A stretch of 38,733 nt of DNA from the NCBI GenBank assembly GCA_027618565.1, contig JAQCEQ010000025.1, positions 1 to 38,733 on the forward strand. Direction: 5' to 3'. The notes beneath the pieces were generated by a model that saw nothing but the letters and a program-made list of their open reading frames with translations, was not told where the DNA came from and ran no database searches. Made by a program: the position numbers and the translations under genes. How positions within the stretch are numbered: position 1 is the stretch's first letter; each line of letters begins with the position of its first letter. Of the stretch, positions 1-38,733 are shown one piece after another. The DNA comes from Planctomycetota bacterium. Its GTDB lineage: Bacteria; Planctomycetota; Phycisphaerae; Phycisphaerales; SM1A02.

Positions 1-712
1 CCACGGGAACGCCACTGCCGTCCAACAGCAGATGCCCCGCCTGGAGCCCGTGACCCGGCACCGCGCGCAGGAGCGCGGCAAACCTCCGCTCCAGATGTGA
101 CTCCCCCTCCAAGCGGAGGCTCTGTATCGCACGAGTGATCGCCCCCGCGTGCTTGCACCCTGGGACGACGCGATCCCTGAGGGCATTCAGCAGCCCCACA
201 TGGGTGAAGAGCCCCAGTTGCATGGCGGAGTCCAGGGCGTCCACGGCATGCTGTTCCACCATGAACGGGACGACATCGATCAGCGCATCCTGCGGCGATC
301 GCAAGGGCAATCCAAACTTGCTCACGGTGCGCAGGGTGCCGTGGTTGCCCCTTCGAACCACGGCGCCGGGGATCCTGGTGTGGCGCGTCTTGGGCACGAT
401 GACCAGGGCAGGCAGTCGAGAGAGCCAGTCCAACCGAGTCCGATGCAGTTCCAGCGCAGTCCGTCCCGAGAGCACGCTTCCCTCGCCGGCGCGAAGCCAG
501 AGTGCCCATGCAGTCTGGTGCGGCGTGGCCGGCTGCGTGGGATCCAGAACGAGGGAAAATGGTAAAAGAAGCCATATCCGGCGAGACACGCGCAGGAAGA
601 TTGTCTTGCTCGAGACACCGGCGGCGCGCGCTTGCGATCGCGAGACCACGCCTGCCTGCCGTTGGGCCAATGAAAGGAGTTCGGCAGGCACCTCCCGCGG
701 CTTCAACCTCAT
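1..712 (-). CDS. AbiEi-like antitoxin/transcriptional regulator-type protein (3' end beyond window)
   Basis: I translated the reverse strand by hand. It is open without a stop from an ATG at 712 to the window edge, 237 codons. An in-frame TAG lies four codons upstream of the ATG, so this is the first possible start; the leader is purine-rich. Residues 8-35 read like the N-terminal winged-helix domain of AbiEi-type antitoxins (AQRQAGVVSRSQARAAGVSS). They are followed by a segment resembling the family's central part (SGRTALELHRTRL, then LIVPKTRHTRIPGAVVRRG and GLPLRSPQDALIDV). Near the edge, EGESHLERRFAALLRAVPG looks like the start of the DUF559/nuclease-like C-terminal domain often fused to this family. 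The family is known from type IV toxin-antitoxin systems, where it represses its own operon, but many members are solitary. No toxin partner is visible, since downstream sequence is missing. It could equally be a stand-alone DUF559-type protein. Confidence 0.7.
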   Translation of the reverse strand, partial: MRLKPREVPAELLSLAQRQAGVVSRSQARAAGVSSKTIFLRVSRRIWLLLPFSLVLDPTQPATPHQTAWALWLRAGEGSVLSGRTALELHRTRLDWLSRLPALVIVPKTRHTRIPGAVVRRGNHGTLRTVSKFGLPLRSPQDALIDVVPFMVEQHAVDALDSAMQLGLFTHVGLLNALRDRVVPGCKHAGAITRAIQSLRLEGESHLERRFAALLRAVPGHGLQAGHLLLDGSGVPV

Positions 713-772
713 CCCCCCACCCTAACGCATGGAAAAGCAAGTGGCGAATTCGATGCCGAAGTTCGCGGGCTC

Positions 773-829
773 CCCCGAGGATCGGTCAGATATTCCCTTC
801 GCAAGGGTATCTGGTGGCAATCCTCGGGG
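773..829. other. 57-nt nested hairpin in the 713-926 intergenic region
   Basis: Three stems stack inside one another. CCCCGAGGAT (773-782) pairs with ATCCTCGGGG (820-829). CAGATA (787-792) pairs with TATCTG (808-813). CCCTT (795-799) pairs with AAGGG (803-807) around a CGC loop. That gives 21 perfect pairs broken only by one internal loop and a TT bulge. It lies between divergent genes, about 98 nt before the plus-strand start at 927 and 61 nt before the minus-strand start at 712. It has no U tract, so it is not an obvious terminator. It could be a structured 5' leader, an operator or a small RNA. The rest of the 713-926 gap shows no clear promoter. Confidence 0.6.
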
Positions 830-926
830 TGGGTGCGGAAGTTTGGCTTCACTTCGGGCAAGGTCTCAGATAGCCCTTACTGTGGGCGCCGTAGGTCACA
901 TCAACAGAAAGAGAAAGCAGGGGACC

Positions 927-1472
927 ATGATCAAGGCAAACGTGCTGGAGCAGCGGCGCAAGGAGCGGGAGCGGGCGATTGACGGCCTGTTGGCGGAGGC
1001 CGTGGCAAGCGGTGGGACGCAGGACCGCATGTATTGGACGCTGGTGTGGGACCTGGAGATGGCCCCGGTCACCACCAACGCTGCGCAGCTGGCGGAGATC
1101 GGTTACGAGCCGGTCGAGCCGGAGGAGCTTGACGATGGAGCGATCCCCGCAGCGTTGGGAGAACTCATCAAGCACATGGCCACGATCGGCGTCTACCTCA
1201 TGCACACGGATCACCTCACCGACCGCGAGCTCTACACGCGCTTGGTCGACAGCATTCTGGAGGAGCAGATCCGCGACTTGCCGCCCTCACCGGAGGTCGT
1301 GGAGTGGGTGGATATGTCGATGTCCAGCTTTCCCGACGGCGACGACGTCTACTTGAGCGTCTACGCCACGGACGAGGAGCGCCGCGAACAGGCGGACGCT
1401 GACCCCACCATGCCGATGCCACCGCTGCGAGCGCGTCTGGTGGAACGCGACGCCGGGCTGCCGAAGCCGTAG
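927..1472 (+). CDS. Conserved-looking hypothetical protein, 181 aa
   Basis: The frame is open further upstream (from 729), but ATG 927 has a purine-rich GCAGGGG just ahead of it, and the protein from there looks compact and soluble. I do not recognise a named domain. The middle segment (LIKHMATIGVYLMHTDHLTDRELY) and the C-terminal DDVYLSVYATDEERREQ, followed by PMPPLRARLVERDAGLPKP, remind me of a planctomycete family of unknown function with an HTDHLSDRELY core; that is memory, not a search. It has no signal peptide or membrane segment. It is rich in Asp and Glu. It stands alone, with a structured leader upstream and a hairpin downstream at 1615-1647. Confidence 0.75.
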   Translation: MIKANVLEQRRKERERAIDGLLAEAVASGGTQDRMYWTLVWDLEMAPVTTNAAQLAEIGYEPVEPEELDDGAIPAALGELIKHMATIGVYLMHTDHLTDRELYTRLVDSILEEQIRDLPPSPEVVEWVDMSMSSFPDGDDVYLSVYATDEERREQADADPTMPMPPLRARLVERDAGLPKP

Positions 1473-1614
1473 GGGGGTGCCGCGCGCCAAAGAGGATTTT
1501 AAACCCTTTCGCTTGACCCGCCACCCGCAGGATTCGATGGTGTGTGCCGGAGGGAGCTAAAGGGGCTCCACCGGCGGCTTGCGGAGTGGTGTCGCAGAAC
1601 ATAACCGTCGGACC

Positions 1615-1647
1615 GAGGCCGGCCGCTCGAGGGGAGTGGCCGGCCTC
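1615..1647. terminator. GC-rich hairpin, possible terminator
   Basis: GAGGCCGGCC (1615-1624) and GGCCGGCCTC (1638-1647) form a perfect 10-bp stem with a 13-nt loop. Only a short pyrimidine run (TTCC) follows, so it is weak as a factor-independent terminator. It sits between the hypothetical gene ending at 1472 and maeA. The rest of the 1473-1757 gap contains a small GGAGC/GCTCC hairpin near 1553-1569 and nothing else I can name. Confidence 0.4.
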
Positions 1648-1745
1648 TTCCATTGTTCAGGTCTCAGGCAAGTGCCCGGCCACTTCTAGTGTTGATGGGG
1701 CCGGCGCGGCACAAGGCCACTCTGCACTCCCTCGTCCCCGTCCGG

Positions 1746-1751
1746 TACCTT
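1746..1751 (+). promoter_or_regulatory. -10-like box before maeA
   Basis: TACCTT ends 6 nt before the ATG at 1758, and there is no Shine-Dalgarno sequence. The same TAnnnT-to-ATG spacing recurs before other operon-first genes here, which suggests a leaderless transcript. No convincing -35 box is visible. Confidence 0.35.
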
Positions 1752-1757
1752 TCCGAG

Positions 1758-3401
1758 ATGGATCTTGAGAGCGCGTCCGCGCAGTCGACCTTCAACACGA
1801 TCTACAACCCGCGGCGGAACAAGGGACTGGCCTTCACGCGAGATGAGCGTGCCCAACTGGGAATCGAGGGACTCCTCCCAGACAGCGTCGATGACCCAGC
1901 AACGCAGTTGGCACGGTGCGCCTCGCACCTCTCGCACAAACCCACCAACCTGGAGCGGTACATCTATCTCTCAGAACTGGAGGATCGCAACGAGCGGCTC
2001 TTCTACAGGCTCCTTCGATCCGACCTGGGGAGATTCATGCCGCTGGTGTACACGCCGACGGTGGGTGAAGCATGCCAGGAATATGGGCACATCCTGCGTC
2101 GACCCAAGGGCATGTGGCTGTCGCTTCGGATGAAGGGCCGACTGCGCGAGGTCCTTCGAAACTGGCCAGACGCTGACACTCGATTCATCGTGGTGACGGA
2201 CGGCGAGAGAATCCTCGGCCTTGGCGACCTGGGCGCGAACGGCATGGGCATTCCCGTGGGAAAACTGGCGCTCTACACCGCGGTTGCTGGCGTGCCTCCG
2301 TGGACCACGCTCCCCGTACACCTGGATGTCGGCACCAACAACGAGTCACTGCTCGCCAACCCTCTCTACCCCGGCCTGCGGCAACACCGAGCCACGGGCG
2401 ACGAGTACCTCGCCTTCGTGGAGGAGTTCGTGGACGCGGTGCAGCATGTCTTCCCGCAGTGCTGCATCCAGTTCGAGGACTTCGCGGGGAAGATCGCCGT
2501 CGCGCTGCTGGACTGCTACCGCGACCGGTGCTGCTGTTTCAACGACGATGTCCAGGGAACCGCCGGCGTGGCGCTGGCGGGTCTCCTTGGAGCGTGCCGA
2601 GTCCTCGGCCAGCCGCTCAAGTCGCAGCGAGTGCTCTTCCTGGGTGCAGGCGCCGCGGCGACGGGCATCGCCAACCTCATCGCATTGGAGATGGAGTCGG
2701 AGGGACTGGAGATCGAGCAGGCCCGCGCACGATGCTCGCTGATGAACTCGCGTGGATTGGTGACCTCGCAGATGTCGGGGCTCTCAGACTTCCAGATGCC
2801 GTTTGCCCATGCGGCGGCGCCGTGCAGCACGCTCATCGAGGCGGTCCGGCAACTCAAGCCCACCGCGCTCATCGGCGTGAGCACGCAGGGAGGTGCCTTC
2901 ACCGAAGAAGTCATCCGCGAGATGTCAAGCCTCAACAGTCGACCCATCATCTTTCCCTACTCCAACCCGACCTCCAAGAGCGAGTGCACCGCGCAGCAGG
3001 CGATGGAGTGGACCGGTGGCAGGGCAATCTTCGGCAGTGGCAGCCCATTCCCGCCGGTCACCGTGGGGAATAGAACCATCACGCTGGGTCAGGGCAACAA
3101 TGTCTACATCTTCCCCGCGGTGGGCATGGCGGTCTACGCCACGCAAGCGTCGCGAGTGCCGGAGTCGGTCTTCCTGGAGGCCGCGCGGACCTTGGCCTCG
3201 CAGGTCACGGAAGCATCGCTGCGCGACGGCATCATCTACCCCCCGGTCGGCTCCATCATGGCCTGCAGCGAAGTGGTGGCCATCGCGGTGGCAAAGCACA
3301 TCGTGCAGCTGGGTCTGGCTCGCAACCCCGAGGCCACGCGCCCGGGCGCGGACATCGCGGACCTGGTGCGCCGACTGTGGTACCACCCCGAGACGGCGTG
3401 A
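1758..3401 (+). CDS. maeA: NAD-dependent malic enzyme (oxaloacetate-decarboxylating type)
   Basis: This enzyme oxidatively decarboxylates malate to pyruvate with NAD(P)+, linking the TCA cycle to pyruvate. The sequence runs collinear with bacterial MaeA/SfcA. After GLAFTRDERAQLGIEGLLP comes VYTPTVG (97-103, catalytic Tyr98). GERILGLGDLGANGMGIPVG is followed by the catalytic Lys169. QFEDFAGK contains metal ligands Glu240 and Asp241, and FNDDVQGTAG contains Asp263/264. GAGAAATG (296-303) is the dinucleotide-binding loop. I chose ATG 1758, giving 547 aa, close to the family length, because the conserved domain begins about 20 residues later. ATG 1695 and TTG 1653 are in-frame alternatives. The gene is monocistronic and ends before a strong hairpin at 3447. 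The preference for NAD over NADP is inferred from family resemblance only. Confidence 0.93.
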   Translation: MDLESASAQSTFNTIYNPRRNKGLAFTRDERAQLGIEGLLPDSVDDPATQLARCASHLSHKPTNLERYIYLSELEDRNERLFYRLLRSDLGRFMPLVYTPTVGEACQEYGHILRRPKGMWLSLRMKGRLREVLRNWPDADTRFIVVTDGERILGLGDLGANGMGIPVGKLALYTAVAGVPPWTTLPVHLDVGTNNESLLANPLYPGLRQHRATGDEYLAFVEEFVDAVQHVFPQCCIQFEDFAGKIAVALLDCYRDRCCCFNDDVQGTAGVALAGLLGACRVLGQPLKSQRVLFLGAGAAATGIANLIALEMESEGLEIEQARARCSLMNSRGLVTSQMSGLSDFQMPFAHAAAPCSTLIEAVRQLKPTALIGVSTQGGAFTEEVIREMSSLNSRPIIFPYSNPTSKSECTAQQAMEWTGGRAIFGSGSPFPPVTVGNRTITLGQGNNVYIFPAVGMAVYATQASRVPESVFLEAARTLASQVTEASLRDGIIYPPVGSIMACSEVVAIAVAKHIVQLGLARNPEATRPGADIADLVRRLWYHPETA

Positions 3402-3446
3402 CGGCCTTTGGTTCAGACCTGGACCCCGACTCGGACCCCTGAGCAT

Positions 3447-3483
3447 TCATCAAAACGAGCATTCGGAATGCTGTTTTTGATGA
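3447..3483. terminator. Bidirectional terminator between convergent genes
   Basis: TCATCAAAA (3447-3455) pairs with TTTTGATGA (3475-3483), and AGCATTC (3458-3464) pairs with GAATGCT (3466-3472) around a single base. The A tract on one side and T tract on the other serve both strands. It lies between the 3' ends of maeA and the DUF1573-like gene. Confidence 0.85.
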
Positions 3484-3517
3484 GAGATCGGTGGGCGCCG
3501 CGGCGATGTCCGGGGGG

Positions 3518-4621
3518 TCACTTCGGATCAACGAGCAGATAGACCAGAATCGAGTCCTCGATCGCTTGTCCCTGCGGGTTGGCCAGCTTCATCGTGAGCG
3601 GGAACACATGGAGCCCCGGTCGCGCCGCCTCGGCTGCAGCCAGAGTCAGTTCCACGACCACGCCGTCGCCGTCGCCCACCTGGTTGGCAATCCCGACGGC
3701 GATCTCGGGGTCGCTGCTGGACACCGAGATGGCTCGCGATGTCCCCGCGCGCTTGATGTGGATGTCGGCGGGCGCCGTGGTTCCCGCGACCATCGCGCCG
3801 GCGTTGATGCGATACTCGGCCCAGGGGATCTTGGCCTGGATCTTGGTGCACTCGTGGCGAACGCGCATGTCCAGGAGCCTGCAGTCGGGGCGGTCCGTCT
3901 CAACGGTGAGGAATCGCGGCACCAACTCGCAGGTGGCGTCGCTGAAGTCGTAAGCGATGTCGTAGGCAGCGCGTGGGGTCTCCGTGGCGGGGTCAAACCC
4001 CACAAACACCGGGGGCTTCCCAAGCACGGCGGTCACCGTGAACGGCTTCCTGTCCAGGCTCTCCGCGTGAATCGTGCCCTTCGTCCGCGTGGGGTCCGTA
4101 TGCGCGTCGATGAACGGATTGGTTTGATTCCCCTTGTCCACGCTGGTGAGTCGAATCGGGAACGCGACCTCGCCCCCCATGTTGAGGACCGAGACGATGT
4201 CCAGGCCCTCGAACACGACGTTGACCTGGGCCGTCTTGCGACCGGGCGCCGCGGGGACCTTCATCTTGACCGGGACATCCAGCGTGCCGTGCGCCGGGAT
4301 CACCTTCCCCCTGATGTCAAGCGTCGTGCAGGTGCAGCTGGGCGCCGCCGCGCGGACGGTGATGGGTTGGTCCGTCGTGTTTGCGAGGGTGAAGTTTCCG
4401 GTCACGATGGCCCGAGGGGTCATGTATCCCAAGTCCAGGTTGGCGGGAGCGACCAAAATGGGGGATCGCGTCACGGCCTGCTGGGAGCCGGACTGGGACG
4501 CGGACGGAGGTGCCGGCGGGGCAGGGGCCTGGCCAGTGGCGATTGGAGCGCTTGCGACGATGGTCATCGCGATGGCGAGCGGGGCGATTGTCGCTCGCAG
4601 ACAGTCAGGCGGGAAGCGCAT
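3518..4621 (-). CDS. Secreted DUF1573-like (Ig-like/ASH-type) protein, paralog A
   Basis: A 367-aa exported protein of unknown function. Residues 1-30 form a signal peptide ending near IATG-QAP, and a Pro/Ser/Gln-rich linker follows. Residues 60-160 resemble DUF1573: LDLGYMTPRAIVTGNFTLAN, then ITVRAAAPSCTCTTL with the hallmark SCxCT at 95-99, then VIPAHGTLDVPV. A second region carries PFTVTAVLGKPPVFVGFDPA (193-212) and LDMRVRHECT. The same blocks in the same order occur in the protein at 19384-20439, so the two are paralogs. The frame stays open upstream to 5515, but that part is the shadow of the divergent oxidoreductase gene. ATG 4621 starts a proper signal peptide, only 25 bp from the divergent start at 4647. 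DUF1573 proteins are common in Bacteroidetes and Planctomycetes and lack a known biochemical role. Confidence 0.85.
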   Translation of the reverse strand: MRFPPDCLRATIAPLAIAMTIVASAPIATGQAPAPPAPPSASQSGSQQAVTRSPILVAPANLDLGYMTPRAIVTGNFTLANTTDQPITVRAAAPSCTCTTLDIRGKVIPAHGTLDVPVKMKVPAAPGRKTAQVNVVFEGLDIVSVLNMGGEVAFPIRLTSVDKGNQTNPFIDAHTDPTRTKGTIHAESLDRKPFTVTAVLGKPPVFVGFDPATETPRAAYDIAYDFSDATCELVPRFLTVETDRPDCRLLDMRVRHECTKIQAKIPWAEYRINAGAMVAGTTAPADIHIKRAGTSRAISVSSSDPEIAVGIANQVGDGDGVVVELTLAAAEAARPGLHVFPLTMKLANPQGQAIEDSILVYLLVDPK

Positions 4622-4627
4622 CCGGGC

Positions 4628-4635
4628 ATTATGCT
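4628..4635. promoter_or_regulatory. Overlapping divergent -10-like boxes (junction 4621/4647)
   Basis: The 25-bp gap between two divergent ATGs holds ATTATGCT. Read on plus, TATGCT (4630-4635) lies 11 nt before ATG 4647. Read on minus, CATAAT (complement of 4628-4633) lies 6 nt before ATG 4621. Neither start has a Shine-Dalgarno sequence. The layout fits two leaderless promoters that share their -10 bases. Confidence 0.5.
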
Positions 4636-4646
4636 CGCTTCCCGCC

Positions 4647-5678
4647 ATGAGGTCACTGGTCATCACAGAAAAGGGTTCCCCCGTCGCTGACCGCGTCCGG
4701 CTGATCGACGACGCTCCCACCCCGGCGCCCGCCGCTGGAGAACTCCTCATCCGCACGGAGGCCAGCGCACTCAACCACTTGGACCTCTGGGTCGGGAGGG
4801 GGCTGCCAGGGATCGACACGAAGTATCCCTTTGCCAGTGGCTCGGATGGCTGCGGGGTGGTGGAGACCGTCGGGGCAGGGGTCGACGCCGCGTGGGTGGG
4901 CCAGCGCGTGCTCATGAACGCCGCGGTCAGGGCCAACCAGTGCCGGCAGCCGGACTCGTCACCGGCAGGCGAGGACATCAGCATGATTGGCGAACATGTC
5001 GAGGGCGCCAACCGCGAATTCTTTACGGCTCCCGTCAGCAATGTGCTGGCCATCGGCAACGCCGATCCGATCCAAGCGGTCGCAGTTGGGCTCACCCACC
5101 TCACCGCCTGGCGCATGTTGACCACGCGAGCGCAGGTTCGCTCCGGGGAAATCGTGCTTGTCACCGGCATCGGCGGTGGAGTAGCGCTCGCGGCGCTCGC
5201 GCTTGCCAAGCACCTTGGCTGCCGGGTCATCGTGACCAGCCGCTCCCAGGAGAAATTGGATCGAGCCGCCGCGCTGGGAGCGGACGCCGGACTCCTGGAC
5301 ACGGGGGCCGATTGGTCCAAGGCGGTCCGTGGCCTCACCAACCGGCGCGGCGTGGATGTGATCATTGAAAGCATCGGCGCCGCGGTCCACGGTTCTTGTC
5401 TCAAGTCGTTGGCACGCGCCGGTCGCCTGGTGACCTGCGGGTGCACCACCGGGGCGGCCCCCCCAACGGACCTGGCGCGCGTGTTCTGGAACCAACTCTC
5501 GATCCTTGGATCCACGATGGGGTCGATGGAAGAATTCGCTGAAGTGGTGGCTCTGTGGAGCCGAGGAAGGGTATGCCCAGTTGTTGATTCGGTGCACCGG
5601 CCCGCCGACGGCGCTTGTGCATTTTCCAGACTTGAGTCCGGTAACCAGTTCGGGAAAGTGGTGATCGACTGGCGGTAA
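4647..5678 (+). CDS. MDR-family oxidoreductase (zinc-type alcohol dehydrogenase-like / quinone reductase-like)
   Basis: A 343-aa medium-chain dehydrogenase/reductase, a soluble NAD(P)H-linked oxidoreductase whose substrate I cannot tell. It has an N-terminal GroES-like domain (ALNHLDLWVGRGLPG, then SGSDGCGVVETVGAGVDAAW at about 64-83). The Rossmann domain carries LVTGIGGGVALAALALAKHL (171-190) in place of the classical GxGxxG, followed by VIVTSRSQEKLDRAAALGAD. The C-terminal blocks FWNQLSILGSTMGSMEEF and RLESGNQFGKVVI are typical of the Zn_ADH_like subgroup of this superfamily. The usual GHE zinc motif and the four-Cys structural zinc lobe are absent, so a zinc-free reductase is more likely than an alcohol dehydrogenase. 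ATG 4647 lies 25 bp from the divergent DUF1573-like gene; no Shine-Dalgarno sequence is present. Confidence 0.88.
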   Translation: MRSLVITEKGSPVADRVRLIDDAPTPAPAAGELLIRTEASALNHLDLWVGRGLPGIDTKYPFASGSDGCGVVETVGAGVDAAWVGQRVLMNAAVRANQCRQPDSSPAGEDISMIGEHVEGANREFFTAPVSNVLAIGNADPIQAVAVGLTHLTAWRMLTTRAQVRSGEIVLVTGIGGGVALAALALAKHLGCRVIVTSRSQEKLDRAAALGADAGLLDTGADWSKAVRGLTNRRGVDVIIESIGAAVHGSCLKSLARAGRLVTCGCTTGAAPPTDLARVFWNQLSILGSTMGSMEEFAEVVALWSRGRVCPVVDSVHRPADGACAFSRLESGNQFGKVVIDWR

Positions 5679-5733
5679 CGGATTCTTGGCGCGTTCTCTT
5701 GTGATTGAAGCGCTATGGGTTACCTTTCTATGT

Positions 5734-5761
5734 CCAGCCTTGCTGGAGGCTTGTCGCCTCC
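5734..5761 (+). other. Tandem small hairpins in the leader of the gene at 5792
   Basis: CCAGC/GCTGG (5734-5738 with 5742-5746) and GGAGGC/GCCTCC (5745-5750 with 5756-5761) lie in the 113-bp gap before the secreted-protein gene. The two stems share bases and so are mutually exclusive. A possible but weak promoter (TTGAAG 5705-5710, TATGTC 5729-5734) precedes or overlaps them. Confidence 0.4.
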
Positions 5762-5791
5762 TGTTGGGGAAGGTTTTAGTCGGAGACTTTT

Positions 5792-7834
5792 ATGACTCGA
5801 GTGACTTTCGCGGGCTGCGCCCTTTCCGCCTTCGTGGCTGGAGTTGGCTTCGCCCAGTGTGATGTGACGCCCCCCGCGGGCTCCCTCGCTTCCACCGACG
5901 GTTGTTCCCACGATGTGGGCGACCCCAACGGCGGCTGCAACTATGGCGCTGAGTTCTTCGAAGACCTCGGCACCGTCGCCACGGGATCGTCCGTGTCGGT
6001 GTCGGGTTCGATGGGAACCTACATCCCGACCGGCGGCACCACCCACACCAGCCGCGACCTCGACTGGTTCACCGTGGCCACGACTGAAGCCGGCACGCTC
6101 AGCTTTGACCTCAAGGCTGTCTCCAGCACCGGCGTCGCCTTGGCCAACACCGTCGCCTTCATCATCGACTTCCCCGCCGATGCCATCGACTGCGTCGCCT
6201 ATGACGTTCTTTACGGATTCCAGGTGGGCGGCTGCCCGCACGCTGGAAGTTCCACGATCGATGCCGGTCTGCACGCCGTGATCGTGACCGTCCCGTTCGA
6301 GACCGACGCGGCGGCGCCGATCTACGCATGCGACTCCTCGTACCTCTTGACCGTGAGCTTCGAGGGCGGTGCCTTCGGCGAGTGCGGCACCAGCGCGGAC
6401 AGTTGCATCGAGGTGCATGCCACCGGCGGCTGCATGGACTTTACCTGCTGCGAGACCGTCTGCAGCTTCAACCCGCTGTGCTGCTTCGTGGAATGGGACC
6501 AGTCGTGCGTCGACCAGGCGGTCACGGACTGCGGCTACTTCATCTACAACTGCCCGACGCCGGTTGGCGCCGGTGACTGCATGACGGGCGCCGTCATGGT
6601 GACCGTCGGCGACAGCTTCGGATTTGACAACACCCAAGCGACGACGGACGGCCCCGGCCCGACTGTCTCCGACTGTGGCTCTGCGATTGGCAAGGACCGC
6701 TGGTATGTGATCCAGTCGCCAGGCGATGGTGCCCTCACCCTCTCGGCCTGCGCCGGGCAGGATCCCGCGGCTCCCTCCATCGACAGCGCGATTGAGGTCT
6801 ACGCCCTCGGCACGGATCCGGTCATCGACCAGACCCGCGCGGAAGGCATGCTGGACAATTACATCGGCTGTGTGGATGACTCCTGCGGCGTCGTGGCTGG
6901 CACCGAGGGCGTCACGCTCATCGATGCGGTTGCAGGCGACTACTACCTGTTCCGCGTCGGTGGATACTCCCCCGGCACGGACTGGCCGAATGACTCGGCG
7001 GTCGGCACGGCGGCGTTTGACACCTCGTTCGAGTATGTCGCCTACACCACTGGTCCCCAGAAGAACATCATCAACACCACTTCTGGTGCAGCGACGAACC
7101 TGGGGCTCTCCAGTGGCTGCATCGCGGCGACCTTCCCGGACCGTTGGCTTGCCATGCCCTTCACGCTCACGGCCCCCGAGGGCGCGACCGGTTGGCAACT
7201 CTCTGAGCTCGTCGTCAAGGGCTTTGCCCCGGCCGGCGTGACCAATGAGACCATGAACTGGGTCATCTGGAGCCGCAATGGCATTGCGAAGCCGCTGGCA
7301 GCAGACCAGGTGGCATCGGGTTCGGTCGCGTTCCCGGTCCCGTACGACGATGGTGGAGACAGCGCGGCGAATGCCTCGCACTCCATCCCCGTCGATGTGA
7401 CCCTGGACGCTGGCGACTACTACCTCACCGCGTATGCCTCCAACGCAGCCTGCGGCTCGATCTTGAGCAACTTCGCGTGGTTCATTTACTCGCCGAACGG
7501 CATTAGTCTCATCGATGCCACCGGACCGTTCTCCTGGCGCTCCGTGACGCAGCCGTCGCCCGGATTCGTCCGCTACACCCTGCCCGCCAACTATGTGGTG
7601 CAGACTGGCGACGACCCGAACGACCTCTACAACTGCGCCTTCAACATCTTCGGCACCCCCGAAGGTGCACCGGCGTGCACGGCCGATCTGAACGGTGACG
7701 GCGTCCGAGACGGCGCGGACCTGGCCCTCCTCCTGGGTGGCTGGGGCACGCCTAGTGGCGATGTGACCGGAGATGACATTACGGACGGCGAGGATCTCGC
7801 GGCGCTCCTGGGTGTCTTCGGCACCAGCTGCTGA
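5792..7834 (+). CDS. Secreted Cys-rich protein with C-terminal dockerin-like repeats, 680 aa
   Basis: ATG 5792 follows GGAG by 6 nt, a clear Shine-Dalgarno sequence, and starts a signal peptide (MTRVTFAGCALSAFVAGVGFAQ). The mature protein has beta-rich, Asp/Gly/Thr-rich stretches and many cysteines. A compact motif beginning at Cys214 (CMDFTCCETVC, then NPLCCFVEWDQSCV, then an Ala and a Cys) is a Cys/Trp pattern I recall from secreted planctomycete and myxobacterial proteins. The last 50 residues (631-680) hold two dockerin-like Ca-binding segments, ADLNGDGVRDGADLALLLGG and GDVTGDDITDGEDLAALLGV. In Phycisphaerae such tails are common on exported proteins and may be a sorting or anchoring signal rather than cellulosome parts. 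No catalytic domain is recognised. A strong terminator follows. Confidence 0.85.
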   Translation: MTRVTFAGCALSAFVAGVGFAQCDVTPPAGSLASTDGCSHDVGDPNGGCNYGAEFFEDLGTVATGSSVSVSGSMGTYIPTGGTTHTSRDLDWFTVATTEAGTLSFDLKAVSSTGVALANTVAFIIDFPADAIDCVAYDVLYGFQVGGCPHAGSSTIDAGLHAVIVTVPFETDAAAPIYACDSSYLLTVSFEGGAFGECGTSADSCIEVHATGGCMDFTCCETVCSFNPLCCFVEWDQSCVDQAVTDCGYFIYNCPTPVGAGDCMTGAVMVTVGDSFGFDNTQATTDGPGPTVSDCGSAIGKDRWYVIQSPGDGALTLSACAGQDPAAPSIDSAIEVYALGTDPVIDQTRAEGMLDNYIGCVDDSCGVVAGTEGVTLIDAVAGDYYLFRVGGYSPGTDWPNDSAVGTAAFDTSFEYVAYTTGPQKNIINTTSGAATNLGLSSGCIAATFPDRWLAMPFTLTAPEGATGWQLSELVVKGFAPAGVTNETMNWVIWSRNGIAKPLAADQVASGSVAFPVPYDDGGDSAANASHSIPVDVTLDAGDYYLTAYASNAACGSILSNFAWFIYSPNGISLIDATGPFSWRSVTQPSPGFVRYTLPANYVVQTGDDPNDLYNCAFNIFGTPEGAPACTADLNGDGVRDGADLALLLGGWGTPSGDVTGDDITDGEDLAALLGVFGTSC

Positions 7835-7885
7835 GATCGTTGACTGCGGTCGGCTCCTCGCTGGCCGAACACTGAGTCACTCACA

Positions 7886-7920
7886 CCCCCTCCGGTTCGC
7901 CGGAGGGGGTTTTCGTTTTC
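7886..7920 (+). terminator. Rho-independent terminator after the dockerin-tail gene
   Basis: CCCCCTCCGG (7886-7895), a TTCG tetraloop and CCGGAGGGGG (7900-7909) are followed by TTTTCGTTTT. This is a 10-bp perfect GC stem with a U tract, the clearest intrinsic terminator in the window. Confidence 0.95.
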
Positions 7921-7949
7921 TGACGGAGCGGTGAGGGGCTGAATAGAAT
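7920..7949 (+). promoter_or_regulatory. Promoter of the macAB-tolC-like operon
   Basis: CTGACG (7920-7925), an 18-nt spacer and TAGAAT (7944-7949) resemble a sigma70-type promoter placed right after the terminator. The -10 box ends 12 nt before ATG 7962 and there is no Shine-Dalgarno sequence, so the leader would be a few bases at most. Confidence 0.55.
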
Positions 7950-7961
7950 CGACCTCCCGCC

Positions 7962-9326
7962 ATGCCCCGACCCGTCAAGATCGTGCTCGTCGTCCTTGGA
8001 ATTGCCTTCGCCATCGTGGTGGTGGGGGGTCAGGATCTTTGGAGCCTGATGCCCTCTTTCGGGTCCGGCACCGCTCGGCAGGTGCGTGTGGAGCCAGTCG
8101 GCATCAAGGAAGTGGTGGAGCGGGTCTCCAGCCCGGGACTCGTGGAACCGGTGACCAAGGTGGACATCTCGGCGGAAGTCTCCGAGCGAGTCGTCGAACT
8201 GCCGTTTCGCGAGGGCGATCTTGTCAAGAAGGGTGATGTGGTTGTCCGACTGGACGACCGGGACCTGCGGGCCCGGATGGAGAGCGCCAGCGCACGACGA
8301 AACAGTGCCAAGTCGCGGCTGGAGAGCGAAGAGGCTGGATTGGGAGGACCGCGGGCGACCGCGACCGCTGCCCGAAAGTCGCTGGAGCGCCAGAAGTCGC
8401 TCTACGAGTCCGGCGACATCAGCCGACAGCAGTTGGACGACGCGATTTCCAGCGCAGCCGGTGCCGAGGCCAATCTGGCTCGATCCGAAAAGGGAATTGT
8501 CACCCTTGAAAACGAGATTGCGGCCAGCGAGGCGGACTACGCACGCTCCCAGCGGGACCTGGAACGATGCATCATCCAGTCGCCGATTGACGGCGTGCTG
8601 GTGAAGCTCAACGCCGAGCAGGGTGAGCTGGTCATGGTCGGCACGATGAACAACGCCGGCACCGTGATCTTGACGGTGGCCGACCTTACGAACATGCGGC
8701 TGGTTGCTGAGGTGAACGAGGCGGACATCGCTCGCATCCAGGTGGGGCAGCCAGCTGAGGTTCGCATCAACGCGTACAAGGGAGAGGTCTTCACGGGCGA
8801 GGTGGACGAGGTATCCCTCCAGCGCGAAGGAACCCTGCAGAATCAGAGCGCGGACCAGAGCGGCATCTTCCAGGTTCGCATCGGACTGGACCTGGAGGGC
8901 GGCCGCCAAATCCTCTCTGGGCTCGTCGCAAATGTAGAAGTGGAGTTGGCGCGACACACCGGGCTGGCGGTGCCAAGCCAGGCGGTCGTGGACAAGAAGG
9001 CGGACGATCTTCCAGCGTCGCTGCGCGACAACCCGTTGCGTGATCCGGGCGCGCCGACCGTGGCGATCGTCTTCCTGGAGGTGGACGGCAAGGCGACCGC
9101 GCGCGTGGTGAAGACCGGACCAAGCAGCCTCACTGAGACCATCATCTTGGAGGGGATCACTGAGGGTGATCGCGTGGTGACTGGTCCCTTCAAGCAACTG
9201 GAGGTGCTCAAGGAGGGTGATACCCTTGAAGAGATCAAGGATGGCTGGGGTGGCGAGGAAGACGGCAAGAAGGAAGGCATGGAGTTCCGGATGGACGGCG
9301 GCGGAGGCGGGCGTCGCCACCGATGA
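7962..9326 (+). CDS. Periplasmic adaptor (membrane fusion protein), MacA-like
   Basis: A 454-aa HlyD/RND-type adaptor. One N-terminal membrane anchor (about 5-25, [19 protein letters not shown]) precedes the barrel-sandwich half [21 protein letters not shown] long alpha-hairpin coiled coil follows (about 105-200, rich in Ala, Arg, Ser and Glu). The second half-motif is [21 protein letters not shown], then beta-barrel and membrane-proximal domains. The C-terminus ends in an acidic/Lys segment and a Gly/Arg tail. It is expected to connect the inner-membrane ABC transporter encoded next to the outer-membrane TolC-like lipoprotein three genes on. It overlaps the ATPase gene by ATGA. As first gene it has a -10-like box close to the start and no Shine-Dalgarno sequence. 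Exported substrate is unknown. Confidence 0.92.
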
Positions 9327-10042
9327 TCCGGATTCGCGACCTGCACAAGATCTATCGCGTCGGCGTGGAGGAGATTCACGCGCTGCGGGGGGTCACGCTG
9401 GACATTGGACGCAACGAGATGGTGGCGATCATGGGTGCGTCTGGCTCAGGGAAGAGCACGCTGATGAACACGCTTGGCTGCCTGGATCGACCCACGAGCG
9501 GGACCTACGAGTTGGACGGCAAGGAAGTCTCAGCGATGAGCGCGACGGAACTGGCGCATGTCCGCAACGAGATGATCGGCTTTGTGTTTCAGTCGTTTGA
9601 ACTGCTCTCGCGGCAGTCGGCGCTGGCCAATGTGGAGTTGCCGCTGGTGTACTCCCGCAAATCCCTGTCGCCCAAGGCCCGCAAGGCGATGGCGGAAGAA
9701 GTGCTGGGGCGCGTGGGGCTGGCGGACCGGATGGACCACACGCCGAGTCAGCTGTCCGGCGGGCAGAAGCAGCGGGTGGCGATTGCACGCGCGCTGCTCA
9801 ACTCTCCGAGCATTCTGCTGGCGGACGAGCCAACTGGCAACCTGGATTCGCAGACGACCGCGGATGTCCTTCGCTTGTTCCGGTCGCTGCACGCCGAGGG
9901 CCAGACCATCATCATCGTGACGCACGAGAACGATGTCGCGTCCTACTGCCAGCGGGTCATTCGCCTGCGAGATGGGCAGGTGGTGGCCGATCATCCGTCC
10001 CACAGGGACGAAGGGGTGCGGCTGGGGGGAGGCGCGCCGTGA
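9323..10042 (+). CDS. ABC transporter ATP-binding protein, MacB/LolD type
   Basis: A 239-aa ATPase of the MacB/LolD/FtsE group that drives the neighbouring permease. Walker A is GASGSGKST (38-46). The Q-loop lies in [14 protein letters not shown]. The ABC signature [15 protein letters not shown] begins at 144. Walker [13 protein letters not shown] begins at 164. The switch His is in [11 protein letters not shown]. Length and the [15 protein letters not shown] wording are typical of the family. The start ATG shares bases with the TGA of the adaptor gene (ATGA), and the gene overlaps the permease by GTGA, so translation is probably coupled. Confidence 0.95.
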
Positions 10043-11283
10043 ATCGCTGGTACTTCTGGATCTCGGCCGTCCGCCTCGCCTTTGGCCAGCTGATGGCCAA
10101 CAAGATGCGAAGCCTGCTCACCACGCTGGGCGTGGTGGTCGGAGTCGCCAGCGTGACGGCGGTGATCGCGGTGCTCAGCGGGCTGAAGACCAAGGTCTTG
10201 GCCGAGTTCGAGTCGTTTGGAGCCAGCCGTGTGTTCATCTTTCCTGACCGTCCCGATGGTGTCCCCAACAACCGATTTGGATGGTCGGACATCCGGCTCA
10301 AGCCCAACGAGGTGGCGGAGCTGCGCGACAAGTGGCCCAGCATCAAGGCCATTACCCCGGTGACTGACCTGGAGGCGACGATCGAGAGCGAGACTGAGCG
10401 GCTGGACGGCGTGTCGGTCACCGGCATCTGGCCGGACTGGCACGCCTGCGAGAGCCGAAAGGTGATCGAAGGGCGAACCTTCAACCGCATTGACGAGGAA
10501 AGCGTGCGCCAAGTCTGCCTGGTCAACGAGAGCGCCACCCAGGAACTGGCGCTGGTGGGCAATCCTGTCGGGCAGACCATCCTCATCAACGGCCGCCGGT
10601 ACCTGATCGTAGGAATCGTGGAGACGATCCAGTCCCGCATGTTCGGGATGGGAGGGCCCACGGCCGAGGTCTTTGTGCCGTTCTCTGTGGCTGACAAGCT
10701 GCACCAGAGTCGGAGATATTTCTTGCGCGTGAGTGCCATGCTCAAGAGCCCGGAGCTGGCCGACGAGGCCAAGAGCGAGGCGCGGTACTTGCTGAGGCGG
10801 ATGCGTGGGCTGACCGCAGAAGACCCGGACACCTTCCGCGTGGAGGCGATCGACCAGTACATCGACCAGTTCAAGTCACTGGCGTCGGGGATTACGGCGG
10901 TGGCGAGCGGCGTGGTGGGGATCAGCTTGCTGGTGGGCGGCATCGGCATCATGAACATCATGCTGGTGAGCGTGAGCGAGCGAACGCGCGAGATCGGCTT
11001 GCGCAAGGCCGTCGGTGCCACGCCGGGTGCCATCATGGCGCAGTTCCTTTTGGAGGCCGTGGCGCTGAGCTTCGTCGGGGGCTTTGTCGGCATCGGCATC
11101 GGGCGGCTGATGGCACTTGGCGTGGCCAGTATCCCGGATGCGGGGCTGGAACAGGTGTACGTGCCGTTCTGGGCTGTGCTCATGAGCTTTGGCTTCTGCG
11201 CCATCGTTGGCGTCGTGTTCGGTTTCGTCCCGGCGATGAAGGCATCACGACTGGACCCGATCGAGGCGTTGCGACATGAATAG
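10039..11283 (+). CDS. ABC transporter permease, MacB/FtsX family
   Basis: A 414-aa inner-membrane permease. An N-terminal MacB_PCD segment has the first helix at about 20-45 ([20 protein letters not shown]) and a large periplasmic domain of about 220 residues. Three C-terminal helices follow, starting with [20 protein letters not shown] and continuing through [20 protein letters not shown], which is the FtsX-domain signature. The C-terminal [17 protein letters not shown] is also diagnostic. GTG 10039 overlaps the upstream TGA. The ATPase and permease are separate polypeptides, unlike the fused MacB of Escherichia coli. The gene overlaps the TolC-like gene by 8 bp. Confidence 0.95.
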
Positions 11284-12976
11284 AGACACGCGAGTGGCTG
11301 ATTCGATGGCACAGTCCGCGGCCGTCACGGCACGGGTGGCGACGGTGTCAGCCCTCGTGCTGATTGGCGGTTTCGCCGGCTGCCAGAAGGAACTGTTTTC
11401 CAGGGACATGTCCGTCCCGCCTACGGCGATGGATGTCACCGGCATCAGCGACTTTGAGGGTGCCGGTGGCGTGGAGCCGGGCAAGTCGCTTGTGGAGGCC
11501 GTGGACGAGGCGCGTGTCGATGCGCTGCCCAGGCAGGAGCAGGCGGAGAGCATCGAACTGTCGCTGGCGGAGACACGCGCCGCGGCGATCGAGCACAACT
11601 TCTCGCTCAAGGTCGAGTTGTTCAAGCCCCGGATTGGGATCACCGCCTTGTCTGCCGCAGAAGCGGCGTTTGAGGCAGTGATCTTTGGCTCGTACACGAC
11701 AACGAATGAGTCGTTGCTCACGCAGCTGGAGGAAGGCATTCCGACGGACTCCGACTCGTTCTCTGGCGGCGTTCGACTGCCGCTGGTGACCGGCGGTTCA
11801 TTGGAGGTGTCAACACTGGGGAATCGCTCTGATGGCGGGTTGCTGCTGGCGGAACCATGGGAAGCGGGTTTCGAAGTGGACATCACCCAGCCGCTCTTGC
11901 GTGACGCGGGGATCGAGGTCAACACCGCGGCGATCCGGATCGCACGGTACGACGCGCAGACCATCGACGCGCAGACCAAGCTGAGCGTCATCCGGCTGCT
12001 CTCGGATGTGGAGCGCGCCTACTGGAACCTGTATCGAGTGACGCGGGTCTTGGACGTGCGAGTGCGGCAGTACGAGGTGGCGAAGCAACAGGCGGAGCGT
12101 GCGCGGCGATTGGTTGCGGCCGACCAAGGCTCCGAGCTTGACGTGCTCCGCGCAGAGAGCGGGCTGGGCGGCACGCTGGAGAGCGTCATCGTTGCTGACA
12201 ACGCCGTGCGCGTGGCGCAGCGCGACCTCAAGGTGCTGATGAACCGGCCCGACCTGCCGCAGGGCGGCAAGACCAGGATCGTCATCACCGACCCTCCGTC
12301 GCCGACGGAGCCGAGAATCGACTCTGGCCTGCTGGTGGATCGCGCGATGTCCGGGCGGATGGAGCTCTTGGAGCTGGAACTGTCGCTGGCCGCGGACGCG
12401 GAGCGAATCATGGTGGCCCGCAACGGCATGCTGCCGTCGTTCGTCTTGGATTACAACTATCAAGTCCTTGGCGATGGCACTTCAGCCGGGAACGCGTACT
12501 CATCGATCCCTGACGAAGACATCTACTCGATCTCCTTCGGCGTGGAGATCCCAGTTGGAAACGAGGCGGCCAGGTCAACGCTGGCCCGGACGCTGTTGAC
12601 TCGACTGCAACGGCTCCAGACGAAGAACGCGCGCAAGGGCTCAATCACCAACGAAGTGCTGGACGCTGCCGATGGGCTGACCAACGCTTGGCAGCGGATC
12701 ATCGCAGCGCGGCTGGAGTCGGAGCTGGCGGCGCGGACTCTGTCCGTCGAGCAGCGGCAGTTTGATGTTGGGTTGCGGACCAGCACGGATGTCCTGGATG
12801 CCGCCGCGCGGCTAGCGGATGCGCAGGCCAGCGAAGTGAACGCGATGTCGGCGTACCAGATTGCCTTTGTCGATCTGGCGTTTGCCACAGGCACCACGCT
12901 TGGCGCACAGCGGGTGGACATCCCGGACATTGGGGCGGATGCGCTGGCCGAGTTTGAGCGGGAGTTGCGGAGGTAG
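11276..12976 (+). CDS. TolC-family outer-membrane efflux lipoprotein
   Basis: A 566-aa outer-membrane factor that would complete the MacAB-type tripartite pump. The N-terminus is a lipoprotein signal (VSALVLIGGFAGC, lipobox Cys36). The mature part has two OEP repeats: LSLAETRAAAIEHNFSLKVE near the start, with long helical stretches around 225-300 (VERAYWNLYRVTRVLDVRV, YEVAKQQAERARRLVAAD), and again around 440-530 (QRQFDVGLRTSTDVLDAAAR). This repeats-within-one-chain layout is typical for TolC trimers. ATG 11276 overlaps the permease stop by 8 bp, so it is the last gene of the operon. It converges on the ssrA gene, with two hairpin repeats in the gap. Confidence 0.92.
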   Translation: MNRDTRVADSMAQSAAVTARVATVSALVLIGGFAGCQKELFSRDMSVPPTAMDVTGISDFEGAGGVEPGKSLVEAVDEARVDALPRQEQAESIELSLAETRAAAIEHNFSLKVELFKPRIGITALSAAEAAFEAVIFGSYTTTNESLLTQLEEGIPTDSDSFSGGVRLPLVTGGSLEVSTLGNRSDGGLLLAEPWEAGFEVDITQPLLRDAGIEVNTAAIRIARYDAQTIDAQTKLSVIRLLSDVERAYWNLYRVTRVLDVRVRQYEVAKQQAERARRLVAADQGSELDVLRAESGLGGTLESVIVADNAVRVAQRDLKVLMNRPDLPQGGKTRIVITDPPSPTEPRIDSGLLVDRAMSGRMELLELELSLAADAERIMVARNGMLPSFVLDYNYQVLGDGTSAGNAYSSIPDEDIYSISFGVEIPVGNEAARSTLARTLLTRLQRLQTKNARKGSITNEVLDAADGLTNAWQRIIAARLESELAARTLSVEQRQFDVGLRTSTDVLDAAARLADAQASEVNAMSAYQIAFVDLAFATGTTLGAQRVDIPDIGADALAEFERELRR

Positions 12977-12996
12977 GGGGTTCTAGAGACAACAGT

Positions 12997-13065
12997 CCCC
13001 CAGGCGCGCAAAGTCGCGCCGTGTATGCATGCGCAACCCCCAGGCGCGCAAAGTCGCGCCGTGTA
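12997..13065. repeat. Two identical 29-bp hairpin repeats between tolC-like gene and ssrA
   Basis: The unit at 12997-13025 recurs without change at 13037-13065, a 40-bp period. Its core GGCGCG-CAAAGT-CGCGCC forms a 6-bp hairpin, followed by GTGTA. On the minus strand the copies lie directly after the 3' end of tmRNA and each stem is followed by TGGGGG rather than a U tract. They could be tandem terminators, RNA 3'-end stabilisers or members of a dispersed repeat family. A similar but imperfect CGCGCC/GGCGCG hairpin occurs at 37053-37070. Confidence 0.8.
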
Positions 13066-13070
13066 CGAAG

Positions 13071-13419
13071 TGGAGCCGAGGGGAATTGAACCCCTGTCCC
13101 AAACCCGTCAACAGGCCGCATCCACGCGTGTCTTCGCTGATTTGATCTCGTCACCCATCCCGCCAGCGACAGCATGATGGAGTGACCAGGCACGCAATTG
13201 TCTCGTCCCGCCGGGGCATGCCAGCCCTTTGGAACCAGCCTCAAGAGATACGGGCGCTCACCCTATGAGGCATCGGGCGAGCGACCGCGCGGCGAATTAG
13301 GCCGCGAGTGCGTACTGCGTGTTGGCAGTCGTACTTTTTGCATCCTTTTTACGTGGCCAGGATGCTCCACGACGCGCAGCTTCAAGCTGAACATGGCCGG
13401 TCGAAGCCAGTTCGGCCCC
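13071..13419 (-). ncRNA. ssrA: tmRNA (one-piece)
   Basis: tmRNA rescues stalled ribosomes and tags their products for proteolysis. The 5' end GGGGCCG (13419-13413) pairs with the 3' CGGCTCC (13078-13072), followed by discriminator A. The D-like segment GGCTTCGACC and T-arm GGGGTTCAATTCCCC are diagnostic. Pseudoknot PK1 is clear: CGTGG pairs with CCACG, interleaved with GCATCCT pairing with AGGATGC. Thirteen nt later comes the tag frame, GCC AAC ACG CAG TAC GCA CTC GCG GCC TAA, encoding ANTQYALAA, so the tag ends in the expected protease degron ALAA. CCA is not encoded (ACT follows instead) and must be added after transcription. At 349 nt the length is normal for a one-piece tmRNA. Confidence 0.96.
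13297..13326 (-). other. tmRNA tag-peptide reading frame (ANTQYALAA)
   Basis: Ten codons including TAA. The resume codon is inferred as GCC at 13326-13324 because it follows PK1 by 13 nt, near the usual 11-13 nt. An upstream in-frame GCA would give AKSTTANTQYALAA, but it overlaps the last bases of the PK1 helix, so the shorter tag is preferred. Confidence 0.8.
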
Positions 13420-13508
13420 AATACATGTCAGAGAAACAACAGAGAAGCGCCTGGTGGCGCAAGCACGGCGTTGGGGCCTTGTCGGTCCCCGCGGCCGTCG
13501 AACCACAC

Positions 13509-13536
13509 AGTATAGGTTTTCTGCCGGGGAAGTCAA
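13509..13536 (-). promoter_or_regulatory. sigma70-type promoter for ssrA
   Basis: On the minus strand TTGACT (13536-13531), a 16-nt spacer and TATACT (13514-13509) are close to consensus. Transcription would begin near 13502, giving an approximately 80-nt 5' extension that RNase P would remove at 13419. This is the strongest promoter in the window, as expected for an abundant RNA. Confidence 0.75.
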
Positions 13537-13586
13537 GAGATTGCGCCGATTGGTAGCGGGAAGTCCGTGCCCGGGCGCCTGCGGGA

Positions 13587-13592
13587 TACGAT
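13587..13592 (+). promoter_or_regulatory. -10-like box before msrBA
   Basis: TACGAT ends 7 nt before ATG 13600; no Shine-Dalgarno sequence and no clear -35 box. It follows the TAnnnT-close-to-ATG pattern seen before several other genes here. Confidence 0.35.
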
Positions 13593-13599
13593 TTCCGCG

Positions 13600-14820
13600 A
13601 TGGCTTGCTCCTGTGGATCTCAGCGACTGGCGCTCTTCCTGCTGCTGCCCGCACTTGCGGTCTGCGCCGCGTTCGTGCAGTGGGAGCAGTTGGAGGAGAT
13701 CGAGCGCCGCGACATGCTGGCACACTGGGTGGTGAATCCCGCGGCGTTCGTGGGTGCGGACGATGAGTCGGCGGCGAGCAGCGCGACGACCGTGCAAGGT
13801 GGAACCGGCGAGGCGACGAACATGCAATCGACCAAGATCTCCAAGCGTGGCTTTGATGTGATGCCGCTCTCCCGTGCCCAAGTCAGCACGCTGGCAGCCG
13901 GACTGACCGACGAACAACGACGAGTGACGCAGGCGTCAGGCACCGAGCGGCCGTTCTGCGGCAACCTCCTGGACAACCACAAGGACGGCGCCTATGTGTG
14001 CGTCGTGTGCGGCCTGCCGCTCTTTTCGTCGAGCGAGAAATTCACATCAGGGACAGGCTGGCCCAGTTTTTTCCAGAAGTTTGATCCGGATCATGTCGCC
14101 GAGGTTCGGGACGACACGCACGGAATGGTGCGCACCGAGATCAACTGCGCGCGGTGCGACGCGCACCTGGGGCATGTCTTCGAGGATGGCCCGGCGCCCA
14201 CCGGGCTCCGTTTCTGCGTCAACAGCGCGTCGCTGGAATTCAAGGACGAGGGAACGGACCTTCAGGCCGGGATCAAGGGGCCGCACGGGAAGGGATCCGC
14301 ACCCCCAACCCTTGAGACCGCCTATTTCGCCGGCGGATGCTTCTGGGGAGTGGAGCACTCCTTCTCGCTCGCACCCGGAGTGGTGGAGGCTACGAGCGGA
14401 TACATGAACGGCACGACCAGGGACCCGACCTACAAGGATGTGTGCTCGCACACATCCGGACATGCGGAGGCGGTGCGTGTGCGGTTTGACCCCGCAAAGA
14501 TCACCTACAAGCAGTTGCTTGATGGATTCTTTGAACTGCACGATCCAACGCAGCTGGATCGGCAGGGCCCCGATGTGGGCGACCAATACCGAAGCGCGAT
14601 CTTCACCGTGAACGACGAGCAGGCAAAGGCGGTCGCTGACTCTGTCGCAGCGCTGAAATCGGCAGGCCGGTACCGTAAGCCGATCGTCACCGTCATCGAG
14701 CCAGCGGCTGAGTTTTTCCCCGCAGAGGACTATCACCAGGACTATGTCCAGAAGAATGGGCGTGCTTGCCACCTTGGGAATCCATGGTGGCTCAGGAAGT
14801 CTGCGGCGGGTACGCATTGA
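13600..14820 (+). CDS. msrBA: Bifunctional methionine sulfoxide reductase MsrB-MsrA fusion, membrane-anchored
   Basis: Reduces both R- and S-methionine sulfoxide in proteins. Residues 1-25 form a signal anchor or signal peptide ([20 protein letters not shown]), placing the enzyme outside the cytoplasm. MsrB comes first: zinc CxxC pairs Cys134/137 and Cys183/186, [10 protein letters not shown], and [11 protein letters not shown] with catalytic Cys206. MsrA follows: [11 protein letters not shown] with catalytic Cys247, then [28 protein letters not shown] and GDQYRSAIF. The B-then-A order is less common than A-then-B in fusions such as PilB of Neisseria. ATG 13600 fits the hydrophobic N-terminus; an upstream in-frame start at 13567 would put charged residues ahead. 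Residues 55-85 are a low-complexity linker. The 3' end overlaps the M28 peptidase gene. It diverges from ssrA. Confidence 0.93.
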
Positions 14821-16991
14821 TCGTGTCGCTTGGCCTTGCGGCTGCGATGGCGTGCGCAGTGCCCGCGTTGGCGTTCACTGTTGAAGGCGACGAGGTCACA
14901 TCGCTCCTTTCAAGCGTTGTCCCGCGCATCGATCCTGCGTCGCTCTCGAAATGGCACGACCTCCTGGGCGCAGAGCCGCATGTGGCTGGAACGCCCGGCG
15001 ACATGCGCGAGATCAAGCGGATCGCCGAGGCATTCAGGGCGATGGGACTCTCCGTGGAGGTCGATCGCTTCTATCCGTACCTGGCGCAGCCGGTGAGTGC
15101 CTTGGTGGAAATCGTCGCCGCTCCAGGCGATGCTCCTTTGCCGGTCACGGCTGACGCGGAGCAGGGGGCTCGATTTGGCGAGGAGTCCGATGGAGGCAAG
15201 AACCCGGACCGTCGTCGTCGCGGTGTGCTGGCGCTGGACCTGCGCGAGAAGAACCTGGCGGAGGACCCAACGACCGCGCATCCGGGATTGACCTTCGGCT
15301 GGAACGCGTACAGCGGCTCGGGCGATGTAACCGGAGAGGTCGTGTACGCGAACTACGGACTGCCGCAGGATTTTGCGCGGCTGCGCGAGCAGGGGATCGA
15401 TTGCCAAGGCAAGATCGTGCTCATCCGCTACGGCGGCGCGTTCCGTGCGCAGAAGGCCGCCAGTGCGGAGACGGCCGGTGCCGCCGCGGTCCTGCTCTAC
15501 ACCGACCCCGCCGACAGTGGCATCAACAAGGGCCCGGTGTATCCCGACGGCGGCTGGGCCAACGCGACCTGCATCCAGCGAGGCACAGTGAATCCGCTTC
15601 CGTACCCCGGCGACCCGCTCACGCCCCATGTGCCCGCCACCAAGGATGCCGCCCGGCTGGACGCCGCCACCGTTGGGCTCCCCACGATCCCCGTGCAACC
15701 CCTCGGCTACGGCGCGGCGCGGGAGATCATCGGTCGTATGCGGGGCGTGGAAGTGCCGGATGCAGCGTGGCAAGGCGGGTTGCCGATGGCGTACCGGCTC
15801 ACCGGGGGCCCAGACCTCAAGGTTCGAGTCAAGGTGGAGCAGTGGCGCGGCATCGTGGAGACGGCCAATGTGATTGCGCGGCTGGAGGGCTCTGGCGACA
15901 CTCACGCGCTGGACACGGTCATCATCGGGTGCCACCACGATGCGTGGGGATTTGGAGCGGCGGACCCGCTTGCCGGAACAATCGTCCTGATGGAGGTGGC
16001 CAAGGCGATGGCGGAAGCGGCCGCAGCTGGACATCGACCCGACCATGACATTCTCTTCTGCGCGTGGGGTGCCGAGGAATACGGCATCATCGGCTCCACA
16101 GAGTGGGTGGAGGCGCGAGTGCCGTGGCTGCAGGAGCACGCGATCGCGTACATCAACCTGGACATGGCGGCAATGGGAACGCAGCTTGGTTCGAGCGCCT
16201 CGCCGTCGATCGCCGACATCGTGCGCGAGGCCGCCGCGTCGATTCCCGGCGTGGATCCCTCCATGACGGCGCTTGCCGAGGTGGAAGGTGACGCGCCGGG
16301 CTCGTTCCGGGCCTCGCCAGCCGGTGGCGGCAGCGACCATGTGGCGTTTGTCTGCTACGCGGGGATTCCCTCGATCACCCTGGGGACACATGGTGCACCG
16401 GGCACCAGCTACCACTCCAACTACGACACGGTTGCGTGGTATCGACAGATCGTGGGTGACGACTACGCAGGCGCTGCGTTGGTGTCCCGCATGTGCGCGG
16501 CGATTGCGTGTCGGCTGGCCGATGGGATGGAGTCGGGTCGAGTGTGCTGGCCAGAAGCCACCCTCGGGCTGGCAGTGGGTCGCGTGCGTGCCATCCGTGT
16601 GCGCTGCGAGTCGGACCCGCGTGGCTTGTTGGGAGATCCCGCGCAGTGGGACGCAGCAGGCCAGGCACTGGGGGCAGCGAGTGTGGCGTGGCTGACGGTC
16701 GGCGATGATCCTGAGGTCGGTTCAGATTCGGATGATCGCGCCCGCCGCGCAGAGTTGTCGTGGCTGGATCAGGCGGGCCTTCTGGGTCGACCCTGGTATC
16801 GGAACATCTTCACCGCGAGCGATCGGAATGATGGGTACGGAGTGATCCTGCTGCCGGCACTTGCCGAGGCAGTGGAGGATCGAGACGCGGATCGCATCGC
16901 AGCGTCGCTCGGGCAGCTGGAGCGGATCGGGTTGGGGGCGCTCGCGCTGGCGCCAACCGTGAACGAAGCGGCGCAAGCGCCTCGTCGATAG
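14784..16991 (+). CDS. M28-family zinc metallopeptidase, glutamate carboxypeptidase II-like
   Basis: A secreted two-zinc exopeptidase of about 735 aa. A hydrophobic export signal (about 12-31) is followed by a PA domain ([20 protein letters not shown], about 209-228) and the catalytic domain. All expected metal and active-site residues are visible: HHDAWG with His385, Asp394 in AADPLAG, the GAEEYG pair Glu431/Glu432, Asp460 in INLDMAAMG, and His544 in SYHSNYDT. The C-terminal part resembles the transferrin-receptor-type dimerisation domain. I list ATG 14784. TTG 14817 would make a 4-nt TTGA overlap with msrBA and begins right at the signal core, and TTG 14766 is a third option. The peptidase probably feeds on extracellular peptides. 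The overlap with msrBA suggests one transcript, although no functional link is obvious. Confidence 0.9.
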
Positions 16992-17075
16992 TCCTATAAC
17001 ACGTGTATTCGGCACGCGGAATCATTGATTCGTCGAGGATTCTTTCACCTCAGTGGAGTTCGCGCATTTGTGCCC

Positions 17076-17081
17076 TATAGT
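17076..17081 (+). promoter_or_regulatory. Candidate -10 box before the sugar dehydrogenase gene
   Basis: TATAGT lies 71 nt before ATG 17153 in a 161-bp gap; no clear -35 box. Unlike most promoters here it would leave a normal leader of about 65 nt with a Shine-Dalgarno-like GAGAAAAG. Confidence 0.35.
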
Positions 17082-17152
17082 TGGTCGAAATAGCCGCCCT
17101 GCGGTGGTTGTTTTGCTTCCGTTTCGACCCAACGGACCCACGAGAAAAGACC

Positions 17153-18529
17153 ATGCGAAGCACCATCGCCGCCTCACTCTGCGCCGCCACGCTGACCGCC
17201 GGGGCGTTCGCCCAGGGCATCACCCTTGACACCCTCTTCATCGCGACGGGGATCACCTACCCGACCGCCATCACGCACGCCCCCGGCGACGACTCGCGGC
17301 TCTTCGTGTGCAACAAGCGCGGGTACATCAGGATCATCGACCTGACCACGAACACGCTGCTCTCAACCAGCTTCTTGAACATCGATTCGATCTCCGGCGG
17401 CGGCACCAGCGCTGGCAGCGAGCAGGGGTTGCTCGGCCTGGCCTTCCACCCCAACTACGCCACCAACGGCTACTTCTTCGTCAACTACACGAACACGGCG
17501 GGATCCACCGTGATCGCTCGCTATCAGGTGTCGGCGGACCCGAATGTCGCCAACTCCACGAGCGCGCTGCAGGTCATGACCTGGGCGCAGCCGTACACCA
17601 ACCACAACGGTGGCTGGATCGAGTTCAGCCCCGTCGATGGCCACATGTACATCGGCACTGGCGACGGTGGCAGCGCCAACGATCCGGGCAACACCGCGCA
17701 GGACATCACGGCGCAGCGGCTGGGCAAGCTCTTGCGCATCGATCCCAACGTCGCCGGCACCGTTCCCCCATACACGATTCCGTCCGACAACCCGTTTGTC
17801 GGCATTAACGGCGACGACGAGATCTGGGCCATTGGGCTCCGCAACCCGTGGCGCTGCGCGTTCGATCGCGAGACCGGCGACCTGTACATCGGCGATGTCG
17901 GCCAGAACGCCGTCGAGGAGATCGACTACCAGGCCTACAACGCCGCCGGTGGCCGCAACTACGGCTGGCGCTGCAAGGAGGGCAACAGTTCGACTGGCCT
18001 CTCCGGCTGCACACCCAGCGACCCCAGCCTCACGAACCCAATCGTGACGCACAATCACACGGGCGGGACCACCGGTGGATTCTCAATCACGGGCGGTCGT
18101 CTCTATCGCGGATGCTCGATCCCTCAGCTTCAGGGCTACTACATCTACGCCGACTATGTGACCGGCAATTTCTGGTCGCTCAAGGTCGTGGATGGCGTGG
18201 CGACGGCACTCACCTCGCGCACCTCGCAACTGGCCACGGCGGCCGGCGCGCAAGCGGTCAACCAGATCTCGGCCTTTGGTGAAGATGCCCAGGGCGAGAT
18301 CTATGTCGCCGACCACGGCGGCGGCATCTACAAGATCATCAATGTCACCGGCGATGTCAGCTGCGAGCCGCCATGCGCCGGCATCGACCTCAACTGTGAC
18401 GGCATGATTGATGGCATCGATCTCGGCATCCTGCTCGCTGGCTGGGGTGGCACCGGTGGCGACACCAACGGCGACGGCACGACCGATGGTGTCGATCTTG
18501 GCGCGATGTTGGCCGGCTGGGGCAGCTGA
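17153..18529 (+). CDS. Secreted PQQ-dependent sugar dehydrogenase-like beta-propeller with dockerin-like tail
   Basis: Residues 1-20 are a signal peptide (MRSTIAASLCAATLTAGAFA). Residues about 21-400 match the soluble aldose/glucose/sorbosone dehydrogenase propeller: ITYPTAITHAPGDDSRLFVC, EQGLLGLAFHPNYATNGYFF, NHNGGWIEFSPVDGHMYIGT, GDGGSANDPGNTAQ, KLLRIDP, IWAIGLRNPWRCAFDRETGD and LYIGDVGQNAVEEIDY. Family members oxidise sugars with PQQ or bind them without it; the substrate is unknown. Residues 409-458 carry two dockerin-like segments (GIDLNCDGMIDGIDLGILLA and GDTNGDGTTDGVDLGAMLAG), matching the tail of the protein at 5792-7834. ATG 17153 has GAGAAAAG as Shine-Dalgarno; in-frame codons further upstream to 17081 encode no signal peptide. 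Confidence 0.9.
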   Translation: MRSTIAASLCAATLTAGAFAQGITLDTLFIATGITYPTAITHAPGDDSRLFVCNKRGYIRIIDLTTNTLLSTSFLNIDSISGGGTSAGSEQGLLGLAFHPNYATNGYFFVNYTNTAGSTVIARYQVSADPNVANSTSALQVMTWAQPYTNHNGGWIEFSPVDGHMYIGTGDGGSANDPGNTAQDITAQRLGKLLRIDPNVAGTVPPYTIPSDNPFVGINGDDEIWAIGLRNPWRCAFDRETGDLYIGDVGQNAVEEIDYQAYNAAGGRNYGWRCKEGNSSTGLSGCTPSDPSLTNPIVTHNHTGGTTGGFSITGGRLYRGCSIPQLQGYYIYADYVTGNFWSLKVVDGVATALTSRTSQLATAAGAQAVNQISAFGEDAQGEIYVADHGGGIYKIINVTGDVSCEPPCAGIDLNCDGMIDGIDLGILLAGWGGTGGDTNGDGTTDGVDLGAMLAGWGS

Positions 18530-18562
18530 ACCGTTCGGAAGCCTGACCAGTCGGTCATTCAC

Positions 18563-19360
18563 TCAGGGGCGCTCGCTGGGAACGGCGGGCGCCCCTTTCT
18601 CTTGCGCTGCCAGCGCCGCATCCGCGGCTCGTCGCTTGGCGGCAGCCCGCAGGTTGAGGCCCTCCACCAGGCCGCTGAAGGCCATGGCGAAGTAGAGGTA
18701 GCCCTTGGGGACATGGAAGCCGAATCCGTCGGCAACCAGCATCATGCCGATGAGCAGGAGAAACGAGAGCGCCAGCATCTTCACCGATGGGTACGTCAAT
18801 ACGAAGTTGCTCACCGGCTCCGCAAAGACCAGCATGACCACCATGCTGGTGACGATGGCAGCCACCATGATGATGACCTTGTCCGGATCCACCATGCCCA
18901 CCGCGGTGACCACGGAGTCGATGCTGAAGACCATGTCCATCAGCATGATCTGCGCGATCACCACCGTCATGGTGGCGCGCTTCGTGGCGGACTGCGCCCG
19001 ATGGCCGTCATCGCCCATCACATGACCGATTTCCATGGTGGACTTCCATAGGAGCACCAGGCCGCCGACGACGAGCACCACGTCGCGCCATGAGACGGCG
19101 ATGTCGCGCTCCATCACCTGCGCTGTGAAGAACGGTTCTGTCAGCCCCGCCAGCCAGCTGAGGGCCAGGAGCAGCCCGAGCCGCATGACCATTGCGCCGA
19201 CCAGCCCCAGTCGTCGCGCCCCCTTCTGTTGTTCCGCGGGAAGCCTGCCCGAACTGATCGCGATGAAGACCAGGTTGTCGATGCCAAGCACCACCTCCAG
19301 CACCGTGAGGGTGAGGAATGCTGCAAGCGTGTCAAAGGTCAGGAGCGCCGAGAAATCCAT
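18563..19360 (-). CDS. TerC-family integral membrane protein
   Basis: A 265-aa protein with about seven membrane helices. The two inverted repeats of the family are seen: TVLEVVLGIDNLVFIAISSG near residue 20, and LMDMVFSIDSVVTAVGMV near 140, each with an Asp in a helix that is thought to bind metal. Bacterial TerC-family proteins have been linked to manganese efflux and metallation of exported proteins, and to tellurite resistance in plasmid clusters; no other ter genes are nearby, so the metal role is favoured. The C-terminus is Ala/Arg-rich. ATG 19360 lies 23 bp from the divergent DUF1573-like gene. YoaE/YgdQ-like members of the same superfamily are an alternative name. Confidence 0.9.
   Translation of the reverse strand: MDFSALLTFDTLAAFLTLTVLEVVLGIDNLVFIAISSGRLPAEQQKGARRLGLVGAMVMRLGLLLALSWLAGLTEPFFTAQVMERDIAVSWRDVVLVVGGLVLLWKSTMEIGHVMGDDGHRAQSATKRATMTVVIAQIMLMDMVFSIDSVVTAVGMVDPDKVIIMVAAIVTSMVVMLVFAEPVSNFVLTYPSVKMLALSFLLLIGMMLVADGFGFHVPKGYLYFAMAFSGLVEGLNLRAAAKRRAADAALAAQEKGAPAVPSERP
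18566..18600. terminator. Terminator between convergent sugar dehydrogenase and terC genes
   Basis: GGGGCGC (18566-18572) pairs with GCGCCCC (18589-18595), followed by TTTCTCTT on the plus strand. It overlaps the last codons of the terC-family gene, so it serves mainly the plus-strand gene. Confidence 0.7.
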
Positions 19361-19369
19361 GAGGGCGCG

Positions 19370-19376
19370 TACACTA
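19370..19376. promoter_or_regulatory. Overlapping divergent -10-like boxes (junction 19360/19384)
   Basis: The 23-bp gap between divergent ATGs holds TACACTA. On plus, TACACT (19370-19375) ends 8 nt before ATG 19384. On minus, TAGTGT (complement of 19371-19376) ends 10 nt before ATG 19360. No Shine-Dalgarno sequence on either side. The arrangement repeats that at 4628-4635, also next to a DUF1573-like gene. Confidence 0.5.
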
Positions 19377-19383
19377 GCCGCAG

Positions 19384-20439
19384 ATGAAGGACGAAGCAGG
19401 ATGTTGGCGGATGGGATGGTGGTTGCGATCGGCTCGTGCGCTGCTGGTCGCCACGGTTGCCGCCACGCTGGGAGCGGCGGCTCTCCAACAGGTGACGCTC
19501 CTCAACGGCACCAAGGACTTTGGACGCGTCCGGCCGGGGAGCACGCACACCGCCCAGTTCGCACTTCACAACGCCGGCACCGCGCCCGTGACGGTCCGCG
19601 CAGCCGTCCCCTCCTGCAAGTGCACGGATGTCGGTCTGGTGGCCGGCACCGTGATTCCGGCTGGCGGGTCGATCCCGTTCAGCGCCACGCTGGCCGTGCC
19701 GACCACCCCGGGCGAAAAGGACGCCAAGATCCAGATCGTCTTGGACGACGGCAGCGCGCCGCTCGTGGCGCAGATGAAGGCTGTTGCCAGCCTGCCGGTG
19801 GAGGCAACCCCCGCGTTCGTGGACGCGCTCAAGGGAAAGTCAACGGGGATCGTCACGCTCCGCAGTGAGGACGGGAAGCCATTCCGCGTGCTCTCTGCAG
19901 ACGGCAGGCCACCGGTGTGTGTCGGCTTTGACCCCGCCAAGGACCAGCCGCGCGCGGAGTACACGCTTCAGTGGGAGTTCAGTGCGCCCGCCTCCGGCGA
20001 TCCGAGGCTGTGGTGGATCGTGGCGACGGATCGAGAAGATGCGCCGCTCGTCGCGCTGCGTGTGCGGCACGAACTCACCGGGAGCAAGGCCGATGCGGCG
20101 CGATTCGACCGCCACTGGTGGGCACCCGAACAGTTGGTGCTGGCGAACCGGGTGAAGGCCGGCGCGCCGGTGACGCTCACGCTGGACCTGGAACACTACA
20201 ACCCGAGTGCGCGTGGCGCGGTGCAGCGACCCGAGTGGAGCGCCGTCCAGTCCGTCAGGTCGATGACCCCATTCGCGTCGGCGGCGCTGGTTTCAAACGC
20301 TCCCGCGGGTGACCACTCGTCAGTCACCTTTTCCTTTACTCCCGCTACCGGCACCAAGGGGTTCCTGTTCGCCCCCGTGGAGATCACGACGCCGACCGGT
20401 TCGGGCGTGGTCCCGGTCGTTGCGCTGGTCACAGATTGA
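19384..20439 (+). CDS. Exported DUF1573-like (Ig-like/ASH-type) protein, paralog B
   Basis: A 351-aa paralog of the protein at 3518-4621. A hydrophobic export segment lies at about 18-36 (RALLVATVAATLGAAAL). The DUF1573-like region follows: KDFGRVRPGSTHTAQFALHN, then TVRAAVPSCKCTDVG with SCxCT at 77-81, then VIPAGGSIPFSATL. The second shared block is GKPFRVLSADGRPPVCVGFD (164-183), followed by ALRVRHELTGS. The C-terminal third has a proline/threonine-rich beta-type sequence. Function is unknown. It is the first gene of a four-gene run: its TGA overlaps the TTG of the metallophosphoesterase (TTGA), then tsaB and a pseudo-receiver gene follow. A TACACT box lies 8 nt before the ATG. Confidence 0.85.
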   Translation: MKDEAGCWRMGWWLRSARALLVATVAATLGAAALQQVTLLNGTKDFGRVRPGSTHTAQFALHNAGTAPVTVRAAVPSCKCTDVGLVAGTVIPAGGSIPFSATLAVPTTPGEKDAKIQIVLDDGSAPLVAQMKAVASLPVEATPAFVDALKGKSTGIVTLRSEDGKPFRVLSADGRPPVCVGFDPAKDQPRAEYTLQWEFSAPASGDPRLWWIVATDREDAPLVALRVRHELTGSKADAARFDRHWWAPEQLVLANRVKAGAPVTLTLDLEHYNPSARGAVQRPEWSAVQSVRSMTPFASAALVSNAPAGDHSSVTFSFTPATGTKGFLFAPVEITTPTGSGVVPVVALVTD

Positions 20440-21344
20440 CCCACCGCGTGAGTGAGGCGACCGAACCATCGCTGGACCTGCAGGACGCCTCAGCGGTCTG
20501 CGACCTGCTGCAATGCGCTGGGAACACCTTGATGTCGCGCGAGGGTCGGGACGGCGCGGTGCAATGGCTCCCGGATCACGGTCGGTTGCTGGCGACCGGC
20601 GACTTGCACGACAACCCGCGCCATTACGGCATCATCATGCGACTCGCTGGCTTGGAGCGTGGGAGCGATCGGCATGTGGTGCTGCATGAACTCATCCACG
20701 GTGAACACCTCATCCACGGCGCGGACCTCTCGTACCGGACGCTCTGTCGCGTGGCCGATGCGGTGCAGTCGTACCCCTCGCAGGTCCACCCGCTCATCGG
20801 CAACCACGAGGTTGCGCAGGCGTTCAAGCTCCGCGTGGCCAAGGGGTTTGGTGAACAGACGGCACTGTTCGAGGCGGGGCTGGAGCTGATCTTTGGGGAT
20901 CGAAGCGAAGAGGTCAGCCTGGCGATCGACGCCTTCATCCTGTCCATGCCGCTCGTGCTCCGTTCGCCGTGGGGGCTCTTTGTGAGCCACTCCACGCCGG
21001 GGCCAGCGCAGCTTCCCGGTTTTGACACCAGCATCTTTCGCCGCCCGCTGAGCGCGGCGGACTTCGCGCCGATCACGGGCGGCGCCTGGCAGCTCACCTG
21101 GGGGCGGGGCCAGACGCGCGAGAGCGTGGCTCGATTCCTCGAGATGGTGGACGCGAGGCTTCTGGTCTGCGGACATGCCCTGGTGGAGACTGGGGCGGAG
21201 GCGATGGGGCCCCAATTGCTCTTGCTCAACAGCGACCACGAGCATGGGGCCGTTGTGCCGATTGACCTGAGCGGTCCGCCGCCTCGTGCCGATGAGTTGG
21301 CCATGGAGTCACTCCCGTTGCGCGCATTCATGGAGGTTCAGTGA
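20436..21344 (+). CDS. Calcineurin-like metallophosphoesterase with altered second motif
   Basis: A 302-aa cytosolic protein of the serine/threonine phosphatase-like metallophosphoesterase fold. Motif I is GDLHDN (55-60), motif III is GNHEVA (from 122), then SHSTPG and CGHALVETG. Motif II, normally GDxxDRG with a bridging Asp, reads HELIHG (84-89), so the usual metal-bridging Asp is replaced; similar HExIHG versions exist, as far as I recall, in other planctomycetes. It may therefore bind metal differently or act on a specialised phosphoester. TTG 20436 overlaps the upstream TGA; GTG 20448 is an alternative start. The stop overlaps the tsaB start (TGATG). The substrate cannot be told. Confidence 0.85.
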   Translation: MTHRVSEATEPSLDLQDASAVCDLLQCAGNTLMSREGRDGAVQWLPDHGRLLATGDLHDNPRHYGIIMRLAGLERGSDRHVVLHELIHGEHLIHGADLSYRTLCRVADAVQSYPSQVHPLIGNHEVAQAFKLRVAKGFGEQTALFEAGLELIFGDRSEEVSLAIDAFILSMPLVLRSPWGLFVSHSTPGPAQLPGFDTSIFRRPLSAADFAPITGGAWQLTWGRGQTRESVARFLEMVDARLLVCGHALVETGAEAMGPQLLLLNSDHEHGAVVPIDLSGPPPRADELAMESLPLRAFMEVQ

Positions 21345-22057
21345 TGGGAGGGGTCACGCGCCCGAGGGGAACTTGGCTGGCGATCGAGTCCAGCACGCCG
21401 CACGTCTCGGTGGCCACCGGACAGTGGGATGGGGTACGCATGGAGATCCTGGGCGAGGTCGACCAGGTGGCAGTGGCCGGTGGCGACCTGATCGCCTCGC
21501 TGGTGGATCGCCTCGCTCCGGATCCATCGCCTCTCTCGGGAGTGGTGGTCGGCACCGGTCCGGGGGGATTCACGGGGGTTCGCATGGGCGTGTCGATCGC
21601 GCAGGCGATCGCTGAGGCTCGACACATTCCGATCGCCGGCATCCCGTCGGCCCACGCCTTCGGGCTGGCAGCGCTCGAGTCGCGCGAGAAGGGACATGCG
21701 GGAGGCATGGCCGTCTTCACCGCCGCGCGTGGCGAGGCCTGCTGGCTGTCTGTGTTCGAGACCGGCGCTGGTCCATCGATCCGCCTTGTCTTGGAGTCGC
21801 TGGAGATGTCTCTGCCTGGGTTTGAGGGTGGAGATGGCTCCACGCTCGCAATCTTTGACCGCCATGCGCCGGCTTGGGTCCGGTTGCATCGGGGCTGGGG
21901 CGCAACGGGAGACCTCCCGGCACGGGGGCTGGCCCGGGCACTGCTCAATGCTGCGACGAGCGAGGCGGTGTTCTGGCACGCAGACCCTGCGCAGGTTGTC
22001 CCTCAGTACGCCCATGCACCCTCCGTGACTCCCTCCGGTCCGAAAACGCCCATTTGA
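21344..22057 (+). CDS. tsaB: tRNA threonylcarbamoyladenosine biosynthesis protein TsaB
   Basis: TsaB (YeaZ) is the scaffold partner of TsaD in making t6A37 on ANN-decoding tRNAs. The ASKHA-fold N-terminus is WLAIESSTPHVSVATG, and the signature GTGPGGFTGVRMGVSIAQAI begins at residue 70 (GPGSFTGLRIG in most). At 237 aa the length is normal. ATG 21344 shares its A with the upstream TGA and has GGAGG 7 nt ahead; GTG 21341 is a possible alternative. TsaD, TsaC and TsaE are not in the window. Confidence 0.9.
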   Translation: MGGVTRPRGTWLAIESSTPHVSVATGQWDGVRMEILGEVDQVAVAGGDLIASLVDRLAPDPSPLSGVVVGTGPGGFTGVRMGVSIAQAIAEARHIPIAGIPSAHAFGLAALESREKGHAGGMAVFTAARGEACWLSVFETGAGPSIRLVLESLEMSLPGFEGGDGSTLAIFDRHAPAWVRLHRGWGATGDLPARGLARALLNAATSEAVFWHADPAQVVPQYAHAPSVTPSGPKTPI

Positions 22058-22093
22058 CGGTGGGTTCGCTTCAGTGCGCCTGTAGAGGGGTCG

Positions 22094-23191
22094 ATGTGCG
22101 GAATGAGTTTTTCCATGCCATTGGCTCCTCACATCGTCGAATCGCCTCTCGGTTCCTTCGCTCCACGCCCTCAGCGATGGATCGGAGGAGTTCGTGTACT
22201 GCTGGTTGGCGGCGGCGCGGACCTGGAGCGCGAGGTCCGTTATGCAGCTGGCCCCCGTGGGAATGTGCGCTCGCAAGCGCGGCTCGCCGGGTGTGCGCCA
22301 TTCATCCGCCAGGGGGCTGTTGACCTGGTGATCGTCGCCCCCAGCGCTGGCCAACACCTGTCTGTGTGGGAGTGTCGATTGCTGCGCGTGGCGACCAAGT
22401 CGTGTGCCGTGGCACTGGCGTCGGTGTCGCCGCCTCACGAACAGTGGGACGAGGCGGTCCACATGGGGTTTCAGGGGGTCATCGACCTGGGAACGACATC
22501 GCAGGAACGGATGGACTTGCTGGCGACCTTCGTGAGCAGGGCCATGGCGCAGCGGCAAGCGGCGAGGCGCATCGCTGTGCTGGAAGCCGCCTGCCGCCGG
22601 ATGCGTCGCGAGCGCGAGGAGACACAGGCCGAGGTTGGCCGATTGGCGGTGTCGCTGGCGGAGCAGCGATCGCACTGCGACTGCCTCGTGGCGGAGGCCA
22701 GCGTGGTGTCGGAGTTCCGAACGCTGCTGTCGCTTGAAGTGGAAATGGACGCGACGCTGCGTACGGGACTGACGGCCTTCGTGCTTCGCACGGGAGCGGC
22801 CAACGCGGCGCTCCTGCTGCCCACGGCCAACGGGGGCTGGACCGTGGCCGCGTACCTGAAGTCCACGCGTTCCCGCGGCGCGGTGGAAGGCATGCTGCGC
22901 AACCTTGCCGAGGAACACGCCCCCGCGGTGGCCGCGCAACACGCCCTGGTCGCGTTGCAGCCGAACACCACGACGCCGAACTGGAGCGATCTCCACGGCA
23001 CGATGTTCGGGTGGAGCGCGTTGGTCGCGCCGTGCTGGGGGGAGTCGCGCGCCGAGGCTGTGATCATTGCCTTCCGCGACAGCGATCGTGCCTACGAACC
23101 CAACGACCGGCGGATTGGAGCACTGCTCGCTAGGGAGCTGGGTCGAGTGCTGGAACGGAACCGTCGCGTCGAGTCTCGGACCGCGGCCTGA
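22094..23191 (+). CDS. Degenerate receiver (pseudo-REC) protein with coiled coil and GAF-like region
   Basis: A 365-aa cytosolic protein of unknown function. Residues about 32-150 look like a response-regulator receiver fold (RVLLVGGG, then VDLVIVAPSAG, then VALASVSPP and a final helix FVSRAMAQRQAA), but the phospho-acceptor position is Ala in VDLVIVAPS and the acidic pocket at the N-terminal strand is GGG. Residues about 155-205 form a charged coiled coil. The C-terminal part (EFRTLLSLEVEMDATLRTGL, then NAALLLPTANGGWTVAAYL, ending in FRDSDRAYEPNDRRIGALLA) is GAF-like. No output domain is visible. GAGGGG precedes ATG 22094; ATG 22103 is the alternative. It lies 36 bp after tsaB and its 3' end overlaps psd on the other strand by 62 bp. 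Confidence 0.75.
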   Translation: MCGMSFSMPLAPHIVESPLGSFAPRPQRWIGGVRVLLVGGGADLEREVRYAAGPRGNVRSQARLAGCAPFIRQGAVDLVIVAPSAGQHLSVWECRLLRVATKSCAVALASVSPPHEQWDEAVHMGFQGVIDLGTTSQERMDLLATFVSRAMAQRQAARRIAVLEAACRRMRREREETQAEVGRLAVSLAEQRSHCDCLVAEASVVSEFRTLLSLEVEMDATLRTGLTAFVLRTGAANAALLLPTANGGWTVAAYLKSTRSRGAVEGMLRNLAEEHAPAVAAQHALVALQPNTTTPNWSDLHGTMFGWSALVAPCWGESRAEAVIIAFRDSDRAYEPNDRRIGALLARELGRVLERNRRVESRTAA

Positions 23192-23876
23192 GCCGCACCA
23201 GCGGGGTCGCACCGCTCCGCACGACATCACCCTCCTTGACGAGCACTTCGCAGTCGGCGTGCGCTGGGAGCACCAGCTCCGTGGTAGACCCAAACTTGAT
23301 CAGTCCCCAGGTCTCGCCGCGGACGAGCTGGTCGCCGGGCTGGAGCTGGCAGATGATCCGGCGGGCGATGGCGCCCGCGATCTGGCGGATGCCGATCCGG
23401 ACCCCGTCGGGCCGGACAAGGGTGATGTCCACCATCTCGTTCTCCTTGGCGCTCTCCGGAGATCGCGCGTCCAGGTACCGGCCCGGCCGGTGGACGATGT
23501 CCGTGACGGTCATCGCGCACGGCGCCCGGTTCGTATGGACATTGAGGACGCTGAGGAAGATGCGGATGACGATCGCGTTGGCGGTCGCGGCGGATGCCAC
23601 CGAAGGAATCGTGTCGCGGTCGTTGCGAGCCATCGTCGGATGATGTACGGCTTCCACCGCGGAAATCCTGCCGTCGGCGGGCGAGAGCAGGGTGTCCTCG
23701 CCGGTTCGTGGGACGGCGCGGAAGGGCTGCCGGAAAAAGGCCGCGAGGCAAAGCCAGAGGAACGCCACCAGCCACACCCACGGCGCGCGACCAGTCTCGA
23801 CGAGCCACAGGGACAGTGCCACCGCGAGGGCGAGAGAGCCGCCCCATTCTCGGAAGCCCCAGCGACAGAGCGTCAC
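23130..23876 (-). CDS. psd: Phosphatidylserine decarboxylase proenzyme
   Basis: Makes phosphatidylethanolamine from phosphatidylserine. The protein has two N-terminal membrane helices (about 10-27 and 31-50) and then LLSPADGRISAVE, LNVHTNRAP (HxNRxP) and LIKFGSTTELVLP. Self-cleavage between Gly196 and Ser197 in GST would create the pyruvoyl group; LGST is usual, FGST here. This is the short, membrane-anchored form found in many bacteria. GTG 23876 overlaps the TGA of the upstream HTH/membrane gene (GTGA), so the two are cotranscribed. The last 20 or so residues (RPRSETRRDGSVPALDPAP) extend past the normal family end and overlap the convergent gene by 62 bp. Confidence 0.92.
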   Translation of the reverse strand: MTLCRWGFREWGGSLALAVALSLWLVETGRAPWVWLVAFLWLCLAAFFRQPFRAVPRTGEDTLLSPADGRISAVEAVHHPTMARNDRDTIPSVASAATANAIVIRIFLSVLNVHTNRAPCAMTVTDIVHRPGRYLDARSPESAKENEMVDITLVRPDGVRIGIRQIAGAIARRIICQLQPGDQLVRGETWGLIKFGSTTELVLPAHADCEVLVKEGDVVRSGATPLVRLRPRSETRRDGSVPALDPAP

Positions 23877-25075
23877 TCGGTGGCCCGGCCGACGAAAAAT
23901 CCGATTCCCATGCCCAGCCCGACCACGCCGCCGGCGATGCCCGTGACCATCCACAGGTTGCCCTGGAGGGTATCCAGATAGAGGCTGCCGCCGCCAAAGA
24001 GCGTGGCGCTGGAGAGGAAGAGGCAAAGGACGACGGCCAGCGTTGCGCCAAGCATCGCGCCGGCGGTGAGCCCGCTCCAGCCGCCATCCAGTGCGGGCGC
24101 CAGCACCATGCCAGAGCCGGCCAGCGCGCCTCCGACGACAGGAGCGGGTGCGGCGGCATCGCCGAAGTCGGCGCCGGCGCCGTCAATGTCCTCGCCGATG
24201 ATCCCTTCCAGCCCGGCGGAGCCCGAGGCCGCAGCGTCGAAATCCTCTTCCAGCATCGCCGCGCCGATGGAGGTGTCCTCGCTCTCGCGAGTGAGGTCCA
24301 TCAAGCCGCTGCCGGAACCGACGGTCTCCAACTGCGGGTCGTCGGCATCGACGGCCCCAAAGTGCATGGAGCTGTCGGAGAGGACAGGGCTCTCACCCAT
24401 CTCGGCAGGAGCGGGATCGAGGGCGGCGCCGGCAATCGCGGTGCCGCCGTGGGCGGAGCCGCTCTCGGCAAGCCCAATGGCGCCAAAGTCAAAGTCGGCG
24501 CCGGCGACATCCAGGGCGGCATCAAGGTCTTCCGCGGGAACAACTTCCACGGCCGGCAGGCCAGTGGGCGGTGCGGGTGCAGCGAAGTCATCCGCGAGGT
24601 CGATCCCGAAGTCGTTATCGAAGGCCGCCAAGCCCGCCATCGGGGCGGCGGGAGCCGGCGGCGGGGGAGCGTGGGAGACCAGAGCGCCAAGATCGCTGTC
24701 CTCCAGCGAGATGTCACCCAAGTCCAGCGCGAAATCGTCGGTGGCGCCGATGTCGGCGGCGGCGCGGCCGCTGCTCATGCTGGGAGTGGCCTCGTCGATG
24801 TTGAGCGGGGCGTCGGTGAGTGGCGGGAGGTCTGAGAGGTTCAGATCGTCGAGAGTGTCGAGCCCGGAACCAGCCCCCAGATCGGGCGGGAGCTCCAGGT
24901 CGTCGATGGAGAGGTCGTCGTCGGCTAACTGGTCCACTTCTTGGACTCGGAAGAGTTCGGCGCCGTCCTGGAAGAAGGTTCCAAGTCGATGCTCACGAGC
25001 GAGGGACTTGACCTCGTCGGTCGACTTGCCAAGCTTCTGGGCGGCTTCAGCGAGCGTGTAAAATTGCTTTGCCAT
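23873..25075 (-). CDS. Excisionase-type HTH protein with acidic linker and C-terminal membrane helices
   Basis: A 400-aa protein in three parts. Residues 1-50 (FYTLAEAAQKLGKSTDEVKS, REHRLGTFFQDG) are an excisionase/MerR-like winged helix. Residues about 55-315 are a disordered Asp/Ala/Gly-rich acidic stretch with repeated short DL/DD motifs (DDLSIDDLELPPDLG, FALDLGDISLEDSD). Residues about 330-395 hold two membrane helices (LGATLAVVLCLFLSSA and VTGIAGGVVGLGMGIGFFVG). I recall this architecture from Phycisphaerae and other planctomycetes; function unknown. The HTH may bind protein rather than DNA. It starts at ATG 25075, 62 bp from the divergent mutY, and ends by overlapping psd (GTGA), which hints at a role in the membrane or lipid supply. 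Confidence 0.85.
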   Translation of the reverse strand: MAKQFYTLAEAAQKLGKSTDEVKSLAREHRLGTFFQDGAELFRVQEVDQLADDDLSIDDLELPPDLGAGSGLDTLDDLNLSDLPPLTDAPLNIDEATPSMSSGRAAADIGATDDFALDLGDISLEDSDLGALVSHAPPPPAPAAPMAGLAAFDNDFGIDLADDFAAPAPPTGLPAVEVVPAEDLDAALDVAGADFDFGAIGLAESGSAHGGTAIAGAALDPAPAEMGESPVLSDSSMHFGAVDADDPQLETVGSGSGLMDLTRESEDTSIGAAMLEEDFDAAASGSAGLEGIIGEDIDGAGADFGDAAAPAPVVGGALAGSGMVLAPALDGGWSGLTAGAMLGATLAVVLCLFLSSATLFGGGSLYLDTLQGNLWMVTGIAGGVVGLGMGIGFFVGRATE

Positions 25076-25137
25076 TCGTGGGTTCTCTCGGTCAGGGCAG
25101 TCCCGGCAAGACTCGTAACCTACCTCGGATAGTCCAC

Positions 25138-26181
25138 ATGGCGCAAGGCGACAAAACCCTGTCAGCACTGGTCCGGGGGGTGGAGCGGTGGTTCCCAAAA
25201 AACGCACGGATTTTGCCCTGGCGGAGCCATCGAACCCCTTGGCGGGCACTGGTTAGCGAGTTCATGTTGCAGCAGACGCAGGTGAGCCGTGCGGTGGAGC
25301 GATTCGAGACCTTCATGCGGCTCTTCCCGTCCCCGAATCGGATGGCGAACGGGACTGAATCGGCGGTGGTCCGGGCTTGGTCGGGACTTGGTTATTACCG
25401 GCGAGCGAGAAGCCTGCACCGGCTCGCCAGGGTTCTCCGCGACGAGTACGGGGGCAGGGTCCCCATGTCGATGGAAGCGCTGCTCGCCCTCCCCGGAGTG
25501 GGTCGATACACCGCGGGAGCGATCCTCTCTATTGTCGGGGGCCAGACGGAACCCATCGTTGATGGCAACGTGGCGCGTGTCATCTTGCGGGTCCTGGGGG
25601 ACGAGCGACCCTTGGATCAGGCACCGGTTCCGGAGCTGCTCTGGGAGTGGGCGGGCGAGTTTGTCTCGGCGGCGCGGAGCCCAGCGGTGGCGAATGAAGG
25701 ACTGATGGAACTGGGTGCCATGGTCTGCACACCGCGAGGCCCCAAGTGCGGGGAGTGCCCGGTCGCCAAGAGTTGCCGCGCGCGCGCGCGGGGGCTGACG
25801 GAAGTGATCCCCGCGAAGTCCCGGCGGGTGCATCGTCGCGAAGAGCATTGGCACGCCTTGGCGTGCGTGAATCGTGGACGCTTGTTGCTCGCGAAGCGAC
25901 CGGATGGCGAGCTCTGGGGCGGCATGCTGCTTGTACCGATGCTCCGGGTGACCGGCAGCACGCGGCGTCCGTTTGGAGATGCCGCGGAGCGAGCGGCTCA
26001 GGTCACGTTTGACACCAGCGCGTGTCGGCTGCACATCTCGGTGTGGAGGTCCGATTCACGCGGTGCGGCGGCGATCGGCAAACGACGTTCCGGCGCGGCG
26101 ACCTCGTGGGTGTCACGGGCAAGTTCGCCGGAAGTGCGAGTTGGCGTGACCGCGCGAATCTTGGAAGCCGCCGGGGTCTGA
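25138..26181 (+). CDS. mutY: A/G-specific adenine DNA glycosylase
   Basis: Removes adenine mispaired with 8-oxoguanine. It has all key parts: ILPWRSHRTPWRALVSEFML with Glu41, QQTQVS, GLGYYRRARSL, the helix-hairpin-helix LPGVGRYTAGAI (from 118), and IVDGNVARV with catalytic Asp142. The Fe-S cluster cysteines are Cys197, 204, 207 and 213 (C-x6-C-x2-C-x5-C). The C-terminal third (HWHALACVNRGRLLLAKRP) starts a Nudix-like 8-oxoG-recognition domain, which looks shortened. ATG 25138 precedes the conserved domain by about 20 residues; the frame upstream to 25069 is not needed. It runs convergent to gatA (17 bp apart). Confidence 0.95.
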   Translation: MAQGDKTLSALVRGVERWFPKNARILPWRSHRTPWRALVSEFMLQQTQVSRAVERFETFMRLFPSPNRMANGTESAVVRAWSGLGYYRRARSLHRLARVLRDEYGGRVPMSMEALLALPGVGRYTAGAILSIVGGQTEPIVDGNVARVILRVLGDERPLDQAPVPELLWEWAGEFVSAARSPAVANEGLMELGAMVCTPRGPKCGECPVAKSCRARARGLTEVIPAKSRRVHRREEHWHALACVNRGRLLLAKRPDGELWGGMLLVPMLRVTGSTRRPFGDAAERAAQVTFDTSACRLHISVWRSDSRGAAAIGKRRSGAATSWVSRASSPEVRVGVTARILEAAGV

Positions 26182-26198
26182 GGGGCTCGGTGGAGCGG

Positions 26199-27752
26199 CT
26201 AGCTGAGGTGGGAGATCGGTGCCACCGGGGCGCGCCCAATCATCGACTCAAACGCACACGCGATGGCCAAGAGTCGTGGCTCTTGGAACGCCGGCGCCTG
26301 GAGTTGGACACCAATCGGGAGATCAGGGCTGGCGGTTCCGCTCCCCGCTCCACTCTCGCCGCCGCCTGAGGCGTCCTTCACCATGCCGCCATAGAGGCTC
26401 ACCGCGCAGATGCCGGCGATGTTGGCGTTCACGGTGTAGACATCGTTCATGTACATCGTGACCGGATCCTGCACGGAGCCGATCCGGAACGCAGGCGTGG
26501 GCGCTGTGGGGCCAAGGATGACATCGCACTTGGCAAACGCGGTGTCAAACTCCTGCTTGATGAGTCGGCGGACCTGGAGCGCGCGGCGGTAGTAGGCGTC
26601 GTAGTAGCCGCTGGAGAGCACATAGGTGCCCAGCATGATGCGGCGCTTGACTTCCGTGCCAAAGCCCTCGCTTCGGGAGCGTGCGTAGAGGTCAAAGAGG
26701 TCGCCTGGCTTGGCAGTTCGATGACCGTACCGAATGCCGTCATACCGGGCAAGGTTGCTGCAGGCTTCCGCGGGGGCGATGACGTAATAGGTAGAGATGC
26801 CGACTTCCGTCAGCGGGAGTTCCACTTCAACCAGCGTGGCCCCGTGGCCGTGCAGCTGCGCGCGGGCGCGGGCGAAGAGCGCGTCCACGCCTGGGTGATT
26901 CCCCGTGAGGTACTGCGACGGAATGCCCACGCGAAGTCCCTTGAGCGAGGCAGGGTCGGCGGCGCGCGCGTCGCAAGCACCGACGGGATCGCCGGTGGGC
27001 TCAATCGCACTGGTGGAGTCGCGGTGGTCGTGGCCCGCCATCACGGAATGAACGAGCGCGGCGTCCCGGACGCTTCGAGTGAGCGGTCCGATTTGGTCCA
27101 GGCTGGACCCGAAGGCGACGAGGCCGTACCTGCTCACCCGCCCATAGGTTGGCTTGAGTCCAACAAGTGCGCTGAAGGCGGCGGGCTGGCGAATCGAGCC
27201 ACCAGTGTCGGACCCCAGCGCCGCGTGGCAGATGCCCGCGGCAACCGCGGCGGCGCTGCCTGCGCTGCTGCCGCCGGGGACTCTGGTGGTGTCCCACGGG
27301 TTTCGCACCGGGCCCCAGGCGCATGTCTCGCCGGATGAACCCATCGCGAACTCGTCCATGTTCGTCTTGCCAAAGAGGATGGCACCGGCAGACTCCAGGC
27401 GCGCCACGATCGTGGCGTCGTATGGGCTCTTGAATCCCTGGAGGATCTTGGAGGAGCAGGTCGTGGTGCCCCAGCTGGTGACGATGTTGTCCTTGATGGC
27501 GATGGGAACGCCGGCAAGGGGCCCGACGAGTTCGCCTCGCGCGATGCGAGCGTCGATCGCTCGTGCGCGCTCCAAGCTGCGCTCGGCGTGGAGCTCGTGG
27601 AAGGCGTTGAGCGTGGGGTTGAGTTGCTCGGCTCGATCGAGCGTGGCGCGGGTGGCCGCTTCGGAGGAGATCGCGCGGGAGGCAATCTTGTCGCGCAGGT
27701 CAACAAGGTCCGAGCCAAGCGGGGTCGCCGCGCTGCCGCCGCCCGCACTCAC
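26199..27752 (-). CDS. gatA: Glutamyl-tRNA(Gln)/aspartyl-tRNA(Asn) amidotransferase subunit A
   Basis: The amidase subunit that supplies ammonia for tRNA-dependent Gln or Asn synthesis. The catalytic triad is Lys87 in GVPIAIKDNI, Ser162 in GGSSAGSAAAVAAG and Ser186 in GSDTGGSIRQPA. Family motifs KTNMDEFAMGSS, GLKPTYGRVSRYGLVAFGSS and DQIGPLTRSV are present. At 517 aa the length is a little above usual, partly from Gly/Ser-rich stretches near the C-terminus (GGGESGAGSGTAS). GTG 27752 overlaps the gatC stop (GTGA). gatB is not in the window and must be elsewhere. Confidence 0.96.
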   Translation of the reverse strand: MSAGGGSAATPLGSDLVDLRDKIASRAISSEAATRATLDRAEQLNPTLNAFHELHAERSLERARAIDARIARGELVGPLAGVPIAIKDNIVTSWGTTTCSSKILQGFKSPYDATIVARLESAGAILFGKTNMDEFAMGSSGETCAWGPVRNPWDTTRVPGGSSAGSAAAVAAGICHAALGSDTGGSIRQPAAFSALVGLKPTYGRVSRYGLVAFGSSLDQIGPLTRSVRDAALVHSVMAGHDHRDSTSAIEPTGDPVGACDARAADPASLKGLRVGIPSQYLTGNHPGVDALFARARAQLHGHGATLVEVELPLTEVGISTYYVIAPAEACSNLARYDGIRYGHRTAKPGDLFDLYARSRSEGFGTEVKRRIMLGTYVLSSGYYDAYYRRALQVRRLIKQEFDTAFAKCDVILGPTAPTPAFRIGSVQDPVTMYMNDVYTVNANIAGICAVSLYGGMVKDASGGGESGAGSGTASPDLPIGVQLQAPAFQEPRLLAIACAFESMIGRAPVAPISHLS

Positions 27753-28075
27753 GCCGAGCCCTCCCCAAGCACCTTGGGCACTGCAAAGAAGTCATCGAGG
27801 CGCTTGGGTGCGTTCGCCAGTGCCTGGTCGGGAGTGAGGCAGGGACCAGGCTCGTCGGCTGCAAGATGATTGCTTGCGGGGAACGGCTGCGCCATCGGTT
27901 CCACGCCGGAAACATTCACCGACTGCAGCTTGGCGACATGCTTGAGGACGGCGGCGAGCTGGACTTGGTCCCGAGCCACTTCTTCGGCGGTCGGCGCGAG
28001 GCGTGCGAGCTTGGCCACATGCCGGACCTGCGCTTCGGTGAGGGACTCGCTGCAGTCAGGAGCGTCCGTGGACAT
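27749..28075 (-). CDS. gatC: Glutamyl-tRNA(Gln)/aspartyl-tRNA(Asn) amidotransferase subunit C
   Basis: A 108-aa stabilising subunit of GatCAB. LTEAQVRHVAKLARLAPTAE begins at residue 12, followed by LAAVLKHVAKLQSVNVSGVE and the C-terminal RLDDFFAVPKVL typical of the family. It is the first gene of gatC-gatA, with a GTGA overlap. ATG 28075 has no Shine-Dalgarno sequence; a TAGACT box (complement of 28084-28089) lies 8 nt ahead of it. Confidence 0.94.
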   Translation of the reverse strand: MSTDAPDCSESLTEAQVRHVAKLARLAPTAEEVARDQVQLAAVLKHVAKLQSVNVSGVEPMAQPFPASNHLAADEPGPCLTPDQALANAPKRLDDFFAVPKVLGEGSA

Positions 28076-28083
28076 TGGAGCGA

Positions 28084-28119
28084 AGTCTATCGGCGGGCAA
28101 TTGCCTCATCGCCTACGCT
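28084..28119. promoter_or_regulatory. Divergent -10-like boxes between gatC and the RND operon
   Basis: On minus TAGACT (28089-28084) ends 8 nt before gatC; on plus TACGCT (28114-28119) ends 10 nt before ATG 28130. The 54-bp gap has no Shine-Dalgarno sequence for either gene. The two boxes do not overlap here, unlike the junctions at 4.6 and 19.4 kb. Confidence 0.4.
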
Positions 28120-28129
28120 TTCCGTCCCC

Positions 28130-29524
28130 ATGGAGCACGAGTCGGACGACGAATTGGAGCACGAGCCTGGCGAGGGCGAAGTGATCGATCCGGCACCGCG
28201 GCGCAGGCTCCCGATGCACTCCGTCGTGTTCCGGCTGCTGGTGTCGTTTGGATTGATCGCCGGATCGATCCTGATCGTGGTGGCGCTCATCGCGACCAAG
28301 GAACAGCCGCCGCAGGACGACGGTCGATCCCTTCCGCGCGTGCAGGTCACGCGTGTGATGTCTGTGGAAGTGCCCCGGCAGTGGGTGGGCTTCGGCATCT
28401 CGACCGCGTTGCGTGCCAGCGTGGTGCCCGCGCGTGTCTCGGCCACCGTCCTGAGCGTGCCTGACAGCACCAAGGAAGGCTTGCCGGTCACCGAAGGCCA
28501 GGTGATCGTCCAGCTTGACGCGGAGGACTTTGTCCGGCAGCGTGAGATGGTGGACGAGGCGCTCAAGTCACTGGACGCGCAGATCACGGCGCTCTCGATC
28601 CAGGAGGACGCGCTTCGCGAACAGGTCAGGCTGGCCACGGAAGATGTGGCGATCTCCACCAAGGACCTTGAGCGATTCGAGAAGGCGTACGCGGACGGTG
28701 CTGCTCGCATCCGCGAGGTGGACAACGCGCGCACGCGACGGATTCAGGCGGAGCGTCAGAAGGTGGTGCTCGCGGAGCAGCTCTCCAGCACGGGACCGAA
28801 GCGGCAGCAGCTGGAGGCGCAGGCAGCGTCGCAGCGATCCGCGCGGGAGATTGCGGTCAACAACGAGGCGCGGTGCTCCGTTCGGGCGCCCATCGCCGGC
28901 ATCTTGCAGCAGTTTGACCTCAAGCTCGGCGAGAGTGTGATGGCAGGGCAAGCGGTGGCGCGCGTGGTGGATCCTTCGGCGGTGGAAGTGGAATTGCGAT
29001 TGCCGGCCCAAGCTCGGTGGAGCCTGGCGGTGGGCGATGTGGCGACGGTGATGGACGGTGGCTTGGCGGGGACGGGTGCAGGATCGGGCGGCGCTGGCTC
29101 CGCCACCGCGCCAGTGACGGGGCGTGTGCAGCGCATCGCACCTGAAGACGACCCCGCGACGCGGACGCTTGGCGCGTACATCGAGTTCGCTGGCGCCGAT
29201 GCCAAGCGCGTCCCGCCGGGCGCGGTGGTGGAAGTGGCCGTGGCGGTGGGCGGCGGTGGTGCGCGCACGATCGTCCCGCGCCGGGCCATTCGCAGTGATC
29301 GATTGCATGTGGTGGAGGGCGGCCAGATCCGCGCGGTGCCAATCACGCGTGCGTTTCCCTATCGCGGCGTCTTGGCCCACAGCGGCCTGCCCGATGAGTC
29401 GTGGGTGGTGATCGAGGATGGTGTGCCGGGAGGAACGGTCATCGTGCTGGATGCCTCCAGCCGAGTGGCGGAACCCGGATCCACGATCCAGCCGGTGGAG
29501 GCATCGGAGCGTGCGGGTTCATGA
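28130..29524 (+). CDS. RND efflux periplasmic adaptor protein
   Basis: A 464-aa HlyD-type adaptor. A 30-residue acidic cytosolic lead (SDDELEHEPGEGEVIDP) precedes one membrane helix (about 38-57, LLVSFGLIAGSILIVVALIA). The barrel-sandwich halves are VVPARVSATVLSVPDSTKEG and CSVRAPIAGILQQFDLKLGE. Between them a coiled-coil hairpin of about 130 residues is rich in Arg, Glu and Ala. A Gly/Ala-rich insertion (GGLAGTGAGSGGAGSATAP) interrupts the beta-barrel. It overlaps the permease gene by ATGA and is the first gene of this two-gene unit. No outer-membrane factor is encoded next to it, so it must borrow one. Confidence 0.88.
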   Translation: MEHESDDELEHEPGEGEVIDPAPRRRLPMHSVVFRLLVSFGLIAGSILIVVALIATKEQPPQDDGRSLPRVQVTRVMSVEVPRQWVGFGISTALRASVVPARVSATVLSVPDSTKEGLPVTEGQVIVQLDAEDFVRQREMVDEALKSLDAQITALSIQEDALREQVRLATEDVAISTKDLERFEKAYADGAARIREVDNARTRRIQAERQKVVLAEQLSSTGPKRQQLEAQAASQRSAREIAVNNEARCSVRAPIAGILQQFDLKLGESVMAGQAVARVVDPSAVEVELRLPAQARWSLAVGDVATVMDGGLAGTGAGSGGAGSATAPVTGRVQRIAPEDDPATRTLGAYIEFAGADAKRVPPGAVVEVAVAVGGGGARTIVPRRAIRSDRLHVVEGGQIRAVPITRAFPYRGVLAHSGLPDESWVVIEDGVPGGTVIVLDASSRVAEPGSTIQPVEASERAGS

Positions 29525-32500
29525 GCAGCGTCGTCCGCTTCTTCGTGCGAAACCCGGTGGCGGTGAGCCTCCTGATGTGGACGCTCATTATCGGGGGCGT
29601 GGTCGGCGCGCTCAATCTGCGGCGCGAATTCTTCCCGACCACGGACCCCGACTCGGTGATGATCTCCATGATCTATCCCGGGGCCAGCCCTGCGGAGGTG
29701 GAGGACTCGCTGGCTCGAAAGGTGGAAGATGCGGTCATCGACATCCAGGATGTGGATCGCGTGACCACCACCGTCTTTGAGGGCGCGGGGAACATCGTCA
29801 TCAAGTTCCAGGATGGCGCCGATGTTCGCAAGCGCCAGTCCGATGTCCAGAACTCCGTGGATGCACTCCAGGACTTGCCCGCGGACGCCGAGCGCATCCG
29901 CGTGACGGAGATGGAGAAGCTGATGCCGGCGATCCAGCTGAACATCAGCGGCGAGGTGGACCCGCAGGTGCTCAAGCGCATCGTCCGCGGCGTGGAGGAT
30001 GATCTGCGTGACCTCCCCGGCATGGGGATGCTGGTGGTGTCGGGGCTGCGCAAGTACGAGGTGCGAGTCCATGCGGACCGTGCGGCGCTCCTTCGGCACG
30101 GACTCTCGCTCACGCGACTCTCGGATGCGATTACCTCGTGGACTCGCGAGGTGAGCAGCGGCTCGCTCAAGTCGTCGGACAGCACTGTCGCCGTGCGGAC
30201 GCTTGGCACGCTAGAAACCGCCCAAGACATCTCCAGCATCGTGGTCAAGGCATCCTCGGACGGTGCCGCGATTCGCGTGAGCGACGTGGCGCGGGTTGAG
30301 GAGCGATTCGTCGACGAGGATGTCAAACTCACCATCGACGGCAAGCCGGGCGCCACGATCACCGTCTTCAAGTCTGGTACGCAGGATGTGGTGCAGATGG
30401 CAGAATTGATCCGTGGCTATGCCGCCGGCTTGGACGGCAAGCCGCTCACGACCAGCGGGATGGATGCGCTGACCGGCGGGTACTTCGCGAAGGGCTGGCA
30501 GGCGGGACAGGCGCGAGGACCGGTGCCGGTCGGGACCAGCATCTCCACCAACTTGGCCAAGATCATCGAGGATCGACTTGATCTGCTCTCGCGCAATGCG
30601 ATTGCTGGCGCGGTCCTGGTGTTCTTCGCGTTGTTGATGGGCGTGAGCCTCCGGACCGCGTTTTGGGTCATGACGGGTATCGCCACCGCGATCTGCGGCA
30701 CGATGCTGGTGATGGCGGTAACGGGACTCACGCTCAACCTGCTGTCGATGTTCGCGCTCCTCCTGGTGCTGGGCATGTTGACCGACGACGGCATCGTGGT
30801 GGCGGAGAGCATCGACACGATGCACGCCGGCGGACTCCCCGCCGAGGAAGCAGCGATACAGGGCGTGGCGCGCATCCAGTGGCCGGTGATCGCCAGCATC
30901 TCCACCACCATCGTGGCGTTCTTGCCGCTGGGGTTGCTTGGTGGCATGATCGGCGACCTGATGACGCAGCTGCCGGCGGTGGTGTCCATCGCGCTCCTGG
31001 TGAGCTTGTTCGAGGTGTTCGTCATCGCACCGTCGCACATCACCCACTCGATCATGCGGCGCGAGAAGGATGGCGGCCACGGCAACTGGCTGGAGCGCCT
31101 CGTGGAGCCCTTTGAGCGATGGCGCGACACCGTGGCCTGGCCTCGCATGACGGCGTCGTACGCGCGAGCCGCCAACTGGTGCGTCCATCACCGCTACATC
31201 ACCGTGTCGGGTGGCATCTCTGCGTTCATCGTGTCGCTGGGGATGGTGCTTGGCGGGCAGCTGGCGTTCACCTTCCTCCCCACCGACGATGCCGAGACAC
31301 TTTTGGCCAACTACTCACTGCCGATGGGGACGCCGCTGGACCGAACCGGGGCATTTGGGCAGCGTGTCGCGGAGGCGGCCCATTCGCAGCCCGAAGTGCG
31401 GACCGTCATCGGGATCATCGGGCAGTCGACGGACTTTGAGACCGGGCGTGCGGACGACTCCTCCAGCAACGTCGGGCAGATGATCATTGAGCTCTTGCCC
31501 CTGGAGCAGCGGGAGCGCAACAGCGCTGAGGTGCTGGACTCCATCCGCGCCGCACTGGGGAACACCGACGAGGTGGAGCGGCTCTCGTGGGGTGAGATAT
31601 CCAGCGGTCCCTCCGGTGCGGACATCACCTACGAGTTGTCGGGACCCGACGCCGACGAACTCTCGCTGGTGGCGTCGGAACTCCGGCGCGGCCTGCTCGC
31701 CTTCGAGGGCGTGCTGGACGCCATCGATAGCGATTCCACCGGCACGCCAGAGGTGCAGGTGGAGCTGCGGCCAGGCGCCAGCGCCGCGGGGTTCACGCCG
31801 CTCGATGTCGCGCAGCAGTTGCGTGCGGCGATCTACGGGCGGGATGCGCATGTATTCACGCAGGGTGGCGAGGACATCGATGTCCGTGTGTCGCTGGACG
31901 AGAGTGCCAGGCGCCGCGCGGGCATGTTGGAAGAGGCGTGGGTGGTGTCTCCGGCGGGGCAACCCGTGCCGGTTTCCGAGATCGCTCGAGTCAAGGAGAC
32001 GGAGGGCTACGCATCCATTCGCCGCAAGAACCGGGAGCGCGTCGTGTTGGTGACGGCCGATTGCGCGGCGCAGGTGATCCCGGAGGAGATCGAGGCGGCC
32101 ATGGATCCGCTCCTCGCGCGACTCCAGTCGGAGCACCCAGGCGTCACGGTGGAGTCGGGCGGCAAGCAGAAGGATCTGGCCGATGCGTTTGCCACGCTGC
32201 CATTGGTGGCCAGCACGGCAGCAGGATTGATCTTTGTCATTCTGGCCTGGCTCTTCCGCAGCTTCTGGCAGCCATTCGCCGTCATGCTGGCGATCCCGTT
32301 TGGCGTGATCGGCGTGGTATGGGGACACATCCTGCTGGGCTTCGACCTGTCGTTCCTGAGCCTCATCGGATTCGTGGCGCTGGCGGGTGTCGTGGTGAAC
32401 AACTCTCTGCTACTGGTGGAGTTCGTGAATGTCCACCGCGCCAAGGGCTACTCGCTGGACCAGGCGCTCGTGTGGTCCGGAACGCAACGCTTTCGGCCGA

Positions 32501-32739
32501 TCTTGCTGACATCGATCACGACCGTGCTCGGCCTGGCGCCGCTCGTGATGGAGCAGTCGTTCCAGGCACGATTCTTGATCCCGATGGCGATCTCGCTGTG
32601 CGGGGGGCTCATATCCGCGACCGTGCTGACGCTCCTGCTGCTGCCCGCGATCGTGATGATCTTTGACGACATCGGGCATCTGTGGGCGTGGTTGTGGAGT
32701 GGCACGCCGCTCAAGCAGGGGGCAGCGGCGGCGCAGTGA
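29521..32739 (+). CDS. RND efflux permease (AcrB/HAE1-like superfamily)
   Basis: A 1072-aa inner-membrane pump with about 12 helices and two large periplasmic loops. N-terminal FFVRNPVAVSLLMWTLIIGG starts TM1, and YPGASPAEVEDSLARKVEDA is the porter-domain signature. TM4 has LGMLTDDGIVVAESIDTMHA, keeping the two adjacent Asp residues of proton relay. In TM10 the relay Lys of AcrB (KNAILIVEF) is Asn (VVVNNSLLLVEF), as in some non-drug RND subfamilies. The N-terminal half is slightly shorter than AcrB in the porter loop. ATG 29521 overlaps the adaptor stop. Substrate unknown. A short untranslated gap (32740-32781) separates it from the ROK gene. Confidence 0.92.
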   Translation: MSSVVRFFVRNPVAVSLLMWTLIIGGVVGALNLRREFFPTTDPDSVMISMIYPGASPAEVEDSLARKVEDAVIDIQDVDRVTTTVFEGAGNIVIKFQDGADVRKRQSDVQNSVDALQDLPADAERIRVTEMEKLMPAIQLNISGEVDPQVLKRIVRGVEDDLRDLPGMGMLVVSGLRKYEVRVHADRAALLRHGLSLTRLSDAITSWTREVSSGSLKSSDSTVAVRTLGTLETAQDISSIVVKASSDGAAIRVSDVARVEERFVDEDVKLTIDGKPGATITVFKSGTQDVVQMAELIRGYAAGLDGKPLTTSGMDALTGGYFAKGWQAGQARGPVPVGTSISTNLAKIIEDRLDLLSRNAIAGAVLVFFALLMGVSLRTAFWVMTGIATAICGTMLVMAVTGLTLNLLSMFALLLVLGMLTDDGIVVAESIDTMHAGGLPAEEAAIQGVARIQWPVIASISTTIVAFLPLGLLGGMIGDLMTQLPAVVSIALLVSLFEVFVIAPSHITHSIMRREKDGGHGNWLERLVEPFERWRDTVAWPRMTASYARAANWCVHHRYITVSGGISAFIVSLGMVLGGQLAFTFLPTDDAETLLANYSLPMGTPLDRTGAFGQRVAEAAHSQPEVRTVIGIIGQSTDFETGRADDSSSNVGQMIIELLPLEQRERNSAEVLDSIRAALGNTDEVERLSWGEISSGPSGADITYELSGPDADELSLVASELRRGLLAFEGVLDAIDSDSTGTPEVQVELRPGASAAGFTPLDVAQQLRAAIYGRDAHVFTQGGEDIDVRVSLDESARRRAGMLEEAWVVSPAGQPVPVSEIARVKETEGYASIRRKNRERVVLVTADCAAQVIPEEIEAAMDPLLARLQSEHPGVTVESGGKQKDLADAFATLPLVASTAAGLIFVILAWLFRSFWQPFAVMLAIPFGVIGVVWGHILLGFDLSFLSLIGFVALAGVVVNNSLLLVEFVNVHRAKGYSLDQALVWSGTQRFRPILLTSITTVLGLAPLVMEQSFQARFLIPMAISLCGGLISATVLTLLLLPAIVMIFDDIGHLWAWLWSGTPLKQGAAAAQ

Positions 32740-32769
32740 CTGCGCACTGAGCGGGGCGTGACTTCACAC

Positions 32770-32775
32770 TAGCCT
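32770..32775 (+). promoter_or_regulatory. -10-like box before the ROK gene
   Basis: TAGCCT ends 6 nt before ATG 32782; there is no Shine-Dalgarno sequence and no clear -35 box. It matches the window-wide TAnnnT-near-ATG pattern. Confidence 0.3.
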
Positions 32776-32781
32776 CCCTCC

Positions 32782-33747
32782 ATGGCGCGATCAAAGGACC
32801 TCGTCGTTGGCATCGACCTGGGCGGCACCAATTTCTCCGTTGGAATCGTTGACACTCGAGGGCGCGTGCTGGGTCGATCCAAGAAGAAGACCAAGGCCAG
32901 GGAGGGCCGCGATGCCGTCCTGGCGCGCATCGTGGAAGCGGTCGGCGCGGCGTGCGAGGACGCGGGCGTGGATCAGAAGTCGCTTCGAGCAGCCGGCATC
33001 GGCGCCCCCAGCGCCATCGACATCCCTCGTGGCACGGTCATCAACTCAGGAAACCTCAAGTGGAAGTCGGTGCCGTTGCGCGAACTCCTCGCGCGGCGAT
33101 TGCATGTGCCAGTCACCGTTGACAACGATGTCAATGTGGCACTCTGGGGCGAGCATCGTCACGGAGCCGCCAAGTCGCGCCAACACGCGCTGGGCGTGTG
33201 GGTCGGCACCGGCATCGGCGGTGCGCTAGTGCTCAATGGGAAACTCTGGCACGGTCCCACCTGGACCGCCGGCGAGATCGGGCAGACGATCCTGTTCCCC
33301 GGGGCGCCTCGCGGACATCGAACGCTTGAGGAATTGTGCAGCCGCAACGGGATCGTGGCGTCGATGCGCACGCGAGCGGGGTTCCATCCCAAGAGCCGAT
33401 TTCATGTACTGCTGGAGTCCGAGGAGCGCGGCGAGGCGATCGGCTCGGCTGCGCTGGCGCGGCTGTGGCGTGAGGGCGATTCGCTTGTGAGAGAAGTCAT
33501 CGACGCTGCTGCTGGTGTGCTCGGCCTGGCCATCGCCAACCAGATCACGATGTTGAGCGTGGACTGCGTCGTGCTTGGTGGCGGCGTGAGCGAGGCGCTT
33601 GGCGCGCCATTCGTGAAGCAGGTGCGCGAGTCGTTTCGCACGCATGTCTTCCCCGACACTCTTCGCGACTGCGACATCGTGCAAAGCGAACTTGGTGGCG
33701 ACGCGGGCGTGATCGGCGCCGCGGCGCTGGCGCGGGAGAGGGTGTAG
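32782..33747 (+). CDS. ROK-family sugar kinase/glucokinase-like protein
   Basis: A 321-aa cytosolic actin-fold kinase. The phosphate-1 motif is LVVGIDLGGTNFSVGIVD (Asp12), the phosphate-2/adenosine region GTGIGGALVLNG (142-153), with Glu165 in TAGEIGQ, and a late VVLGGGVSEALG. The zinc-binding CxCGxxGCxE motif of classical ROK proteins is missing: after GEIGQTILFPG the chain goes straight to APRGHRTLEELCSRNG. It has no N-terminal DNA-binding domain, so it is a kinase rather than a repressor. Glucokinase or N-acetylglucosamine-type kinase is possible; the substrate is not resolved by sequence. No sugar transporter lies nearby. Confidence 0.88.
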   Translation: MARSKDLVVGIDLGGTNFSVGIVDTRGRVLGRSKKKTKAREGRDAVLARIVEAVGAACEDAGVDQKSLRAAGIGAPSAIDIPRGTVINSGNLKWKSVPLRELLARRLHVPVTVDNDVNVALWGEHRHGAAKSRQHALGVWVGTGIGGALVLNGKLWHGPTWTAGEIGQTILFPGAPRGHRTLEELCSRNGIVASMRTRAGFHPKSRFHVLLESEERGEAIGSAALARLWREGDSLVREVIDAAAGVLGLAIANQITMLSVDCVVLGGGVSEALGAPFVKQVRESFRTHVFPDTLRDCDIVQSELGGDAGVIGAAALARERV

Positions 33748-33791
33748 GTTCAGTCTTGAGTCCTGGCCGTCGGAGCGCGGGCTTCGCCGAC

Positions 33792-35033
33792 TCAGCGGCC
33801 CGCACGACAGACCACCCGCAGCGGCGGCTGGTCGAGATGACTGAGCGTGAATGCCATGCCGGGTAGTGCCGCCGCCAGTCGCTCGCCGAGGATCGGGAGG
33901 TAGGGGCGTTCGCTCTCCGTGTGCCCGCAGAGGATGACATCGACGCCGGCGGCGCGCGCGCGCAGGAGGTCGTGGTGCTTCATCTCTCCGGTGACGAAGA
34001 GCGTCGCGCCCTTGTCGATCGCTGCGTCCAGCATCGACTCGCCGCTTCCGGCGCAGATGCCGACGATCGCATGCTTGCGCTTGGCATCAGTCGCAGAGAC
34101 CTGCACCTGGTCCACGCCAAGCATGGAGGTGAGTCGGCGAGCGGTGGCGTCGGTCGTGGCGGCCTTGGCCAGCACGACCACCCGTCCCGCGCCTTCGGTG
34201 GCGCTTGTTCGCGGGGCGCCTGACTCGATGTGCATCGCGGGTTCTTCGTAGGGGTGCGCGCGGCGGAGTGCCGCCAGAGCACCCGGAAGTGCGGCCGCGG
34301 AGCAGGGCATCTCCAGGCGGACTTCGGCGACCGACTCCAATCGACCCGCGGCGCCAATGACCGGATTGGTGCCCTTGCCACCCATGAACGAGCCGGTGCC
34401 GGGAGCGGCGAAGGAGCAGTGCGTGTAGTTCCCGATGCGGCCGGCACCCGCGCGGGCCATCGCGTCGCGCACGGCGTCGGCGGCGTCGGCGGGAACATGG
34501 GTCACGATGCGAAGGCTCTCGGCCTCGGGCAGCGCGGTGGAGGGGACCAGCGGCGCTCGGCCTCCGTCGCCCACGGCCCAGGCGAGCATGTCGTTGACGC
34601 CGTTGGCGGCGTTGTCCAGCGCGGTGTGGGGCGAGAGGAGTGCGATTCCAGCGCGGGCGGCCTCGAAAGCGGCGCTTCCGGCGGCCACTCGGCGCGTCTT
34701 CTCGAAGAGCGGCGGGTGGTACGCGACGATCGCCTGGACGCCCAGGTCGATGGCCTCGTCGAGGACTTCGGGGGTGGCGTCGATGGCGAGGAGGACTCGC
34801 GAGCAGGCGGCGCCGGCATCGCCCGCGATGAGGCCCACGTTGTCCCAATCCTCGGCCAGGTGGAAGGGGGCCAGGTGGTTGAGCGCCCCAAGCAGGTCGC
34901 CGACGGTGCCGGGTGGGGTGGGCTCGGGCGCGCGGCGGGGGCGACGCGGGGAGCCGGTGGTGGCGGGCTTGGTGGCACCGCGCGTCGCCTGGGGGGCACG
35001 GCGCGTCGTCTTCTTGTGGGTCTTTTTCGCCAT
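33792..35033 (-). CDS. Nif3-like dinuclear metal centre protein (DUF34, YqfO/GTP cyclohydrolase I type 2 family)
   Basis: A 413-aa protein of the Nif3 family, a conserved metal-binding fold of uncertain role. It starts with a Lys/Arg/Pro-rich extension (about 1-42, MAKKTHKKTTRRAPQ), then FHLAEDWDNVGLIAGDAG, AYHPPLF with His106 (the eukaryote-like YHP rather than HHP), LLSPHTALDNAANGVNDMLA and a C-terminal VILCGHTESERPYLPIL. The central insert (LRIVTHVPADAADAVRDAMA, then YTHCSFAAPGTGSFMGGKGT) is the CutA/PII-like domain of the long YqfO-type members. ATG 35033 is taken because the frame further upstream crosses the divergent phoH leader. It lies 203 bp from phoH. Confidence 0.9.
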   Translation of the reverse strand: MAKKTHKKTTRRAPQATRGATKPATTGSPRRPRRAPEPTPPGTVGDLLGALNHLAPFHLAEDWDNVGLIAGDAGAACSRVLLAIDATPEVLDEAIDLGVQAIVAYHPPLFEKTRRVAAGSAAFEAARAGIALLSPHTALDNAANGVNDMLAWAVGDGGRAPLVPSTALPEAESLRIVTHVPADAADAVRDAMARAGAGRIGNYTHCSFAAPGTGSFMGGKGTNPVIGAAGRLESVAEVRLEMPCSAAALPGALAALRRAHPYEEPAMHIESGAPRTSATEGAGRVVVLAKAATTDATARRLTSMLGVDQVQVSATDAKRKHAIVGICAGSGESMLDAAIDKGATLFVTGEMKHHDLLRARAAGVDVILCGHTESERPYLPILGERLAAALPGMAFTLSHLDQPPLRVVCRAGR

Positions 35034-35079
35034 CGTGGGTGTCCTTGACCCGTCCGAGGCCGTTCGTTCATCGAACGAC

Positions 35080-35107
35080 TTGCGTCGGGCCGATGCAATC
35101 GTATATT
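35080..35107 (+). promoter_or_regulatory. Promoter for phoH
   Basis: TTGCGT (35080-35085), a 16-nt spacer and TATATT (35102-35107) resemble a sigma70 promoter. A CGTTCG/CGAACG inverted repeat overlaps its upstream side (35061-35077). The leader would be about 120 nt and contains a 13-bp direct repeat, AGGCCCGACGGCC, at 35164-35176 and 35185-35197. Confidence 0.6.
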
Positions 35108-35236
35108 CGCATCGGGGCCACGGCTGGCCCCCGTTCAATCCCTGCGCTTGGCGCACGAGGTTGAGGCCCGACGGCCCGAGTTCAAGGCCCGACGGCCAAC
35201 GCCCCGCTTGTCCAGGCGCAGCACAAGGAGGTGCTC

Positions 35237-36769
35237 GTGCACGCGATCGGCCCCACTGTCGTTCCTCACCTCTCGCCGATGACTGACGATTCCAGCGCAC
35301 AACCAGGGAGTGACCCTGGGACGCGCGCGGATGGAGTGAAGCGAGGGGAGTCCGGCGCAAAGTCCTCCAAGTCCAAGTCCAAGTCAAGCGACAAGGATGT
35401 CCGCAAGCATTTCGTGCTGGACACCAACGTGCTCCTGCACAACCCCAACTCGCTCTTCAAGTTTGAGGAGCACGAGGTGGTGATCCCGTTGGCGGTGATC
35501 GAGGAGCTGGATCGATTCAAGAAGAACAACGACGAGACGGGTCGGAACTCCAGGCAAGTGATCCGTGCGCTGGACCGATTGCGCGCGAACGGACACCTCT
35601 TTGAGGGCGTGGCGTGGAACCCGACCGGCGGCACCGTGCGCGTGCAGCGTGCGCAGCCCACCGAAAACTTTGCGTTTGACCTGACGCATCCCGACCACCG
35701 CATCCTCAATGTCGCGTACCGGCTCAAGGCCGAGGGGTTGCACACGATCTTCGTCTCCAAGGACATCAACGCGCGCGTGAAGGCGGATGTGCTTGGGATC
35801 GCGGCGGAAGACTTTGAGCACGACCGCGTGGACGCGGACTGGCTCCACACGGGCTATGTCACCATCGAAGTGCCCACGGAAATGATCGACACCCTGTACG
35901 CGGAGCGGCAGTTGCCGTGCGAGCAGGTGGAGATGCTCTCGCGCGTGGGGCCGGACGGGGAAGTGATCAAGGGAGGCGAGCTCATCGCCAACCAGTTCGT
36001 GATCCTGGTGGACTCGCGAGACCCGTCGCACACGGGGCTGGCGCGGCGCCTGGCCGACACGATGCACCTGATCCCGGTGAGCGGCCCGCGCAAGCCGATC
36101 TACGGGATCATTGCGCGCAATGTGCAGCAGACGATGGCGCTGGACCTCCTGCTGGACGACGAGGTGCGCATCGTCACGATGATCGGTGCTGCGGGCACCG
36201 GCAAGACGCTTCTGGCGCTGGCGGCTGGCCTGCAGAAGTGCGTGAGGGAAGAGCGGTTTGACAAGCTCCTGGTGGCGCGGCCCATCATGCCGCTGGGGAG
36301 AGACATCGGCTACCTCCCCGGCGACAAGGACGAGAAGCTCTCGCTGTGGATGCAGCCCATCTTCGACAACCTCACCTACCTGGTGAGCATGCGAGGCGAG
36401 CGCGGCAACGAGCCCGACGGCAAGAACGCCGAGCAGCGCATCGACTCACTCGTGGCCACCGGCAAGGTGGTGCTGGAGCCGCTCACGTACATCCGCGGCC
36501 GCAGCATCCCCAAGCAGTTCTTCATCGTGGACGAGGCCCAGAACCTGAGCCCGCACGAAGTGAAGACCATCGTGAGCCGCGTCGGCGACGGCACCAAGAT
36601 CGTGCTATGCGGCGATATCGGGCAGATCGACAACCCCTACCTGGACAGTGCCAGCAACGGCCTGTCGCACGCGATCGAGCGGCTCAAGGGCCAGCGCATT
36701 GCGGGCCATGTCACGCTGGCGCGCACCGAGCGCAGCGAGTTGGCCAAGCTGGCAGCGGAAGTGTTGTAG
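35237..36769 (+). CDS. PIN-domain/PhoH-domain fusion protein (PhoH family ATPase)
   Basis: A 510-aa cytosolic protein with an N-terminal PIN nuclease domain and a C-terminal PhoH ATPase/RNA-helicase-like domain, the YlaK/PhoH2-type fusion linked to RNA unwinding and cleavage. PIN: HFVLDTNVLLHNP with Asp62, then PLAVIEELDRFKK and DHRILNVAYRLKA. PhoH: Walker A GAAGTGKT (317-324), VARPIMPLGRDIGYLPGDKD and Walker B FFIVDEAQNLSPHEVKT with Asp432. AAGGAGG ends 5 nt before GTG 35237, which decides the start over GTG 35231 and ATG 35279. Residues about 15-55 are a charged Ser/Lys linker. A bidirectional hairpin at 36882 follows. Confidence 0.93.
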   Translation: MHAIGPTVVPHLSPMTDDSSAQPGSDPGTRADGVKRGESGAKSSKSKSKSSDKDVRKHFVLDTNVLLHNPNSLFKFEEHEVVIPLAVIEELDRFKKNNDETGRNSRQVIRALDRLRANGHLFEGVAWNPTGGTVRVQRAQPTENFAFDLTHPDHRILNVAYRLKAEGLHTIFVSKDINARVKADVLGIAAEDFEHDRVDADWLHTGYVTIEVPTEMIDTLYAERQLPCEQVEMLSRVGPDGEVIKGGELIANQFVILVDSRDPSHTGLARRLADTMHLIPVSGPRKPIYGIIARNVQQTMALDLLLDDEVRIVTMIGAAGTGKTLLALAAGLQKCVREERFDKLLVARPIMPLGRDIGYLPGDKDEKLSLWMQPIFDNLTYLVSMRGERGNEPDGKNAEQRIDSLVATGKVVLEPLTYIRGRSIPKQFFIVDEAQNLSPHEVKTIVSRVGDGTKIVLCGDIGQIDNPYLDSASNGLSHAIERLKGQRIAGHVTLARTERSELAKLAAEVL

Positions 36770-36803
36770 AGGGTGAAGGGAGAGTGTCGTGGGAAGTTGG
36801 CGG

Positions 36804-36850
36804 GAAGTTGGCGGGATCCGCCCCCTCAGGAGCCGGGTCCCACCAACTTC
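36804..36850. other. Long imperfect hairpin downstream of phoH
   Basis: GAAGTTGGCGGGA (36804-36816) pairs with TCCCACCAACTTC (36838-36850) with one mismatch. A direct copy of the left arm, GGGAAGTTGGC, begins 12 bp earlier, so two alternative left arms exist. It lies between phoH and a clear terminator-like hairpin. Confidence 0.55.
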
Positions 36851-36881
36851 TCCGTGGGCCACACTCACTCGTGGCGTACAG

Positions 36882-36917
36882 GAATCAAAATGTGCCTTCG
36901 AAGGCACTTCTTGATTC
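36882..36917. terminator. Bidirectional terminator-like palindrome after phoH
   Basis: GAATCAA (36882-36888) pairs with TTGATTC (36911-36917), and the inner GTGCCTTCGAAGGCAC (36892-36907) is a perfect 16-bp palindrome. The layout, with an A-rich left and T-rich right outer arm, resembles the terminator at 3447-3483. Confidence 0.65.
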
Positions 36918-36946
36918 TCAGCGGCGCGGCAGCGAAATCCAACGAC

Positions 36947-36975
36947 TTGATGTACCACCCGCAACCTGCTACACT
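36947..36975 (+). promoter_or_regulatory. Promoter for the DEAD-box helicase gene
   Basis: TTGATG (36947-36952), a 17-nt spacer and TACACT (36970-36975) form a good sigma70-type promoter. Transcription would start near 36982, leaving a leader of about 150 nt before TTG 37131 that contains a CGCGCC/GGCGCG hairpin (37053-37070). The rest of the 36770-37130 gap holds only the two hairpins listed separately. Confidence 0.6.
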
Positions 36976-37130
36976 CCCCCCTCCAGCCGGTGGCCTCAGT
37001 CGAAACTGGGATCGAGCCGGCAGCCCGCAATCAAGGTTGTGGCAAAGTGTGACGCGCCGTTCTAGGCGCGGCGCGATGTGCCTCTGCCAACATGCGGTCT
37101 CCGACAGGCCATAGGCCAGAAAGTTTTTGA

Positions 37131-38714
37131 TTGTCTACTCAGTTTGTTTCGCTCGGGTTGGTCGCTCCCATTCTTCAGGCACTTCGCACCGAGGGGTACG
37201 AGACCGCAACACCCATCCAGGCACAGGCGATCCCGCCGGCGCTGGCACACCGTGATGTCTTGGGCATCGCCCAGACCGGGACCGGCAAGACCGCTGCCTT
37301 TGCGCTGCCGATCCTGCAGCACTTGATTGAGCGCGGCGCGGGCGGCCCGGCCGTGAGCGTGCAGCCTGGACGCGGGCCTGCGAGGCACGGCCGCTCTCAC
37401 GCGCGCTCCAACGCACACACCAAGACCCACGCCATGCCCAACGGCCGCGCGCCGCAGGCGTTGGTGCTGGCGCCCACTCGAGAATTGGCTGCGCAGATCG
37501 GGCAGAGCTTCACCGCGTATGGCGCGAAGACGTCGATTCGGTGCGCGGTGATCTTCGGCGGCGTGGGGCAGGGCCCGCAGGTGAACGCGCTCAAGGCGGG
37601 CGTCGACATCGTCGTGGCCACTCCGGGTCGACTCATGGACCTCATGGAGCAGCGAGTGGTCGACCTCAAGTCGATCTCCTTCGTGGTGCTTGACGAGGCC
37701 GACCGCATGCTGGACATGGGATTCATCATCCCGATCCGCCGCATCATGTCGGCGCTGCCCACCAAGCGGCAGACGATGCTCTTCTCCGCCACGATGCCGC
37801 GCGAGATCCAGGGGTTGGCCGACTCGTTCCTTCATGACGCGGCTCGAGTCCAGGTGACGCCCTCAGCGACGACCGTGGAGCGAATCGACCAGCGCGTCTT
37901 CCATGTGGGGAGCCTCCAGAAGCTGCCGCTCCTCGTGCATGTGCTCAATGACGGTGCGCAGCGGACGCTGGTGTTCACGCGGACCAAGCATGGCGCCGAC
38001 AAGGTGGTCAAGCGATTGTCCGCTGCGGGTATCACGGCCTCCGCGATCCACGGCAACAAGGCGCAGAACCACCGCACGCGAGCGCTGGAGGCATTCAGGA
38101 CTGGCGAATCGCCGGTGCTGGTGGCCACGGACATCGCTGCGCGCGGGATCGATGTCGACGGCATCACGCATGTCGTGAACTTCGACATCCCCGTGGAGCC
38201 GGAGTCGTATGTGCACCGCATCGGCCGCACCGCGCGCGCGGGATCGAGTGGCATTGCACTCTCGTTTTGCTCTCAGGAAGAGCTTGGCCTCTTGCGCGCG
38301 ATCGAGAAGTTGACCCGCAAGAAGATCGACGTCGCCGCGATGCCCAAGGTGTTGCCGGTGGTGCCGAGTGCGGCGGCGGCGGCGACGGCGGCGGAGAAGG
38401 GCGAGCGGGGAGAGGGGCGCGAACGAGGAGTGGGTGGCGAGCGAGAAGGGCGGCGTGAGCGGACCGCGCGGCGTGAACGGGAGGCGAAGGGCGGGCGAGC
38501 CCGGCATGCAACGCGGGGACCTGTGGCAAGAGATCCCAGCGGCGGGCGAGGTTGGCGCGCGGAGGGAGCGGCCCCGAGTGGGAAGAGTGAGAGTGACGGG
38601 CGACACGAGCGTGGTGGTCACGCGGCGCCGGCGGCAAGCAGCCACACTGGTCCCGCCAAGGCGCATCGCGGTCCGGCGATGGCCGGGCGAGGAGCGGTGA
38701 GGAGGGGGAGGTAG
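37131..38714 (+). CDS. DEAD-box ATP-dependent RNA helicase, RhlE-like
   Basis: A 527-aa RNA helicase. In order: the Q motif region FVSLGLVAPILQALRTEGYE, then TPIQAQAIP; motif I AQTGTGKT; Ia LAPTRELA; Ib TPGRL; II VLDEADRMLDMGF; III SATMP; IV VFTRTK; V ATDIAARGIDV; VI HRIGRTARAG. Between motifs I and Ia, at about residues 66-103, there is an extra Arg/His/Gly-rich stretch (VSVQPGRGPARHGRSHARSN) of about 25 residues not typical of RhlE. After about residue 415 comes a basic Arg/Gly/Glu tail, as in many RhlE-type helicases. TTG 37131 starts right before the conserved FVSLGL; I saw no ATG that fits. No strong Shine-Dalgarno sequence. A long leader is predicted upstream. Confidence 0.9.
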   Translation: MSTQFVSLGLVAPILQALRTEGYETATPIQAQAIPPALAHRDVLGIAQTGTGKTAAFALPILQHLIERGAGGPAVSVQPGRGPARHGRSHARSNAHTKTHAMPNGRAPQALVLAPTRELAAQIGQSFTAYGAKTSIRCAVIFGGVGQGPQVNALKAGVDIVVATPGRLMDLMEQRVVDLKSISFVVLDEADRMLDMGFIIPIRRIMSALPTKRQTMLFSATMPREIQGLADSFLHDAARVQVTPSATTVERIDQRVFHVGSLQKLPLLVHVLNDGAQRTLVFTRTKHGADKVVKRLSAAGITASAIHGNKAQNHRTRALEAFRTGESPVLVATDIAARGIDVDGITHVVNFDIPVEPESYVHRIGRTARAGSSGIALSFCSQEELGLLRAIEKLTRKKIDVAAMPKVLPVVPSAAAAATAAEKGERGEGRERGVGGEREGRRERTARREREAKGGRARHATRGPVARDPSGGRGWRAEGAAPSGKSESDGRHERGGHAAPAASSHTGPAKAHRGPAMAGRGAVRRGR

Positions 38715-38733
38715 GGGGGTGGCCAATCTCAGG

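Follow-up and report, generated by a model that had tools for sequence, protein, structure and literature searches.

The 25-bp spacer between the divergent genes for a DUF1573-domain protein and an oxidoreductase (a zinc-type dehydrogenase) is probably a compact bidirectional promoter, from which, as predicted from the DNA sequence, the DUF1573 mRNA would be made leaderless and the oxidoreductase mRNA near-leaderless. The gene pair lies in the window, which is the whole stretch of 38,733 nucleotides that was analysed, and the genome it comes from (G000) consists of 2.26 Mb across 62 contigs. Promoters placed directly next to start codons look like a general habit of this planctomycete genome as judged from its sequence, with the window junction as one case of it.

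Two overlapping -10 boxes in a 25-bp spacer

The minus-strand ATG of the DUF1573 gene (4621-4619) and the plus-strand ATG of the oxidoreductase gene (4647-4649) are divergent, and the sequence confirmed that they are 25 bp apart (4622-4646), as the original prediction had it. The identities it proposed for both genes were supported by protein domain matches (Table 1). The core ATTATGCT (4628-4635) lies within the spacer and contains a -10 hexamer for each direction, CATAAT on the minus strand and TATGCT on the plus strand, at the distances from the two ATGs that had been predicted. The boxes had also been described as symmetric and overlapping. They do overlap, by 4 bp, but they are not strictly symmetric, as TATGCT is not the mirror of CATAAT, for which the plus-strand mirror would be CATTAT. 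The bases at 4627-4633 read CATTATG, so the fully symmetric TANNNTA form is absent from the spacer, and the resemblance between the two boxes is a pseudo-symmetry given by an odd palindrome.

Table 1. Positions of the features at the DUF1573/oxidoreductase junction and at a second divergent pair in the window.
Feature	Position	Strand	Details
DUF1573-domain protein gene	3518..4621	-	PF07610, E 1.4e-10; by eye, the N-terminus resembles a signal peptide
Perfect inverted repeat with 11-bp arms flanking the boxes	4608-4618 / 4636-4646		17-nt gap; absent in G001, not part of what is conserved
Block with 48/49 bases identical in G001	4618..4666		DUF1573 start codon, spacer and first oxidoreductase codons
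25-bp spacer, both -10 elements inside	4622..4646		24/25 bases shared with G001
Odd palindrome GCAT-T-ATGC, GCATTATGC	4626..4634		Gives the boxes pseudo-symmetry; read from the sequence
Alternative -10 box CATTAT (mirror of CATAAT)	4627..4632	+	14 nt to ATG; 4/6 match; putative
-10 box CATAAT for DUF1573	4628..4633	-	6 nt to ATG; predicted RNA start = A of ATG (4621)
-10 box TATGCT (TAnnnT) for oxidoreductase	4630..4635	+	11 nt to ATG; predicted RNA start ~4642, 5-nt leader
Zinc-type dehydrogenase (oxidoreductase) gene	4647..5678	+	PF00107, PF08240, PF13602
-35-like GTGACC, in oxidoreductase codons 2-4	4651..4656	-	17 bp from CATAAT; consensus match only
TerC gene / DUF1573 paralog spacer	19361..19383		23 bp; box TACACTA at 19370-19376

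If transcription begins 7 nt beyond each box, the predicted starts are 21 bp apart if TATGCT is used and 18 bp apart if CATTAT is used, in which case the oxidoreductase start would move to ~4639 and the leader would be 8 nt. Both transcripts had been expected to start on the start codon or right beside it. This holds for the predicted DUF1573 mRNA, which would be leaderless, while the oxidoreductase mRNA is better called near-leaderless than leaderless because a leader of 5-8 nt is predicted for it. Counted from the other end of the boxes, the first T of TATGCT is 17 bp upstream of the oxidoreductase start codon, and the first base of CATAAT is 12 bp upstream of the DUF1573 start codon, with a C replacing the T of TAnnnT.

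No other good -10 candidate was found near the junction. In the 250 bp upstream of each gene, TANNNT occurred once on the plus strand (4630) and was absent from the minus strand, hexamers matching TATAAT at 5/6 positions or more occurred once on the minus strand (4633) and were absent from the plus strand, and a consensus scan of 4200-5200 returned a single sigma-70-like site, GTGACC-17-CATAAT on the minus strand. Boxes in both directions, defined for this purpose as TAnnnT or at least 5/6 of TATAAT at 6-11 nt from the end of a 25-mer, were present in 0.17% of 200,000 random 25-mers with the dinucleotide frequencies of the genome. Both genes could still have ordinary leaders made from promoters within the opposite genes, with the spacer boxes being there by chance, as some promoter types are missed by consensus scans. 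This is very unlikely, since neither side has a further TANNNT or 5/6 TATAAT match within 250 bp, the boxes are strongly conserved in a second genome of the genus (G001), and the layout recurs across genera.

For the bidirectional promoter, it is proposed that RNA polymerase, probably carrying the housekeeping sigma factor, would melt the AT-rich patch GCATTATGC, which serves both directions, facing either way. Leftward transcription would use CATAAT, perhaps aided by the TGAC -35 core within the oxidoreductase gene, and would start at or ~1 base from the A of the DUF1573 ATG, resulting in a leaderless mRNA. The TGAC match on the minus strand can be taken only as a hint, because 60 promoters sampled from the genome have no -35 consensus. 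Rightward transcription from TATGCT or CATTAT would start ~5-8 nt before the oxidoreductase ATG, and therefore a Shine-Dalgarno site would have no room on this mRNA. Ribosomes would load on the 5'-terminal or near-terminal AUG, as can be expected from published work on leaderless mRNAs. Because only one polymerase would fit at a time, the DUF1573 and oxidoreductase genes should compete for it, and any shared control of the two genes may perhaps be a mere by-product of the layout.

Conservation of the junction in the genus and the family

Three genomes of the genus were compared (G000, G001 and G002). There was no oxidoreductase match in G002, and G001 is the only other genome of the three with the DUF1573/oxidoreductase pair. 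Conservation of the ATTATGCT core had been proposed as a check, and when it was run the core and 24/25 bases of the spacer were the same in G001, as were 48/49 bases of the block at 4618-4666, against 69/156 (44%) of the four-fold degenerate sites in the oxidoreductase gene. The probability of the spacer identity on this four-fold-site background is P ~5e-8, which is a guide only because two genomes are compared. Within the oxidoreductase coding sequence, 1/1004 windows of 25 nt was equally similar, and past the conserved block the DUF1573 N-terminus was near random (3-6/20 identical bases in four ungapped 20-nt windows).

A perfect 11-bp inverted repeat is centred on the promoter, and its perfect arms and 17-nt gap could suggest that it is the operator of a dimeric regulator and the main functional element of the junction. 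However, G001 keeps the -10 core but has an unrelated sequence in place of the left arm. An operator is therefore a highly improbable explanation, and the repeat was rejected as the key feature. No RNA hairpin would be expected from it, as each predicted RNA holds one arm. The repeat may have become perfect recently, through template-switch correction of imperfect arms, or it may be there by chance.

To see the junction in a wider group, the oxidoreductase was searched in 151 genomes of the family and matched in 147. From these, 130 upstream regions (30 loci and 100 more) were analysed, and the remaining 17 were set aside because they were partial or weak, ranked low or did not appear in the list. 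Among named loci that encode relatives of the oxidoreductase (80/138 kept), the labels included Phycisphaerales, Phycisphaerae, Planctomycetota, Planctomycetia and uncultured bacterium. G069, in which the codon aligned with the start is ATC, was taken out before offsets were counted, leaving 129 starts. The end of a TAnnnT box was 6-11 nt from the oxidoreductase start in 84/129, 12-17 nt in 10 and 0-5 nt in none, while the 6-nt bins between 18 and 47 nt held 0-3 each. When one genome per genus was taken, the box was at 6-11 nt in 27/39, and sixteen further loci outside the 129 set had it at 6-8 nt in 13 cases. The window's own oxidoreductase box, at 11 nt, is off the 6-8 nt mode of its relatives.

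A box at 6-11 nt was found at 61/71 oxidoreductase starts with a divergent DUF1573 gene vs 23/58 without one. A same-strand frame of at least 250 codons ended near the start in 32/35 cases with no box at 6-17 nt vs 17/94 with a box, so the oxidoreductase starts that lack a box belong mostly to genes with an operon-internal look. In G036, G063, G078, G100 and others, the oxidoreductase gene follows a long same-strand frame and has no TAnnnT at 6-17 nt; by eye, these long frames have similar ends with RTRDLL-like residues.

On the DUF1573 side, a DUF1573 protein was encoded upstream of the oxidoreductase in 72/130 regions and divergently from it in 71. An in-frame DUF1573 start with TAnnnT at 6-11 nt was present in 43/71 genomes, and at 6-10 nt the box preceded 47/255 in-frame start candidates vs 3/223 out-of-frame controls. 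G000 and G001 are outside the 43 and belong to the 28/71 genomes that have no TAnnnT at 6-11 nt on this side, because CATAAT is not a TAnnnT box. Boxes on both sides were found in 39/71 genomes from 8 genera, and this count, like the others from the relatives, is not made of independent cases because the genomes are related. The spacer was 21-27 bp in 20 of these genomes, which come from five genera other than that of the window, and 54 bp or longer in 19, so a shared box is not the sole layout. Overlapping boxes were seen in all 20 genomes with a short spacer; the overlap is 5 bp in 16 (as in CTAGTGTAC and TTACTATAG) and 2 bp in 4. The start geometry is fixed in 16/20 of the short-spacer genomes, as the open frame examined there holds no ATG, GTG or TTG ahead of the DUF1573 start.

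These short-spacer genomes also bear on the choice of the DUF1573 start codon in the window. Reading upstream from 4621, no stop codon interrupts the DUF1573 frame across the spacer in G000 or G001, and overlapping coding could therefore explain part of the spacer conservation. For the same reason, the start codon at 4621 rests on the relatives and on the signal peptide judged by eye. Another reading is that only the oxidoreductase promoter is real, while DUF1573 starts inside the oxidoreductase gene (4648/4663) and has its promoter at another site, the block being kept because it encodes two proteins. Alternative starts do exist 9 and 14 codons upstream, the gene finder called the start at 4663, the conserved block roughly coincides with the upstream extension of DUF1573, and CATAAT departs from TAnnnT. 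However, the signal-peptide-like N-terminus suits the start at 4621, the alternative start is absent in the 16/20 short-spacer relatives with the layout unchanged, and apart from CATAAT there is no 5/6 TATAAT match and no TANNNT for DUF1573 within 250 bp. This reading is improbable, and a promoter working in both directions from the spacer is preferred.

Probable start-adjacent promoters elsewhere in the genome

The junction had been treated as a special case, but a start-adjacent promoter looks ordinary in this genome. A sample of 368 kb out of 2.26 Mb (the window and 20 other stretches) was taken, in which a simple gene finder called 261 genes. Because its choices of start codon are crude, as with DUF1573, the count was also made over every in-frame candidate start and over out-of-frame controls. 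TAnnnT at 6-11 nt was found for 37/108 genes with a divergent upstream neighbour (other 6-nt bins 1-5), for 9/71 with a distant co-directional neighbour (other bins 1-4) and for 8/71 with a close co-directional neighbour (other bins 0-2), and the out-of-frame ATG/GTG controls were flat for the TAnnnT offset. Shine-Dalgarno-like matches of at least 5 nt preceded 3/60 of the TAnnnT genes vs 38/201 of the others. Over the 60 own-genome TAnnnT promoters, TTGACA at 16-18 bp spacing showed no excess over offset controls.

In genome G077, the counts for TAnnnT at 6-11 nt were 12/42 with a divergent, 11/41 with a distant co-directional and 8/61 with a close neighbour, and in G010 there was a weak excess (5/48, 8/67 and 3/26, respectively). 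E. coli K-12 was used as a control (50 kb, annotated starts) and the box was not raised at 6-11 nt there, with 2/43 genes and 2-7 in the other bins.

Loss of the anti-Shine-Dalgarno sequence was considered and rejected. The 16S tail CACCTCCTTT keeps it in 13/13 full-length relatives, while the 16S of the genome itself ends at model position 1387, and Shine-Dalgarno initiation may still take place, because the tails of the relatives keep the anti-Shine-Dalgarno. It was also observed that the stretch directly after the start-adjacent box is C-rich (C 41-61% in six positions; L141-L160 and the window).

A second divergent pair in the window, in which a TerC gene (PF03741) starts at 19360 on the minus strand and a DUF1573 paralog (PF07610) at 19384 on the plus strand, each with ATG, has the fully symmetric TANNNTA form that is absent from the first spacer. 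Its box TACACTA is 8 nt from the plus-strand ATG and 10 nt from the minus-strand ATG. Both genes are kept in G001, where the core is GCGTACACTAGC and CAT and ATG are 23 bp apart as counted on its sequence. For the DUF1573 paralog, a later ATG at 19411 would, by eye, also suit a signal peptide.

Strictly symmetric sites between two ATGs numbered 1 in 368 kb of the own genome (Markov mean 0.25), 3 distinct ones in 198 kb of G077 (4 pattern hits; 1 in the swapped-codon control) and 0 in 200 kb of G010. In the own genome, the counts thus do not support a common class of strictly symmetric two-way boxes. The form in which the boxes share two bases was not found between two ATGs in the samples of the own genome, G077 and G010 (Markov means 0.75, 0.33 and 0.58). 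Two further divergent pairs were seen in the own genome, at L148 9923/9948 (25 bp) and L149 5546/5573 (27 bp). Each has one GTG start, and in each the two TAnnnT boxes have a TA step in common.

Known systems and what the junction means

The junction belongs to known kinds of promoter, because both of its ingredients and close precedents have been published. In the bacterial bidirectional promoters described by Warman, Grainger and colleagues, the -10 boxes overlap and the RNA starts are separated by 7-25 bp (PMC10268837), and the optimum spacing is 18 bp, with 10 and 23 bp also seen (PMC12825309, PMC10268837). The commonest form is the fully symmetric TANNNTA with starts 18 bp apart, although it is not required (PMC12825309, PMC10268837), and the optimal distance from -10 box to RNA start is given as 7 bp (PMC12825309). 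The junction is similar in that its -10 elements overlap on opposite strands and its predicted starts, 18 or 21 bp apart, are within the 7-25 range. It differs in that the start codons are at or near the predicted RNA starts, and in that it is known from sequence and conservation and not from mapped RNA.

The second ingredient is the TA-led leaderless gene, common in Actinobacteria and Deinococcus-Thermus, with TANNNT ~10-12 bp before the start (Zheng 2011, PMC3160421). Genes of this kind are recognised by a TANNNT signal no more than 20 bp ahead of the start codon, with clustering near 12 bp. Leaderless genes have also been described as having a TANNNT -10 box with no conserved -35 motif, and closely juxtaposed divergent promoters have been reported as common (Cortes 2013, PMC3898074). 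Our genome resembles these in using TAnnnT beyond chance (37/108 against 1-5 in other bins), in having few Shine-Dalgarno sites and in having no conserved -35. Unlike them, its host is a planctomycete, and the string 'Planctomycet' does not occur in the main text of PMC3160421.

Two published divergent pairs come close to the junction. In M. tuberculosis, prpD and Rv1129c are divergent neighbours with both leaderless mRNAs mapped (PMC3898074), and they resemble the junction, whose two mRNAs are predicted to have no leader or a very short one. In the csoR-cueA divergon of Bradyrhizobium, the -10 elements overlap as they do here and one mRNA is leaderless by 5' RACE. Unlike at the junction, the second csoR-cueA mRNA has a 42-nt leader and the promoter carries a repressor box (PMC5057107). 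For planctomycetes, leaderless and/or S1-type signals have been inferred from one genome (PMC5397173). In a literature search that covered few subscription papers, none of the matches listed was a map of RNA starts in planctomycetes or described such divergent pairs in them. Within the literature searched, the habit of start-adjacent promoters therefore seems undescribed for the planctomycete lineage.

A wider proposal, which we regard as evenly balanced between right and wrong, is that this planctomycete family is rich in leaderless mRNAs and has recurrent 'micro-divergons'. In these, the starts would be 21-27 bp apart around one shared -10 patch, both mRNAs would have no leader or next to none, and the first codons of one gene would contain some of the promoter of the other, kept there by selection while synonymous sites around it saturate. 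The junction offers a natural test of the minimum length of a control region for two divergent genes, and also of whether ribosomes load on two divergent start-adjacent mRNAs made by competing polymerases. For the annotation of planctomycete genomes, our results suggest using a -10-box model (TAnnnT at 6-11 nt before the start) besides Shine-Dalgarno models when start codons are assigned.
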